NCBI RefSeq assembly: GCF_001644605.1
Contig: NZ_CP011388.1
Span: 1,535,001-1,599,000 of the forward strand
Direction: 5' to 3'
DNA: 64,000 bases
Origin: Paenibacillus swuensis
Lineage (GTDB): Bacteria; Bacillota; Bacilli; Paenibacillales; DY6
This document shows, one piece after another, positions 1-64,000 of the stretch. The notes under the pieces were generated by a model. That model saw only the letters and a list, made by a program, of their open reading frames with translations. It was not told the origin of the DNA and made no database searches. Position numbers and translations under genes: made by a program. Numbering within the stretch: position 1 is the first letter of the stretch; each line of letters begins with the position of its first letter.

Positions 1-991
1 GATGCGTCCTGTCAGAAAACACAATTTCTCCAACCCGGTTATCATTCAACCTTACCAAAGTGCCGTTCCCAAACTGAGTTACCTTGTAAATAAACGTTTG
101 GACTAGCGCCGGATCCAATTTCCCGAATGACTCTGAAAACAACTGCTCCAGGACCAAGTAAGGCGAGATGGCTTCCTGATGAGCCCTCCTGCTTGTCATG
201 GCATGGAATATATCAGCTATTGCTACTATCCTGGCATACATATGAATTTTCTCATCACGTAGCCCTTGAGGATACCCTGAGCCGTCGATCTTCTCATGAT
301 GCTGCAATGCCGCAAGTTTAACACCATCGTTAATCGCAGCCACGCTTCTAAGGATCTGATATCCGTTCACTGTGTGTTTCTTCATCTCTTCGAGCTCATC
401 GGATGTTAACTTTGAAGGTTTATTTAGAATACTTTCATCGAGCTTAATATTCCCTATATCATGAAAAAGCCCCGCTAAGGCCACCTGCATTAAGTCTTTT
501 TGTTGCAGCCCGTGCCATTTGGCCAGTTGATATGAAGTTAGAGCAACCATAATCGCGTTATGATACATATATTCCGTTAGAACTGTAGTTTTAGGCGGGA
601 CATAGGTAAGGATATTATAATGTTCTATGTAGCGAATGATCGTTTCTAGTTGATTCCGAATATCCAAAATAGGGATACCTACGCCGCCATTAGCCTTGTT
701 AATCGATTTCTTTAACAGATTGATCATTATTCCATACTCTTCATTGAACTTGAGCGTTGGATTTAGCGGTTGATGCGCCGTGTTCTGGGTTATTTCTGTT
801 CTGGATGAAGCTCGCTCCTCTTTGCCATCGATAGAAACTGAAACTGAAGGAATCAAGAAAGCCTTAAGAATTTCTAGATCGCGTAGCGTAAGCACTTTTC
901 CTTTATACAAAAGAGTTCCACCCAGAGCTGTCAACACATTCTGATTTAACTTTTCCCCGGATTTCAGCAGGTTCACCGCAACAACAGCCAA
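1..991 (-). CDS. HD-GYP domain protein, partial (runs off the window start)
   Basis: Translating the minus strand from a TTG at 991, preceded by a GGGGGAGAG ribosome site, gives an open frame that reaches base 1 without a stop, so the C-terminus is missing. About 330 residues are visible. The second half carries the HD-GYP signature: an HD pair in AGLFHDIGNIKLDE, then ALQHHEKIDGSGYP and a following IADIFHAMTSRR stretch. HD-GYP proteins are metal-dependent phosphodiesterases, usually acting on cyclic di-GMP. The N-terminal third has no domain I recognise. It is downstream of gyrA on the same strand but separated from it by a strong terminator. Activity on c-di-GMP is inferred from the family only. 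Confidence 0.88.
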   Translation of the reverse strand, partial: MAVVAVNLLKSGEKLNQNVLTALGGTLLYKGKVLTLRDLEILKAFLIPSVSVSIDGKEERASSRTEITQNTAHQPLNPTLKFNEEYGIMINLLKKSINKANGGVGIPILDIRNQLETIIRYIEHYNILTYVPPKTTVLTEYMYHNAIMVALTSYQLAKWHGLQQKDLMQVALAGLFHDIGNIKLDESILNKPSKLTSDELEEMKKHTVNGYQILRSVAAINDGVKLAALQHHEKIDGSGYPQGLRDEKIHMYARIVAIADIFHAMTSRRAHQEAISPYLVLEQLFSESFGKLDPALVQTFIYKVTQFGNGTLVRLNDNRVGEIVFSDRTH

Positions 992-1020
992 TGATCTCTC
1001 CCCCTCTATAAACTAATTTA

Positions 1021-1053
1021 AAAAAAAGGATTGGAGTATAACCTCCAATCCTT
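1021..1053 (-). terminator. Rho-independent terminator of gyrA
   Basis: A 9-bp stem (GGATTGGAG at 1028-1036, CTCCAATCC at 1043-1051) is followed on the minus strand by a run of T residues. It lies 10 bases past the gyrA stop and closes the dnaA-to-gyrA cluster. Confidence 0.88.
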
Positions 1054-1062
1054 CAGTTCTTC

Positions 1063-3534
<2,472 letters not shown>

Positions 3535-3561
3535 GCTGAACCTCCTGAGTCATTTCTTGCG

Positions 3562-3584
3562 AAAAACCGTCCTTTACGGACGGT
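3562..3584 (-). terminator. Hairpin with T-run between gyrB and gyrA
   Basis: ACCGTCC (3566-3572) pairs with GGACGGT (3578-3584) around a 5-base loop. On the minus strand it is followed by TTTTT, the layout of an intrinsic terminator. It sits between the gyrB stop and the gyrA ribosome site, so it could lower gyrA transcription relative to gyrB or mark a separate gyrA promoter. Confidence 0.7.
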
Positions 3585-3595
3585 CTTTCTCTTAA

Positions 3596-5524
<1,929 letters not shown>

Positions 5525-5548
5525 CTACTTGTTTATATTCGAATGCGT

Positions 5549-5797
5549 CTACATCGTAATGAATTGATTGGCTCGCTTCTTCAGCGTAGTGGATGAAATA
5601 GGTGAGTAATACACTCTGTCATGCGTAACCACGATTGACTTCGCTTCCTCTTCACCGATGGTTTCCATCTGTTTGTTGCTTTCGGCAAAATCAATAAACT
5701 GCTTGGAGATTTTCGAGGAACTCTCGATCATAATGTCAAAAATAGCGATTAGTTCCGAAGAACGAATGATCTTTTCGCCGCCCAAATGGATAAACAC
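5549..5797 (-). CDS. remB: Extracellular matrix regulator RemB (DUF370 family, YaaB)
   Basis: A small 82-residue protein beginning VFIHLGGEKIIRSSELIAIF, typical of the RemA/RemB (DUF370) family. Its paralogue RemA is a DNA-binding regulator of biofilm matrix genes, while RemB has a less defined role. The gene occupies the recF-gyrB interval exactly as yaaB does in Bacillus. The GTG at 5797 is chosen because GGAGGGGAG precedes it by about six bases; earlier in-frame codons overlap that site. It is co-directional with recF, with only 29 bases between them. Confidence 0.93.
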   Translation of the reverse strand: MFIHLGGEKIIRSSELIAIFDIMIESSSKISKQFIDFAESNKQMETIGEEEAKSIVVTHDRVYYSPISSTTLKKRANQFITM

Positions 5798-5826
5798 CCT
5801 CTTCTCCCCTCCAAGACCGCCCAATA

Positions 5827-6939
5827 TTATTGCATAATGCTTCCGTCGCGAACTTGAAATATCTTCGCGGCTTTCAGCTTGTTCAGGTTTACGCTCTCAA
5901 TTCCGGTTGTGGTAATGAACGTCTGTACTTTGTTCTGGAATGTCTCAATCAATTGAGTCTGTCTAGACTGATCCAGTTCCGAAAGCACATCGTCAAGAAG
6001 CAGAATCGGATATTCTCCCACTTCCTCGCGGATTAATTCGATCTCTGCCAATTTAAGCGATAATGCGGTTGTTCGCTGCTGTCCCTGAGAACCGAAGGTC
6101 TGCACGTCTTTTCCGTTAATCGAGAAGACGAGATCGTCCCGGTGCGGACCCACAAGAGTCATACCGCGCCTGAATTCCTGATCTTTCACTTGTGATAATT
6201 TTAACATAAATTGTTCAAAAACAATAGTTTCGTCTCCAATGTCCTTACTTCCGAAGGAGGGCGCGTAGTCAATGCGGATTTGTTCTGTTCCTCCGGTTAT
6301 TCCTGAATGAATTCGTTCTGCCCATATCTGCAGCTTATTTATAAAGTTTTGACGCTTTTTCATAATTTTAGTACCGTAGGACACCAATTGTTCATTCCAC
6401 ACGTCCATAAGCGCCTGATTAGAAGCTCCGCCGGGATTCATGGCTTTAAGCGCATTGTTGCGCTGCAACAAAATCTTATGATATTGCGACAGATCATGGA
6501 GATAGGCAGGCTGAACTTGTCCGATTTCCATATCAAGAAAGCGTCTCCGGATACCGGGGGCGCCTTTGACAATCTCTAAATCTTCCGGAGCAAACATAAC
6601 CACATTCAAAGCTCCGATAAAATTGCTCAATTTTCTCTGTTCCAACCCGTTAATCTTGGCTTTCTTCCCCAGAGCGGATATGGATAAATCCAACGTAACA
6701 GCTCCATACTTCTTCTCTATTTCACTGTGCAGCTGCGCAGCGGAACCGTTCCAGGAAATGAGTTCCTTATCCTTGGAGGTGCGGTGGGATTTTGTTAAAG
6801 CCATCACGAAAATAGCTTCGAGAAGGTTTGTTTTCCCCTGCGCGTTAGGCCCGATAAATATATTCACATTCGCGTCTGTTTCAATCTGCACGTTATCATA
6901 ATTGCGATAATGCTGTAAGGCCATTCGTTTAAGAAACAT
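5827..6939 (-). CDS. recF: DNA replication and repair protein RecF
   Basis: Encodes a 370-residue SMC-like ATPase that helps load RecA at gaps in single-stranded DNA. Visible are the Walker A motif GPNAQGKTNLLEAI near the N-terminus, the ABC signature region FGSQGQQRTTALSLKLAE, and Walker B PILLLDDVLSELD. Length and order match Bacillus RecF. The start ATG shares one base with the stop of the upstream S4 gene (TAATG), so the two are very likely translationally coupled. Confidence 0.98.
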   Translation of the reverse strand: MFLKRMALQHYRNYDNVQIETDANVNIFIGPNAQGKTNLLEAIFVMALTKSHRTSKDKELISWNGSAAQLHSEIEKKYGAVTLDLSISALGKKAKINGLEQRKLSNFIGALNVVMFAPEDLEIVKGAPGIRRRFLDMEIGQVQPAYLHDLSQYHKILLQRNNALKAMNPGGASNQALMDVWNEQLVSYGTKIMKKRQNFINKLQIWAERIHSGITGGTEQIRIDYAPSFGSKDIGDETIVFEQFMLKLSQVKDQEFRRGMTLVGPHRDDLVFSINGKDVQTFGSQGQQRTTALSLKLAEIELIREEVGEYPILLLDDVLSELDQSRQTQLIETFQNKVQTFITTTGIESVNLNKLKAAKIFQVRDGSIMQ

Positions 6940-7154
6940 TAGCCTCGTGTCACCTTGTACTGGCCATGCCCCTCAACAACAACGGTATCCTCGGGATAAA
7001 GCTTCCGGCCCCGGCGATTCTCAGCCTCTCCATTCACATGGATAGTTTCTTCCTGAACAAAAAATTTAGCTTGTCCACCTGTGGATATCACATCAGCCAG
7101 CTTTAGAAATTGTCCAAGGGTAATATATTCGTCTTTAATGCCAACGCTCTTCAT
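6939..7154 (-). CDS. yaaA: S4 domain RNA-binding protein YaaA
   Basis: A 71-residue protein consisting almost wholly of an S4 RNA-binding fold (the stretch LKLADVISTGGQAKFFVQEE followed by VNGEAENRRGRKL). The gene always lies between dnaN and recF in Bacillota. It has been linked to ribosome assembly in Bacillus, but its exact function here is inferred from family and position. It begins 20 bases after dnaN and overlaps the recF start by one base. Confidence 0.94.
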   Translation of the reverse strand: MKSVGIKDEYITLGQFLKLADVISTGGQAKFFVQEETIHVNGEAENRRGRKLYPEDTVVVEGHGQYKVTRG

Positions 7155-7174
7155 ACTTCACGGATCCTCTCGGT

Positions 7175-8317
7175 TTAGTTCGTTGTCCGGTATGGAAGGA
7201 TTAGGTAGAGACTGTTTACATGGTCATTCGGTTTAATAATGATCGGACTCATGGCGCCGGTAAATCCGATGTGTATAAATTCGCTGTCGATTACTTTTAA
7301 TACATCCAGCATATATTTAGAGTTAAACGAGATTTTTAGTTCCTCGCCTGTCATGGTTTCCACTTCAAGCTGCTCTGTAAACTTGCCTAGTTCGGATGAG
7401 CTTGATGAAATCTCAACATTCTTCTCGTCTTGGGTAATGAGCTTAACAATATTGGTTTTCTCTTCTCTGGACAGCAAGTAAGCACGGTCAATGGCATCCG
7501 TGAACGCTTTAGTTCTTAAGACGAGTTCTGTTTTGTACACTTGCGGAATAATCTTGGAAGTATCCGGATAGGTTCCGTCAAGAATACGGGAATAGAACAG
7601 AACGTTGTCTATTTTGAACAGAACCTGGTTGTCTGCAACGACGATATCTACTAACGTATTTTGATCCGGGATAATTTTACTGAGCTCATTCAAAGTTTTC
7701 CCTGAAATAACAATGTTATTAAAGTTAAGGTCTGAATCGGCTTCGATAGCAGCTTCACGAGTAGCTAAACGGTGACGGTCTGTAGCCAAAAGTTTAAGGG
7801 AGCCTTCAGCCATTTTCCACAGGATACCAGTCAGTACAGGTGTGGATTCATTAGTTGAGACGGCAAATCCGGTTTGTCTGACCATCGTTTTTAGTAAATC
7901 ACCAGGAACGCTTAACACATGGTTTTCTTCAATACGCGGAAGAATCGGAAACTCTTCGGGATCCATGCCGACCATTTGGATATCAGAGGAACCGGACCGA
8001 ATGGAGATTTGGAAAGAGTCGTTTACCTCGATCTCAATATTTTGGGAAGGCAGTTTTTTGATGATTTCAATGAAAAATTTAGCAGGAAGAACAATGCTGC
8101 CCGCTTTAGTAACTTGAATAATGGTTTCGTTATCTTTATCTATCGGAATAAAACTCTGGATGGATATGTCGGTATCGCTTGCGGTTAAGGTTAAGCCTTG
8201 ATATGTTGCCTCAATCTTAATTCCTGTAAGAATGGGTATCGTGGTACGGCTAGAAATCGCTTTGGATACATGCCCGATGGCATCGTTTAATTCATTTTTT
8301 AATATCGTCAATTTCAT
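7175..8317 (-). CDS. dnaN: DNA polymerase III subunit beta (sliding clamp)
   Basis: The 380-residue protein has the three-domain DnaN fold. It begins MKLTILKNELNDAIGHVSKAIS and ends in the family-typical LILPYRT region. As a ring-shaped dimer it tethers the replicative polymerase to DNA and serves as a docking platform for other replication and repair factors. It lies downstream of dnaA with a 204-base gap that holds the inner DnaA boxes and unwinding region. Size matches Bacillus DnaN. Confidence 0.98.
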   Translation of the reverse strand: MKLTILKNELNDAIGHVSKAISSRTTIPILTGIKIEATYQGLTLTASDTDISIQSFIPIDKDNETIIQVTKAGSIVLPAKFFIEIIKKLPSQNIEIEVNDSFQISIRSGSSDIQMVGMDPEEFPILPRIEENHVLSVPGDLLKTMVRQTGFAVSTNESTPVLTGILWKMAEGSLKLLATDRHRLATREAAIEADSDLNFNNIVISGKTLNELSKIIPDQNTLVDIVVADNQVLFKIDNVLFYSRILDGTYPDTSKIIPQVYKTELVLRTKAFTDAIDRAYLLSREEKTNIVKLITQDEKNVEISSSSSELGKFTEQLEVETMTGEELKISFNSKYMLDVLKVIDSEFIHIGFTGAMSPIIIKPNDHVNSLYLILPYRTTN

Positions 8318-8374
8318 AATAAGTCACTCCTAAGAAATTCATAACGGGCATAGCCGTACATCACGCCGCATACC

Positions 8375-8476
8375 CTATTATATACTTTTATTTTATTAGT
8401 AATAGTAGTAGGGGCACTGAATATGTGGATAAGTGAAAAAAACATATATGAGATAAGCCTATCCACATGTGAATAG
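8375..8476. other. Inner oriC: DnaA boxes, DnaA-trio array and AT-rich unwinding region
   Basis: The dnaA-dnaN gap holds one perfect DnaA box (TGTGGATAA, 8424-8432), a one-mismatch box (CTATCCACA, 8459-8467) and a two-mismatch box at 8468-8476. Next to the perfect box is a short GC-containing spacer, then five trinucleotides TAG-TAA-TAG-TAG-TAG (8397-8411), then an AT-rich run (8375-8396). This order (box, GC spacer, DnaA-trio, AT-rich) is the basal unwinding arrangement known from Bacillus oriC. I infer that strand opening starts here. Confidence 0.8.
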
Positions 8477-8521
8477 ATTGTGCATAGGCTTATACGTATT
8501 TCTATTCAGCTGTGTATAGAT

Positions 8522-9877
8522 TTAAGAAGAATTTTTGATCTTCTCGGTAATGTTGTTAATAATTTTGAACAGTTCCTGATCCTGCTTCATCGCCATAGCA
8601 ATTTTGTCATGAGCATGGATGACCGTAGTGTGATCCCGGCCACCGAATGCTTCACCAATCCGCGGTAAAGAAAAATCGGTAAGTTCCCTCGAAAGATACA
8701 TGGCTACTTGACGGGGAAAAGCTACGGCTTTCGTACGTTTCCGTGCTTTAAATTCCTCAAGTTTCATACCGTAAAACTCAGAAACCTTTTGTTGGATATC
8801 AAGAATAGTAATAGCTTTAGGACGGCTGGAAGGAATAATATCTTTCAAGGCTTCCGCAGCCAGGTGAGACGTTACATCCTCATTAATCAGAGAAGAGTAA
8901 GCTACAACCCGAATCAACGCGCCTTCCAACTCGCGAATATTGGAATCAATCTGATTGGCGATATACATCATCGCTTCATTCGGAATGTCCAGATTCTCCG
9001 CTTTGGCTTTCTTCCGAAGAATAGCGATCCGTGTTTCCAAATCAGGGGGTTGAATATCGGTAATCAGGCCCCATTCAAACCTGGATCTCAGCCGTTCCTC
9101 GAGTGTGGGAATTTCTTTAGGAGGCCGGTCGCTTGAAATAATAATCTGTTTGCGTTCTTCATGGAGAGCATTAAAAGTATGAAAGAATTCCTCTTGCGTC
9201 TGCTCTTTGCCGGCCAGGAATTGAATATCATCGATGAGCAAAATATCAATATTTCGGTATTTATTACGGAAGCTTTCCCCGCGGTTATCTCGAATGGCAT
9301 TGATAAATTCGTTGGTGAATTTCTCTGAGGAGATATATAAAACCCGGCTCTTCGGGTTATTGTCGATAATGTAATGTCCGATCGCATGCATTAAATGAGT
9401 CTTTCCAAGACCTACACCCCCATATAGAAATAAAGGGTTGTAGGCTTTAGCCGGTGCCTCCGCAACAGCCAGCGAAGCGGCATGGGCAAAACGGTTGCCG
9501 GAGCCGATGACGAAAGTGTCGAATGTGTATTTGGGATTCAACATATGGTTGAAGCCTTCCTCATGAACGATCGGCGAAGTCGGCTGTATGACCGGAGGCA
9601 TGGAGGTTTCCACATCCTCGGGACTGTTCTCTTCTATAACAAACTTCACGTCTACCTTATAACCCATGTATTCCTGGACGGTAGATTTCACAAGCTTCGT
9701 ATATCGGCTTTCTAGCCACTCTCTCGCAAAAGTATTCGGCGCACAAATAATAAGCGTCGTTTCGTTAAATACCTTTGCTTTTGTTGATTTCAACCATGTA
9801 TCAAAGCTGGGTTTGCTAAGCTTTGTCTGGATGACAGACAACACCTGCTGCCATAAGTCATTCTTCTGGCCTTCCAC
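8522..9877 (-). CDS. dnaA: Chromosomal replication initiator DnaA
   Basis: Encodes 451 residues with the four DnaA domains: an N-terminal interaction domain (about 1-80), a linker, an AAA+ ATPase with Walker [16 protein letters not shown] and Walker [12 protein letters not shown], and a C-terminal helix-turn-helix with [19 protein letters not shown] that reads DnaA boxes. The start is a GTG at 9877, nine bases after AGGAGG. DnaA boxes lie on both sides of the gene, which points to autoregulation as well as origin function. Confidence 0.98.
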
Positions 9878-9929
9878 AGAATGTATCCTCCTTTAAGAAA
9901 TTGCGATGTGGCTAGAGCCATGAAAATAC

Positions 9930-9959
9930 AGTATAGGACAAAAAACGAAAAATGTCGAA
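9930..9959 (-). promoter_or_regulatory. Probable sigma-A promoter of dnaA
   Basis: On the minus strand TTCGAC (9954-9959) and TATACT (9930-9935) are separated by 18 bases, about 50 bases before the dnaA start. A perfect DnaA box (9962-9970) abuts the -35 side, which would suit autorepression. Confidence 0.6.
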
Positions 9960-9961
9960 TG

Positions 9962-10302
9962 TTATCCACATAGTTAATAGATTACAAATGGAATGATACA
10001 GAACCGGACACAGTGTTCGTAAAGTTATCCACAGACTGTTAATAGTTTGGGGAGAACTTTAAGATATCCACATTAAAATCAATCTAATAATATCAAAATG
10101 AGGCTTGATTATCAACGAACTTCCTTGTTTTATCCACAATTCCTATAGGTTGTGTATAATAATTATGAACAACACAAGATATTGTTTATAATTTGTTAAA
10201 AAAGCTAAAATGCTGGCGAATTTTGTTGAAAAGTTGTGCACAGGCGATCTGCTGTGAATAATTATTAGGATGTGAATAATTTTTTAAAGAGGCTGTTGAT
10301 AA
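9962..10302. other. oriC DnaA-box cluster between dnaA and rpmH
   Basis: An AT-rich non-coding stretch with perfect DnaA boxes TTATCCACA at 9962-9970, 10025-10033 and 10130-10138. One-mismatch boxes lie at 10064-10072 (ATATCCACA), 10151-10159 (TGTGTATAA), 10253-10261 and 10271-10279 (TGTGAATAA) and 10294-10302 (TGTTGATAA). The position between divergent dnaA and rpmH is the canonical outer box cluster of a bipartite Bacillota origin. Gene direction also switches here, as expected at oriC. Confidence 0.93.
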
Positions 10303-10327
10303 TTTTTAGCGAAGGATAGCAAGTGGG

Positions 10328-10356
10328 TTGACTTTTGCGGCGTAGGATGTTTTAAT
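10328..10356 (+). promoter_or_regulatory. Probable sigma-A promoter of rpmH-rnpA
   Basis: TTGACT (10328-10333) and TTTAAT (10351-10356) are spaced by 17 bases, about 50 bases before rpmH. No other good candidate is visible upstream. Confidence 0.65.
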
Positions 10357-10408
10357 GTATAAAGGCATTTTATGCGAAAAACGTAATTCCTTGAGGGGGT
10401 GCAAATAA

Positions 10409-10543
10409 ATGAGACCTACTTTTAAACCGAATGTAAGCAAACGCGCTAAGGTTCATGGTTTCCGTAAAAGAATGAGCACGAAGAATGGCCGTAAGGTTCT
10501 TGCTGCTCGTCGTCAAAAAGGCAGAAAAGTTATCAGCGCTTAA
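10409..10543 (+). CDS. rpmH: 50S ribosomal protein L34
   Basis: A 44-residue, very basic protein starting [18 protein letters not shown] and ending [11 protein letters not shown], the full length and sequence pattern of bacterial L34, a late-assembling protein of the large ribosomal subunit. The ATG follows a GAGGGGG site. It lies first in the rightward operon from oriC, with a terminator after it and rnpA next, as in nearly all bacteria. Confidence 0.97.
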
Positions 10544-10554
10544 GTCATGATTCG

Positions 10555-10577
10555 GGCCACTCCAGGTGGCCTTTTTG
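10555..10577 (+). terminator. Terminator after rpmH
   Basis: GGCCAC (10555-10560) pairs with GTGGCC (10566-10571) around a 5-base loop, followed by TTTTTGTTTTT. Partial read-through to rnpA is likely, since no strong separate promoter is evident. Confidence 0.85.
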
Positions 10578-10698
10578 TTTTTCTTCTTCTATATAGGCTT
10601 CTTGATGGAAGCTTATTTGGCATGCCTTCAGGTTTATAATGAAGCGCGAATGCCCAAGCTATAATTAACAATGAATACAGTTGCCGGTGGAGATTAAT

Positions 10699-11055
10699 GT
10701 GCAGAAAGAAATGCGTCTGACCCGTAAAGAAGATTTCAACAAAGTGTACCGATACGGAACTTCCTTTGCGAATCACCAACTAGTGGTCTATATGTTGCCG
10801 CAGAAGTCGGTTGAAACCGTCAGAGTTGGGATCTCGGTTAGTAAGAAGATCGGCAATGCCGTCATCCGTAATCGCATGCGCCGTTTAATTAAAGAAATAA
10901 CAAGACATCATGAAGAAGCATTAAAACCGCATTATGATCTTGTTTTCATCGTCCGAAAACCGGCGGTGGACATGGAATATGCACAGTTGGAGAAAAGTCT
11001 GCTTCACGTCCTTCGGAAAGCATCCCTTCTTAAACCTCGGGGTCGAACTACATAA
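10699..11055 (+). CDS. rnpA: Ribonuclease P protein component
   Basis: The basic protein subunit that assists the RNase P RNA in maturing tRNA 5' ends. The family signature appears as GNAVIRNRMRRLIKE. I place the start at GTG 10699 (VQKEMRLTRKEDF), six bases after GGTGGAG. A TTG at 10681 would add six residues but precedes that ribosome site. The product of about 118 residues matches Bacillus RnpA. It stands in the conserved rpmH-rnpA-yidC order. Confidence 0.95.
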   Translation: MQKEMRLTRKEDFNKVYRYGTSFANHQLVVYMLPQKSVETVRVGISVSKKIGNAVIRNRMRRLIKEITRHHEEALKPHYDLVFIVRKPAVDMEYAQLEKSLLHVLRKASLLKPRGRTT

Positions 11056-11138
11056 GGAAGAAAGCCCTTTCGAGTCATTTCCATTGTGTGCTATTCTATG
11101 CTATATTTTAAGGGATAGTATAAGAGAGGAGTTTTTGT

Positions 11139-11936
11139 GTGTCTCGTCGTAAATGGCTTATATTTGCTCTAATTTCTGTAATGCTCCTGCTTTCGGGGTG
11201 CGGTAATCCCGCCAACAAGCCAATTAATCCGGATGGCGGCATTTGGGACAAATATTTCGTGTATCCGTTATCTCAATCTCTTGATTGGTTCGCCAGCGTG
11301 TTTGGCGGAGAATACGGATTATCTATTCTAATAGTAACAATTATTATTCGGTTGATTATTCTGCCGCTTACGCTGAAACAGTATAAGAGCTCCAAACGGA
11401 TGCAAGAGATTCAACCTGAATTAAAGAAAATTAAAGAGCAACACAAGGATAATCCGCAGAAACAGCAAGAAGAAACGATGAAGTTGTTCCAAGCGCAAGG
11501 CGTTAATCCGTTGGCGGGCTGCTTGCCGATCTTCATTCAGATGCCGATTCTGATCGCATTATATAATGCGATTGTCCGTAACGGCGAAATCAGCAGTCAT
11601 AGCTTTCTATGGATGGAATTAGGCGAGAAGGATCCGTATTATATCCTGCCATTACTGGCCGCGTTAACTACATTCATCCAACAGAAGATGATGTCATCCC
11701 AGATGACACCGCAAATGCAGAGCTTAATGTTTATTTTCCCTGTTCTGATCTTCGTGATGGCGATGAACTTCGCTTCCGCGTTGCCGTTGTATTGGGTATA
11801 CAGCAATATCTTCACAATTGTTCAGACGTACTTTATTTATGGAAAGCCAGGAAAGTCTAATCCGGAAGTTGTCGTAAGTGACAATTCGAAAGGCAAACCT
11901 AAAAAAGGGAAACCTAATGGAGCGCGAAATAAATGA
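11139..11936 (+). CDS. yidC: Membrane protein insertase YidC/SpoIIIJ
   Basis: Encodes a 265-residue lipoprotein-type insertase. The N-terminal signal has the lipobox LLLSGC with Cys21 as the lipidation site. It is followed by the hydrophilic-groove core with KQYKSSKRMQEIQPELKKIK and LAGCLPIFIQMPILIALYNA, then further membrane helices and a basic tail. YidC inserts and folds membrane proteins at the cytoplasmic membrane; the SpoIIIJ branch is needed in the forespore during sporulation. The GTG start follows GAGAGGAG. Its last four bases overlap the start of jag. Confidence 0.96.
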   Translation: MSRRKWLIFALISVMLLLSGCGNPANKPINPDGGIWDKYFVYPLSQSLDWFASVFGGEYGLSILIVTIIIRLIILPLTLKQYKSSKRMQEIQPELKKIKEQHKDNPQKQQEETMKLFQAQGVNPLAGCLPIFIQMPILIALYNAIVRNGEISSHSFLWMELGEKDPYYILPLLAALTTFIQQKMMSSQMTPQMQSLMFIFPVLIFVMAMNFASALPLYWVYSNIFTIVQTYFIYGKPGKSNPEVVVSDNSKGKPKKGKPNGARNK

Positions 11937-12553
11937 TAATTGTCGTTCAAGGAAAGACGATTGAAGCTGCGAAACTCGCGGGAATCCAACAATTGAACGT
12001 TACCGAGGATCGGGTAACCGTCCGTGTGCTGGAGCAACCCACCAAGGGTTTCCTTGGTTTCGGCGCCAAGGCCGCGAAGGTGGAGCTTACGCTTCTGCCT
12101 GAGCCTCCGGATCCTGTTCATGAAGCGATGACATTCCTTCAGAATGTCACTCGCGCCATGCAACTGGACGTTTCCTTAGAACGACAAGAATCTAAAGAAG
12201 GCATCACGTTGAATGTAGTCGGTCAAGATTTGGGCATGCTAATCGGCCGCAGAGGGCAGACGCTGGATGCGCTGCAGTACCTGGTCAACATTGTGGGCAA
12301 CCGATATGCCGCGAAGCATTTCCGCATTACATTGGACGCGGAGAATTTTCGTGACCGGCGTAAGCAAACATTGGAAGAGCTGTCGCAGCGGTTAGCCAAC
12401 AGGGTCATTAAATCGAGGCGCGAGGTCGTGCTTGAACCGATGCCGTCCCAGGAACGCAAGATTATTCATGCGCAGCTCCAGAATCATTCTAAAGTGAAAA
12501 CATACAGCAAAGGCGACGAACCTAATCGCCGGGTTGTAATCGCAATACGATAA
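11933..12553 (+). CDS. khpB: RNA-binding protein KhpB/Jag
   Basis: A 206-residue protein with an N-terminal Jag domain (starting MIIVVQGKTIEAAKLAG), a KH-type RNA-binding domain with GMLIGRRGQTLDALQYL, and a C-terminal R3H domain ending RRVVIAIR. KhpB is an RNA chaperone acting with KhpA and linked to cell elongation and division. It overlaps the yidC stop by four bases (ATGA), so the two are likely translated together. A strong terminator follows. Confidence 0.95.
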   Translation: MIIVVQGKTIEAAKLAGIQQLNVTEDRVTVRVLEQPTKGFLGFGAKAAKVELTLLPEPPDPVHEAMTFLQNVTRAMQLDVSLERQESKEGITLNVVGQDLGMLIGRRGQTLDALQYLVNIVGNRYAAKHFRITLDAENFRDRRKQTLEELSQRLANRVIKSRREVVLEPMPSQERKIIHAQLQNHSKVKTYSKGDEPNRRVVIAIR

Positions 12554-12560
12554 GATGAAT

Positions 12561-12603
12561 GCAATGACTTCCCGTGTCTGGATGCGAAGTCATTGCTTTT
12601 TTT
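12561..12603 (+). terminator. Terminator after khpB
   Basis: GCAATGACTTC (12561-12571) pairs perfectly with GAAGTCATTGC (12586-12596), followed by seven T residues. It ends the rpmH-rnpA-yidC-khpB unit. Confidence 0.93.
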
Positions 12604-12680
12604 GTAGAGACCCAAGAAATGGTCGATCTTGTTTTAGGGTATTCTAAAGCAAGACTGGCCGCGAGGAAATGAGGTGCACC

Positions 12681-14057
12681 ATGATTTCTGACACAATTGC
12701 CGCCATCGCCACCGCGGTAGGCGAAGCCGGGATCGCGATTATTCGAGTAAGCGGACCGGATGCCGTGCAGGAAACGGCGAAACTGTTTCAATCCAAGATC
12801 CCGCTTACCGAGGTTTCATCCCATACGGTAAATTACGGTCATATTATAGATCCGCTTGACGGGAGTCGGGTGGAAGAAGTATTGGTATCCGTCATGAGGG
12901 CGCCGCGATCTTTCACGGTGGAAGATGTCGTGGAGATTCATTGCCATGGCGGGGTAGTATCCGTGCGAAAAGTCATGGATTTACTCTTGCAACGGAATAT
13001 ACGCCTGGCGGAACCCGGTGAATTTACGAAACGGGCATTCATTAACGGCAGGCTGGATCTATCCCAGGCTGAGGCCGTCATTGATTTGATTCGTTCCAAG
13101 TCGGACCGCGCGTTTAACATTGCGCTTAAACAGGTGGACGGGGCTTTGTCCAAACGAATCAAGGCCATGCGTTACGACTTGGTGGAGTTGATGGCTCACA
13201 TTGAAGTGAATATCGACTATCCGGAGCATGATGTACAGGAAATGACGAGCACATTAATTCAAAATAAATGTTCAGCTGCTTTGCAAGAAATCGAACAACT
13301 GCTGAAAACAGCAAGCGAAGGCAAGATTCTGCGAGAAGGCATCACAACTGCGATTGTCGGCAGGCCGAATGTAGGTAAATCGTCATTGCTTAACGCTCTG
13401 GCTCAAGAGAATAAAGCGATTGTAACGGACATACCCGGCACAACACGCGATGTCATTGAGGAGTTCGTGACCATTAACGGGATTCCGTTGAAACTGCTCG
13501 ATACTGCGGGGTTGCGGGAAACAACGGATTTAGTAGAACAAATCGGTGTGGAGAAATCGCGTAACGCGTTGGAACAGGCTGATCTTATTTTGTTTGTGGT
13601 AAACTATAATGAGAAACTTCATGACGATGAACTGTTACTCCTTGAGAAGCTGAAAGAGAAACAGACCATCATCATTGCCAATAAGACTGATTTACCGCAG
13701 GAGCTGGACTTGAAATCCATTTACACTCATTTCCCCGCGCAACAGATTGTTACGATGTCGGTGAGGGAGCAAGAAGGATTAGATCAGCTGGAGAAATCAA
13801 TATCCAGTCTGTTCTTCAGCGGAGAGTTGGAGAGCAATGATCTCACCTACGTAAGCAACGTGCGACATATTGCCTTGTTGAAACAAGCTAAAGTCTCTTT
13901 GGAAGAAGGCAGAGACGCCGCGGAGGCTTTTGTACCCATTGATATGATTCAGATTGATATCCGGTTGGCATGGGAAAGACTCGGTGAAATTATCGGAGAC
14001 AGTGTGAGCGAGTCACTGATTGATCAAATTTTCTCCCAATTCTGTTTGGGTAAATAG
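12681..14057 (+). CDS. mnmE: tRNA-modifying GTPase MnmE
   Basis: With MnmG it makes the 5-carboxymethylaminomethyl group on wobble uridine 34 of several tRNAs. The N-terminal folate-binding domain begins MISDTIAAIATAVGEAG. The G domain inserted in the helical domain shows GRPNVGKSSLLNAL, DIPGTTRD, DTAGLRE and NKTD, and the C-terminus ends FCLGK, the family's conserved C-x-G-K end with Leu at the third position. The ATG at 12681 is chosen over 12669 because GAGGTG precedes it at good spacing. Length is 458 residues, as usual. mnmG follows 40 bases later. Confidence 0.97.
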   Translation: MISDTIAAIATAVGEAGIAIIRVSGPDAVQETAKLFQSKIPLTEVSSHTVNYGHIIDPLDGSRVEEVLVSVMRAPRSFTVEDVVEIHCHGGVVSVRKVMDLLLQRNIRLAEPGEFTKRAFINGRLDLSQAEAVIDLIRSKSDRAFNIALKQVDGALSKRIKAMRYDLVELMAHIEVNIDYPEHDVQEMTSTLIQNKCSAALQEIEQLLKTASEGKILREGITTAIVGRPNVGKSSLLNALAQENKAIVTDIPGTTRDVIEEFVTINGIPLKLLDTAGLRETTDLVEQIGVEKSRNALEQADLILFVVNYNEKLHDDELLLLEKLKEKQTIIIANKTDLPQELDLKSIYTHFPAQQIVTMSVREQEGLDQLEKSISSLFFSGELESNDLTYVSNVRHIALLKQAKVSLEEGRDAAEAFVPIDMIQIDIRLAWERLGEIIGDSVSESLIDQIFSQFCLGK

Positions 14058-14097
14058 TCTATAGAGGATTAAGGAAGGTAAGAAGGAGGTAATGGTT

Positions 14098-15996
14098 ATG
14101 AGTTATGCCGGCGGTCAATATGAAGTGATCGTGATTGGAGCAGGGCATGCCGGATGTGAGGCCGCATTGGCATCCGCCAGAATGGGCTGCAATACACTGT
14201 TGGTGACCATTAATTTGGATATGGTCGCGTTTATGCCTTGTAATCCTTCCATCGGCGGACCTGCTAAAGGTCATGTCGTCAGAGAAATCGATGCTTTGGG
14301 CGGCGAAATGGGTAGAAATATTGATAAAACCTATATTCAAATGCGAATGCTGAATACAGGTAAAGGTCCTGCCGTGCACGCATTACGCGCTCAAGCGGAT
14401 AAATTTCTATATCAGCATATGATGAAGGAAACGATTGAAAAGCAGGACAATCTTACGTTGCGTCAAGGCATGGTGGAGCAACTGATTGTTGAAGACGGTG
14501 TATGTGTGGGTGTCGTCACGAAGACGGGCGCGGAATACCGAGCGCAAGCGGTCGTGCTTACAACCGGTACCTATCTGCGCGGAAAAGTGATTATGGGAGA
14601 GCTGATGTATGAGAGCGGACCTAATAATCAGCAGCCTTCCATTAAACTATCCGAGCATCTCAAAGATCTGGGGCTGGAGTTGGTTCGGTTCAAAACTGGG
14701 ACGCCTCCTCGTGTGCACAAAGATACCATAGACTTTTCAAAGACCGAAATTCAACCGGGGGATGCGGAGCCGAAGTTTTTCTCTTACGAGACTACAGAAG
14801 GCCCTACAGCGGAGCAATTGCCATGCTGGTTGACCTATACTTCCGGCGAGACCCATCAAATTATCAACGATAACTTACATCGGGCGCCTATGTTTTCGGG
14901 TGCGATTGAAGGAACGGGACCCCGATATTGTCCTTCGATTGAAGATAAGATTGTTCGCTTTAGCGACAAGCCAAAGCACCAAATTTTCTTGGAACCGGAA
15001 GGCCGGAATACGGCTGAATACTATGTCCAAGGCTTATCTACGTCTATGCCTGAGGATGTTCAATTGGGAATCTTGCGTTCCATTCCCGGTCTCGAAAAGG
15101 TAGAAATGATGCGAACAGGCTACGCTATTGAATATGATGCTGTAGTACCTACGCAACTATGGCCTTCTCTGGAAACAAAGCATGTCAGCGGGTTGTTTAC
15201 GGCAGGACAAATTAACGGTACCTCAGGTTATGAGGAAGCCGCCGGCCAAGGTGTTATGGCTGGTATTAACGCGGCGCGAAAAGTTCAAGGGAAAGAAGCT
15301 GTAGTCATTGAGCGCTCTCAGGGTTATATCGGCGTTCTGATTGATGATTTGGTTACCAAAGGTACCAGTGAGCCTTACCGCTTGCTTACTTCCCGAGCGG
15401 AATATCGGCTGTTGCTTCGCCATGATAATGCGGATTTAAGGTTAACGCCTATTGGGTATGATATTGGCTTAATTTCGCAGGATCGGTACGACCGTTTTGC
15501 GGACAAAAGAGAGCGTGTAAACGCGGAGATCGAGCGCTTGAAAACCGTTAAAGTAAAACCGGAGGAACGCGTCTTATCCGTATTGGAAGAAGCGGGAACC
15601 GTTGCAATCACCCAGGGAACTGATGTTCTCTCCTTGCTTCGTCGTCCTGAAATTACTTATCAACATGTGGAAAAGATGATTTTGCCTGAAGAATATGCAC
15701 AGTTAACAGATGAAATGAAGGAACAAGTAGAAATACAAGTGAAATACGCAGGGTACATCGAAAAGCAACAATTACAGGTGGAGCGCATGCGTAAAATGGA
15801 AAAGAAGCGAATCCCTGAGGATATTGTCTACGAAGAGGTACACGGGCTTGCAATGGAAGCCAAGCAAAAGCTGGCCAAAATACGTCCAATCTCCATCGGT
15901 CAGGCTACAAGAATTTCGGGTGTAACCCCTGCAGACATTTCCATATTGCTTGTATATTTAGAACATTATAATCGAGTTATTGCGGCAAGAGGGTAG
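14098..15996 (+). CDS. mnmG: tRNA uridine modification enzyme MnmG (GidA)
   Basis: The FAD-dependent partner of MnmE in wobble uridine modification. The dinucleotide-binding motif [21 protein letters not shown] is at the N-terminus. [24 protein letters not shown] and GTYLRGKV are family blocks, and the C-terminal helical domain interacts with MnmE and tRNA. I prefer the ATG at 14098, eight bases after AAGGAGG, over the ATG at 14092, which is only two bases away from it. That gives 632 residues. rsmG follows 11 bases later. Confidence 0.97.
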
Positions 15997-16007
15997 AGGA
16001 ACTGAGT

Positions 16008-16730
16008 ATGGATAACGTTAAAGAACAATTTACATCATTACTTGCTGAACGCGGATTAATCCTTAGCGAAACCCAATGGAATCAATTCGAAATCTATTTG
16101 CGTGAGCTAGTATCCTGGAATGAGAAAATGAATTTGACCGGAATTACGGAACGGAGTCAGGTTTATCTTAAACACTTCTATGATTCAATCTCACTAGCTT
16201 TTTATGTCCCGATGGATGCCGTGAAGAATCTGGCTGATATTGGATCGGGTGCGGGGTTTCCCAGCATTCCCCTAAAAATTATGTTTCCTCATGTACAAGT
16301 TACCATTGTGGACTCGCTAAATAAGCGTATTCAGTTTCTAAAACATTTAGTCAGCGAAATCGGCTTGGATGGGGTACAATGTGTACATGGGCGTGCAGAG
16401 GATCTAGCTCGCAAACCTGAGCTAAGAGACGCTTTTGATTTAGTTACAGCCAGGGCTGTAGCGAGAATGAATGTGCTGAATGAATTCTGTCTTCCTTTTG
16501 TATCTAAACATGGTCTGTTTGTTGCTATGAAAGGTTCGGATCCATCAGAGGAAGTTGCTGAGTCCAAGGGTAGTTTGATTAAACTTAATAGCCGATTGAA
16601 AGAAGTTCATTCATTTAAGCTTCCTATTGAGGAATCGGACCGACATATTATAATTGTCGATAAGCTGGATCGTACACCTAAAGCCTATCCTCGTAAGGCG
16701 GGTACGCCGCTGAAAGAACCTTTAATGTAA
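16008..16730 (+). CDS. rsmG: 16S rRNA (guanine-N7) methyltransferase RsmG (GidB)
   Basis: A 240-residue Rossmann-fold methyltransferase that methylates a guanine in the 530 loop of 16S rRNA. Evidence includes the SAM-binding stretch LADIGSGAGFPSIPLKI, the upstream SWNEKMNLTGI block, and GLFVAMKGSDP. It lies in the mnmE-mnmG-rsmG-noc order typical of Bacillota origins. A parS site starts eight bases past its stop. Confidence 0.97.
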   Translation: MDNVKEQFTSLLAERGLILSETQWNQFEIYLRELVSWNEKMNLTGITERSQVYLKHFYDSISLAFYVPMDAVKNLADIGSGAGFPSIPLKIMFPHVQVTIVDSLNKRIQFLKHLVSEIGLDGVQCVHGRAEDLARKPELRDAFDLVTARAVARMNVLNEFCLPFVSKHGLFVAMKGSDPSEEVAESKGSLIKLNSRLKEVHSFKLPIEESDRHIIIVDKLDRTPKAYPRKAGTPLKEPLM

Positions 16731-16737
16731 ACTTAAA

Positions 16738-16753
16738 TGTTCCACGTGAAACA
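16738..16753. other. parS: parS centromere site
   Basis: TGTTCCACGTGAAACA matches the Bacillus parS consensus exactly. It lies between rsmG and noc, the same place as one of the Bacillus sites. ParB/Spo0J loads here and spreads to recruit condensin. A second identical 16-mer in opposite orientation is inside parB. Confidence 0.95.
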
Positions 16754-16868
16754 AATAAGAATTATTTGAATGTTTTTACGCGTCAAAGCAGGAAACGACC
16801 TCTGTTCTGGAGAATTATTGTGGATACGGAGTTCGATGTTTACTATAGAGCGGGTGGTATGGATCGCT

Positions 16869-17687
16869 ATGAAAGATCAAATTTCAAAGCTATTTGGCTT
16901 AAATGAGAAAACAACAACTAACGATGAAGTGCGAAATTTGCCAGTTGATGAAATTGTCCCTAGTCCGTATCAACCCCGTACGATCTTTGACGATGATCGC
17001 CTGGAGGAGCTATGCCAGACGATTCGGACTCATGGTGTTATTCAACCCATTGTTGTAAGGGTTCGTAACGGTGGGTTTGAATTAATTGCGGGCGAACGCC
17101 GATTGCGTGCAGTGAAGAAATTAGGTTTAGAAACAATTCCGGCTATTGTAAGAGACTTTAATGATTCTCAAACCGCATCCATCGCATTAATTGAAAACCT
17201 TCAAAGAGAAGGGTTAACTTCTATTGAAGAAGCCAGCGCGTACCAACAATTAATTGAGATGCACAGTCTGACCCAAGAGAGTCTTGCTCAACGATTGGGG
17301 AAGAGTCAATCTACCATTGCCAATAAAATTCGTTTACTTCACTTAAGCGAACCGGTCAAGGCTGCATTGCTAGAACGTAAAATTTCCGAGCGTCACGCCA
17401 GGGCTCTGTTATCACTGGATAGCGAAGAGTTACAAGTTCGAATCCTTGAAGAAATCATAACCAAGGAGCTCAACGTTAAACAAACTGAAATGCGCGTTAA
17501 CTTTTTGAAAGAATCAACTAAGATTAAAAAAGCTAAACGTATTTCCTTCTCTAAAGATGTGCGTCTTGCTTTAAATACGATACGTCAATCTGTTGAAATG
17601 GTCGTAGGGTCCGGTCTAGAAATTAAGACGGATGAGAAAGACTACGAAGATCATTACGAAATTGTTATTAAGATTCCCAAGAAATAA
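16869..17687 (+). CDS. noc: Nucleoid occlusion protein Noc
   Basis: A ParB-family DNA-binding CTPase that blocks division-septum assembly over the nucleoid. The ParB-like N-domain shows the motifs GGFELIAGERRLRA and ASIALIENLQREGLTSIEE, followed by a helix-turn-helix (SLAQRLGKSQSTIANKIRLL). I start at the ATG at 16869 because the resulting MKDQISKLFGLNEK matches the membrane-binding amphipathic helix at the start of Noc. The frame opens 33 codons earlier without a convincing ribosome site. Length from 16869 is 272 residues. That parB follows nearby separates this paralogue (Noc) from Spo0J. Confidence 0.9.
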   Translation: MKDQISKLFGLNEKTTTNDEVRNLPVDEIVPSPYQPRTIFDDDRLEELCQTIRTHGVIQPIVVRVRNGGFELIAGERRLRAVKKLGLETIPAIVRDFNDSQTASIALIENLQREGLTSIEEASAYQQLIEMHSLTQESLAQRLGKSQSTIANKIRLLHLSEPVKAALLERKISERHARALLSLDSEELQVRILEEIITKELNVKQTEMRVNFLKESTKIKKAKRISFSKDVRLALNTIRQSVEMVVGSGLEIKTDEKDYEDHYEIVIKIPKK

Positions 17688-17706
17688 GCTCATGAATCGC
17701 TAAGGG

Positions 17707-17728
17707 GCGGCGGAGAGCCGCTTTTTCT
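17707..17728 (+). terminator. Terminator after noc
   Basis: GCGGC (17707-17711) pairs with GCCGC (17717-17721) across a GGAGA loop, followed by TTTTT. It separates noc from the soj-spo0J pair. Confidence 0.75.
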
Positions 17729-17820
17729 GTTTTTACGCATGCTTCCTATCTTTTGAATCATAGATTATCTTCATAGTTTCATAGGTATGTATTGCGAACA
17801 ATGATTGAGGTGAACTCCGA

Positions 17821-18582
17821 TTGTCTAAGATTATAGCTATAACAAACCAGAAGGGCGGCGTTGGGAAGACGACGACTTCTGTTAATTTAGGGGCTTCTCT
17901 TGCCGCCTTGGGGAAGAGAGTGCTGTTGGTTGATATTGACCCTCAGGGAAATACTACAAGCGGAATCGGGATCAACAAAGCCGATGTGACTTATTGTATT
18001 TACGATATCATTATTAATGATGTGCATCCGAAGGATGCAATTTGTGATACGAATATCGAGAACCTCAAAGTAATTCCGGCAACCATTCAGCTGGCGGGAG
18101 CTGAGATTGAGTTAGTTCCGACCATCTCCAGAGAGGTCCGGTTGAAGAAGTCGCTCTCCTTAGTGAAGCATATGTTTGACTACATACTCATTGATTGTCC
18201 GCCGTCTTTAGGTATACTGACCGTAAACTCGCTGACTGCAGCCGATTCCGTTATTATTCCGATTCAATGTGAATACTACGCTTTAGAGGGCTTGAGTCAG
18301 TTACTGAACACAGTTCGATTGGTTCAAAAGCATTTAAACACTTCGCTGCAAATCGAGGGTGTTCTGTTGACGATGTTCGATGCCCGGACAAATTTGGGAA
18401 TTCAAGTTATTGAAGAAGTGAAGAAATACTTCCAACAAAAGGTGTATCAAACCATCATTCCACGTAATGTGCGTTTAAGCGAAGCGCCGAGCCACGGTCA
18501 ATCCATCATAACTTATGATTCCAGATCAAAGGGCGCTGAAGTGTATATGGAACTTGCCAAGGAAGTGATAACTTATGAGTAA
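17821..18582 (+). CDS. soj: Chromosome partitioning ATPase ParA/Soj
   Basis: A 253-residue deviant-Walker ATPase. KGGVGKTTTSVNLGASLA is the Walker A motif with the signature lysine, DIDPQGNTTSGIG follows, and LIDCPPSLGILTVNSL is the Walker B region. With ParB and parS it positions origins, and in Bacillus it also regulates DnaA. The TTG at 17821 follows a GAGGTGA site. Its last eight bases overlap parB, so the two form one operon. Confidence 0.97.
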   Translation: MSKIIAITNQKGGVGKTTTSVNLGASLAALGKRVLLVDIDPQGNTTSGIGINKADVTYCIYDIIINDVHPKDAICDTNIENLKVIPATIQLAGAEIELVPTISREVRLKKSLSLVKHMFDYILIDCPPSLGILTVNSLTAADSVIIPIQCEYYALEGLSQLLNTVRLVQKHLNTSLQIEGVLLTMFDARTNLGIQVIEEVKKYFQQKVYQTIIPRNVRLSEAPSHGQSIITYDSRSKGAEVYMELAKEVITYE

Positions 18583-19429
18583 GCGATTGGGAAGAGGACT
18601 AGACGCTCTTATTCCGTCATTAAACGTAAATGAAGATGATAAAGTAGTGGAAATCCCTATGAATCAACTTCGCGCCAATCCTTATCAGCCTCGCAAAACA
18701 TTTAACGATGAAAGCATTCAGGAATTGGCCGCATCCATCAAGGAACACGGGGTGATTCAGCCCATCATCGTGCGAACGGTACTGCGCGGTTATGAAATCA
18801 TTGCAGGAGAACGCAGATTTCGTGCGTCTCAAGCATGCGGAAAGACCACTGTCCCCGCGGTTATTCGGAAGTTTACAGATCAGCAAGTCATGGAAATCGC
18901 ACTCATTGAGAATCTTCAAAGAGAAGATCTCAATGCGATTGAAGTAGCTATAGCCTATCAGTCGCTGATTGACCAATTTACATTAACGCAAGAAGAACTA
19001 TCTGTTAAAGTGGGGAAGTCCAGATCACATATCGCCAACTTTCTACGGTTACTGCAATTGCCCGAAGAAATCAAAAACTATGTTTCACGTGGAACATTAT
19101 CCATGGGTCATGCCCGAGCGATTGCCGGCCTTAAAGACGATAAAGCCAAGAAGGATATCGCTGAGTTAGCCATCCGCAATCAATGGAGCGTGCGAGATCT
19201 GGAAGAAGCCATCCAGCGTAAAGAGGAAGATGCTTCCAGTCCCAAGGAGAAAGCAATCCAAAACAAAATGAAAAACAAAGATCCGTATATCAATGAAGTG
19301 GAAGACGGGCTGCGTGATAAATTTAAAACAACGGTGAAGATTAAACACGCTAAGGATAAAGGAAAGATAGAAATTCTATATTTTTCCAAAGATGACTTAG
19401 AGAGATTGCTTCATATTTTGCAACAATAA
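18575..19429 (+). CDS. spo0J: Chromosome partitioning protein ParB/Spo0J
   Basis: A 284-residue CTP-dependent DNA clamp that loads at parS and recruits SMC condensin. Visible are GYEIIAGERRFRASQ and MEIALIENLQREDLNAIEVA (the CTP-binding ParB boxes), a helix-turn-helix around ELSVKVGKSRSHIANFLRLL, and a C-terminal dimerisation region. It overlaps soj by eight bases. A perfect parS lies inside its own coding sequence (19081-19096), as in Bacillus. Confidence 0.97.
   Translation: MSKRLGRGLDALIPSLNVNEDDKVVEIPMNQLRANPYQPRKTFNDESIQELAASIKEHGVIQPIIVRTVLRGYEIIAGERRFRASQACGKTTVPAVIRKFTDQQVMEIALIENLQREDLNAIEVAIAYQSLIDQFTLTQEELSVKVGKSRSHIANFLRLLQLPEEIKNYVSRGTLSMGHARAIAGLKDDKAKKDIAELAIRNQWSVRDLEEAIQRKEEDASSPKEKAIQNKMKNKDPYINEVEDGLRDKFKTTVKIKHAKDKGKIEILYFSKDDLERLLHILQQ
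19081..19096. other. parS: parS site inside spo0J
   Basis: TGTTTCACGTGGAACA is the exact reverse complement of the parS at 16738-16753. The two sites are 2.3 kb apart near oriC, as expected for ParB loading sites. Confidence 0.95.
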
Positions 19430-19455
19430 GTGGTGATTGCTCGTCAACATGAAAG

Positions 19456-19482
19456 AAAGCATGCCGTTAGGTATGCTTTTTT
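19456..19482 (+). terminator. Terminator after spo0J
   Basis: AAAGCATGCC and GGTATGCTTT pair (one G-U) around a GTTA loop, followed by TTTTTG. It ends the soj-spo0J operon. Confidence 0.82.
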
Positions 19483-19519
19483 GTTCGAAAAGAACCCGTA
19501 AGCGGAAGGAGAGCATACA

Positions 19520-20677
19520 ATGCAACACGTATACTTTGATAACGCGGCCACCTCATGGCCCAAGCCGCCTGGCGTAGCGGAAGCGATGTTGGAATGCGTG
19601 AAGGATTATTCTGCCAATCCGGGCCGAGGCAGTCACACGATGGCGGTGAGGGCGAGCAGGGTTCTTTTTGAAACGCGAAAAAGCTTGGCAAAATTGTTCC
19701 ATGTACGCAATCCGGTGGATATTTCCTTTGCTTTAAACACTACAATGGCGTTGAATCAAGCGATAAAAGGGTGGGTACGACCCGGAGATCATGTAGTTTG
19801 TACCGCGCTTGAACATAACTCGGTGCGAAGGCCTCTGGAGTTTTTAAAAGCAACGCAAGGAGTTAAAGTGAGTTACATCGAAACCGACCTTGCCGGAAGA
19901 TTAATGCTGAGCACTCTTGAGGATACCCTTCAACCAGAGACCCGATTGGTCGTATGTAACCATAGCTCGAACTTGCTGGGATCTATTTTGCCTATGGAAG
20001 AAATTTCAGAATTGATTAAACGAAAATCTCCGCATGCGAAACTGTTGGTGGATGCAGCTCAGAGCGCAGGTGTGATTCCGATTGATGTGGAAGCGATGGG
20101 CATAGATATGCTTGCGTTTCCGGGGCATAAAGGGTTGTTAGGGCCACAGGGCACGGGAGGCCTGTACTTGCATCCGGAAATCATTATGGAGCCGCTCATG
20201 CATGGAGGGACAGGCAGTCAATCGGAAGCGATTGAACAACCGACGGTAAGACCGGATCGCTATGAAGCGGGTACGCTAAACACGCCAGGAATCGCAGGAT
20301 TAAATGCAGGTGTAAAGTTTGTGTTGGAGCAGTCCGTGGAACAGATTCACACCCATGAGTGGGGTCTTACGCAGCGGTTCATGGAGGGCTTAAGCCGATT
20401 GGACAAGGTTCAGTTGCTTGGTCCTGAATTAGGGCAGGTGCGTACAGGGATTGTGGCATTTAATTTGCCGGGAAAAGATTCATCAGAGGTAGCCTTTATG
20501 CTGGATAGACAGTACAATATAGCAGTAAGGGCCGGTTACCATTGTACGCCATTGGCGCATCAGAGCGCGGGTACACTGGGGGCAGGAGCAGTACGTGCCG
20601 GGATGGGGTATTTCAATACCGCAGAAGAGGTGGATTACGTCCTGGAATCCATAAGAGATATTCAACAAAAGGGTTAA
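19520..20677 (+). CDS. Aminotransferase class V, cysteine desulfurase-like
   Basis: A 385-residue PLP enzyme of fold type I. The N-terminus YFDNAATSWPKPPGVAEAM, the PLP-lysine block FPGHKGLLGPQGTGGLY (Lys near residue 204) and the AGYHCTPLAH block with a cysteine near residue 341 match the cysteine desulfurase-related subfamily. That subfamily is distinct from IscS/SufS housekeeping enzymes. It could release sulfur or selenium from cysteine or selenocysteine, but the substrate is not decided by the sequence. Start ATG 19520 follows GGAAGGAG. A DUF4446 gene follows 28 bases later. Confidence 0.9.
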   Translation: MQHVYFDNAATSWPKPPGVAEAMLECVKDYSANPGRGSHTMAVRASRVLFETRKSLAKLFHVRNPVDISFALNTTMALNQAIKGWVRPGDHVVCTALEHNSVRRPLEFLKATQGVKVSYIETDLAGRLMLSTLEDTLQPETRLVVCNHSSNLLGSILPMEEISELIKRKSPHAKLLVDAAQSAGVIPIDVEAMGIDMLAFPGHKGLLGPQGTGGLYLHPEIIMEPLMHGGTGSQSEAIEQPTVRPDRYEAGTLNTPGIAGLNAGVKFVLEQSVEQIHTHEWGLTQRFMEGLSRLDKVQLLGPELGQVRTGIVAFNLPGKDSSEVAFMLDRQYNIAVRAGYHCTPLAHQSAGTLGAGAVRAGMGYFNTAEEVDYVLESIRDIQQKG

Positions 20678-20705
20678 GCACATCATGAGTAAGGAGCTAG
20701 CGGGT

Positions 20706-21197
20706 ATGGAAACGATTTTGAATGTAGAGGCGGATTTATTAGTAGGTGCAGTGCTTCTGTTCGTGGCATTATTGTTTGTTCTTTGGATTTCCAACGCGAT
20801 ACGGATTTCAAGAATGAAGAAGAGATACAAGAAGATGATGGGTGAGAGCGGTATGCCCAACCTTGAGGTGCTCATGACTGAGATTCAGGAAGAAGTCCAT
20901 AAACTCCGTCTTGAAAATGAACAACAGAGGAATAAAGTGAACGTGATGGAGCGCAAACTGAAGAGTATGAAAGGGCATGTCGGCGTACATCGCTACAATG
21001 CATTCGCGGATCGGGGAAGCGACCTTAGTTTCTCTGTCGCCATAGTAGATGACGAGCTGAATGGGGTTGTACTTAGCGGTCTGCATAGCAGGGAAGATAC
21101 CTATGTATACAGCAAACCGCTCACGAACGGAGATTCCGCCTATCCTTTAACACCGGAAGAGAAACAAGCCATCAATCAAGCGATACATAAGGCTTAG
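20706..21197 (+). CDS. DUF4446 family protein, single-pass membrane
   Basis: About 163 residues: one N-terminal membrane helix (LLVGAVLLFVALLFVLWIS), a basic and coiled region, and a soluble domain containing GVHRYNAFADRGSDLSFSVA and LNGVVLSGLHSRED, which is characteristic of DUF4446. Function is unknown. I prefer ATG 20706, since AAGGAG lies nine bases before it; an ATG at 20685 would add MSKELAG. It is likely co-transcribed with the aminotransferase gene upstream. Its 3' end overlaps the convergent yyaC gene by 26 bases. Confidence 0.88.
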   Translation: METILNVEADLLVGAVLLFVALLFVLWISNAIRISRMKKRYKKMMGESGMPNLEVLMTEIQEEVHKLRLENEQQRNKVNVMERKLKSMKGHVGVHRYNAFADRGSDLSFSVAIVDDELNGVVLSGLHSREDTYVYSKPLTNGDSAYPLTPEEKQAINQAIHKA

Positions 21198-21783
21198 CCG
21201 AATATCCGCGATGAGCCCGATGGAGAGTGACCTCGATCGTACGCGAAATGATATCCGCCATCTTCATAACCAGGCTTAACCGGGTGTTCTGCAGGACAAA
21301 ATACTCCATAAATCCGCCTACGTTTACGATTCCGGTAATATGGATGTTTCCGACAGGAGGCAGTTCCTTGTTTACGCCCGCACCGGGCTTTACAGGTCCA
21401 TGACCCAGCTGGATGCAACCGACACTGGCGAGTTGTCCGAGACACGCGTCTACGGCGATCACGAACGGGTTATTGTAACGATCTTGAATGACTTGCAAGA
21501 TTTCATTGAGGTTCATCGCATGAACAGGGTCTTCCAGCGTTCCATATACGGAAAAGGGTTTCCCTTCGGAGCGGGACAAGTTCGTACCTACCAAGGGCCC
21601 CAAAGAATCCCCGGTGGAACGGTCCGTGCCCACACAGACGACCACAAGTTCCTGACCCGGACGTACGCCTGACAACAGTTGCTTGAGCTGTTCCGTCAGA
21701 ATGCCCAACACATTGGGTTCTGTATATGAAACTTTTACTGACGTAGGTTCTTTTCTATTAGGCATTTTAAATGGGAAGGTCAT
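21172..21783 (-). CDS. yyaC: Sporulation protein YyaC (DUF1256)
   Basis: About 203 residues with VVCVGTDRSTGDSLGPLVG and VGCIQLGHGPVKPGAGV. These are the landmarks of YyaC, a sporulation-associated family related to the spore protease fold. The start ATG at 21783 follows GGAGG at seven bases. The frame remains open upstream to 22128, but that part lies antisense to the DUF3343 gene and has no ribosome site, so I exclude it. Placement close to spo0J matches Bacillus. The 3' end runs 26 bases into the DUF4446 gene. Confidence 0.92.
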   Translation of the reverse strand: MTFPFKMPNRKEPTSVKVSYTEPNVLGILTEQLKQLLSGVRPGQELVVVCVGTDRSTGDSLGPLVGTNLSRSEGKPFSVYGTLEDPVHAMNLNEILQVIQDRYNNPFVIAVDACLGQLASVGCIQLGHGPVKPGAGVNKELPPVGNIHITGIVNVGGFMEYFVLQNTRLSLVMKMADIISRTIEVTLHRAHRGYSAKPYVSLD

Positions 21784-21882
21784 TGAGGTTCCTCCATATA
21801 CGGACGAATTGATATTACAGTATACGGACAATCTAGCAGTTTTATACGTAGAAATATTTTGAGAGATAGGGGGTAGGTAGAG

Positions 21883-22134
21883 ATGGCTTGGGATATGCTC
21901 ATTGCATTCGATTCCACACAGCAAGCGTTGCGCACCGAAATGTTGTTGGAGTATGCCGAGATCGACATCGATACTTGCCCGACACCTAAGGAGATTACGG
22001 CAGGCTGCGCGCTCTCTATTCAATTTCCTAAAGAAGATTTGGACCAGGTGGTCCGCATTATTCGTTCCGAACAGGTTGAGGTCCGCGGGGTTTACACAAA
22101 ATCGGACAATGGGTATGATAACATTCATATGTAA
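21883..22134 (+). CDS. DUF3343 domain protein
   Basis: An 83-residue protein beginning MAWDMLIAFDSTQQALRTEM. It has the DUF3343 pattern of an N-terminal strand-helix, then CPTPKEITAGCALSIQF with two cysteines, and a C-terminal stretch. The CPxP-like start resembles a putative Se/S-carrier region, which would fit the cysteine desulfurase-like gene two genes upstream, but this link is inference. The ribosome site is GGGGGTAGG. It lies 11 bases before mscS. Confidence 0.85.
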   Translation: MAWDMLIAFDSTQQALRTEMLLEYAEIDIDTCPTPKEITAGCALSIQFPKEDLDQVVRIIRSEQVEVRGVYTKSDNGYDNIHM

Positions 22135-22145
22135 GGGAGGTTGTC

Positions 22146-23009
22146 ATGGTGAACAATGTAGGCAAATGGACGCCCCAGCAATTCTGGACAAGTTTAACCG
22201 ACATCGGCACATGGACTCTGATCGGATGGGTCGCGTTAAAGATTATTCTGATGATCGTGCTGGGACGCATTCTCGTCGGTATCGTCTTTAAAATTCTGGA
22301 TCAAGCCATGAAAGAACGCGATGTAAAGCGAATCAAGATCGACACGAGGCGAACCCAAACCATCGTTAAGTTGGTCAAAAATGTCGTGTCATCCACGGTA
22401 TATTTCATTATTATTCTCATGGTACTAGCGGAGATTGGATTGGACCTGGCTCCATTATTGGCAGGAGCGGGTGTGCTCGGTTTAGCGATCGGATTCGGGG
22501 CGCAGACGTTGGTGAAAGATATTATAACCGGCTTCTTCATTATTTTTGAGGATCAGTTCGCGGTGGGGGACACGATTCAAGCCGGAACTTATAAAGGCAC
22601 GGTAGAGATGATCGGATTACGCACAACGAGATTGAAGAGCTGGACAGGCGAGGTTCATTTTATCCCGAACGGTTCGATTGTGCAGGTTACGAATTATTCT
22701 CTGAACAACTCCATCGCTGTGGTGGACGTGACGGTACCGATCGATCTGGATGTGGATACGTCGATTGAGTCCATAAAGACTACGGTGCAAAGAGAGTTTG
22801 ATAAAAGTGAAGACATGGTGAAACCGCCGGAGGTATTGGGCATTCAATCCGTAGGTACGGCCGATGTGGTCATCCGGGTTACCGCCGAGTGCAAAACAAA
22901 TACGCACCTTGCCGTATCCCGATTGTTAAACGCGGAGATCAAGCGTGCGCTGGATGATGTCAAAGCTAATGCGGCCGCATCCGCAGCAAACAAAGGCGAT
23001 GTGTATTAA
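22146..23009 (+). CDS. mscS: Small-conductance mechanosensitive channel, MscS family
   Basis: A 287-residue membrane protein with two or three N-terminal helices. The pore-lining helix and beta domain carry APLLAGAGVLGLAIGFGAQTL, DIITGFFIIFEDQFAVGD and EVHFIPNGSIVQVTNYS, all typical of MscS. It opens under membrane tension during osmotic downshift and releases solutes. The gene lies in the stretch between spo0J and rpsF, as Bacillus mscS homologues do. DUF951 follows 20 bases downstream. Confidence 0.95.
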   Translation: MVNNVGKWTPQQFWTSLTDIGTWTLIGWVALKIILMIVLGRILVGIVFKILDQAMKERDVKRIKIDTRRTQTIVKLVKNVVSSTVYFIIILMVLAEIGLDLAPLLAGAGVLGLAIGFGAQTLVKDIITGFFIIFEDQFAVGDTIQAGTYKGTVEMIGLRTTRLKSWTGEVHFIPNGSIVQVTNYSLNNSIAVVDVTVPIDLDVDTSIESIKTTVQREFDKSEDMVKPPEVLGIQSVGTADVVIRVTAECKTNTHLAVSRLLNAEIKRALDDVKANAAASAANKGDVY

Positions 23010-23035
23010 AGCTTGAAACCGGGGAGGTCATGGGA

Positions 23036-23242
23036 ATGGAACCGAAGCAATTCCAACTGGGCGATGTAGTGATGATGAAGAAGCCTCATCCTTGCGGCAC
23101 GAACGAAATGGAGATCATCCGCATGGGAATGGATATCCGGGTTAAGTGTGTAGGCTGCAAGCATAGCGTGATGATTCCCAGAGCCCAATTCGAGAAGAAG
23201 ATGAAGAAAGTGCTTCGATCGGCGCCGCCTAAGGAGCAGTAA
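23036..23242 (+). CDS. DUF951 family protein (YyzM-like)
   Basis: A 68-residue basic protein with LGDVVMMKKPHPCGTNEMEI and VKCVGCKHSVMIPR. The conserved KKPHPCG and CxxC cysteines suggest a small metal-binding or nucleic acid-binding protein; function is unknown. I prefer ATG 23036, eight bases after GGGGAGG, to ATG 23030. It ends the mscS unit, 100 bases before the tRNA-Ser gene. In Bacillus the next gene here would be ychF, which is not present in this window. Confidence 0.9.
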   Translation: MEPKQFQLGDVVMMKKPHPCGTNEMEIIRMGMDIRVKCVGCKHSVMIPRAQFEKKMKKVLRSAPPKEQ

Positions 23243-23342
23243 AATCAGCTAGAAAATCCTAATAAAAACAATTGCACACCGAGTCGGCGCTGTGGTACAA
23301 TATCCTTTGTCCACTGTTTAAAGGGACGGGCCGTTTTAACTC

Positions 23343-23430
23343 GGAAAGGTACCCAAGAGGCCCAAGGGGGCTGACTCGAAATCAGCTAGGCGTCGCAAGG
23401 CGTGCGTGGGTTCGAATCCCACTCTTTCCG
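23343..23430 (+). tRNA. tRNA-Ser (CGA)
   Basis: The 88-base sequence folds as a class II tRNA. The acceptor stem pairs GGAAAGG with TCTTTCC, with G73 as discriminator. The anticodon stem GCTGA/TCAGC holds the loop CTCGAAA with anticodon CGA at 23377-23379. A long variable arm (GGCGTCGCAAGGCGT) and the T arm GTGGG-TTCGAAT-CCCAC are present. CCA is not encoded. It reads serine UCG codons. Confidence 0.96.
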
Positions 23431-23802
23431 TAATACATACCTATTAAAGCATCCCTCGGGATGCTTTTGTTGTATAAGGATTGAAGAGTGGGATGAGAGG
23501 TTCGTCGGAGCATCATCATCGGAAGCATAAACTTCGCAGTCTCGCCGTAAGGCGAGTACCCCACCCGACTTTCCGTAATACATACCTATTAAGGCATCCC
23601 TCGGGATGCTTTTGTTGTATAAGGATTGAAGAGTGGGATGAGAGGTTCGTCGGAGCATAAACTTCGGAAGCATAAGCTTCGCAGTCTCGCCGGAGGCGAG
23701 TACCCCACCCGACTTTCCGCCATACATAACGAATCAGAGCATCCTCCGGGATGCTCTTTGTTGTATAAGGATTGAAGAGTGGGATGAGAGGTTCGTCGGA
23801 TC
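23431..23802 (+). repeat. Tandem repeat of about 145 bp starting at the tRNA-Ser 3' end
   Basis: Three units: 23431-23575 (145 bp), 23576-23719 (144 bp) and a truncated unit 23720-23802. Each begins with TAATACATACCTATTA or a variant. Each holds a hairpin GCATCC-CTC-GGGATGC followed by TTTTGTTG, which looks like the tRNA terminator. The two complete units each end in GACTTTCCG, which copies the end of the tRNA acceptor strand. No gene is present; open frames on the reverse strand are products of the repeat. Confidence 0.9.
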
Positions 23803-23988
23803 TTAATGTGTGCCTTTGCGGCGCCACTTGCGGTTATGGTTGGTCAGCTCCGGAAACTTGTCGCCTTTGCTGAGCTCCACTTGCTTGGGGTTGTTAATAT
23901 TCATATGAAAATCGTCTTCACCGACTTCATAGTAAATGCCGTTGTTCGGCGCTTTTTGCCCAGGTTCAAACAGGGATTGTTCACCCAT
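23803..23988 (-). CDS. yjzC: YjzC-like small protein
   Basis: A 61-residue protein starting MGEQSLFEPGQKAPNNGIYY, with KGDKFPELTNHNRKWRRKGTH at the end. This matches the YjzC family of small Bacillus proteins (APNNG and GDKFP...NHNR pattern). The function is unknown. A GAGGTGAAG site precedes the ATG at 23988. Its 3' end abuts the last, truncated repeat unit after the tRNA. Confidence 0.85.
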   Translation of the reverse strand: MGEQSLFEPGQKAPNNGIYYEVGEDDFHMNINNPKQVELSKGDKFPELTNHNRKWRRKGTH

Positions 23989-24089
23989 CGGTACTTCACC
24001 TCAACTATATAAAGTTATGTTGCACGCTATAGTATGTCCGTTAATGAACATTCCTTATGTACGGTCAAAAGTAAAATGTTGGATTCCCC

Positions 24090-24118
24090 TTGTGTCGGGT
24101 GGGCGGATTTGATATAAT
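24090..24118 (+). promoter_or_regulatory. Probable sigma-A promoter of rpsF-ssb-rpsR
   Basis: TTGTGT (24090-24095) and a perfect TATAAT (24113-24118) are spaced by 17 bases, about 78 bases before rpsF. Confidence 0.75.
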
Positions 24119-24182
24119 ACTCGGGTATGCGAGTTAACACTCGCTCCTTGCTCCCTTGAGTGGGGGCCGTTTAGTCCAAGAG
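24119..24182 (+). ncRNA. Structured 5' leader of rpsF, candidate S6:S18 autoregulatory motif
   Basis: Between the promoter and the ribosome site is a short hairpin CGAGT-TAAC-ACTCG, then GCTCCC-TTGAGT-GGGGGC followed by CCGTTTAG. Bacterial rpsF leaders are known to bind the S6:S18 complex through a stem with a conserved CCG element. Position and the CCG fit, but I cannot test the covariance model. Confidence 0.45.
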
Positions 24183-24195
24183 GAGGTGAAAATCA

Positions 24196-24486
24196 ATGCG
24201 CAAATATGAAGTCATGTACATTATCCGTACGGATATTGAACAGGAAGCTATTCAATCCACAGTTGAAAAATTCCAAGGCATCATCACCAACAACGGTGGC
24301 GAAATTACCAAGCACGATGTAATGGGTAAGCGCCGTCTTGCGTATGAGATCGAGAAGTTCCGTGACGGAGTTTATGTTCTGGTTAATTTTACAGCAGAAC
24401 CATCCGTTGTCGCTGAACTTGAGCGTGTAATGAAGATTTCCGACGAAATCATTCGTTACCTGATCACTCAAGACGTTACTGCTTAA
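24196..24486 (+). CDS. rpsF: 30S ribosomal protein S6
   Basis: A 96-residue protein starting MRKYEVMYIIRTDIEQEA, with GKRRLAYEIEKFRDGVYVLVNF, typical of S6. It binds 16S rRNA with S18 on the platform of the small subunit. An AGGAGGTG site precedes it. It begins the conserved rpsF-ssb-rpsR operon, and the leader may allow feedback by S6:S18. Confidence 0.98.
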   Translation: MRKYEVMYIIRTDIEQEAIQSTVEKFQGIITNNGGEITKHDVMGKRRLAYEIEKFRDGVYVLVNFTAEPSVVAELERVMKISDEIIRYLITQDVTA

Positions 24487-24527
24487 TAGCCTATGTGCTG
24501 TAATTCCATGCTGAGGAGGGGAATCAC

Positions 24528-25001
24528 TTGTTGAATCGTGTTATTCTAATCGGTAGATTAACGAAAGATCCGGAACTGCGTTACACGCCGGCTGGCGTTG
24601 CCGTAACCCAGTTTTCGCTTGCGGTTGACCGTAACTTTAAAGATCAGAACGGTGAAAGAGAAGCCGATTTTATTAATATTGTTACTTGGAGACAACTTGC
24701 GGAGACTTGCGCGAACTATCTGCGTAAAGGCCGTTTAACCGCGGTTGAAGGCAGAATTCAGACGCGCAACTACGACAACAACGAAGGTAAACGCGTTTAC
24801 GTAACTGAAGTCGTAGCTGATAATGTTCGCTTCCTGGAATCGAATAAGTCAGAAGGCGGCAACAGTAACAGTGGCGGATTTAATCGCGAAGAAGGATCAG
24901 GCGGAAGCTACGGAAAAGGAAACAATTCGCGAGGCAATCAGGATCCGTTCTCCGACGATGGCAAACCGATTGATATATCGGATGATGATCTGCCATTCTA
25001 G
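24528..25001 (+). CDS. ssb: Single-stranded DNA-binding protein SSB
   Basis: A 157-residue OB-fold protein: [21 protein letters not shown] at the N-terminus, a glycine/asparagine-rich linker (about 108-145), and the acidic tip DISDDDLPF that recruits partner proteins. It coats single-stranded DNA in replication and repair. The TTG start follows GAGGAGGGG, and a second TTG follows at once as Leu2. It is flanked by rpsF and rpsR. Confidence 0.97.
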
Positions 25002-25054
25002 CACCGCTGGAATGCAGAACTTGAAATTTATAAACAGAAAGGACTGAATAAACG

Positions 25055-25339
25055 ATGGCTTTCCAAAAAAGAGAAAACAACAATGAAGAGCGCGGCGAGC
25101 GTAAGTTCGGCGGTCGTAAAGGCGGACGTAACAAGCGTCGCAAAGTTTGCTTCTTCACTGTAAACAAAATCAAGCACATTGACTATAAAGATACAGACTT
25201 GCTCAAGAAGTTTATCAGCGAACGCGGAAAAATTCTTCCTCGCCGTGTAACCGGAACAAGTGCTAAATATCAACGTGCGTTGACGATCGCGATTAAGCGC
25301 TCCCGTCAAATCGCTTTGCTGCCTTACACAACTGAGTAA
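25055..25339 (+). CDS. rpsR: 30S ribosomal protein S18
   Basis: A 94-residue protein: a basic N-terminal tail with [15 protein letters not shown], then the S18 core [33 protein letters not shown]. It pairs with S6 on the small subunit. The N-terminus is somewhat longer than in E. coli, as is common in Paenibacillaceae. A strong terminator follows, ending the operon. Confidence 0.98.
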
Positions 25340-25353
25340 TCAGTTCTATAGAA

Positions 25354-25384
25354 ACAGTCGGATGCTATCCGGCTGTTTTTTTAT
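25354..25384 (+). terminator. Terminator after rpsR
   Basis: CAGTCGGAT and ATCCGGCTG pair around GCT (one G-U), followed by seven T residues. Confidence 0.92.
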
Positions 25385-25543
25385 ACCCACCATTCTTATA
25401 TCTGGAATAATTTTTCATTTTTACCCTCCAAAATGGGGATTGCTCACGAATGTATAGATATAGATATGTTATAATTAAGGAATAGAGAATATAAAGAATG
25501 ATCGCACGCGAGAACCTATAAAGCGATAAACGGAGGACACCTT

Positions 25544-28288
25544 TTGAAAAACTTAAGAATGAGCCTGCGTGCCAAAATTATAACGAGTTATTTATTACTC
25601 ATTGTCTGTCTATCGGGGTCTGTCATTTATATTGGGTCCCAAATGCAACATTTAAGCAAACAAGCAGAATCGTTAGAGAATCATTTGAAATATACAACCC
25701 AGCTTACCTACAACTTGGAGAAACACTTGCTAGAAATTGAAACGGGCATGAGAGGTTACTTGCTTTCAGGGGATATGGCTTATCTGGAGCCTTATAACGA
25801 CGGAAAATCCCTATGGAGCGGCGATTATAATGCTTTGGTCAGCGAACTATCCGAAAACCCGGAACAACAGCGAAATTTGGAAGAATTGAAGAAGGACGCC
25901 GATGCATGGATCAACGACGTTGTGGATCCTCTGATTTTGCTTAGACAAGAGGGCAACTCAACAGAAACATTGAAAAAATTCAGAACAAATAGCGGACTCC
26001 AAGAATTCGAGCAATTACGGATCCAACTTCAATCTTTTAAAGAAAACGAAGAGGCAATAACAGGTCAACAGGTAGATGACTTAAACAAGGCAAACCAAGC
26101 GATGGTTCTCGCTTTTTATGCCAGCTGGTTCGGTATCATTATCTTAGTACTGATTGTTGCTTATATCACATCCAGAACGGTGGTAGGAACGATTGGTCAA
26201 GTAACCCAGTTAATTAACGACATGACAACCTCAGACGGTGGAAGACGAGCAAGGTTAACTTTGAAAACCAACGACGAGATCGGTGATTTGGTTCAAGCGA
26301 CCAACCGGCTATTCGATAAATATGAACAAGAGAATTGGGTAGAGAAGAAGAGCAATGAGTTCGCCATGATGTATTTTGAAATGAAAGACACCACAGAACT
26401 AACAGACGCCTTTATCCGCACGCTATCGGCTGAACTCAAGCTGCCTTATGGGGCGGTCTATCTCTCCACTGTCACAGACGGACATGAATATGTAAGGACT
26501 GCAACTTATGCGGGTATCCAGCCGTTGATCGATAAAGATACCGTTGCGTTCACACTTGGTGAAGGGCTTGTAGGACAGTGTGCGCGAAACCGACAGGTAA
26601 TCAAGGTAGAGGGTAATCTTACAGACACGAAAATCGTCTCCGGACTAGGACATACTACGCCCAGAAGTTTGTTATTATCTCCGATCGAATTCGATGGAAG
26701 TATTCTGGGCGTGGTAGAGCTCGCCAGTTTACAAGAGTTCACTGAGATGGAGCAGGAAATGGTTCAGCGTGTGGTAACGGCTCTGGGAATTACACTGCAT
26801 AACGTACAAAGAGGCATGGAATTAACTTCACTCTATAGTGAGTCACAGACGATGAATGAAGAGCTCATGACCCATACAGAGGAGCTTCAAGCGCAATCGG
26901 AGGAGCTTCAGGTGCAAGCGGACCAATTGCAGACGATGGTGAATCAGCTGGAAAACCAAAAGCAGCTGCTGGAAACGCAATCCGCGGAAGTCGAAGAATC
27001 AAAAATGGAAATCGAGAAATACGCAGAGCAGCTAGAGGAAAGTTCCCGATATAAATCGGAATTTCTGGCGAACATGTCACATGAGCTGCGCACTCCGTTG
27101 AATTCCATGCTGATTCTGGCGCAATTTCTATCGGATAATTCAAACGGCACGCTCACTGAAGATGAGCTTGATTACGCCAAGCATATTCATTCGTCGGGAA
27201 CGGATTTAATGATTCTAATCAGCGATATACTGGATATATCCAAAGTAGAGGCGGGGAAGCTGTCTATGCAGATTGCTCCAGCCCTGCTGGTTGAAACGAT
27301 GGAAAGCTTGGAGCGTGACTTCAGACCGGTTGCTGATAAGAAGAAACTGCAATTTCATGTTCAAACGCAAGCCGATTTGCCGGAGACGATTCAGACCGAT
27401 CCGATGCGATTGCAACAAATCTTGAAAAACTTCCTCTCCAACGCTATGAAGTTTACTGAACAAGGGAGCGTTACCCTGAACCTTCGTGAAGCTCACTCAC
27501 ATGAGCTGGAGATATATGCCTTGTCAGCCGAAACACAACCTTACCTGGCCTTCGATGTCATTGATACCGGTATCGGTATCAAGGCAAGTGAGCAAGGTGC
27601 GGTATTCAATGCTTTTGAACAAGCGGATTCGGGAATTGAACGGAAGTACGGGGGAACCGGATTAGGGTTGTCGATTTCCAAGGAATTGGCAAGATTGCTG
27701 GGCGGCATGATTTATCTGGTTAGCAAGGAGGGGGAGGGCAGCACATTTACGTTGTTGCTCCCTGTGGATTCTAATGTTGCGATTGCCCGCCAAGAGGATG
27801 CTGAGGCGCGGAACTTGCAATCTAAAGCACCTTCTGAACCGATATATGAACAGAGTGCGGCGGCATTAGAGGTCGTGGAAGAAGCACCGGCGGAGCGGCT
27901 TGTTCATGCTAAAGGCAACCATGTGTTGTTGGTGGACGATGATCCTAGGAATATCTACGCCTTAACGCAACCACTGCTGGCTAGGGGCTTGCGAGTAGGC
28001 ACAGCGGGGACTGGTAAGGAAAGCATAGAGTATCTTAAAGAACACCCTGACGTATGTTTGGTTCTTATGGATATGATGATGCCCGAAATGAACGGTTATG
28101 AGGCTACACGTGTTATCCGCACTGAATTGGGGCTGGATTTGCCGATTATCGCGCTTACAGCGAAAGCGATGAAACAGGATCGGGAGAAGTGTCTGGAAGC
28201 GGGAGCGTCGGACTATATCAGCAAGCCCATTGATACGGCGCAATTATTTTCACTCATGGCAGTATGGATATCGGGGTCATCGAATTAA
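25544..28288 (+). CDS. Hybrid sensor histidine kinase with CHASE3-like, HAMP, GAF and receiver domains
   Basis: A 914-residue membrane kinase. A first helix (about 12-32) and a second (about 190-210) bracket an extracytoplasmic CHASE3-like helical region. They are followed by HAMP (about 211-265), GAF (about 285-425) and a long Glu/Gln-rich coiled coil. HisKA has the phospho-acceptor in FLANMSHELRTPLN, the ATPase domain shows GGTGLGLSISKELARLLGG, and a C-terminal receiver has LVLMDMMMPEMNG. The receiver suggests an internal phosphorelay and a separate phosphotransfer partner not seen nearby. The TTG at 25544 follows GGAGG. The ligand is unknown. Confidence 0.9.
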   Translation: MKNLRMSLRAKIITSYLLLIVCLSGSVIYIGSQMQHLSKQAESLENHLKYTTQLTYNLEKHLLEIETGMRGYLLSGDMAYLEPYNDGKSLWSGDYNALVSELSENPEQQRNLEELKKDADAWINDVVDPLILLRQEGNSTETLKKFRTNSGLQEFEQLRIQLQSFKENEEAITGQQVDDLNKANQAMVLAFYASWFGIIILVLIVAYITSRTVVGTIGQVTQLINDMTTSDGGRRARLTLKTNDEIGDLVQATNRLFDKYEQENWVEKKSNEFAMMYFEMKDTTELTDAFIRTLSAELKLPYGAVYLSTVTDGHEYVRTATYAGIQPLIDKDTVAFTLGEGLVGQCARNRQVIKVEGNLTDTKIVSGLGHTTPRSLLLSPIEFDGSILGVVELASLQEFTEMEQEMVQRVVTALGITLHNVQRGMELTSLYSESQTMNEELMTHTEELQAQSEELQVQADQLQTMVNQLENQKQLLETQSAEVEESKMEIEKYAEQLEESSRYKSEFLANMSHELRTPLNSMLILAQFLSDNSNGTLTEDELDYAKHIHSSGTDLMILISDILDISKVEAGKLSMQIAPALLVETMESLERDFRPVADKKKLQFHVQTQADLPETIQTDPMRLQQILKNFLSNAMKFTEQGSVTLNLREAHSHELEIYALSAETQPYLAFDVIDTGIGIKASEQGAVFNAFEQADSGIERKYGGTGLGLSISKELARLLGGMIYLVSKEGEGSTFTLLLPVDSNVAIARQEDAEARNLQSKAPSEPIYEQSAAALEVVEEAPAERLVHAKGNHVLLVDDDPRNIYALTQPLLARGLRVGTAGTGKESIEYLKEHPDVCLVLMDMMMPEMNGYEATRVIRTELGLDLPIIALTAKAMKQDREKCLEAGASDYISKPIDTAQLFSLMAVWISGSSN

Positions 28289-28403
28289 GGTTGGTTTAAG
28301 GTATGGACGTCGGAACTATGCTAAAATGGGCTTGGGATCGGATAAGTTAAAGTTAAATTTAGCTTGTGGCGGTTACCAGTTTGAGTACTTTAGGAGATTG
28401 AAC

Positions 28404-28829
28404 ATGATGAATATTGCTTTTTTTCTGTTACCTAAGAAAGAAGTAGCCTGTATGTCCATGGAATCGACACTACGTCAGACGCTGGAACGCATGGAATACC
28501 ACAGATACACGGCCGTACCGATTCTGAATGAGAACGGGGAATACGTGGGCACTGTAACGGAGGGCGACTTGCTATGGTTTATTAAAAATACAGCCGAGCT
28601 CTCATTCCATGAAGCTTCACGCTATCATTTGTCAGATGTCCCTTTACGTCTGCAGAACAAAAGTGTTCGCATTGATGCCAATATGGTCGACTTAATCAAT
28701 TTGGTTAAATTACAGAATTTCGTACCCGTTGTAGATGACACTAATAAATTTATAGGTATCGTTCGGAGAAGTGACGTTATTGATTATTGTGCCAAATTCG
28801 CATTGAAAGAACTTTCCGCGAAGGCTTAA
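28404..28829 (+). CDS. CBS-domain pair protein
   Basis: A 141-residue protein made almost entirely of two CBS motifs: HRYTAVPILNENGEYVGTV..GDLL and FVPVVDDTNKFIGIVRRSDVI. CBS pairs bind adenine nucleotides or related ligands and act as energy or second-messenger sensors. ATG 28404 follows AGGAG at seven bases. The open frame continues upstream into the kinase end but lacks a ribosome site there. It lies just before the DUF2232-gdpP operon, so a link to c-di-AMP is possible but not shown. Confidence 0.88.
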   Translation: MMNIAFFLLPKKEVACMSMESTLRQTLERMEYHRYTAVPILNENGEYVGTVTEGDLLWFIKNTAELSFHEASRYHLSDVPLRLQNKSVRIDANMVDLINLVKLQNFVPVVDDTNKFIGIVRRSDVIDYCAKFALKELSAKA

Positions 28830-28998
28830 TCAAGAGCGCATAAAGAAAATCAACAGTGAGGAGCAGCACGTCTGCCCTTGCTGTTTTTAATGTGAAGGTC
28901 AAGAGCTCCCGGCTTTCGGCAATGGATAGAGTTTTGTGATATAATCTACAATAACGCTTAAGTTTCATGTAGCAGTATTCACATACGAGGTGAACCCG

Positions 28999-29895
28999 TT
29001 GAATAATCGTTGGAAGCCCTATCTATGGGCATTTATTTATGTAGCCTTACTATTGCTGATGCTGACGCCGTTTAATTTCGTCGCGATGAGCTTGCTTCTG
29101 GTACCTTTACTGAGCTTGTTCGTTCTGTTGGATGTGAAGCGGTTCGCGGTCGTTCTGATCGCACTGTGCGGCATTCCGTTCTTATTGCTGCAATCGGTGG
29201 GTTTATTTACGTTAATCCTCACCCTGTTCTTTGCTATTCCCGCTGTGGTCATGGGCACGCTCTATAAGAAGGAAAAGAGCGCGATGATGGTATTAACTTC
29301 GGGTATTATCACGGTATTGGGTGTTATGGTGGCAGGCTTCGCCATAAGCGGGTTGCTGGGCTTTAATATCGGTCAATCTGTTTCCGGTCTGGTGGAAGAA
29401 ACGATGAAGGCATTGCCTTCCGTGTACGACACGGTTATGCCGGAGGGTTACGCGCAGGACTTGGCTGGATTTATCATTCAATTGATCCCGTTGTATATGA
29501 TTCTGGGATCGTTCTATTTTGTCAGCATTGGTCATACGGTTACTCGACGTCTGTTGCTCAGACAGGGCATTGTTCTGCCGAAGTTGCCTCCGTTCCGGAA
29601 TTGGATGCTGCCGAAGGCGCTGGTATTCTATTATTTAATTGCTATGGTTCTTAATATTTTCATTTCACCCGACGATGAATCGACGCTTTCCGTCGTTCTG
29701 GTTAACATGATTCCGCTGCTGAATATTGCTTTCTCTATTCAGGCCTTTAGTTTTCTGTGTTTCGTGGCTGACTTAAAAAAATGGAACAAGTTCTGGTTGG
29801 TGCTTGGTTTGGCCGCTGTTCTCTTCTTCCCTCCGCTGAGCTTGCTCGGTGTATTCGATACGGCGTTCCCGATCCGGCAGAGGTTGAAAAATTAA
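28999..29895 (+). CDS. yybS: DUF2232 membrane protein (YybS family)
   Basis: About 298 residues, with around eight hydrophobic helices distributed over the whole length, and charged only in short loops. This matches YybS/DUF2232, always found upstream of gdpP in Bacillota. I choose TTG 28999 (MNNRWKPYLWAF) because GAGGTGA precedes it; the GTG at 28990 is part of that ribosome site. Function is unknown; membrane partnership with GdpP is inferred from gene order. Confidence 0.9.
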   Translation: MNNRWKPYLWAFIYVALLLLMLTPFNFVAMSLLLVPLLSLFVLLDVKRFAVVLIALCGIPFLLLQSVGLFTLILTLFFAIPAVVMGTLYKKEKSAMMVLTSGIITVLGVMVAGFAISGLLGFNIGQSVSGLVEETMKALPSVYDTVMPEGYAQDLAGFIIQLIPLYMILGSFYFVSIGHTVTRRLLLRQGIVLPKLPPFRNWMLPKALVFYYLIAMVLNIFISPDDESTLSVVLVNMIPLLNIAFSIQAFSFLCFVADLKKWNKFWLVLGLAAVLFFPPLSLLGVFDTAFPIRQRLKN

Positions 29896-29917
29896 TGGGA
29901 AGCAGAGGCGATTTGTA

Positions 29918-31879
29918 ATGCCCAAATTTTTGCTAACCCGTTGGCACGGACTTCATATGATATGGACTTTCATTTTCATGCTGGCGTTAACGATTGGGCT
30001 CGCGATATTCCGTCTGGAGCTGGGTTTAGTCGCTTTATTGATTAGCGGTTTGCTTGCATACTACACCTTGGCCGCGGAGAAGGCATTCAGACAAGAATTA
30101 AGTGATTATATCGGAACGCTATCCCATCGGGTGAAACGGGCCGGCAATGAAGTGATGAACGAATTGCCAATCGGAATACTGTTGTACAACGAAGATCGAA
30201 CGATTGAATGGCATAATCCCTATGTTGCGCGCATGGCTGATAAAGAATCCTTGATCGGTGTTCCTATGGATGACATATTTCCACTCCTTAAAGGTAAGAA
30301 GGATAAAGAATCTTCATATGAAATTTCGCTAGGCAGCAAAGTTTATCAAATTCATATGAAAGCCGAAGAACGACTGCTGTATTTCAGCGATGTTACCGAA
30401 TTGCGCACGATTCTGAAGCAATACGAGGAAGAACGCATTGTCCTAGGTATTGTCATGATGGATAATCTGGATGAAGTGACGCAAGGCATGGATGATCAGA
30501 GCCGCAGTCTGATGATGTCCAAGGTAACCAATCAGATCGCGGATTGGGCCCAAGAATACGATATTTATATTAAACGGATTACTTCCGATAAATATTTACT
30601 GGTTATGGATCAAGGGACGTTGACAAAGTTGGAGCAAACCCGGTTTGAGCTCCTCGATGAGATTCGGGAGATGACCGCGGAGCATAAACTGCCTGTAACG
30701 GTCTCAATGGGGATCGCCGGGGGCTCGACCCATCTGATCGAGCTGGGTCAGTTGACCCAGACCAGCTTAGACATGGCGCTAGGCCGGGGCGGTGATCAGG
30801 TCGCTGTGAAAATTGGCCAACGCTTATCGTTCTACGGCGGCAAATCCAATGCGGTAGAGAAGCGCACCCGCGTCCGCGCCCGGGTCATATCGCACGCGCT
30901 GCGCGATCTTATCCAAGAGAGTGACCGTGTCGTAATTGTCGGTCACAAAAATCCGGATATGGATGCCATCGGGGCAGCCATCGGGATGCTCAAAGCCGTT
31001 CATCTGAGCGGCAAGGAAGGCTACATCGTATTGGAAGGGATTAACCCTTCCATTCAGCGGCTCATGGCCATCCTTACGGAAGATGAACGCATCAGCGCAA
31101 GCTTCATCACACCTGAAGAATCACTCCAGATTGTTGAGCCGCGTAGTCTGGTCATTGTTCTGGACACGCATAAAGCTTCTATGCTGAAAGAGCCGAGGAT
31201 TCTGCAACAGACGCATCGCATCGTCATCGTGGATCACCATCGTCGCGGCGAGGATTTCATCCAGGACGCCATATTGGTCTATATGGAACCCTATGCTTCC
31301 TCCACTTGTGAACTGGTGACTGAGCTCTTGCAGTACTTCCATGATCCGATGGATCTGGATGCGCTCGAAGCCACAGCGCTGCTGGCCGGTATAGTCGTCG
31401 ACACGAAGCATTTCTCCGTGCAGACGGGCGCAAGAACATTTGAAGCGGCATCCTATTTACGCAGACATGGAGCGGATTCCACGATGGTCCAGAAGCTGCT
31501 TAAAGAGAATCTCGATGATTACATGAAGAAAGCCGAAATTGTAAAGCAAGCGGAAATCTACAAAGGGCATATCGCGCTCGCGGTATCCGAACCCGGACAT
31601 AAAGCGCCCCAACTCATGATTGCGCAAGTAGCGGATACGCTGCTGAATATGAATGATATCCTGGCGTCCTTCGTCGTCAGCGAGAGACCGGACGGGATGG
31701 TCGGGATCAGCGCCAGATCCACGGGACAGATCAACGTTCAGGTGATTATGGAACGCCTGGGCGGCGGCGGGCATCTGACGAATGCGGCAACCCAGATGGA
31801 ATGCACCTTGCAAGCGGCCGTATATAGATTGAAACAAGTATTAAATCAATTGGAAGAGGAAGAGGGGTTGTTCGAATGA
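29918..31879 (+). CDS. gdpP: Cyclic-di-AMP phosphodiesterase GdpP
   Basis: A 653-residue protein with two N-terminal membrane helices, a PAS-like domain (about 85-165), a degenerate GGDEF domain (about 175-300), and a C-terminal DHH/DHHA1 phosphodiesterase. The catalytic part shows GHKNPDMDAIGAAIG, VDHHRRGEDF and GGGGHLTNAATQ. GdpP hydrolyses cyclic di-AMP, a messenger for potassium and cell-wall homeostasis. Its last four bases overlap rplI (ATGA). The yybS-gdpP-rplI-dnaB order is conserved. Confidence 0.97.
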   Translation: MPKFLLTRWHGLHMIWTFIFMLALTIGLAIFRLELGLVALLISGLLAYYTLAAEKAFRQELSDYIGTLSHRVKRAGNEVMNELPIGILLYNEDRTIEWHNPYVARMADKESLIGVPMDDIFPLLKGKKDKESSYEISLGSKVYQIHMKAEERLLYFSDVTELRTILKQYEEERIVLGIVMMDNLDEVTQGMDDQSRSLMMSKVTNQIADWAQEYDIYIKRITSDKYLLVMDQGTLTKLEQTRFELLDEIREMTAEHKLPVTVSMGIAGGSTHLIELGQLTQTSLDMALGRGGDQVAVKIGQRLSFYGGKSNAVEKRTRVRARVISHALRDLIQESDRVVIVGHKNPDMDAIGAAIGMLKAVHLSGKEGYIVLEGINPSIQRLMAILTEDERISASFITPEESLQIVEPRSLVIVLDTHKASMLKEPRILQQTHRIVIVDHHRRGEDFIQDAILVYMEPYASSTCELVTELLQYFHDPMDLDALEATALLAGIVVDTKHFSVQTGARTFEAASYLRRHGADSTMVQKLLKENLDDYMKKAEIVKQAEIYKGHIALAVSEPGHKAPQLMIAQVADTLLNMNDILASFVVSERPDGMVGISARSTGQINVQVIMERLGGGGHLTNAATQMECTLQAAVYRLKQVLNQLEEEEGLFE

Positions 31880-32322
31880 GAGTTATTTTTCTGAAAGATG
31901 TAAAGGGTCAAGGCAAAAAAGGCGATATTAAAGAGTTATCCGAGGGATACGTTAACAATTTCCTGTTGCCGAAAGGCTTGGTTAAAGCCGCTTCCGAAGG
32001 CAATGTAAAGACATTGGAACTACAGACGGTTGCCGAAGGCAAGCGTAAAGATAAAGAGAAGCAAGACGCTCAAGATCTGGCGGCTAAGCTGGAAGCGATG
32101 ACGATCGAGATTCGTTCCAAAATCGGGGAAGGCGGTCGCCTCTTCGGTTCCATCACAAGCAAGCAGATCGCAGAAGCGCTGGCTGCCAAAGGCTACAAGA
32201 TTGATAAGCGCAAAATTGAACTAAACGATCCGATTCGCACCCTCGGCGTAACCCAGATGCCGGTGAAGCTGCATCCGGAAGTGAAAGCTACGCTCAAGGT
32301 TCAAGTTTCGGAAGAGAAGTAA
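31876..32322 (+). CDS. rplI: 50S ribosomal protein L9
   Basis: A 148-residue protein with MRVIFLKDVKGQGKKGDIKE, then GYVNNFLLPKGLV at the N-terminal rRNA-binding domain, a long connecting helix, and a C-terminal domain with KIGEGGRLFGSITSKQIAE. It binds the L1-stalk side of the large subunit. The start overlaps the gdpP stop. Confidence 0.98.
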   Translation: MRVIFLKDVKGQGKKGDIKELSEGYVNNFLLPKGLVKAASEGNVKTLELQTVAEGKRKDKEKQDAQDLAAKLEAMTIEIRSKIGEGGRLFGSITSKQIAEALAAKGYKIDKRKIELNDPIRTLGVTQMPVKLHPEVKATLKVQVSEEK

Positions 32323-32337
32323 GGGAGCGGTCATTCC

Positions 32338-33696
32338 ATGAACGGGGAAATGTTGTTCGACCGAATCCCGCCGCAAAATATGGAAGCCGAGCAAGCGGTA
32401 CTCGGCGCCGTGCTCTTGGACGGCGAAGCGTTGATCACATCGATGGAGCGCATCCGCAGCGAGGACTTCTACAGCTCCGCCCACCAACGCATCTACGAGG
32501 CGATGGTGGAGCTGGGTGAGGGCAACCAGCCTGTCGATCTTGTCACGCTGACGTCACGTCTGCAGGACAAGAAAGAGCTGGAGGATATCGGCGGGGTCAG
32601 CTACCTCGCCAAGCTTGCCAACGCCGTCCCCACGGCGGCGAATGTGGACTACTATGCGCAGATCGTCGAAGAGAAATCCATGCTGCGCCGTCTCATCCGC
32701 ACCGCCACCCAGATTGTCAGCAACGGGTATGGCGGGGCGGAGGACGTCAGCGGGATTCTTAACGAAGCGGAACAGCGCATTCTGGAGATCTCGAACCGCC
32801 GCACGGGCAGCGGGTTCATCTCGATCCGGGATGTGCTCATGGAAGTGTTCGACCGGGTGGAGATGCTCAACCAGAGTAAAGGCGACATGACCGGCATCCC
32901 GTCCGGGTTTACGGACTTGGACAAGATGACATCAGGCTTCCAGCGGAATGATCTGATCATCGTGGCCGCGCGTCCGTCTGTTGGTAAGACCGCGTTCGCG
33001 CTGAATATCGCGCAGAACGTCGGCGTACGGTCCAAAGAGACCGTAGCGATCTTCTCGCTGGAGATGTCAGCCGCGCAGCTCGTACAGCGGATTATCTGCG
33101 CCGAGGCGAACGTCGATGCCGGGCGTATGCGTACAGGCGTCCTGGAAGGGGACGACTGGGAGAAGATGACGATGGCGATCGGATCCTTGTCCGAAGCCGA
33201 GATTTACATCGATGATACGCCAGGGATCACGGTATCGGAGATTCGCGCCAAGTGCCGCCGTCTCAAGAAAGAGAAGGGGCTTGGCATGATTCTGATCGAT
33301 TACCTCCAGCTCATTTCCGGACGGGGGAAAGCCGGCGAGAACAGACAGCAAGAGGTATCGGAAATTTCCCGTACATTGAAGCAGATTGCCCGGGAATTGT
33401 CCGTGCCGGTCATCGCGCTTTCTCAGCTTAGCCGGGGCGTAGAGCAACGGCAAGATAAACGTCCGATGATGTCCGACCTTCGGGAATCCGGTTCGATTGA
33501 GCAAGATGCGGATATCGTTGCCTTCTTGTACCGGGATGATTACTACAATCAGGACTCCGAAAAGAAGAACATCATTGAGATTATTATCGCCAAACAGCGG
33601 AACGGTCCCGTAGGTACGGTAGAACTGGTGTTTCTGAAGAACTATAATAAATTCGTTAGTCTGGACCGAAGTCATCAGGAGATGTCGGTCGGATAA
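32338..33696 (+). CDS. dnaB: Replicative DNA helicase DnaB (DnaC in Bacillus)
   Basis: A 452-residue hexameric helicase. The N-terminal domain has PPQNMEAEQAVLGAVLLDGEA. The RecA-like domain carries Walker A ARPSVGKTAFALNIA, Walker B LGMILIDYLQLI and LSQLSRGVEQRQDKRPMMSDL. It unwinds DNA at the fork. It follows rplI by 15 bases. GC content rises compared with the previous genes. A long hairpin terminator follows. Confidence 0.98.
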   Translation: MNGEMLFDRIPPQNMEAEQAVLGAVLLDGEALITSMERIRSEDFYSSAHQRIYEAMVELGEGNQPVDLVTLTSRLQDKKELEDIGGVSYLAKLANAVPTAANVDYYAQIVEEKSMLRRLIRTATQIVSNGYGGAEDVSGILNEAEQRILEISNRRTGSGFISIRDVLMEVFDRVEMLNQSKGDMTGIPSGFTDLDKMTSGFQRNDLIIVAARPSVGKTAFALNIAQNVGVRSKETVAIFSLEMSAAQLVQRIICAEANVDAGRMRTGVLEGDDWEKMTMAIGSLSEAEIYIDDTPGITVSEIRAKCRRLKKEKGLGMILIDYLQLISGRGKAGENRQQEVSEISRTLKQIARELSVPVIALSQLSRGVEQRQDKRPMMSDLRESGSIEQDADIVAFLYRDDYYNQDSEKKNIIEIIIAKQRNGPVGTVELVFLKNYNKFVSLDRSHQEMSVG

Positions 33697-33701
33697 CGCT
33701 A

Positions 33702-33752
33702 AATCCCGAACAATAACTTTTTTGATAATCGTTATTGTTCGGGATTTTTATT
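33702..33752 (+). terminator. Terminator after dnaB
   Basis: A perfect 16-bp inverted repeat, AATCCCGAACAATAAC and GTTATTGTTCGGGATT (33702-33717 and 33731-33746), is followed by T-rich sequence. Confidence 0.92.
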
Positions 33753-33780
33753 TGACTTTAGCACTGTAGATTGATAAAAT
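33752..33780 (+). promoter_or_regulatory. Probable sigma-A promoter of purA
   Basis: TTGACT (33752-33757) and TAAAAT (33775-33780) are spaced by exactly 17 bases, 58 bases before purA and just after the dnaB terminator. Confidence 0.75.
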
Positions 33781-33814
33781 GAGTACGCTGTGATGAACGG
33801 CTAATTTGGTGTGA

Positions 33815-35125
<1,311 letters not shown>

Positions 35126-35132
35126 GTTGAGA

Positions 35133-35173
35133 AAGCCCCCATCCGCAGCCGCGGTGTTGGGGGCTTATTTTTG
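35133..35173 (+). terminator. Terminator after purA
   Basis: AAGCCCCC (35133-35140) pairs with GGGGGCTT (35159-35166), followed by ATTTTTG. It lies between the convergent purA and chitinase genes. Confidence 0.85.
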
Positions 35174-35197
35174 TTCGTTCGCATCAGCAGGGGCTGC

Positions 35198-37420
35198 TTA
35201 CAGCTTCGGTAAGGTCGGGATCGTTTGAGCGCAGGAGCCCGCCAACGGCAAGTTGTTGCACACATATTGGCCCGCGCTGTTCTCGGTGGCGGCACCTGCC
35301 GGAGCAGGCTGATGCACCCGCTGCTTCCATAATTGCCACATCATAAAGCCGTCGGACGGACGAGCTTTATTCTTCATGTACTTCACCATGGTTTCCACGT
35401 TGTAATACGGAGAAGCCACGTTGTTCTGACCGGTCAGCATATCAGCGTCATAGACCGTGCCTGCAGGAGCGAGAAGTTCTAATATGGCCCCGCCGGAGCC
35501 TTCAGGTGCAATCTCCATACCCATGTTAATCGGTCCATTGTAGATGGCGCGATACGATTCATAGCCTTCACGAGGGTCGTAATAGTCTCCCGCATCATAG
35601 GACATCAGATTGATCATATCGATCTTCCCGCCATGGTTCTTCACCAGACTGTACATGGTGCCGCCGAACGGAGAGCCCCACTGCACTTTACCTTCTTCAA
35701 AAGGGGTCCCTTTCACGTAATAGGCGCCAGTGGACCAGCCTGCGATGGAGATTTTCAGGGACGCTCCGCGCGCCTTAATCTCGTTGTACAAGCTATTGAT
35801 GATGCCTCCGATTTCGCCGTCCTTCGTGCAACTGAACTGGTCCGCAGTCAGCTTGTTACAGTTGCTGGTGCTGGATTCCCAGTCAATGTCTACGCCTGTA
35901 GCGCCAAGATCCAGTGCCAAATCAACCACACGCGGCGCGCTGAAGGAGGACCATTGACTGCCCTGACTGTAATCCCAGCCGCCGACAGACACCCAGACAC
36001 CGGTTCCCCGGGATTTCAATGCGGCGATATTACCGCGTAAATCCTGCGCTTGCTGTGCCGTGAATTTCTTCTGTCCGGTTGAACCCGTCTTCCCTTCCAC
36101 AAACTCAAAGCCGGCAACCGCTTGATCGAATGCGTAAGAACCTTTCACATAGGCGGTATCCGGTCTGGCAAAAGCGAGGTTGATATCGGTAATATAGTTC
36201 GGAATGTTCGCCGTGGTCAGATCATAAATACTTGTGTTCCATGAGCTGGCGTAGCTTACGAACTTACGTGTGCCGGGCTGGGTTGTTCCAGTCTGTGTTT
36301 GCACAGAGACGGCTGAGCTCGACGCTGACAGGTTGCCCGCCGCATCCTTGGCCCTGACCGTGAACGTGTACGTTGTGGAAGCTGCCAGACCGACAACGGT
36401 GGCGGAGGTTCCGGTCACGCTTACGGCGAGAGCCGACCCATTGTAAACGTTATAACCGGTAACGGCCGTATTATCGGTAGAAGCGTTCCAGGACAAGGAA
36501 ACACTGTAGCTGGTCGCACCTGCAGATACAACTCCTGTAGGGACGGAAGGAGCCTGAGTGTCATTCGTTACCGAGCAATCGCTAATATACTTCCAGGGGC
36601 CGGATTCACCGCCCTGATCAGGATGGTTTCCTTGCGTCCACCATTTGGCTTCGTAAATCTTGCTGTTGTGAGAAACTCGCGCGCCGCTCGTATACACAGC
36701 CGTTGAGCTCCAGGCCGGCGTCTGTCCGCAGCTGCTGCCGCCGGATCCTCCAGTCTGGGTTGTCACAGTAACCGCGGAACTGGCCGCAGAGATGTTGCCT
36801 GCGCCGTCCTTGGCTTTCACCGTGAAGGTGTAGGCTGTGTTGGCCGATAAGCCGCTCACCGTTGCGCTTGTGCCGGTTATAGCTACGGCTAGGGATGCGC
36901 CGCTATACACATCGTAACCGGTTACAGCTGTGTTGTCGGTGGAGGCCGTCCAGGAAAGGCTCACGCTGGAAGCGGTCGTGCCTGTGGACGTCAAGCCGCC
37001 CGGGGCGGATGGAGCTTGCGTATCCGCGTCGCCACCGCCGCCAGTGCCTTCCAGCCATAAGGAAGCGACGTTAGCCGGCTCCCAGCCGGGAAGGGAATGA
37101 TGCGCCTGGCGGCACTGATAGGTTTTGCCTGCGTAAGTAACGGTATCGCCGACAGCGTAGTTGGTGTAGGTTGCCCAAGCACCGCGGTCGGCGGCCTCGG
37201 CTGTCGTGCTGAAGATCGGGAGTAAGCTTAGAAGAAGGGCGGCAATCAGAGCGAGTAAGAAGGGTTTGGTAATGAATGCGGAAGCGGGACCGGAAGCATG
37301 AGCAGAAGGAGCAGCAGAAGCGGAACCAGAGGCGGAAGCGTAACCGGCAGCAGAGTCAGAAGCAGAAGCAGAGTCAGAAGCAGAGCCAGGAGCAGAAGGA
37401 CGAAGGTTGAGCACGTTCAT
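35198..37420 (-). CDS. Secreted GH18 chitinase with carbohydrate-binding and FN3 modules
   Basis: About 740 residues from ATG 37420, which follows GAGAGGAG at seven bases. Layout: an unusual Ser/Ala/Gly-rich segment (about 9-48), a membrane/signal helix ending STTAEAA (about 51-77), a carbohydrate-binding module of the CBM5/12 type (about 78-124), FN3 (about 135-222), a second CBM5/12 module with SKIYEAKWWTQGNHPDQ, a second FN3, and a GH18 barrel. The active site GVDIDWE near residue 515 keeps the catalytic Glu and the two Asp before it, though the first Asp of the usual DGxDxDxE is Thr. It would degrade chitin outside the cell. It interrupts the purA-wal gene order, which suggests acquisition. 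Confidence 0.92.
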   Translation of the reverse strand: MNVLNLRPSAPGSASDSASASDSAAGYASASGSASAAPSAHASGPASAFITKPFLLALIAALLLSLLPIFSTTAEAADRGAWATYTNYAVGDTVTYAGKTYQCRQAHHSLPGWEPANVASLWLEGTGGGGDADTQAPSAPGGLTSTGTTASSVSLSWTASTDNTAVTGYDVYSGASLAVAITGTSATVSGLSANTAYTFTVKAKDGAGNISAASSAVTVTTQTGGSGGSSCGQTPAWSSTAVYTSGARVSHNSKIYEAKWWTQGNHPDQGGESGPWKYISDCSVTNDTQAPSVPTGVVSAGATSYSVSLSWNASTDNTAVTGYNVYNGSALAVSVTGTSATVVGLAASTTYTFTVRAKDAAGNLSASSSAVSVQTQTGTTQPGTRKFVSYASSWNTSIYDLTTANIPNYITDINLAFARPDTAYVKGSYAFDQAVAGFEFVEGKTGSTGQKKFTAQQAQDLRGNIAALKSRGTGVWVSVGGWDYSQGSQWSSFSAPRVVDLALDLGATGVDIDWESSTSNCNKLTADQFSCTKDGEIGGIINSLYNEIKARGASLKISIAGWSTGAYYVKGTPFEEGKVQWGSPFGGTMYSLVKNHGGKIDMINLMSYDAGDYYDPREGYESYRAIYNGPINMGMEIAPEGSGGAILELLAPAGTVYDADMLTGQNNVASPYYNVETMVKYMKNKARPSDGFMMWQLWKQRVHQPAPAGAATENSAGQYVCNNLPLAGSCAQTIPTLPKL

Positions 37421-37606
37421 GAACAATCTCCTCTCATCTTTTTGAAATTGGGTGATAACAATATTTTCCTGTAGGTCAGAGCTTTTCTCAAGGATACATT
37501 TACACGATTGAGGGAGAAATTTATCCAAGCGTACATAAACCATGTCTGAAAACCCTGCAACTCCGTCCATACTGAAAAGAGAGGATACGAGAGGCGGGAA
37601 GAGAGC

Positions 37607-38329
37607 ATGAAATTTATACAATGGCTGGGAAAGACCGTACTGACTACGTTGTTGGTGTGCGCGTTATCGATTTACACGTCTTATTTCGTCATCAATATGT
37701 ATGTGGAAAAAGTGTTGAGCCAGTTCAACATCAAGCTGTCCGGGGGCGCTCTGCAGTTGCCGGAGTTGATCAGCAGTATGGCCGGCGGGGTTTCTGGCGG
37801 GCTGACGGGGAGCGGGAACAACGGGAATAACGGGAACAGCGAGGACGGCAAAGCCAACCCGGGAAGTGCAGAAGCTGACGGGTCTGTAGATGGTACGAAC
37901 CAGAGCAGGGATGAAGGCACAAACCCAAGCGCGAACCAAGGCACCGATCAAGGAGGCTCGAACTTCGGAAGCGGCACAGGCGCGGAAGATTCCCCGGTTG
38001 CCGGAAGCGGGACGGAAGGAGCCACCGGGGGCGCGGGCGCTTTTGACGAAGAGGCGGTGGAAGTCTGGAATCAAGAAAGCGGGGAGCAGGACGAAGTTGT
38101 TATGTCTCCGGATGAACTTCAGAAAAAGAAGGACAGTCTGAGCTTTGAAGAGAAGGCCAAGGTGTTCGAGCTCATGCAGAAAAAGCTGCCGCCCGAAGAG
38201 ATGCAGCGCATTTCCGGATTCATGGAAGACGGCATCACGGAAGCGGAGCTGGGCAGTGTGAAAGAGCTGTTGGCCAAATATTTCACAGACGCCGAATATG
38301 CGGAATTGATCGTGGTTTTTGGCGGGTAG
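37607..38329 (+). CDS. Uncharacterised membrane-anchored protein with Gly/Asn/Ser-rich linker
   Basis: A 240-residue protein I do not recognise. It has an N-terminal membrane helix (about 10-30, TTLLVCALSIYTSYFVINMYV), then a linker of about 100 residues rich in Gly, Asn, Ser, Thr and Glu. The soluble C-terminal part of about 80 residues is rich in charged helices (SPDELQKKKDSLSFEEKAKV and LPPEEMQRISGFM). The N-terminus faces the cytoplasm by charge, so the rest is likely outside. It diverges from the chitinase and precedes the M23 peptidase. A spore or envelope role is only a guess. Confidence 0.8.
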   Translation: MKFIQWLGKTVLTTLLVCALSIYTSYFVINMYVEKVLSQFNIKLSGGALQLPELISSMAGGVSGGLTGSGNNGNNGNSEDGKANPGSAEADGSVDGTNQSRDEGTNPSANQGTDQGGSNFGSGTGAEDSPVAGSGTEGATGGAGAFDEEAVEVWNQESGEQDEVVMSPDELQKKKDSLSFEEKAKVFELMQKKLPPEEMQRISGFMEDGITEAELGSVKELLAKYFTDAEYAELIVVFGG

Positions 38330-38506
38330 ACTGGGGATTTTCCTCTTCTTGGATCGAACGGAGCGGCCCTTGTAAGGTTGCCGTGCCGACAGAGGCTGTG
38401 GTAAAGTAGTCAAAGTGAACCGCTGACGACAGGTAAATAACCCGAGATCCGGTTTTTTTCATTTTACTTACTACAATCACAGCAATGAGCTTACAAGGAG
38501 AGAGAT

Positions 38507-40024
38507 ATGTCCGTATTCAAAGGAAACCGTTGGCTGAAACGTCTGCAGAAGCGCACCGAGCAACAAGCGCAACCCGCGGAAACATCCGCTGACAGCAACA
38601 ATGAACACAAGGCTCCTTCCCGCAAGAAATGGGTTGCGGCCACCGGAGCGGCAGGATTGATCGCTTTAGGATTTATGCTCAGTAATCAATACGTGAAAGC
38701 TAACACGACAGAAGTGTTCCACGTTTCCGTAGCAGGTAAACAAGCCGGCATTGTGAATGACAAGAAGCTGGTCGAGCGCTGGGTCAGCACACGCAACGCA
38801 GCCCTTCGGAAGCAGCATCCGAATGTAAATATTGCGCTAAACCGCGGCGACATTGCCGTGAAAAGCGAGAAAGTTTATAAAGCAACCTATGATAATACCA
38901 AGGCGCTGTCCCGATTGGACCAGATGTTGAAGCCGGCAGTGCAGGGCGTTCAGGTGAAGGTAAACGGGAAGGTTATCGGAACCGTGAAGGATGAGCAAAC
39001 CGCGCAGTATGTCATTCGCAGATTACATAGTAAATATGTGCCGGTCCACCTGGCTAAACAAGCGTCTCAGCCGAGGCTGCAATTAGCCTCCTTGAGCGCG
39101 ACCAGAGCAACCCCTGCGATCGGGCGTACGGTGAAGTACGTCAAGGTGATGGAGCAGGTTGACACCACCAACGTGATGACGTCTGACCCGGAGCAAATTA
39201 CGGATGCGGGCACCGTGCTGAAACAAATGTTTGGCGGCACCGCCAAGCAGGTGAAATACACGGTTAAGGAAAACGACTGTGTGGGCTGTATCGCTAACCG
39301 GTTCGATATTCCGAAGGAACAATTGTACCGCAATAACCCCTGGATCGTGGATGATATGATTAAAGTCGGCGATGTGCTGGACCTCACGGTGAACAAGCCG
39401 GCCATCAACGTGAAGACGATTGAACAGGTGGTCGAACGCCACGATATCGCGCACAGCGTAGTTTATGTGTACGACAAGTCGCTTAAGGCGGGTAAGATGA
39501 AACGCGTGCAACCCGGTCAGGACGGCTCCAAAAAAGTCATCTACAAACTGACGAAGTTGAACGGTATGCTTTTGGACGAAGAAATTGTGGGACAGGTCGT
39601 CGAGAGCAAGTCGATACCCGAAATCATTCGTAAAGGTACGAAAGTCGTGATCGAAGACGGCACAGGCGTATTCGCATACCCGGTGTCCGGCGCTCGGCTG
39701 ACCAGCACCTACGGTCATCGCTGGGGCCGACAGCATAAAGGCATCGATCTCGTAGGCAGCTCCACCGTGAAAGCCGCCGATAACGGCCGGGTCACTTTCG
39801 CAGGCGTGAAGAGCGGTTACGGCAACGTTGTCATCATAGATCACAATAATGGCTATGAGACGCTCTACGGACACCTAAAGAGCATTAGCGTTTCTGAAGG
39901 AGCCAAGGTTGGAAAAGGCAGCAAAATCGGCGTAATGGGCAATACAGGCCGCTCGACGGGCGTGCATTTACACTTTGAAGTTTACAAGAACGGCGCTGTG
40001 AAAAACCCGCTGAGCTATTTATAA
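38507..40024 (+). CDS. M23 family metallopeptidase with LysM-like and G5 domains
   Basis: A 505-residue envelope hydrolase. A basic cytoplasmic tail and one membrane helix (about 45-65) are followed by an extended region. A LysM-like module has ENDCVGCIANRFDIPKEQLY. A G5 domain (YKLTKLNGMLLDEEIVGQVV) comes next, then a C-terminal M23/LytM peptidase with HKGIDLVG, GHLKS and GVHLHFEVYKNG, which contain the zinc ligands. M23 enzymes cut peptidoglycan cross-bridges. It lies just upstream of walRK, which in Bacillus controls such hydrolases, so it may be regulated by that system; no WalR box was confirmed. Confidence 0.92.
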   Translation: MSVFKGNRWLKRLQKRTEQQAQPAETSADSNNEHKAPSRKKWVAATGAAGLIALGFMLSNQYVKANTTEVFHVSVAGKQAGIVNDKKLVERWVSTRNAALRKQHPNVNIALNRGDIAVKSEKVYKATYDNTKALSRLDQMLKPAVQGVQVKVNGKVIGTVKDEQTAQYVIRRLHSKYVPVHLAKQASQPRLQLASLSATRATPAIGRTVKYVKVMEQVDTTNVMTSDPEQITDAGTVLKQMFGGTAKQVKYTVKENDCVGCIANRFDIPKEQLYRNNPWIVDDMIKVGDVLDLTVNKPAINVKTIEQVVERHDIAHSVVYVYDKSLKAGKMKRVQPGQDGSKKVIYKLTKLNGMLLDEEIVGQVVESKSIPEIIRKGTKVVIEDGTGVFAYPVSGARLTSTYGHRWGRQHKGIDLVGSSTVKAADNGRVTFAGVKSGYGNVVIIDHNNGYETLYGHLKSISVSEGAKVGKGSKIGVMGNTGRSTGVHLHFEVYKNGAVKNPLSYL

Positions 40025-40042
40025 ATTTGAATCATTCCCACG

Positions 40043-40084
40043 AACGCCGCGGCTTGAAATAAGCCGCGGCGTTTCTCGTTTTTT
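40043..40084 (+). terminator. Terminator after the M23 peptidase gene
   Basis: AACGCCGCGGCTT and AAGCCGCGGCGTT (40043-40055, 40061-40073) form a perfect 13-bp stem, followed by TCTCGTTTTTTG. Confidence 0.92.
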
Positions 40085-40129
40085 GCCATGAAAACTGGTA
40101 CAATTAATAGAAAGGGCGGTGAGTGCGAG

Positions 40130-40855
40130 ATGTACGGCAAAATCCTCGTAGTAGACGACGAACAACCGATAGCGGATATCCTCAAATTCAACTTGGAGAA
40201 GGAAGGTTATCAGGTCATTTGCGCTTTTGACGGCGGTGAAGCGGTGGAGCTTGCATTCCGTGAAGAGCCCGATCTCATTCTGCTGGATCTCATGTTACCT
40301 GTGAAAGACGGGATGGATGTATGCAGAGAAGTGCGCAGCAAGATGGACATTCCGATTATTATGCTGACCGCCAAAGATTCCGAGATTGATAAAGTGCTAG
40401 GTTTGGAGCTTGGAGCGGATGACTACGTAACGAAGCCTTTCGGCACGCGGGAACTGCTGGCAAGAGTGAAAGCCCACCTGCGCCGCCAGAACAAGAACAA
40501 CACGGCTGCGCCGGAAGAAGCCTCAGGGCAACCGGTGAACGGTTTGCGGGTGCATCAGCTGCTGATCGATACGGATATGTATGTAGTATATAAAGAAGGC
40601 GAAGCGCTGGATTTGACCCACAGAGAATATGAGCTGCTCTATTATATGGCCAAAAATTCTAGTAAAGTCATGACCCGGGAGCATTTATTGCAAGCGGTGT
40701 GGGGCTTTGAATACTTCGGTGACGTGCGGACTGTGGACGTTACGATTCGCCGGTTGAGAGAGAAGATCGAAGACGATCCCAGCAAACCGGAGTACATTAC
40801 GACAAGAAGAGGTCTGGGGTACATGATGCGCAGCCCTAAAGCAGGAGGATTCTGA
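40130..40855 (+). CDS. walR: Response regulator WalR (YycF)
   Basis: A 241-residue OmpR-type regulator. The receiver domain starts [20 protein letters not shown] with phospho-acceptor Asp53 in [11 protein letters not shown], and the winged-helix output domain ends [20 protein letters not shown]. WalR is the essential regulator of cell-wall metabolism in low-GC Gram-positives. The ATG at 40130 is preferred over 40088, since a GGTGAG site precedes it and the shorter form matches WalR length. It overlaps walK by one base. Confidence 0.96.
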
Positions 40856-42702
40856 TGAAAGGCCTTCGGTTCCTGCAGACGATTCAGCTGAAGCTGATTA
40901 TTATTTATGTTTTGCTGATCTTGATCGCGATGCAGTTGATTGGGGTGTACTTCGTATCTACGTTGAAAAATTCCCTGATCGACAACTTTACGAGAGAATT
41001 GACCAAGCAAGCCGATTTCCTGTCGGTGTATGTAGGACCCAAGATTGCCGAAAGCCTCGGCGAGGACAAGACCAAGAAGCTGCCTGCCGCCAAGAAGAAT
41101 GAGGGGCTGAACCCTTATGTGCAGGACCTGCTGAGCATCGGTGAGGCCGAAATTCAGGTGATCGATACGAACGGGATCGTCATCGCGGTGTCCAAGCAAA
41201 CCCAGCAAGCTTATATCGGCCAAAAGGTGACGAAAACCCTGGTCAGCCGCGCGCTTCAAGGGATCGAGGACAACGAAGAGGAGATCGTGGACAGCGACAA
41301 CATCCGCAAGAAGGTTATTGCGAAGCCGGCCATGGACGAAAGCGGGCGGATTGTCGGCGCGGTGTACCTGGAAGCCTCGATGAAGAACCTGTACGAGGAT
41401 ATGGATGACATCAACCGAATCTTCATCTCCGGTACCATCTTCGCCCTCGTACTGACCGCGTTGCTCGGTATTGTGCTGTCCCATATGATTACGAACCCAA
41501 TCAAGGAAATCACCAAGCAGGCGACCGCCGTGGCCGAGGGGAACTTCGACCAGAAGGTCAACATCCTCGGCAGCGACGAGATCGGCCAGCTTGGCGAAGC
41601 CTTTAACTATATGACGAACCGGCTGCAAGAGGCGCTGTCGATCAACGAGGAAGAGAAGGAGAAGCTCTCCTCCATTCTGGCCAACTTGTCCGACGGCGTG
41701 GTCGCTACCGATACGCTCGGGCAAGTCATCCTGATGAACCGGCGCGCGATGCAGATGCTGAAGGTGGCGCCAGGCCGCGTTGAAGGCACCCGGCTGGCCG
41801 GCCTGCTGGGTATGGCGCCGGAAGCGATGCGCCCCTTCTTGCAGGGAAACCGTTCCACGGTGCCTCTGGAGCTGCACCCGGAGGAAGAGCCGCTGCTCGT
41901 GCGCGTCACGTTCACGCCGATCCAGAGCCGCGAGAAAGGCGTGACCGGCTCCATCGCGGTGCTGCAGGACGTCACGGAGCAGGAAGAGCTGGAGCAGTCC
42001 CGCCGCGAGTTTGTCGCGAACGTATCGCATGAGCTGCGGACGCCGCTCACGACGATCAAGAGCTACCTCGAGGCGCTGGATGACGGCGCCATGGAGGATG
42101 CGACGCTCGCGAAGCGATTTATCGGCGTGACGCGCAACGAGACGGAGCGGATGATCCGCCTGGTGACGGATCTGCTGCATCTGTCCCGGCTCGACTCCAG
42201 CAAATCCGCCATTCAGCGCGAAGAGACGAATGTGCTCGAGATGCTGGAGGAGGTCGCCGACCGCTTCGCCTTCCAGCTGAAGCAGAAGTCCATCAGACTT
42301 CGCGTCATTCGGGGCGAGGGCGTGGAGCGGGCGCGGATCGACCGCGATCAGGTCGATCAGGTGTTGGACAATCTCGTGTCCAACGCGATCAAGTATATGC
42401 CGGACGGCGGTCAGATCGAGCTGTCCGCGCGCAAACCCGATGCGGCTACCGTGGAAATCGCGGTAAAAGATACCGGCATCGGCATCCCCAAGAAAGATCT
42501 GGGGCGAATATTCGACAGGTTCTACCGTGTCGACAAAGCCCGTTCCCGCAACATGGGCGGCACCGGTCTCGGGCTGTCTATTGCCCGGGAAATTGTCAAA
42601 GCCCACGGCGGCACGATCGCATTGGAGTCCGAGATTAATCAGGGCACCAAAGTAAGCTTCACGCTTCCGGTCGGTACGGAAGGGAGCGAGTCGAACGCAT
42701 GA
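40855..42702 (+). CDS. walK: Sensor histidine kinase WalK (YycG)
   Basis: A 615-residue kinase: membrane helices at about 10-32 and 185-205 around an extracytoplasmic sensor domain, HAMP (about 206-258), PAS (about 265-370), and HisKA with the phospho-acceptor in FVANVSHELRTPLTTIKSYL. The ATPase domain has DNLVSNAIKYMPDGG and GTGLGLSIAREIVKAHGG. It senses cell-wall or division state and phosphorylates WalR. It starts inside the walR stop (TGATG) with an AGGAGG site. It is followed by its regulators WalH and WalI. Confidence 0.97.
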   Translation: MKGLRFLQTIQLKLIIIYVLLILIAMQLIGVYFVSTLKNSLIDNFTRELTKQADFLSVYVGPKIAESLGEDKTKKLPAAKKNEGLNPYVQDLLSIGEAEIQVIDTNGIVIAVSKQTQQAYIGQKVTKTLVSRALQGIEDNEEEIVDSDNIRKKVIAKPAMDESGRIVGAVYLEASMKNLYEDMDDINRIFISGTIFALVLTALLGIVLSHMITNPIKEITKQATAVAEGNFDQKVNILGSDEIGQLGEAFNYMTNRLQEALSINEEEKEKLSSILANLSDGVVATDTLGQVILMNRRAMQMLKVAPGRVEGTRLAGLLGMAPEAMRPFLQGNRSTVPLELHPEEEPLLVRVTFTPIQSREKGVTGSIAVLQDVTEQEELEQSRREFVANVSHELRTPLTTIKSYLEALDDGAMEDATLAKRFIGVTRNETERMIRLVTDLLHLSRLDSSKSAIQREETNVLEMLEEVADRFAFQLKQKSIRLRVIRGEGVERARIDRDQVDQVLDNLVSNAIKYMPDGGQIELSARKPDAATVEIAVKDTGIGIPKKDLGRIFDRFYRVDKARSRNMGGTGLGLSIAREIVKAHGGTIALESEINQGTKVSFTLPVGTEGSESNA

Positions 42703-43988
42703 GAGAGAAAATCAAGTCAGCGCTGCTAATATTACTTGTGGGGATGAGTCTGCTGCAAAGTTATTTTCTGGCCTACAACATCCCCGACTTTAACATAACG
42801 AACGAAGCTGAAAGCAGTTATATCCAGACGGACCTCAAAGGAACCGAGGAAACCGTAGGCAATTTGTTGCAGCCGGAGCAGATGATTCTGCACTTCGGGG
42901 AAAATCGACATACCCTGCTGTATCCCGAGACGCAGTTCTACGATCTCATTTTTCAACGGCTCAAAGGGAGAACGTTTGACGGGTTTCAACGGCTGTCGTC
43001 CATCCGTGTCGACTGGAAAGAAGTACGCGCCGATTTCAAAGGGGTCGAAATCCGTTTTAATCAGGGAATTCCCATGAATCTCCTATCCCAAATGATGCAA
43101 ATTCAGGGCGAAATCGCTCTGGAATCTGATACAATTAACCGTATATGGATTTTTATGAACAACAACAAGGAAGATGATGTGCGCACGCTGTTTGGGAACG
43201 AAGAAGGGACCTTTATCTACGAATCTACCAAAGCCGATTTAACGGTGAAAGACCTGGAGGAGTTCGTGGGTTTCGGCGAGTACCAGACCCCATATACATG
43301 GGAGATCGGCGATTATTACTTGCCAACGGAGCCTGTGAAGATCGTGAAGTACCGGTTGCCTTATGAGGAGTTTACGCCCGAGCAGATGCAGAAGAGTCTG
43401 TTCCCGGATCCCGAGACGACGCGCGCGTTGCCGGAGCAGGACGGTTCAGTGATCTATACGGATAGCAAAAGAGGGCTCAGGGTCAAGACAGCCACCAAGT
43501 GGATTTCCTACACAGATCCGATCGCGCCGGTGGACAGTCGTAACGATATCCCGCAGAACCTCGTTGCTTCCGTCCAGTTCGTGAACCGCCACGGCGGATG
43601 GAACGGCAAGTTCCTGCTCCGGGACACCGCGGGAAATGACAATATGGGAGACGGCAATGAGTTTGTGTTCCAACAGTACTACGGCTCGTATCCGATCGTG
43701 TCCGACGAGAAGACGGACTTCGGGTATATGCGTCTGAACGCGCAAAAGGGCGTAGTTTCAGCCTACGAACGCTCTCTGCTGACGATGGAGAGTCCTGTCG
43801 TCGAGAAGATGCAGATGACGCTGGTCGGGGGCGATGTGTTGAAGAATCGTATGCTTCAGCAACCGACCGCATCGCCGGTGCGATTCGTGTACCCGGCCTA
43901 TGTGCCGCGGTTGACGAAAGAGTTCATAGAGTTGACACCCGCATGGGTCGTGGAATCGCCGGACGGAACCCGGCACATCTTACGTTAG
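42699..43988 (+). CDS. walH: Two-component regulatory protein WalH (YycH)
   Basis: A 429-residue protein with one N-terminal helix (about 5-26) and a large extracytoplasmic part. It begins MREKIKSALLILLVGMSLLQ, like other YycH proteins, which interact with WalK and WalI in the membrane and tune WalK activity. The sequence is diverged, so the call rests on position, topology and length. It overlaps walK by four bases, and walI follows 12 bases later. Confidence 0.9.
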   Translation: MREKIKSALLILLVGMSLLQSYFLAYNIPDFNITNEAESSYIQTDLKGTEETVGNLLQPEQMILHFGENRHTLLYPETQFYDLIFQRLKGRTFDGFQRLSSIRVDWKEVRADFKGVEIRFNQGIPMNLLSQMMQIQGEIALESDTINRIWIFMNNNKEDDVRTLFGNEEGTFIYESTKADLTVKDLEEFVGFGEYQTPYTWEIGDYYLPTEPVKIVKYRLPYEEFTPEQMQKSLFPDPETTRALPEQDGSVIYTDSKRGLRVKTATKWISYTDPIAPVDSRNDIPQNLVASVQFVNRHGGWNGKFLLRDTAGNDNMGDGNEFVFQQYYGSYPIVSDEKTDFGYMRLNAQKGVVSAYERSLLTMESPVVEKMQMTLVGGDVLKNRMLQQPTASPVRFVYPAYVPRLTKEFIELTPAWVVESPDGTRHILR

Positions 43989-44000
43989 GAGGCGAGCGGG

Positions 44001-44753
44001 ATGGATTGGGGAAGAGCCAAGACCGTATTGATTCTATCTTTTCTTCTGCTGAACGTCCTGCTCGGCTTCCAGCTGTGGAATGATTACAAGGAAACCGGGC
44101 CCGCCACCGCTTTTGACGGATTGACCGAGGAAACTCGCGCGGTGATGCAGGAAAAGAAGATCCGGATGGATACGAATGCGAAGATACCGAAAGGGACGCC
44201 AAGCCTTCAGACGACGGTGAGTTTCAATCAAACGCTGAACTCGGCGGAACGCGTCCCCTTGGTGCCACCGGTGGAAAGCAAAGCGGTGCTGCTGTCCCGC
44301 AACAACTTCGAGGAGAAGTTCAAAGACCGGATTGATCAGGCGGAAGATTATGAGCTGGACCCGATTACGAGTTCGGGGAAGGTGTTTATTTTGCATCAGA
44401 TGTACGGAGGGTATCCTCTCTTTGAAATGACGCTAAAGCTGTATTACGAGAATCAACAGATTAACGCGTTTCAACAAAGCTATGCTCAAACCCCTTCGGG
44501 GGCGGAGGAAAAGGAACAGCCGGTGCTGCCCGCCTACACGGTTTTGGGAATTCTGGTAAAGAATCATCTGCAGAACGGGGCCGTTATCCAGGATGTGCGG
44601 CTCGGCTACCACGGGCAATCCTACAACTCTCAGGTGCAGGTGTTTGCGCCGTATTGGCGGGTTGCGATTGAGGGCGACAAGATTTTCTATGTGCACGCGA
44701 TTAACGGTGCCGTTGAGGATCCGTCGCAGGAGGAGAAGCAAATATGGGAATAA
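44001..44753 (+). CDS. walI: Two-component regulatory protein WalI (YycI)
   Basis: A 250-residue protein. The start MDWGRAKTVLILSFLLLNVLLGFQLW gives a short cytoplasmic tail and one membrane helix; the rest is extracytoplasmic with an N-x-Y-rich beta fold. The motif MDWxxAKxxLIxxF is typical of YycI. It partners with WalH to modulate WalK. The GAGGCGAGCGGG upstream serves as ribosome site. Its stop overlaps the start of walJ by ten bases. Confidence 0.94.
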   Translation: MDWGRAKTVLILSFLLLNVLLGFQLWNDYKETGPATAFDGLTEETRAVMQEKKIRMDTNAKIPKGTPSLQTTVSFNQTLNSAERVPLVPPVESKAVLLSRNNFEEKFKDRIDQAEDYELDPITSSGKVFILHQMYGGYPLFEMTLKLYYENQQINAFQQSYAQTPSGAEEKEQPVLPAYTVLGILVKNHLQNGAVIQDVRLGYHGQSYNSQVQVFAPYWRVAIEGDKIFYVHAINGAVEDPSQEEKQIWE

Positions 44754-45550
44754 GATTCAGCGTATTATCCAGCGGCTCGACGGGGAACGCCACGATTGTG
44801 GAGACGGAAGACGCGAAGCTGTTGGTGGATGTGGGCTTTAGCGCGAAGAAGATGGATCAGTTGTTGGCGGAGCGGGATGTATCGGCCGCGGATCTGGACG
44901 GGATTCTGGTGACGCACGAACATTCCGATCATATTAAGGGACTGGGCGCTTTTGCCCGAAAGCACGATCTCCCGATCTACGCCAATGAGAAAACTTGGGA
45001 AGAATTGAATCGGCAGTGCGGCGCGATTGCGGAAGCGAATGTGCAGGTGCTGGAAACAGGCGGCGTGCGCGACTTCGGTTCCCTGCAGGTCGAGTCCTTC
45101 GGGATCTCGCATGATGCGGCCGAGCCGGTAGGGTACACGTTCCATCAGGGTGAAGAGAAGCTAAGCCTGGCCACGGATCTCGGGTATATGAGCACCAAGG
45201 TGAAAGAGAAGATTATCGACTCCGATGTGCTCGTGCTGGAATCCAACCATGATGTGGGCATGCTCCGTATGGGGAAATATCCGTGGAACATCAAGAGGCG
45301 TATCCTGAGCGACATCGGTCATTTATCCAATGAGGCGGCAGGCGATGCGCTGGGCGAGTTGTTATCGGGACGTACGCGACGCGTTTATTTGGCTCATTTG
45401 AGCAGAGATCATAATATGATGGATTTGGCCAAACTGACCGTGAATAACATATTAGAAGAGCAAGGTATTCGGGTGTCCGACAAGGAAGTGACGCTGATGG
45501 ATACGTTCTACGACAGGCCTACGCCGTGGGATAAGGTGGGTCAAAAGTAA
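44744..45550 (+). CDS. walJ: Metallo-beta-lactamase fold protein WalJ (YycJ)
   Basis: A 268-residue member of the MBL-fold nuclease-like family. It shows ILVTHEHSDHIKGLGAF (the HxHxDH metal-binding motif), NHD and DIGHLSN blocks. WalJ/YycJ is linked to coordination of DNA replication or repair with cell division in Gram-positives; the true substrate is not settled. It is the last gene of the walRKHIJ operon and overlaps walI. The last 32 bases overlap the convergent small gene at 45519. Confidence 0.94.
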   Translation: MGIRFSVLSSGSTGNATIVETEDAKLLVDVGFSAKKMDQLLAERDVSAADLDGILVTHEHSDHIKGLGAFARKHDLPIYANEKTWEELNRQCGAIAEANVQVLETGGVRDFGSLQVESFGISHDAAEPVGYTFHQGEEKLSLATDLGYMSTKVKEKIIDSDVLVLESNHDVGMLRMGKYPWNIKRRILSDIGHLSNEAAGDALGELLSGRTRRVYLAHLSRDHNMMDLAKLTVNNILEEQGIRVSDKEVTLMDTFYDRPTPWDKVGQK

Positions 45551-45725
45551 GACGGTCCAGCGAGTTGGCTTTAGTGTAGATTTCGGCTTGGGTGAGGATT
45601 CCTTTTTCTATTAAAAGCTCCGTCAGGGCCTGTAGCACAATCATGTTCTGGTAATGAGAGTCTTTCAAATCGGCAAGCTTGGCAATGAGCTGGACTTCCT
45701 GAAGATGAGATTGGGCACGGTTCAT
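45519..45725 (-). CDS. Small conserved-looking protein, unknown
   Basis: A 68-residue protein with ribosome site AAAGGGG eight bases before the ATG at 45725. It is helix-rich (SHYQNMIVLQALTELLIEKG, then ILTQAEIYTKA) and has no membrane segment. I do not recognise a named family. The amphipathic LTELLIEKGILTQAEI pattern looks like an evolved protein, not a shadow frame. Its stop lies 32 bases within the end of walJ, in the convergent direction. Confidence 0.7.
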   Translation of the reverse strand: MNRAQSHLQEVQLIAKLADLKDSHYQNMIVLQALTELLIEKGILTQAEIYTKANSLDRLTFDPPYPTA

Positions 45726-45904
45726 TTACATTTCCCCTTTATGGCAGTATAGTTATTTTATAAGGAAAAAGTTGGGTATTGGAAGTTGCTAGTATTAATC
45801 TATTATAGTCATAGGGTTTAGAAATCATTCCTATGGAGTGAATAAATAGAGATAGAGGCTTGTAAGTGTCGGAAGTTGGCAAGTGGCCCACCCGAGGGGA
45901 GAGA

Positions 45905-47137
45905 ATGGCTGTGAGTTTTTTTGATGATGATTTTTTTACGACGAACGTTCCCGTCCGGGAGCGGCTCGCGCGTTCCATTAGAAGCAAGACGTCCGGAGTC
46001 CCAATCTGGGCGGTTGTCGCTGTAACTTGCGCGTTGAGTGTGAGTATTACGGCTTTCACGGTGTCTTCGTTTGGGGATGACGGAAGCGGGAGCGGGTCAG
46101 TAATCGCAGGATCGGAGCGGTTGGCGGTAGCAGGGAATGATCGAATTATCCGCGCGGCGGCCAAGGTGAACAGCTCGGTCGTGAGTGTCATCAACAAGCA
46201 GAACACGTTTACGGAGGATGGCGAAGATATCGGCGGCGGCGAGTCCGCGCTGGGATCCGGCGTTATTTTCTACAAAGAGGGCAAGATTGCCCGAATCATC
46301 ACGAACAGCCATGTGGTGGAAAACTCGGCGGAATTAGAGGTCATTCTATCCGATGGGAAGCAGAAGAAAGCGAAATTAATCGGTCAGGATCCGATTACGG
46401 ATCTGGCCGTGCTTGAAGTCGACAGTGAAGGCATTAAATCGGTGGCGGAGCTTGGAAACTCCGAGCAGCTGCAGATCGGGGAATGGGTCATCGCGATTGG
46501 AAATCCGTTGGGGCTGGGTTACTCGCAGTCGATAACGTTCGGCATTGTGAGCTCCACGCACCGGGTGTTGCCGATTTCATTGGGGAACGACGGAAGTTAC
46601 GATTGGGAGCAAGAAGTGATTCAGACGGACGCGGCGATTAACCAGGGGAACAGCGGCGGGGCTCTTGTGAACCTGGAGGGCAAAATCGTCGGCATCAACT
46701 CGATGAAAGTGTCCGATATGGGCGTGGAAGGGCTTGGTTTTGCGATTCCGATTAATGATGCGATGCCGATTGTGAACGAGCTGATTGAGAAGGGGAAGAT
46801 TGATCGTCCTTATTTGGGCGTGTCCTCCATTGATCTGGCGAACTATCTGGGCGAAGATGGCAGCGGCGAATCGCCGGAAGAAGTACTAAAACTGCCCGAA
46901 GAAGTGCAAAATGGTATTATCGTGCTTGAAGCTCAAGGCCCCGCGCTGAAAGCGGGCTTGCAGTTTAACGATGTCATCGTGAAGCTGGATGAGCTGGAGA
47001 TTACCTCGGAGCTCGATTTGCGCAAGTACTTGTACACGGAGAAGTCCATTGGCGATACGGTGAAGTTATCGTATTACCGGGACGGGAAGCTGAAGGTCGT
47101 GGACGTGGTGCTGGAAAGTCGGAAGGACGAGGAGTAA
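45905..47137 (+). CDS. htrA: HtrA-like trypsin-type serine protease (S1C)
   Basis: A 410-residue membrane-anchored protease/chaperone. One N-terminal helix (about 35-60) anchors it, with the protease domain outside. The triad is visible: His in IITNSHVVE, Asp in PITDLAVLEVD, Ser in NQGNSGGALVNL. A PDZ domain with GIIVLEAQGPALKAGLQFND follows at the C-terminus. HtrA removes misfolded envelope proteins. I choose ATG 45905 after GAGGGGAG; the frame opens 13 codons earlier at a weak GTG. The gene follows walJ, as yycK/htrC does in Bacillus. Confidence 0.95.
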   Translation: MAVSFFDDDFFTTNVPVRERLARSIRSKTSGVPIWAVVAVTCALSVSITAFTVSSFGDDGSGSGSVIAGSERLAVAGNDRIIRAAAKVNSSVVSVINKQNTFTEDGEDIGGGESALGSGVIFYKEGKIARIITNSHVVENSAELEVILSDGKQKKAKLIGQDPITDLAVLEVDSEGIKSVAELGNSEQLQIGEWVIAIGNPLGLGYSQSITFGIVSSTHRVLPISLGNDGSYDWEQEVIQTDAAINQGNSGGALVNLEGKIVGINSMKVSDMGVEGLGFAIPINDAMPIVNELIEKGKIDRPYLGVSSIDLANYLGEDGSGESPEEVLKLPEEVQNGIIVLEAQGPALKAGLQFNDVIVKLDELEITSELDLRKYLYTEKSIGDTVKLSYYRDGKLKVVDVVLESRKDEE

Positions 47138-47256
47138 GGTGCGGTGAGCAGGTGGCTGCTGCGGGCGGTGAGGGAATCACCGTAGGTTTATGCCGCTGGC
47201 CGCGGTAACGATTATTTTTACACATCATATGACTTGCTAAAAGAGAGGTAACTTAC

Positions 47257-47424
47257 ATGTTTGTGGTTTGCAAAGATCATTTGGAGTTAGCTATCGATAA
47301 ATTCGTTGACGAATATGAAGATGCGCCAGACTTGGTGAACTTGGAGGATGCTCATTTCAACGCTTGGGAGCCTCCGTCCCATTGTGATCAGTGTGCGCAG
47401 AAGGGTCAGTTTTTAGTAGTGTAG
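47257..47424 (+). CDS. CxxH/CxxC small protein
   Basis: A 55-residue protein too short for many gene finders. It starts MFVVCKDHLELAIDKF and contains CxxH (Cys5, His8) near the start and CxxC (Cys43, Cys46, in SHCDQCAQKG) near the end, a likely zinc-binding pair. This pattern defines a small Bacillus/Paenibacillus family found between htrA and rlmH. An AGAGAGG site precedes the ATG. Function is unknown. In this genome an IS110 element separates it from rlmH. Confidence 0.92.
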   Translation: MFVVCKDHLELAIDKFVDEYEDAPDLVNLEDAHFNAWEPPSHCDQCAQKGQFLVV

Positions 47425-47448
47425 GGAGGGCTGCGGCTCTCCTTTTTT
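47425..47448 (+). terminator. Terminator after the CxxH/CxxC gene
   Basis: GGAGGGC (47425-47431) pairs with GCTCTCC (47436-47442) with one G-U, followed by six T residues. It starts directly after the stop codon. Confidence 0.88.
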
Positions 47449-47475
47449 GTTGGGATGGGGCGGGTGCTGGTATGG

Positions 47476-47566
47476 GTGCAAGTGCAGTGCAAGTGCAGTG
47501 CAAGTGCAGGTGCAAGTGCAAGTGCGAGTGCGAGTGCGAGTGCGAGTGCGAGTGCGAGTGCGAGTT
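47476..47566. repeat. Hexanucleotide satellite GTGCRA
   Basis: About 15 tandem units, first GTGCAA with occasional 6-base GTGCAG variants, then a homogeneous run of GTGCGA. It lies after the terminator in a gene-free stretch. Alternating CysLys/CysGlu or SerHis reading frames across it are produced by the repeat and are not genes. Confidence 0.95.
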
Positions 47567-47582
47567 GCTGGTGCCAGTACGG

Positions 47583-47764
47583 CTAAGGAATCGTGGTAAC
47601 ACTATTTGGACATTTTGGGCGGAGTTTCAGTTCTAAGGAATCGTGATATCACTATGGTGGGCGAAACCGTGGTTTTGGAGTACATATGGGTGGAATAGCG
47701 TTAGTAGGATTCGTTACATTTTTAAAGTGGGCTGAAATGGCTAATTAGCGTTATAGGGATTCGT
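47583..47764. repeat. Four degenerate repeats with core GGAWTCGT
   Basis: Cores lie at 47587-47594 and 47637-47644 (GGAATCGT) and at 47707-47714 and 47757-47764 (GGATTCGT). The first pair is 50 bp apart within CTAAGGAATCGTG, and the second pair 50 bp apart within AGCGTTAnnnGGATTCGT. The first pair also holds short palindromes (GTGGTAACAC, GTGATATCAC). No gene is present. The array ends about 35 bp before the IS110 non-coding region. Confidence 0.75.
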
Positions 47765-47798
47765 CCCTCGTATTTAAGGGGTTTTCTCATAAATCCTC

Positions 47799-48098
47799 AC
47801 TCATTCGCAGGATATCATCGCTTTGAACAAACCAACATTGTAGGAATATGGGGCGATCAGCCTCGAAACATGAACTTGGGCATGCAGGAATAGAAGTCAC
47901 GAATAGTGTTTCCATATAGTGCACACTCCACTTGTCCCTTGGAGGCTTACCCTCCCATGTCTCAACGGGTCACTGCCCTTACATTCCTTCGTTATGCCTG
48001 TCCAAGGCGTGGAGACCAGTCGCGTTTAGAAGATGGGTCAAAGCCCTTACGAATCCCACACTTGGTTCTCTATGCATTGTAAGATCCTGCGAATGAGT
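47799..48098 (-). ncRNA. Candidate guide (bridge/seek) RNA region of the IS110 element
   Basis: A 300-base gene-free region 30 bases past the transposase stop. It is bounded by a perfect 15-bp inverted repeat: ACTCATTCGCAGGAT (47799-47813) and ATCCTGCGAATGAGT (48084-48098). Inside are two near-identical motifs GGGTCAnnGCCCTTAC 68 bases apart, and a GGAGG-CTTAC-CCTCC hairpin. IS110-family elements are known to encode structured guide RNAs in their long non-coding flank, and the 3' location fits the IS1111 group. Transcription is inferred. Confidence 0.55.
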
Positions 48099-48127
48099 CA
48101 ATATTCATAGTGTTGCGTGTTCGTGAA

Positions 48128-49408
48128 TTAGGCTACTGCTTGGAAATGTAAATCCGAACGGTACGACTCACCGCGCTGAATCATGCCCACGATCATACGG
48201 GCAAGCTTGCCAATGAGTTTAAACACCGACACCATTTTCTTCATCCCTTTGACTTTAACATTGTGTTCATGAAACCTTTTAAAGTCCGGGTGCTGTCGGA
48301 TCAGGCATAGCACTGCTAAAAAGAAATGTTTTCTTAAGGTTGCGTCTCCGCGTTTGGAAAGTTTAATTTGACCCTTATGCCTGCCGGATGTTGACTCCGC
48401 TAAATTAAGACCGGCTCGCCGCAGGAGTTGCTGTCCATGAGCATAAAGGCGAAGATCGCCCGCGCAGCCTATTATTGTTGCAATGGTCATGGAACCAAGC
48501 CCGTGAATGCTCTGGAGCTGTTCCGTAAGGGGCAGAGACTCTAGCAACGTCTCCATGTGGAGTTCTATGGCATCAAGCGCGGCTACAGCTTCATCATACG
48601 CTTTCAACAAGCATTTTATTTCTAGGCGAGCTTCTTCAGGGACATTCGCTTTACCAATACTTCTCTGAGCAACGGACAGGAGTTCTGTCGCCTTGGCTAC
48701 GCCACTTACACCTCCGACTCGCTTCATTCCTTGCTCGCGCCATGTATCTAATATCTGATCCGCCGAAATGTTTACCAGGTCAGAAGGCAAGGGATAAATA
48801 CGGAGCGTGGCCAGTGAACGGAGGCGAGTCCAGTCGGGAAACACTTGACTGAACTCCGGGAAGTACAGGTCGATCCAACGCGTGATGCGATTTTTGTAAG
48901 TGACGGATTGCTTTACCCAGAACTCTCGCTGACTTACCATAGCCTTCATTTGTTCAAACGTGTCAGCTTGCGGGTTGTACTCCGTATAGTATCCTCTGCT
49001 GACCACATCGGCGATGACCAATGCGTCTTTAGGGTCGTTCTTGGAAGGGCTGTTGTCGCGGTTTTCCTTGTTGCGATGAGTCGTTACAGGATTGACCAGA
49101 ACGACTTTCACACCTTGCTCACGAAGCCAATGGGCGAGATTAAACCAGTAATGTCCTGTAGGTTCCAACCCGACAACAACATAGGAGAGCCCTTTCTTGG
49201 CCTGGACATCCTTGACCCACCGAAGCAATCTCTCATACCCCTCCTGGGTATTGGTAAAAGCAAGATGACGAGGGGTAAGTGCCCGACCGCGGTAGTCCGT
49301 AATTTGAGCAGCGTGTGCATCTTTAGCAATGTCGATTCCAACGACAGCATGTTTCATGGTGATTCGTTCAATCCGTTGATTTGTTTGATCTTTTTTAGTA
49401 AAATTCAT
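48128..49408 (-). CDS. IS110-family DEDD transposase
   Basis: A 426-residue recombinase. The N-terminal RuvC-like DEDD domain shows GIDIAKDAHAAQ, VVVGLEPTGHYW and KNDPKDALVIADVV, which supply the acidic residues. A coiled linker follows. The C-terminal domain has IHGLGSMTIATIIG and RRAGLNLAESTSGRHKGQIKL, containing the serine expected to act as nucleophile. The ATG at 49408 follows AGGAGG; an internal ATG at residue 18 (MKHAVVGIDIAKD) is another possible start. The frame is intact, so the element may be active. Confidence 0.95.
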   Translation of the reverse strand: MNFTKKDQTNQRIERITMKHAVVGIDIAKDAHAAQITDYRGRALTPRHLAFTNTQEGYERLLRWVKDVQAKKGLSYVVVGLEPTGHYWFNLAHWLREQGVKVVLVNPVTTHRNKENRDNSPSKNDPKDALVIADVVSRGYYTEYNPQADTFEQMKAMVSQREFWVKQSVTYKNRITRWIDLYFPEFSQVFPDWTRLRSLATLRIYPLPSDLVNISADQILDTWREQGMKRVGGVSGVAKATELLSVAQRSIGKANVPEEARLEIKCLLKAYDEAVAALDAIELHMETLLESLPLTEQLQSIHGLGSMTIATIIGCAGDLRLYAHGQQLLRRAGLNLAESTSGRHKGQIKLSKRGDATLRKHFFLAVLCLIRQHPDFKRFHEHNVKVKGMKKMVSVFKLIGKLARMIVGMIQRGESYRSDLHFQAVA

Positions 49409-49411
49409 TAT

Positions 49412-49478
49412 GGAGCGCCTCCTGATGGGTTTTCTTAAGGGCTATGACCCCGTACACCCCCATCATACAAGGCGCTCC
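49412..49478 (-). promoter_or_regulatory. Hairpin covering the transposase ribosome-binding site
   Basis: On the minus strand GGAGCGCCT (49470-49478 reversed) pairs with AGGCGCTCC (49412-49420 reversed), and an inner GATGGG/CCCATC pair extends it. The AGGAGG site of the transposase lies in the 3' arm. Transcripts entering from outside would fold this stem and hide the site. Confidence 0.65.
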
Positions 49479-49719
49479 TGTTTTTTGTCCAAGCTCATTT
49501 CTTAGCTCATACAGGAATGTTTAGAATTCTTGGTGGCGTTCGGGTACATAGGTTTTGACCGGTGAATGGGGAAGTTGTTGGGCTGGATTGAGTTGGTTTG
49601 GTGGACTTTGGTGCAGGGGTTGCCAATTTGAGCGGGAGGAACGTCATCAGAGCTGTATATGTATTTTGAGCTAAAATGGGGGATATCCCGTTGACTCAGT
49701 AGAAAGGTTGGGCGGCTTT

Positions 49720-50199
49720 ATGTTGATCCAGATTGTAGCGGTGGGCAAGTTGAAGGAGAAGTATCTGGTGCAGGGCATTGCGGAGTATGCCAAGCGGCTG
49801 GGGCCGTACGTCAAGCTGGTGCTGACGGAAGTGCCCGATGAGAAAGCGCCGGAGACGATGAGTCCGGCGGAGGAGGCGCAAGTGAAGGCGCGCGAGGGCG
49901 AGCGCATTCTTGCGCAAATCAAGAGCGAGGCGCACGTCGTCGCGCTCGCGATTGAGGGGCAGATGTGGTCCTCGGAGGAATTGGCTGGCCAGCTGGATAA
50001 GCTGGGTACCTATGGGACGAGTCACATCTGCTTTGTCATCGGCGGATCCAATGGACTCGCCGATGGGGTGTTGCGCCGGGCTCAAGCGAAGCTGAGCTTC
50101 GGGCGCATGACCTTGCCGCACCAGCTGATGCGGCTGGTGCTGGTGGAGCAGGTTTATCGCGCAGTGAAGATAAACCGGGGGGAGCCGTATCACAAGTAG
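49720..50199 (+). CDS. rlmH: 23S rRNA (pseudouridine1915-N3)-methyltransferase RlmH
   Basis: A 159-residue SPOUT methyltransferase acting on pseudouridine 1915 of 23S rRNA. It has [20 protein letters not shown] at the N-terminus, the knot region [18 protein letters not shown], and the C-terminal [23 protein letters not shown] signature split over two blocks. ATG 49720 gives the exact family length; a TTG at 49708 would add four residues. It is normally next to the CxxH/CxxC gene; the IS110 element stands between them here. GC content drops sharply after its stop. Confidence 0.97.
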
Positions 50200-50256
50200 A
50201 AAAATACAATTAAATAGTGTATACAGAAACAATTTATTTTTAAAAAAAATACAAAA

Positions 50257-50296
50257 AAAGAGCATGTCGAGAAAAGATACTTCTCACATACTCTTT
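50257..50296. terminator. Bidirectional terminator between rlmH and the Abi gene
   Basis: AAAGAGCATGT and ACATACTCTTT (one mismatch), with inner GAGAA/TTCTC, form a long stem. It is flanked by A-run and T-rich sequence, so it can terminate in either direction, but the poly-U side is best on the minus strand. Confidence 0.75.
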
Positions 50297-50324
50297 ATGT
50301 TTTGTAGAAGTTAAGGAAATAAAA

Positions 50325-50383
50325 AAGATAACCTACTGTCACGTAGAAACGTTTCAGAGTTATCTTGTGCCATATAATATGGC
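50325..50383 (-). ncRNA. Candidate structured RNA 3' of the Abi gene
   Basis: Reading the minus strand: a 15-base palindromic hairpin GCCATAT-A-ATATGGC (50369-50383), then AAGATAAC closing a multibranch with GTTATCTT (50359-50366 and 50325-50332). Inside are GAAACGTTTC and CTACGTGACAGTAG, each self-pairing, and T-rich sequence follows. The density of perfect stems in an AT-rich stretch suggests a real RNA. RNAs beside AbiF-type genes have been described computationally; I recall this from the literature and could not check the model. Confidence 0.5.
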
Positions 50384-50433
50384 TCGTGATACTATTTTAT
50401 AGTATATGCAAGCAAAATGAAAAAGTCAACAAG

Positions 50434-51534
50434 TTAAGAAAGTAATTTTTTCCAATCAGAGTAATTGTTATTACCCATTCTTTCAAGTAAACGAACATTT
50501 AGATCATATTTATTTTTTTTGAAGTTTTTATTATTAGAATAGATAATTTTTTTCAAAGGTTTTTTTAATTTAGACAACTTTTCGTATGATCCTAGTACCT
50601 TTAAAGTATCATAAAGATTTAATACAGCGGCATGCTTAGTATGTTTTTTTCCTCCATTTACTGTTACAGTTCTGATTTTTTGAGCAGGAGACATATTCAA
50701 TTTATTTACTAGTATAGGCAAAATCCTAAATGTAGATGCAGTGGAAAATCGATTTATTAAAGAAAAATGAGCACATTTGTTACGTAACTCTCTGATAATA
50801 TCTAAAGAATTTAAGAATAAATCCCTATCTGAGTAATTTAATCCAAAATCTTTTAAAACTTTTTCTAATACTACTTTTCTTGAATAATGACAAAATCTTT
50901 GAAGTGTGCCAAAATCAAATGTTTCGATTGCTACCCAAAGAGGGACAACAATTTGTCTACTATCCTTTTCATACAGATTACAACCTGCTGGTGGTGTGTA
51001 TTGATTAGAAGGAGTGGAGAATATATTAATATCGATAAAATCATTGTTTTTGACCAGAAAATATAGAAATTGAGGTTTGAATAAAAAGAAATCATTGAAT
51101 TCATCTACAACTTTTCTGTTTTGATCATGATACAAGGGATATTTATCCCCTAAAGTTGTTTTTAAGTCTATGTAGTTTTGTTTATTTGTGTACTGCATAG
51201 TGTTCTCTGGTGTCCTACAATAGGACTCAGTAAAATGTCGTGAAATTGATGTTTTTAATTTAGTTTCGAAATCATGTAAAATTGAAGTAACATGATTAGT
51301 AAGAATTTTGTCAAATTTGTGCAATCTTACGAAGTCATCAAATGATGCAGTATCATAATTTTTTACCTTATCTCCTGGTTTAACAAGCAGCAAATCTTCA
51401 ATTCCATTGATTACATTAAAGTAGTTATTTTTATTAACGTAATCAATAAAGAAATCTTTGTTTTTTATAGTTAGTCCCCTAGTGATTAACAGGTTATGCT
51501 GATCCAGTGTAGATTTAAATGGCTTAATCGGCAC
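50434..51534 (-). CDS. Abi-family protein (Abi_2/AbiF-like, HEPN motif)
   Basis: A 366-residue AT-rich gene. The start IKPFKSTLDQHNLLITRGL, the FDKILTNHVTSILHDFETKLKTSI region and the motif RNKCAH in RELRNKCAHFSLI near residue 252 match the Abi_2 abortive-infection family. Its R-x4-H motif is that of HEPN ribonucleases. Such proteins are thought to stop phage growth by cleaving RNA. The start is GTG 51534 after AAGGAGGGG. Low GC compared with rlmH implies transfer. The structured RNA lies downstream, in the manner of a toxin-RNA or regulator pair. Phage specificity is unknown. Confidence 0.85.
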   Translation of the reverse strand: MPIKPFKSTLDQHNLLITRGLTIKNKDFFIDYVNKNNYFNVINGIEDLLLVKPGDKVKNYDTASFDDFVRLHKFDKILTNHVTSILHDFETKLKTSISRHFTESYCRTPENTMQYTNKQNYIDLKTTLGDKYPLYHDQNRKVVDEFNDFFLFKPQFLYFLVKNNDFIDINIFSTPSNQYTPPAGCNLYEKDSRQIVVPLWVAIETFDFGTLQRFCHYSRKVVLEKVLKDFGLNYSDRDLFLNSLDIIRELRNKCAHFSLINRFSTASTFRILPILVNKLNMSPAQKIRTVTVNGGKKHTKHAAVLNLYDTLKVLGSYEKLSKLKKPLKKIIYSNNKNFKKNKYDLNVRLLERMGNNNYSDWKKLLS

Positions 51535-51933
51535 GATACCCCTCCTTAGTCATATTATACTATATTTTGAGTTTATAAGTTGTTAGCATAGGATAAAATC
51601 ATTCTGATTTGACTGTAGATCTTTGAATGGAATAATAAAAAGTCATTAAAGAAACCACTCCTTCTCAGGAGTGATTTTCTTTACAAGGAGAAGTATATGT
51701 TATGGTCAAATCGTACTTTGTGCTTAGATACATCACGGTGAACCTTATCATAAATAGGACCAATTTTTTGCGAAACATATGAGGCGGGGGCATGGACTTG
51801 AATATATGTGTGTAGGTTGAAAGGTGGTCATCATGAAAACCCCAAACTACAGTAATGACAGAGAGCATTTTGGGTTTGTCTGTTGATGAATAAGGAAAAC
51901 TTTTGCAAAGTATGTTCTATTGTGTTATGTTTT
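51535..51933. other. AT-rich spacer with a possible short transcript
   Basis: A promoter-like TTGACT (51609-51614) and TAATAA (51633-51638) at 18-base spacing face the plus strand. They are followed by a perfect stem CACTCCT-TCTC-AGGAGTG (51656-51673) and ATTTTCTTT, so a transcript of a few tens of bases could arise. The reverse-strand frame at 51665-51868 lacks a ribosome site and I do not call it. Otherwise I see nothing here. Confidence 0.35.
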
Positions 51934-51949
51934 GAATGAACGTTCATTC
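51934..51949. promoter_or_regulatory. Palindromic operator for the TetR-family regulator
   Basis: GAATGAACGTTCATTC is a perfect 16-bp palindrome, 18 bases before the TetR start. It lies at the expected transcription start of TTGCAA/TATGTT (51903-51931, 17-base spacing). This is typical of TetR autoregulation. Confidence 0.8.
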
Positions 51950-51966
51950 GACGGATGGGGTGGCAT

Positions 51967-52596
51967 ATGTTTTCACAAAGTCAGCAATTAAAACAGAAAC
52001 TATCCGAAGGATTCGAGGAATTAGTTTCAGAAAGTGCAGTAAGACAAATAATTATTCATGCAATTGAGGTATTTTCAAGGAAAGGGTATGTAGGAGCAAA
52101 AATTAAAGATATTGCCTCAAGTGCAGGATTCAGTCAAGGTTATGTTTATACATATTTCAAATCAAAAGAAGAGATTTTCACAAAAATAGTAGAGCTTGCC
52201 TCAGAAGGAGCAGGACAAGCAGTTCAATATGCTGCTGAAATGTCCGGATCACCTCTAGAAAGAATTACTTGGCTAACTGAAGCCTTTTTGTCCCCAGATA
52301 GCATTGCAATGCAGCATTGGAAATTAATTTTAATTCAGACGGCTACCTCGGATGCAATTCCTAAAGAAGCGAATCGAATATCAAAGGAAAATATGAAAAA
52401 ACCATTTGAACACCTAATTCCATTAATCATACAGGGGCAAAAAGCTGGAGAAATTATCGAGGAAGATCCATTGTTATTAGCTATAACCTACTTTTCTTTC
52501 ATTCAAGGTTTGGGAATTGCCAGAATGCAAACCACAGGGCAAATTCCTTTTCCTTCAACGGAAATAGTCTTGCGATTTATGAAAAAGGAAAAGTGA
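51967..52596 (+). CDS. TetR/AcrR-family transcriptional regulator
   Basis: A protein of about 209 residues. The N-terminal helix-turn-helix reads IIIHAIEVFSRKGYVGAKIK and SSAGFSQGYVYTYFKSKEEIF, the TetR pattern. The C-terminal ligand-binding half is helical. The ATG at 51967 is preceded by GGGGTGG at short spacing; an upstream ATG at 51955 would add four residues, so the start is uncertain. It would repress itself and the hydrolase gene 31 bases downstream through the palindrome at 51934. The ligand is unknown. Confidence 0.93.
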   Translation: MFSQSQQLKQKLSEGFEELVSESAVRQIIIHAIEVFSRKGYVGAKIKDIASSAGFSQGYVYTYFKSKEEIFTKIVELASEGAGQAVQYAAEMSGSPLERITWLTEAFLSPDSIAMQHWKLILIQTATSDAIPKEANRISKENMKKPFEHLIPLIIQGQKAGEIIEEDPLLLAITYFSFIQGLGIARMQTTGQIPFPSTEIVLRFMKKEK

Positions 52597-52627
52597 ATTT
52601 GCCAATAATGTGGGGAGGAAATGAATC

Positions 52628-53509
52628 ATGGTAAAAGTGTTTAAGAATGAATCGGGTAGAACGCAAGTGCTGAGTTCATATAATCGGATCCTTGAAATGT
52701 GGTCGATAGATTTCCAAGAACATGATGTGAAAAGCAAGTATGGTACGACCTATTGTATTACTTCAGGAAGTAGGGGAAACCCTCCGCTTCTATTATTTCA
52801 TGGGGTTGGAGATAACTCTGCGGTCATGTGGGTCTTAAATATTAAGGAATTATCCAGGCATTTTTACTGCATATCCGTTGATACTATTGGGGGTCCTGGA
52901 AAGAGTATTCCAAATGAGAATTACAAGAAGAACTCGTTTAACCAAACCGATTGGATTAATGAAATTGTGGAACATTTCAATATTGAAAACTTTAATATAG
53001 CGGGCGTATCCAATGGTGCATATATGGCATACAACTATACGACTGTTAATAGCGAAAGAGTTAATAAAGTAGTTTGTATGGAGGGAGGAATGGTTACTAA
53101 GCCAATTAAAACCATGATACAAACCCTACTTTTGATGTTTCCTGAAATACTGATTCCAACGCATCAAAACATGCTTAAAATTATGAAGAAACTAAGTTCG
53201 CCTAACTCCGATATTTTTGATAAATACCCCTCAATTGTGGAGCATCTAGTTCTCTTAATGAAAAATCATAATCAGCAAGCAATGTTTGTTCATAAACTCG
53301 AGAAATATGATAAAGAAAAAGGTGCAGCTATAAGAAACAAGCTTTATTTTCTAATAGCAGAACATAGAATTAATATTAGAAAAGATTTCATAAATATTCT
53401 GGATAGTGACGGATTCCGCTATAAAGTGATTCCTAACGCGGGGCATGGCATCAACCATGAACAGCCAGATATAATTAATAATGAAATTATTAGATTTTTG
53501 AAAAAGTAA
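52628..53509 (+). CDS. Alpha/beta hydrolase
   Basis: A 293-residue hydrolase. LLLFHGVGDNSAVMW holds the oxyanion region, the nucleophile elbow is GVSNGAYMA (G-x-S-x-G), and the catalytic His lies in VIPNAGHGINHEQP near the C-terminus. No signal peptide is visible, so it is cytoplasmic. The GGGAGGAAATGA upstream supplies the ribosome site. It forms an operon with the TetR gene, so its substrate may be related to the inducing ligand. Low GC suggests transfer with the Abi gene. Confidence 0.92.
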   Translation: MVKVFKNESGRTQVLSSYNRILEMWSIDFQEHDVKSKYGTTYCITSGSRGNPPLLLFHGVGDNSAVMWVLNIKELSRHFYCISVDTIGGPGKSIPNENYKKNSFNQTDWINEIVEHFNIENFNIAGVSNGAYMAYNYTTVNSERVNKVVCMEGGMVTKPIKTMIQTLLLMFPEILIPTHQNMLKIMKKLSSPNSDIFDKYPSIVEHLVLLMKNHNQQAMFVHKLEKYDKEKGAAIRNKLYFLIAEHRINIRKDFINILDSDGFRYKVIPNAGHGINHEQPDIINNEIIRFLKK

Positions 53510-53523
53510 ATATGATTTACCAT

Positions 53524-54011
53524 AGAATTTCCTGAACCGTACCATAAGTAAGAGCATATTTTTTTGTTAATTCCTCTGGGGGGTTGTATAAGTGGCTCAC
53601 AAAAGATGAACTGTAACCCTTTTTGTGGACACGTGCGCCGGCCTTACAGTGTCGAGAGGTAAAATGTTTATGAATGCGTTGGTAGTCGTTCTTATCTGAA
53701 TTATTCACGTTCTTGCCTCACAGCTTCTGCTTTCATCCAACGATAATACCCACTACGACTGACTTCAGCAACATCACTTAAATGACTCGTTAGACCTTTT
53801 AAGTTGTATTTACGAGTGGTAACCTAGCTCAAAGGTTTCTGAAGGGGTTAACGTGTGGGCTTCACCTGCCTTTCTAGATCGTCGAGCTTTTTAGGAACTC
53901 ATTCTCCATCTCCAACAGCTTAATCTTAGCCTCGGCGCGCTTTAACATCTCTTCCGTAGTTACCTCCTTTGAGGATGGTCTACCTTTACTTCCCTTGCCT
54001 CTGCGGTCCAT
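53524..54011 (-). pseudogene. IS3-family transposase remnant (orfA/orfB fragments)
   Basis: Reading the minus strand from 54011: a short OrfA-like stretch (MDRRGKGSKGRPSSK, then LLEMENEFLKK after a one-base slip, then LDDLERQVKP). This is followed by an OrfB N-terminal stretch (RKYNLKGLTSHLSDVAEVSRS and GYYRWMKAEAVRQERE) that ends in a stop. A further shifted piece carries KAGARVHKKG. Several frame breaks and the missing DDE catalytic region show it is a decayed fragment. It lies between the hydrolase and the truncated genes and probably marks an old insertion. Confidence 0.8.
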
Positions 54012-54038
54012 TAATAATCCCTACTCTCCATGTTCAAT

Positions 54039-54062
54039 CCGCGCGCTGCGCGGCTTTTTTTA
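54039..54062 (+). terminator. Terminator-like hairpin
   Basis: CCGCGC (54039-54044) pairs with GCGCGG (54048-54053) around GCT, followed by C and eight T residues. It is oriented on the plus strand, beyond the IS3 remnant. Confidence 0.7.
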
Positions 54063-54181
54063 TTAGCAAAATCTATTTTAACCATCAAATTATTTTATTT
54101 ATTATACTCTAGACAGTCCTGATAGTATGATATATTATCCAATTGAGGAATTTATTATATAGCGAAGCGAGGGATTTGCCA

Positions 54182-54514
54182 ATGAACCAAATGACTATGG
54201 GACAAACCAACAAAAGCTTCACCAAAGCCGGATTGCTCAGAATACGTGAAGTGTTGGCAGGGCATGTCGACTCCGGGAAGATTCCTGGGCTTGTCGCCTT
54301 GGTTAGCCGCAACGGGGAAACTCACGTCGAAGCGTTGGGAACCATGCAGCATGATGGTGGCGCACCGATGCGCAGGGACACGATCTTCCGCATGGCATCC
54401 ACATCCAAACCGGTCGCAATCGCGCCGGCTTTAATCCTGCTCGATGAGTGCAAGCTGCGAATGGACGATCTTGTCGAACAATGGCTGCCCGGCGTAGTAC
54501 CGGCAGGCGTATAA
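54182..54514 (+). pseudogene. Serine hydrolase (beta-lactamase family) N-terminal fragment
   Basis: The frame begins MNQMTMGQTNKSFTKAGLL after a GAGGGA site. It carries the beta-lactamase/transpeptidase-like start, with KIPGLVALVSRNGE, and the SxxK motif in FRMASTSKPVAIAPALILLD, which contains the nucleophile Ser. It stops at 54514, soon after VEQWLPGV, so about three quarters of the usual protein is missing. The remaining part meets a fragment of an unrelated gene on the opposite strand. Probably non-functional. Confidence 0.85.
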
Positions 54515-54942
54515 TTCCATTTTATCGAGCCGTTCGACTGCAGGGACAATACCCAACCTGCGTTGGACCCGCTGTACCAATTTTTATTGCTGATAATGGC
54601 AGGGTCACCGGTAACACCAGGAGATTGGATCCAAAAAGATACGGTAAAATCGGTTGTCGTTCCGAAGGCAGTTGCAGAGGTTTTTCCCAGATCAAGGTAT
54701 TGGCCGGCTTGTGTAAACTCCAGCGCTTTTCCGATCCGTCCGTTTACATACTGCGGATTACCGATAGCGGTAACCGGGACGGCATTTACAGAACTGTCTG
54801 TTACGTTGCCTTCCATTTTAAGCTCCAACGAAGGATTGGCCGGCAAGGGGCCGTTAGCGTGCGTGACCGCGACGTTTTGCCATGTCACTCCGCCTAGCAG
54901 CACCGCAGCTGACATTACCGTAATCGCTAACTTCTTGAACAT
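54515..54942 (-). pseudogene. Secreted LamG-domain protein, N-terminal fragment
   Basis: From ATG 54942 (AAGGAG ribosome site) the product has a signal peptide (MFKKLAITVMSAAVLLGGVT) cleaved near THA, then a concanavalin/LamG-like region with LELKMEGNVTDSSVNAVPVT, GRIGKALEFTQAGQYLDLG and FTVSFWIQSPG. Recognisable sequence ends around SIKWNYTPAG. Beyond that the frame runs antisense through the serine hydrolase fragment to 54322 and is meaningless. The remaining catalytic or binding modules are missing, so I treat it as truncated. Confidence 0.8.
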
Positions 54943-55106
54943 TAATTTCACTCCTTGATTTGTTTTTGCCAACTGAAACCACATAAATGGACTTGTTACC
55001 ATGATTATTATGTGGATTTAGTTTGACTAGTTTCATCCTACCGCTCATTCATTAACGTAACATCAAGGCAAAGTAAATAATTGATGTAATTTTCACGAGG
55101 CCGTAA

Positions 55107-55150
55107 AAAAGCCATGGTCAACGGATTTTCTTCCGCTGACCATGGCTTTT
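55107..55150 (-). terminator. Terminator of the glycosyltransferase gene (bidirectional)
   Basis: AAAAGCCATGGTCA and TGACCATGGCTTTT form a 14-bp perfect stem, with inner CGG/CCG. T-runs on both strands allow termination in either direction. Confidence 0.9.
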
Positions 55151-56004
55151 TAGTTGGATTCGGTTCGTGCCGACAACCGGGAACGAATGCCCTTGCCGTC
55201 CCACAACACTTGCGTGGATGCCTCTCGATTCTTCATCGCGGGTTCTTCAAGCAGGACAAAGAAATTTTTGGCGGGCAATTCGCCCAATCCGTGTTTCGCA
55301 GTTAACCGGTCCAAATACAGCTTGCGCATTTGGCCCAAATCGTTGGAAAGGTTATCTCCGCTCTGCGAGAAGCAGTACAGAACGCTTGCTACCGGCACAC
55401 GCTTCGTCCGAAAACGCTCAGAGGCTCGCAGATAGAAATCCCAGTCCCAGTAATTATAAACTTCCGTATCAAACCATCCCAATTCCTCGTGTAAGCTTCG
55501 GCGGTACATACAGCCTGAAGCGACAAAAGTCGAAAATGTGCGCATTTCCCGAGGATCATCATTATAAGCAAACAGCAAGCGGCTGGTCGGAATCCGGCTG
55601 CCGTCGGCATCCGTCCTATAGTCGAATATTTCCACATCGGAGTAAACCAGATCCTGTTCCGAGAGCTGTTCTAACATCCGTTCCATATGTCCGGGCAGCA
55701 ATAAATCGTCATCGTCCAGCAACAGAATAAACTCGCCTCTTGCCTTCTCCAGGGCCAGATTTCTCGCACGAACATGTTTAACGTTAACATCGAGGTTTAA
55801 CAATACGATATCCAGCTCCGGATAGGCGGCAACGGCCTTCTCAACCGATTCGCCATGATCGTTCACTACAATGACTTCAAAGTTGCGATACGTTTGCCTA
55901 ACTAATGATTCAAGCATTTCGGCCAGCACAGCGGGACGATTATACGTTGGCGTAATGACGGAAATCAATCCTGTTTCGCCGCCCGTCCATTTCTTCTCCT
56001 TCAT
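55150..56004 (-). CDS. Glycosyltransferase family 2
   Basis: A 284-residue GT-A fold enzyme. The N-terminal VITPTYNRPAVLAEMLESLV and FEVIVVNDHGES are nucleotide-sugar binding blocks. The DDDD run in FILLLDDDDLLLPGHMERM provides the DxD metal site, and WDWDFYLR forms the acceptor-binding end. It is soluble and without membrane helices. The acceptor and sugar cannot be decided; a cell-surface polysaccharide is likely. The ATG at 56004 follows GGGGAGATG. The terminator starts at its stop codon. Confidence 0.93.
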   Translation of the reverse strand: MKEKKWTGGETGLISVITPTYNRPAVLAEMLESLVRQTYRNFEVIVVNDHGESVEKAVAAYPELDIVLLNLDVNVKHVRARNLALEKARGEFILLLDDDDLLLPGHMERMLEQLSEQDLVYSDVEIFDYRTDADGSRIPTSRLLFAYNDDPREMRTFSTFVASGCMYRRSLHEELGWFDTEVYNYWDWDFYLRASERFRTKRVPVASVLYCFSQSGDNLSNDLGQMRKLYLDRLTAKHGLGELPAKNFFVLLEEPAMKNREASTQVLWDGKGIRSRLSARTESN

Positions 56005-56084
56005 TACACATCTCCCCGAGCATGTAATCGTAATCGGTTTTCATATCCTTGTTCGGCAAGCGCCTTTCGTTCTCCTGCGTGACC

Positions 56085-57281
56085 TCAGAATTTCTCAACG
56101 GACAAGGTGCGACGCGTAGAGGCTTTGACGGCCGCAACCAGCAGCAGCGCCATTAGCCCCATCAGACTTGCCAGAACTACAACAGACACGCCTGACGTGA
56201 AACGGTCCATCGCGTAACCCGTGAATAACGGAAGAATGGCCCCGCCGATTCCGCCCGAGGCGATTAAGAGGGAAGTGGTGCGTTCGGTGTTTCCAGGCAA
56301 TACTTGATTTGCAAAAATTAACCCGATCGCAAATATGCCCGACATTAACAATCCCATGAGCAGAATCATAAAGAAGCTAACTGTAAATCCGTCCGCAAGA
56401 TAAAATAGAATAAAGACCGCCACGGCGCCAAACGAGCTGACCCCCAAATACCGCGCATAACCGCTTCGTTCGGCTACGGAACCCGCAAATAAACGGCCGA
56501 CAGACATGCTGGCCCAGAAGAATGACACCGCTGCCGCTCCTGTAGCCGTACTTACATTCAATTTATCAATCAGGATGGATGGCAAAAAGTTAACAAAGCT
56601 CATCTCAATGCCGACGTACAGCAGGAAGAAAGCCGCCAGAATGAACAGCACCCATTTTTTGGAGCCGCCATAAGATGAGGGTTGATTCTCTGTCAGTTCC
56701 TCTCCGCCCAGCATCGGCTTCGCCAGTAATGCGTCGGTTTGCCCGAAGGACATGAAGCTGAACAGCAGCAGACATAAGACAGAAATACCCGCAATTAAAG
56801 GGAAACTCAGCCTCCACAGATCCAAGCCAATCAAGATACTGGCAACCGCAGGCATCAACATGGCTCCCAAACCGAAGAACACTTCAAGACGGGTCATGGC
56901 CACCGCGCCGCTCTTGGCGAACTCAATAACAATCGCGCCAATGATCGCTTCCACCATACCGAATCCGTATCCTGCGAACGGAGCCGCAACCAACAACAGC
57001 GACCAGTCCGGCAGGAAGCTGTACAGCACCTGGGCCGCGGAAAGACATGCCAATGCTAAGATGATGGTACCTCTTCGTCCCAGCCTTCTGGACCACCATG
57101 GTCCGCTCAGTACGCCCAGCAGAAAACCGCTGAATTGCAGAAAAATAAGCACGCCGCCGTCTGAATACACTTTGCCGTAATGATGCAGTAAATCCTCCAG
57201 CACCGATCCGACAATGACGTGCGCTAAACCAATTAACAAATAAGCCAGACATCCGGCCCATATAAATTTCTTCATTTTCAT
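56085..57281 (-). CDS. MFS transporter
   Basis: A 398-residue protein with about 12 hydrophobic segments and the cytoplasmic loop motif WWSRRLGRRGTIIL between helices 2 and 3, typical of the major facilitator superfamily. Sugar/drug-proton family assignment is not possible from sequence alone. The start ATG follows AGGAAGG. It lies 12 bases after the TrkA-C gene and is co-directional, so the two are likely co-transcribed. Confidence 0.92.
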   Translation of the reverse strand: MKMKKFIWAGCLAYLLIGLAHVIVGSVLEDLLHHYGKVYSDGGVLIFLQFSGFLLGVLSGPWWSRRLGRRGTIILALACLSAAQVLYSFLPDWSLLLVAAPFAGYGFGMVEAIIGAIVIEFAKSGAVAMTRLEVFFGLGAMLMPAVASILIGLDLWRLSFPLIAGISVLCLLLFSFMSFGQTDALLAKPMLGGEELTENQPSSYGGSKKWVLFILAAFFLLYVGIEMSFVNFLPSILIDKLNVSTATGAAAVSFFWASMSVGRLFAGSVAERSGYARYLGVSSFGAVAVFILFYLADGFTVSFFMILLMGLLMSGIFAIGLIFANQVLPGNTERTTSLLIASGGIGGAILPLFTGYAMDRFTSGVSVVVLASLMGLMALLLVAAVKASTRRTLSVEKF

Positions 57282-57293
57282 TACCTTCCTCTG

Positions 57294-57995
57294 TCAAAGC
57301 AATCGCTGTGAATCCTCTTGAATCCTCTTTTCTTTCCACTTTAATTCATGATCGAAATTCCCGGTGATCTTGAGGCGATTTCCGTAAACGATCAGCACAT
57401 CGCCTTCTTCTAGCTTGGTGTGCAGCCGCACGGCCCGAATGTTGGACTCTCCACGCTTAATAAAGAGGAGCTGAATGTCAGTCTCCTCATCCGTAATTTC
57501 GGTCCAACGTTTCTCAATCCAACGCGAATCCGGCGGGATGGGCACTTCTATGAACCAGTCGTTCTTATCGAGGAACAAAGCCTCTTTCACCGCGATTTCA
57601 TGCAAATCGTAGTGTTCAATCAACTGGACGTGCACTAGTCGGGTGAGTCTGTCCTGTATGGCCGGTACCTTCGACGTCAACAGGATCACAGTCAACCCTC
57701 CGGCAATCCAAGCAGCTTGTTTAACCCCGAACTGCTCCGAAAGCAAGGCGCTGAGCGTGGAAATCAGCACGGCCAGGGAAAACACACCGAAGAGAATCAG
57801 GAACATCGCAACTCTTCGCCGAAACGGGTGACGCAGAATCATCTCGGATTCCTTCGTCGTGAAGCCGGTAGCCGTGAGCATGGAAATAACCTGGAAGCGG
57901 GAGATATCCCGATTAAGGCCGGTCATACGCATGAAGACGACGGCAATTTCCACAACGAGCAATATAATGGCCAAGTATAAGCCTATAAATATCAT
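57294..57995 (-). CDS. Membrane protein with TrkA C-terminal (RCK_C) domain
   Basis: A 233-residue protein. The N-terminal half has hydrophobic segments (about 3-20, 60-85, 93-110). The C-terminal half has DWFIEVPIPPDSRWIEKRW and LLFIKRGESNIRAVR, then LEEGDVLIVYGNRL, which is typical of the TrkA-C ligand-binding fold. Such domains bind small ligands, including cyclic di-AMP, and regulate transport. The GATGFTT stretch (LTATGFTTKES) recalls the potassium-channel linker but no selectivity filter is seen. A direct role is unknown. Confidence 0.85.
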   Translation of the reverse strand: MIFIGLYLAIILLVVEIAVVFMRMTGLNRDISRFQVISMLTATGFTTKESEMILRHPFRRRVAMFLILFGVFSLAVLISTLSALLSEQFGVKQAAWIAGGLTVILLTSKVPAIQDRLTRLVHVQLIEHYDLHEIAVKEALFLDKNDWFIEVPIPPDSRWIEKRWTEITDEETDIQLLFIKRGESNIRAVRLHTKLEEGDVLIVYGNRLKITGNFDHELKWKEKRIQEDSQRLL

Positions 57996-58045
57996 AGAAT
58001 GTAAACCACCTTTGTCAAAGTCCTTAACAGACTTTTACCCTGCCG

Positions 58046-58783
58046 TCAGGGGCGTAAACCGGATAACCAGGAAAGCATCATGTCCGTTACGCTTTGCAAT
58101 TGTTCTTCAGGCGTGATGGAAGCGGGTTGATCGCCTTTCTGGGCGCCGTAGCTGCCGAACAAAGCATGATTGCCGCCTTCCACTTCATAGAACACCGCGT
58201 CTGCAGGAAGCAAGCTCTTGCTGGTATCATATTTGTCTCGGTTGAGTACACCGTCTTTGCTTCCCGTAACGGATAACACGGGCATGTTGACCTTCGCCAA
58301 GTCTCCCTTCGATTCCGGATAAGAAGCCATGAAGAAAACCCCCTTCATGATCTCGGGGTGTTTGGCGGCGTAGCGCGCCGCCATCGTCCCGCCCAAGGAA
58401 TGGCCGCCGATAATGAATCGTTTCGTCTCCCCTTTCGATGCCTCCACGACCGCATCTGCGCGGTCCGCATCAATAATGGCCAAGTTCATCGGCATCTTGA
58501 CAATGAAGGTGCGGTAACCGTCTTGCGCGAGTTCCCTGGCGTATGTAGCGTAACTCGCGGGTTTCACCAGAGCGCCGGGGTAGTAAATGATAGACGTCCC
58601 GTTCGGTTTCTCCGGCTCAAACCGAATCATCTTGGATTCATTTGTCACGGTTACCCCTTCACCGCTCTGCATAGCGCGAACCGCCTCTGCCGACGGTTCA
58701 TAAGGATTTAGATAGATCGCCGCAGCCACAACCAGCACAACCAGAAGGGCAAGTAAAGACCAGCGAATTGGATGTTTTCTCAT
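58046..58783 (-). CDS. Membrane-anchored alpha/beta hydrolase
   Basis: A 245-residue protein with an N-terminal membrane/signal helix (about 8-25) and an alpha/beta hydrolase domain. The nucleophile elbow is GGHSLGGTMAARYA, a catalytic Asp is probable in VTGSKDGVLN, and His in VEGGNHALFGSYG. It belongs to the dienelactone-hydrolase-like group; substrate unknown. It is likely outside or at the membrane surface. The gap to the TrkA-C gene is about 50 bases. Confidence 0.9.
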   Translation of the reverse strand: MRKHPIRWSLLALLVVLVVAAAIYLNPYEPSAEAVRAMQSGEGVTVTNESKMIRFEPEKPNGTSIIYYPGALVKPASYATYARELAQDGYRTFIVKMPMNLAIIDADRADAVVEASKGETKRFIIGGHSLGGTMAARYAAKHPEIMKGVFFMASYPESKGDLAKVNMPVLSVTGSKDGVLNRDKYDTSKSLLPADAVFYEVEGGNHALFGSYGAQKGDQPASITPEEQLQSVTDMMLSWLSGLRP

Positions 58784-58855
58784 CGGTTGAACTCCTTAAG
58801 TAAGTAAGTAGTTATTCATTCTATCATACCCCAAATTCAGGTATAAACAAGAAAA

Positions 58856-58897
58856 CCCCTAACGGAGTCTCTCCGATGGAGGGATCGCGTTTAGAGG
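58856..58897 (-). terminator. Terminator after the small membrane gene and uppP
   Basis: On the minus strand CCTCTAAACG pairs with CGTTAGGGG (one bulge, G-U pairs), with an inner GGAG/CTCC hairpin, followed by TTTTC. It lies just past the small membrane gene. Confidence 0.6.
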
Positions 58898-58906
58898 CAG
58901 CCAAGA

Positions 58907-59098
58907 TTATCGACGTCCTGTCCATTTATTCCTGAACAGAATCAGCATTGCCGTTAATACTGCGTAGATTCCGAGCACCGCAAGAAAGGTCCACAGCCGT
59001 TCCTGATTCGAACCGTCCGCATACAGGACCGGTCCTAACCCAAAGAACGAAACCAATGCGTAAAGAACGATAAAAACACTATAAACGATCGCTTTCAT
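58907..59098 (-). CDS. Small two-helix membrane protein
   Basis: A 63-residue protein with two hydrophobic segments (IVYSVFIVLYALVSFFGLG and LAVLGIYAVLTAMLILF) joined by a short polar loop (ADGSNQERLW). It resembles small uncharacterised membrane proteins of Bacillus. Its ATG shares one base with the uppP stop (TAATG), so it is translationally coupled. A role linked to UppP is possible but not shown. Confidence 0.82.
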   Translation of the reverse strand: MKAIVYSVFIVLYALVSFFGLGPVLYADGSNQERLWTFLAVLGIYAVLTAMLILFRNKWTGRR

Positions 59099-59976
59099 TA
59101 CAGGTACAACGCGTAAATTAGGATGGCCAGGATGATGCGATAGATAGCGAACGGAATGAGTTTAATCCGGTTAATCAGCTTCAGGAAAAACCTTATGGAA
59201 ATCAACGCGAAGATAAACGCGCTGATAAAGCCTACAATAAAAAACGGCAACGCATCGACCGTGAAATATTCCCAGTTCTTGATCATCGACAGGGTACTGG
59301 CACCCAGCATGACCGGCACCGCCATAATGAAAGTAAAGTCGGACGCCGCTCTGTGACCCATTCCAAGCAATACCCCACCGGAGATCGTGGACCCGGAACG
59401 CGAGAAGCCCGGCCATAAGCCTACACATTGAAACAGCCCCATACCTAAGGCTTGCTTGTAAGTCATGCCGTCGACCGTATCCGTTGTCGTCTTAGGACGA
59501 AGTTTGTCTGCCGCAATCATCAGCAGCGCTCCGATAATTAGTCCGAATATAACTGTTCTTACCGAGAACAGGTATTCATCAATATAATCTTCGAACAGAA
59601 AACCAAGCACACCCGCGGGTATTAACCCAACCAGAACGTGAGTAAGCTTCAACCGATGGTTCGGTGTTAACGAGCTTGCCGAAGGAATGGTCCCCGGCTC
59701 CGCCTGTTCCGGAGGGGCCGCTTCAACCGGAACTTTACGGCTGAGGCCTAACAGGTTCATGAACCTGTCTTTGAATACCAATAATACAGCCAGAATGGAG
59801 CCTAGCTGAATGACCACTTTAAACGTGTTCGCCACCGGTTCCGAAAACAGTTCTTTGGAATGCAGCAACATGTCATCCACGATAATCATGTGTCCCGTAG
59901 AAGATACGGGCGCGAATTCAGTCAGTCCTTCAACGAGTCCCAGCAAAAAGGCAACGATCAATTCCCAAATATTCAT
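59098..59976 (-). CDS. uppP: Undecaprenyl-diphosphatase UppP (BacA)
   Basis: A 292-residue integral membrane enzyme. It has the two active-site blocks LVEGLTEFAPVSSTGH and PGFSRSGSTISGGVLLGMG, and about eight membrane helices. It removes a phosphate from undecaprenyl diphosphate to recycle the lipid carrier for peptidoglycan and teichoic acid synthesis, and loss alters bacitracin resistance. The starting ATG at 59976 follows GGAGACAAG. The small membrane gene is coupled downstream. Confidence 0.96.
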   Translation of the reverse strand: MNIWELIVAFLLGLVEGLTEFAPVSSTGHMIIVDDMLLHSKELFSEPVANTFKVVIQLGSILAVLLVFKDRFMNLLGLSRKVPVEAAPPEQAEPGTIPSASSLTPNHRLKLTHVLVGLIPAGVLGFLFEDYIDEYLFSVRTVIFGLIIGALLMIAADKLRPKTTTDTVDGMTYKQALGMGLFQCVGLWPGFSRSGSTISGGVLLGMGHRAASDFTFIMAVPVMLGASTLSMIKNWEYFTVDALPFFIVGFISAFIFALISIRFFLKLINRIKLIPFAIYRIILAILIYALYL

Positions 59977-60130
59977 AATAGCTTGTCTCCTCGTTCTTAA
60001 TAAAATAGTTCAGGAAAAATATAATGGAAAGCCCTTGGAATTGCAAGGCACTAAAGACACATGCCATATTTCATATCTATGTAATCCGGCCCTTCCTAAA
60101 CCGAGTTTAACTTAATCCTTGTCTTATGTG

Positions 60131-60160
60131 CAAAAAAAAGAGAGCCGCGTCAAAGCTCCC
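60131..60160 (-). terminator. Weak terminator of the subtilase gene
   Basis: On the minus strand GGGAGC pairs with GCTCTC (one mismatch), followed by eight T residues, 24 bases past the subtilase stop. Confidence 0.45.
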
Positions 60161-60183
60161 TTAAAGTTTTCATTTTACATGTG

Positions 60184-61341
60184 TCAACGGAACAAGCGAA
60201 GCAGTCCGTTCCCTTGCGCGTTTGGCGACAGCCCTAAAGAAACGGTACGACGCTTTAGTTCGCTGTATAGCTCCGGTTCCGTAACGGCGCGGCCCAGACC
60301 CGCTTCCAGAACACCGATCAGAATCGCGGCGCCTCCGGAAACGTGGGGAGCCGCCATACTGGTGCCGGAAATATAGGCGTAGCTTCCTCCTGGAAAAGTG
60401 GACAGCACATTGACACCCGGCGCGATCAGATCCATCTGCGGATTGGAATTGGAGAATGTCGCCACACCTGTATTCGGGTCGTAAGCGCCCACTTCCAACA
60501 CCTCCGGATAATATCCCGGATACGCAATTTCATTCGTGTTGGCATTTCCGTCGCCGTTGTTCCCCGCTGCCGCCACCAACAGGACGCCGGAACCCTTGGC
60601 GTTAATGATGGCGTTCTGCAGCGGAGGGTAGTTCACGGGAGAGCCGAGCGACATGTTGATTACACGCACACGCTCTCCGTTCGGTCCCGTCCACCCTACA
60701 GCGATGTTGATCGCGTAGGTTAACACATCCGAGTTTCCGTTCCCCTGCCCGTCCAACACTTTAATGATGAGCAGCCGGGTAGCGGGAGCGGCTCCGGCCA
60801 CGCCGATGCCGTTTAGGTTGGCCGCGATCGTGCCGGCCACATGGGTGCCGTGACCGTTGAAATCTCTGACATCCGTTTGGCTGTTCCCTTCCGTCGTGAA
60901 ATTCAACGTGCCGATGATGCGTCCTTGCAAGTCCGGATGGTTGACGTCGCATCCGGTATCCAGCACCGCTATAACGGAGCCGAACCCGAAGTATCCGATA
61001 TTCCAATAATCGGGAGCGTCAATCTGATAAATGCCGAGCGGCACTTCATTCGCGAAAGGAACCACCGACGGAGCGTTGCTGACCTCTCTCGCATCTTTCC
61101 CGGTGCGGTCCGCGGCCTCTTTATCCTGTAGCTTTTTCGCTTCTCTGTCTTTATCTGTGACATATCCTTTGTCCTTATCCCGATCCGGGTCATATATGAC
61201 AGGGATTTCACCATCCGGCAACCAACGCGTCAATTTATCAAACTTCGGCGGCTTGTACTTTGGCGGCTTCGGTTTCCCCTTACCGGGTTTATTCTTATCC
61301 GGTTTGTTCGAATCCGGCTTGTCCTTTGAATCATCAACCAT
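60184..61341 (-). CDS. S8 family serine protease (subtilase)
   Basis: About 385 residues from ATG 61341, which follows GGGGAGATG; the frame opens 12 codons earlier without a better site. The catalytic triad is Asp near residue 128 in AVLDTGCDVNHPDL, His near 163 in GHGTHVAGTIA, and Ser near 326 in GTSMAAPHVSGGA, with the oxyanion Asn in AAAGNNGDGN. The first 40 residues are Lys/Pro/Asp-rich (KPDKNKPGKGKPKPPKYKPP) and there is no signal peptide. This suggests an intracellular or non-classically exported protease. Confidence 0.92.
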   Translation of the reverse strand: MVDDSKDKPDSNKPDKNKPGKGKPKPPKYKPPKFDKLTRWLPDGEIPVIYDPDRDKDKGYVTDKDREAKKLQDKEAADRTGKDAREVSNAPSVVPFANEVPLGIYQIDAPDYWNIGYFGFGSVIAVLDTGCDVNHPDLQGRIIGTLNFTTEGNSQTDVRDFNGHGTHVAGTIAANLNGIGVAGAAPATRLLIIKVLDGQGNGNSDVLTYAINIAVGWTGPNGERVRVINMSLGSPVNYPPLQNAIINAKGSGVLLVAAAGNNGDGNANTNEIAYPGYYPEVLEVGAYDPNTGVATFSNSNPQMDLIAPGVNVLSTFPGGSYAYISGTSMAAPHVSGGAAILIGVLEAGLGRAVTEPELYSELKRRTVSLGLSPNAQGNGLLRLFR

Positions 61342-61614
61342 CACTTCATCTCCCCTATATGCTGATTTTGTGAACATGGAACGTCTTGCATTTCCATTGT
61401 AGAGCGAAAGACTTTAGTTGAATTCGGACAAGTGCGGAATATTGGGGTGCGCTCACAAAAAGGGGTGAACCGTACGGGGAGAATACCTGCTTCTGGCGGG
61501 TGAAGCTTTCAATTCGGTAGGTAATTAAGACGCAAGCCGGCATATGCTGTAATAGACGTGTTTAATTGCTCAGCATTTTGGTTATGACAAATACATTGAA
61601 GGGGAGGCCTGGAC

Positions 61615-62298
61615 ATGGAATATGATTTCATCGTTAAACTGACATTCGCGCTGATTGTAGGGATGCTGATCGGAATCGACAGGCAGCTAAAACATAAGCC
61701 GCTCGGGCTAAAAACCTGTATGATATTGTGCATTGCCAGCTGTCTGGTCACCATTGTATCCATTGATTCGATGAAGTATTTGCACTCCGTCAGCATTACC
61801 AATAATGATCCGATGCGTCTTGCCGCCCAGATTGTATCCGGCGTAGGCTTTCTCGGGGCGGGCGTGATCCTCCGCAGAGGTCATGATGTTATCAGCGGTT
61901 TAACCTCCGCCGCCATGATCTGGTCCGCTTCCGGACTCGGTATCGCCATCGGAGCCGGTTTCTACGCGGAAGCGTTCTATACGGTGTGCCTGCTTATTTT
62001 TGCTGTGAATGTATTGCCATGGTCCCTTCGGAACGTCGGGTTTATGCGGTTAAACCAGAGAGATATCTTTGTGAAAATTACGCTGGAGCCCAATATGCAG
62101 TTGTCGGATATTATTTTGCACATTAACGGTCATGAGGGGTTGGGGGTTATTAAGACGCTTAAAGTCAAGGATCTGGAATCGGGAATTCAGCAAATGGAGC
62201 TTACTCTTTCCTCTCCTCACGTGCGGTTTGCGACAGATATTTATTATGCGATCAAAAAAATGAATCATGTTCGGGATGTGGAAGTCGAGCACTTATAA
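61615..62298 (+). CDS. MgtC/SapB family membrane protein
   Basis: A 227-residue protein with about five membrane helices in the first 150 residues and a soluble C-terminal domain with ACT-like pattern. GMLIGIDRQLKHKPLGLKTCM and SGVGFLGAGVILRRG are the MgtC signature blocks. The family is tied to magnesium limitation, acid tolerance and ATP synthase regulation in other bacteria. The start ATG follows GGGGAGG. It is divergent from the subtilase gene. Confidence 0.92.
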   Translation: MEYDFIVKLTFALIVGMLIGIDRQLKHKPLGLKTCMILCIASCLVTIVSIDSMKYLHSVSITNNDPMRLAAQIVSGVGFLGAGVILRRGHDVISGLTSAAMIWSASGLGIAIGAGFYAEAFYTVCLLIFAVNVLPWSLRNVGFMRLNQRDIFVKITLEPNMQLSDIILHINGHEGLGVIKTLKVKDLESGIQQMELTLSSPHVRFATDIYYAIKKMNHVRDVEVEHL

Positions 62299-62414
62299 CG
62301 AATTATAGGCTCCTGTGATCTAGTATAATTTTGTTATATCAAACAATAAGTACCAATCTTGTCTGGAATAAGGTACAATAAGTTTTAGTTTTCTAACGGT
62401 AACCAGGGGGTCCC

Positions 62415-63470
62415 ATGAAGAAACATACAATGAAATTCGCACTTACGGTCACAACGATCTTGATATTATTGACGGCAACAGGTTCAGCCGTTTTCGGGGC
62501 AAGCGCGGCTTCAACGCCCGTTACAATGATGTTCGCGGGAGATATTCTGCTGGACGGCTATGTCGGCACGCAAATCAAGAAATTCGGTATCCATTATCCA
62601 TGGATGAAAGTGGCGCCCTCCTTACGCAAAGCCGATATTGCATTCGCGAATTTGGAAACATCGGTTTCCGTACGCGGTAAACCCGAAGCGAATAAGATGT
62701 TCACGTTTCGCTCCGAGCCGAAAACGCTCGATGGCTTGAAAGCTGCCGGGGTCGACGGGGTAAGCTTGGCGAATAATCATATTCTGGATTATGGAACACA
62801 GGCTATGTTGGATACGATGGTCCATCTGGACCGCCGAGGAATCGGAAGGACCGGCGCGGGCAGCAGCAGGGATCAGGCCTTTAAGCCTTATGTCAAGACG
62901 GTGAAAGGCAAGAAAATAGCTATTCTAGGCGTCAGCAATGTGTTCAGCAGCAGCAGTTGGGCAGCAGGCGCCGAAAAGCCCGGGGCGGCCTCAGCCTTAA
63001 CGGAAGAACCTCTGTTGTCCCACGTCCAAAAAATCTCCTCCGGCAGTGACTTCACGGTCGTTTATCTGCACTGGAACAAAGAGTTTCAATATACCCCTGA
63101 GGGGTATTCGCGCACGCTGGCCAAGAAGCTTATTGATCACGGTGCGGATCTGATCGTTGGCGCGCACAGCCATACGGTCATGGGCGGTGAATTTTACAAG
63201 CATAAGCCGATTTACTATTCCCTTGGGAATTTCATCTTTAATCAGTCCGCGAGAGGCGGCCCAAAAACGGTTCTCTCCATGATGCTGTCCGTCACCGTAT
63301 TAGACGGTAAAGTTACAGGCCGGATTATCCCCGCCAAGATTATTGGCGGTCAGCCGAGATTAATGGACGCCAAGTTTAACGCGGCGATGTATGCTCACTT
63401 TAACAAGTACTCTTACAACGCCAAGGCTTCGGCCACAGGAATCGTTACCGAGAAAACTTCCGGTAAGTAA
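62415..63470 (+). CDS. CapA family protein (PgsA-like, metallophosphatase fold)
   Basis: A 351-residue exported protein. The N-terminal signal or membrane helix (about 8-30) ends near SAAST. The capsule-synthesis domain has MMFAGDILLDGYV, FANLETSVSVRG, ANNHILDYG, and VGAHSHTVMGGEFY, the metal-binding pattern of CapA/PgsA. It may take part in poly-gamma-glutamate synthesis or anchor it, but no pgsBC genes are near, so the true substrate is open. The ATG follows an AGGGGG site. Confidence 0.92.
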   Translation: MKKHTMKFALTVTTILILLTATGSAVFGASAASTPVTMMFAGDILLDGYVGTQIKKFGIHYPWMKVAPSLRKADIAFANLETSVSVRGKPEANKMFTFRSEPKTLDGLKAAGVDGVSLANNHILDYGTQAMLDTMVHLDRRGIGRTGAGSSRDQAFKPYVKTVKGKKIAILGVSNVFSSSSWAAGAEKPGAASALTEEPLLSHVQKISSGSDFTVVYLHWNKEFQYTPEGYSRTLAKKLIDHGADLIVGAHSHTVMGGEFYKHKPIYYSLGNFIFNQSARGGPKTVLSMMLSVTVLDGKVTGRIIPAKIIGGQPRLMDAKFNAAMYAHFNKYSYNAKASATGIVTEKTSGK

Positions 63471-63486
63471 AGATATTAACAAGAAC

Positions 63487-63535
63487 AAGCCCCTGTTATG
63501 GAACCTTGTGTAAAGCAGGTTCATGACAGGGGCTT
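63487..63535 (+). terminator. Bidirectional terminator between capA and the last gene
   Basis: AAGCCCCTGT (63487-63496) pairs with ACAGGGGCTT (63526-63535), with an inner GAACCT/AGGTTC stem, and TATTT follows. The 3' end of the reverse-strand gene reads through the right arm. Confidence 0.85.
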
Positions 63536-63910
63536 TATTTGGCGTGAAAGTGCGGCCATAAGTTCGGTTAAGGTTGTGAGTCTGTTCATTTCCTCCGCGC
63601 TGATGAGTTCCTCGTATCCCGTATTCGTTCGGGCAATTGCACAAGGATATCGGGTGGATGGCAAACCCGGTGCGAGCTCATCCAAATGCAAGAAGGTTAC
63701 AGGGTAGCCCAGACTATGAACATATCTCTTCCATTCCTTGCGCATACCGGTCATGCCATAGGTGATTTCACATAGTTTGCAGGGATAGGTAGACGGAGAT
63801 ACGGTTTTGTGAATGAGGTCCATCAGACCATGAAGCATCCCGCTTTTGGCATTATAAACAAACAGGATTTCTTGAACTTGAGCCATGGCAGGTTCCAGCC
63901 TTTCGGGCAT
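63521..63910 (-). CDS. Uncharacterised 129-residue protein
   Basis: A protein I do not recognise: QEILFVYNAKSGMLHGLMDL at the N-terminus, then YPCKLCEITYGMTGMRKEWK with a CxxC pair, then the central VTFLHLDELAP, and an acidic/helical end. It is soluble. The start is uncertain: ATG 63910 lacks a clear ribosome site, while ATG 63886 (MAQVQEIL) has an AAAGG at longer distance. Its last codons lie in the right arm of the capA terminator. The CxxC motif could bind metal or be redox active. Confidence 0.72.
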   Translation of the reverse strand: MPERLEPAMAQVQEILFVYNAKSGMLHGLMDLIHKTVSPSTYPCKLCEITYGMTGMRKEWKRYVHSLGYPVTFLHLDELAPGLPSTRYPCAIARTNTGYEELISAEEMNRLTTLTELMAALSRQIKPLS

Positions 63911-64000
63911 TTATAAAGTAATCATTACACCTATCTTAGCAAATCCAATGCTTCGTTGCACAGAACGTCCGAATTGGGTCAGATCTGTATTTGCTGTATA

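Follow-up and report, generated by a model that had tools for sequence, protein, structure and literature searches.

The window considered here is a stretch of 64,000 nucleotides of the Paenibacillus swuensis chromosome (C1:1535001-1599000 of a single record of 5,012,599 bases), and positions are counted from its first base unless a record coordinate is stated. Between bases 54491 and 54492 (junction A), the 5' parts of two unrelated genes face each other and abut with zero spacer: a serine hydrolase gene on the plus strand (S) and, on the minus strand, the gene of a LamG-phosphodiesterase (L). The two halves of a gene are designated by the suffixes N and C, and the features are collected in Table 1.

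Table 1. Coordinates of the features in the window, composition of the three junctions, and length of the segments that they delimit.
Feature	Location	Strand	Description
dnaA	8522..9877	-	PF00308 match, ORF, adjoining skew sign change
Degraded IS3-like transposase scrap (presumed)	53700..54015 (approximate; ~53.7-54.02 kb)	-	Motifs by eye, frameshifted translations
S_N (serine-hydrolase 5' half)	54182..54491	+	103 codons and one base; PF00144
Junction A	54491..54492	.	S_N(+) joined to L_N(-); no microhomology seen; GC skew sign change in 10-kb bins
L_N (signal peptide and first part of LamG domain, LamG-phosphodiesterase)	54492..54942	-	Start at 54942; relatives
Junction B			F_C(-) joined to S_C(+)
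Junction C			F_N(+) joined to L_C(+)
Segment 0	Junction C to junction A through the record start		3,515,502 bp
Segment 1	Junction A to junction B		553,920 bp
Segment 2	Junction B to junction C		943,177 bp

The plus-strand frame at 54182-54514 matched the N-terminus of PF00144 serine hydrolases in Pfam (E 3e-18). At the DNA level, similarity to an intact paralogue of the same genome starts upstream of the gene, at 54163, and ends at 54491, and it ends at this same base in all three intact copies compared (the own-genome paralogue, 79% identical, and one copy in each of two relatives, 77-78% identical); a weaker fourth match (70% over 113 bases) stops before 54491. The match of L_N to the Pfam LamG model was weak (26.2 bits, under the cut-off of 27.6), and its similarity to relatives reaches residue 148-150 of 150, that is, up to junction A, past which the tail of the minus-strand ORF is the antisense of the serine hydrolase. 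A search with the L N-half covered 392 genomes of the order, of which 27, the own genome included, matched at E <= 1e-6; among the matches listed, the seven closest ones in other genomes are open frames of 1099-1421 aa. The search for L in named genomes returned two distant MAG loci only. The relatives listed in the S_N and L_N searches are all related at the level of the order, and no member of the same genus or family is among them. An earlier note, made from the letters of this DNA, had described a serine hydrolase N-terminus and a signal-bearing LamG N-terminus losing sequence at a common break at about 54.51 kb; both truncations are borne out by these comparisons, as is the common junction, which lies about 20 bp from the position then proposed.

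In Pfam scans of five L relatives, LamG was accompanied by a Phosphodiest/Sulfatase domain, with a C-terminus of cohesin-dockerin type in three and of SLH type in two, and with Big_2 in four. The gene L of this genome (halves of 150 and 363 aa; L066:7594-8685) ends after the phosphodiesterase domain and is without the C-terminal Big_2, cohesin-dockerin or SLH parts of these relatives. L_N also matched PF07953, the lectin-like receptor-binding domain of clostridial neurotoxins, weakly (20.4 bits against a cut-off of 23.8; window 54322-54942, in the LamG stretch), as did four of the five L relatives scanned; we read this as a common lectin-like fold and not as a toxin.

The missing 3' halves were searched in the own genome using the C-terminal part of the S paralogue and the C-terminal part of an L relative as queries. 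S_C was found on the plus strand at C1 ~2143412-2144333, 73% identical to the C-half of the paralogue, the other matches being the paralogue itself and three weak ones. L_C starts at C1:3086593, also on the plus strand, with 44% identity over its first part and 29% over a second piece; according to Pfam it completes the LamG domain and carries PF01663. The remaining nine matches of this second search, the top scorer included, cover only the query region past residue 700, which holds Big_2, cohesin and dockerin, and they lie in other proteins. What the earlier note had proposed to look for exists on both counts: full-length versions of S and L in relatives, and both missing halves in the genome itself. 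The intact S paralogue lies at C1:2202959 (420 aa); for the L N-half, no further copy turned up in the own genome.

Inspection of the sequence and ORFs at the two new sites revealed that each missing half has been joined to half of another gene, F, which encodes a GHL6-type glycoside-hydrolase-like protein. The C-half of F lies left of S_C on the minus strand (junction B), and its N-half left of L_C on the plus strand (junction C). In Pfam, the GHL6 domain fell in the N-half and a beta-galactosidase-trimerisation-like match in the C-half; the N-half matched in 141 of the 296 genomes searched (E <= 1e-20), and a relative of F is present elsewhere in the own genome (C1:4839848, 689 aa, 68% identity). 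S_C is adjoined by a TetR-type regulator (L065:8539-9243) that, by eye, is close to the one beside intact S in a relative (L047:4743-5429), which hints at a conserved pair.

The halves were then positioned on intact relatives. S_N ends at residue 109 of the paralogue frame and S_C, counted from its V, starts at 116; of this six-residue step, five residues were read by eye from the codons just within junction B, and the remaining one is divided between A and B. The same step recurs in three of three relatives, so that the S halves abut once the junction B codons are read in this way. F was compared with 13 relatives, whose open frames span 657-711 aa: a gap of exactly two relative residues separates the halves in 12 of them, and the thirteenth agrees when two unaligned residues are counted; as inferred from these relatives, about four nucleotides are missing from F, despite the two-residue gap, because part of one codon remains. 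L_N ends at residue 192 of one relative (L041) and L_C starts at 193, an abutment found in four of five relatives; in the fifth, the start of L_C did not align. Compared with relatives, no residue is missing from either S or L, and four extra nucleotides are present at junction C. All six halves are open in frame, which indicates little decay.

The six ends are each used once: three ancestral adjacencies were lost and three new ones gained. The junctions cut the circular chromosome into three segments, whose present order is segment 0, segment 1, segment 2; S, F and L become whole again in the order segment 0, segment 2, inverted segment 1, which closes into one circle. Since 8 of the 15 possible pairings of six ends give a single circle, this closure alone is weak evidence, and the argument therefore rests on the fit of the halves and on the replication skew.

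By the logic of the junctions, segment 1, and only segment 1, is predicted to run against replication. The replication origin, marked by dnaA, lies some 44.6 kb to the left of junction A. Both gene and origin are inside the window, so the record has not been rotated to start at dnaA, and its ends fall in an ORF of 189 aa. GC skew was computed in 90 bins of 10 kb from sampled stretches, two of which (at 3.90-3.99 Mb) stand outside the following classes. Skew was positive in 1 of 15 bins left of the origin, in 4 of 4 from the origin to junction A, in 0 of 24 in segment 1, in 19 of 19 in segment 2 (the two flanks of segment 1 thus giving 23 of 23), in 12 of 15 from junction C to 3.9 Mb, and in 0 of 11 from 3.99 Mb to the record end. 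The three exceptions right of junction C are one weakly negative bin just beside it and two past the apparent terminus. One segment is thus inverted relative to its neighbours and to replication, and the sign changes at A and again at B but stays the same across C, matching the prediction. At the 4-kb scale the signal is noisier, the two window bins wholly in segment 1 being one negative and one weakly positive (0.018). Where segment 1 was scanned, the 16S, 23S and 13 tRNA genes that were found all lie on the minus strand, which is head-on to replication in the present order (L107:2838-9148). A 16S search of the own genome returned one copy, a count that is not usable because the 1.02 Mb of own sequence read contains two runs of 5,000 N. 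A chance pairing of unrelated gene fragments is discarded, as three genes fit to within one or two residues and the segment for which an inversion is predicted has the wrong-way skew.

We therefore consider that junction A is probably one of the three products of a three-break rearrangement (an inverted transposition). The 553,920-bp segment has probably been inverted and moved past the 943,177-bp segment within one replichore; as both segments belong to a single arm, the replichores keep their lengths. Breaks inside the three unrelated genes S, F and L would have produced six ends, all of which were joined again but with the wrong partners; a segment of 554 kb would thereby have been flipped and relocated, and the three genes each cut in two. 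The rearrangement appears to be real, to have occurred as one event and to be recent.

Break-point sequences were compared using ancestral bases inferred from relatives. Microhomology amounts to 0 bp at A and about 1 bp at B, and C carries a 4-nt insert, so that the junctions show little or no microhomology and small indels, as expected of non-homologous end joining (NHEJ). Comparison of the 10-kb surroundings of the three junctions detected at the breaks no repeat or IS of the kind that repeat-mediated recombination would call for. The only strong similarity in these surroundings is an element of 42 nt common to B and C (86% identity, inverted, E 3e-7; L065 about 5692-5733 and L066 about 12164-12205), located kilobases from both breaks and possibly a dispersed terminator or repeat.

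The strongest rival is an assembly error, in which the true chromosome would have intact S, F and L and the record would present three segments in wrong order and orientation. Such a mis-join predicts the skew anomaly and the intact halves equally well, and the head-on rRNA operon would then cost nothing. Inversion of 554 kb including an rRNA operon against replication should be costly; it is odd for a natural isolate and counts against our preferred reading. The two N runs, which may be masks or gaps, would add weight to an assembly error if they are gaps; the window and the regions surrounding B and C are free of N. Mis-joins usually occur at repeats longer than the reads, whereas here the longest word common to the sites within 40 nt is 9 nt. 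An error would moreover need three exact, reciprocal and nearly lossless joins in sequence that is unique as far as compared, plus four extra bases at C, which is unlike a concatenation of contigs. The record starts inside the largest segment (segment 0), and its ends close exactly, in frame and without overlap, inside the 189-aa ORF; for these reasons it does not consist of three contigs placed end to end. On balance, an assembly error is unlikely, though it is to be kept in mind.

Two successive inversions, the first between S and L and the second between F and the S_C/L_C junction created by the first, give the same map. The segment order, worked by hand from the junctions, fits this scenario, and the available part of a study on E. 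coli (PMC5372343) states that a pair of inversions can stand for one inverted transposition. Breakpoint reuse is attributed there to repeats; here, the second inversion would have had to hit the first junction within a few bases, and no repeat or clear recombination site is present at this point. For want of such a repeat at the common junction, we regard two inversions as improbable.

Also evaluated was a sequence-directed recombination, in which a transposon, a nuclease or a site-specific recombinase would have worked on three sites related to one another. ACCGGCAGG is common to S and L, 7-8 nt beyond the break, and a 9-mer is common to S and F on the other side, 28 and 19 nt from the breaks; two 9-nt words are common to the flanks lost and gained at A and B. 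When word statistics were computed by two measures on flanks of six different lengths, from 15 to 100 nt, P(sum) ranged from 0.002 to 0.51, and in the all-pairs test the mean had a P of 0.03 and the maximum one of 0.11; the P of 0.0005 obtained with 40-nt flanks concerns six comparisons picked after seeing the all-pairs result. Against such a mechanism, the statistical signal weakens when the flank length is changed or the alignment is gapped, ACCGGCAGG is common here (14 occurrences in 0.79 Mb against 6 expected uniformly), no common core was seen by eye at the three break points, and we noticed no gene for a recombinase in the ORF lists of the B and C surroundings. Sequence-directed recombination is therefore very improbable, and short homology near the breaks may nevertheless have played a role.

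The geometry of junction A alone would fit a deletion between convergent genes that removed both 3' ends, but neither 3' half is missing from the genome, where both abut the lost points, and this explanation can be set aside with near certainty. A lone inversion is likewise insufficient, because S_C would then adjoin L_C; the two halves are not side by side at a second junction: 0.94 Mb separates them, and the partner of each is an F half. From the earlier note, which held a single deletion or inversion to be the simplest cause, what stands is that the locus is a rearrangement junction and that an inversion forms part of the event. Insertion of an island in L, with the remainder of L on its far side, is also out, since L_C is 1.5 Mb away.

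The degraded transposase remnant left of S_N, which we take to be IS3-like from its transposase motif, had been suspected in that note of having supplied the break. It lies some 480 bp from junction A, a DNA search of the own genome returned no second copy, and nothing similar is present at B or C, so that this role was rejected; a 45-aa piece of it had no Pfam match. A Paenibacillus plasmid (H20) matches window 53737-53945 at 67%. In total, 21 plasmid records match window 53500-55150, and among the 20 listed, 19 match the serine-hydrolase part only and one (H20) the IS-like part only, the LamG part being matched by none of these 20. About 3 kb left of junction A lies an Abi_2-family gene (PF07751, E 1e-23; window 50434-51534), which may be a mobile defence gene.

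Returning to the three-break rearrangement, the genome carries ku and a presumed ligase partner. Two ku genes scored above the Pfam cut-off (loci L081 and L082), one of which adjoins an ATP-dependent ligase gene (302 aa, recognised by eye); beside the second, no ligase was recognised by eye among the ORFs of at least 120 aa in the surrounding 3.5 kb. Ku and ligase would have sealed the ends by NHEJ, possibly as the cell grew out of dormancy. In B. subtilis, repair by Ku/LigD has been studied in stationary phase, during spore germination and with purified proteins (PMC3656841, as presented in its available part). The case described here resembles that system in that a ku gene adjoins an ATP-dependent ligase gene and in that the junctions are blunt-like with a small indel; it differs in that the B. 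subtilis study, in its available part, is not about three-way misjoining, and the ligase here is short (302 aa). Given the junction features, the lack of a repeat spanning the breaks, the ku/ligase pair and the link to stationary phase and spores in B. subtilis, three breaks sealed by end joining is the best-supported mechanism, the use of Ku itself being deduced, and a recent three-break misrepair by end joining is our best reading. More tentatively, and with somewhat less than an even chance in our estimate, the event may represent chromosome shattering in a minimal bacterial form: three double-strand breaks made at the same time, e.g. in a dormant spore, would have been religated by Ku and ligase in the wrong order with almost no loss. 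An rRNA operon and a tRNA cluster would have been turned head-on to replication with the 554 kb, and the cell would have remained viable and been sequenced before the skew or the broken genes decayed.

Events of this kind are known. In the inverted transposition described in E. coli (PMC5372343, available part), a block changes both place and orientation through three breakpoints within one circular chromosome, as proposed here; the ends carried three copies of a repeat, whereas in P. swuensis the breaks fall in three unrelated genes and no repeat is found at the break points. Among Bacillus-Clostridium inversions, origin-symmetric ones are described as dominant (PMC5850607, available part), and large within-species inversions with well-defined breakpoints as flanked by repeats (PMC9584773, available part). 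With these origin-centred inversions, the present case shares a large-scale reordering of the chromosome, junction A being 45 kb from dnaA; unlike them, it does not straddle the origin-terminus axis but stays inside one replichore, whose length is kept, and places 554 kb against replication. In Salmonella, the experimentally confirmed spontaneous rearrangements all had short repeats at their end points, with junction signatures that were otherwise unremarkable (PMC3411829, available part), and for Streptomyces the hypothesis has been put forward that NHEJ genes are linked to the rate of rearrangement (PMC5124664, available part). Titles and abstract openings covering part of the papers matching bacterial three-break or shattering events, Paenibacillus rearrangements, NHEJ and inversions report no such event, and a repeat-free, base-exact, reciprocal case involving three genes in one replichore did not turn up in this partial coverage.

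The approach also provides a simple screen, which consists in searching genomes for gene halves that pair reciprocally across the chromosome and in confirming the candidates by the sign of the skew. If the present case were an artefact, this same gene-half screen would serve as a cheap check for mis-joined closed genomes. If it is true, it constitutes a rare base-level record of repeat-free reshuffling of a bacterial chromosome, and would suggest that multi-break end joining can reshape the chromosomes of Ku-bearing bacteria.
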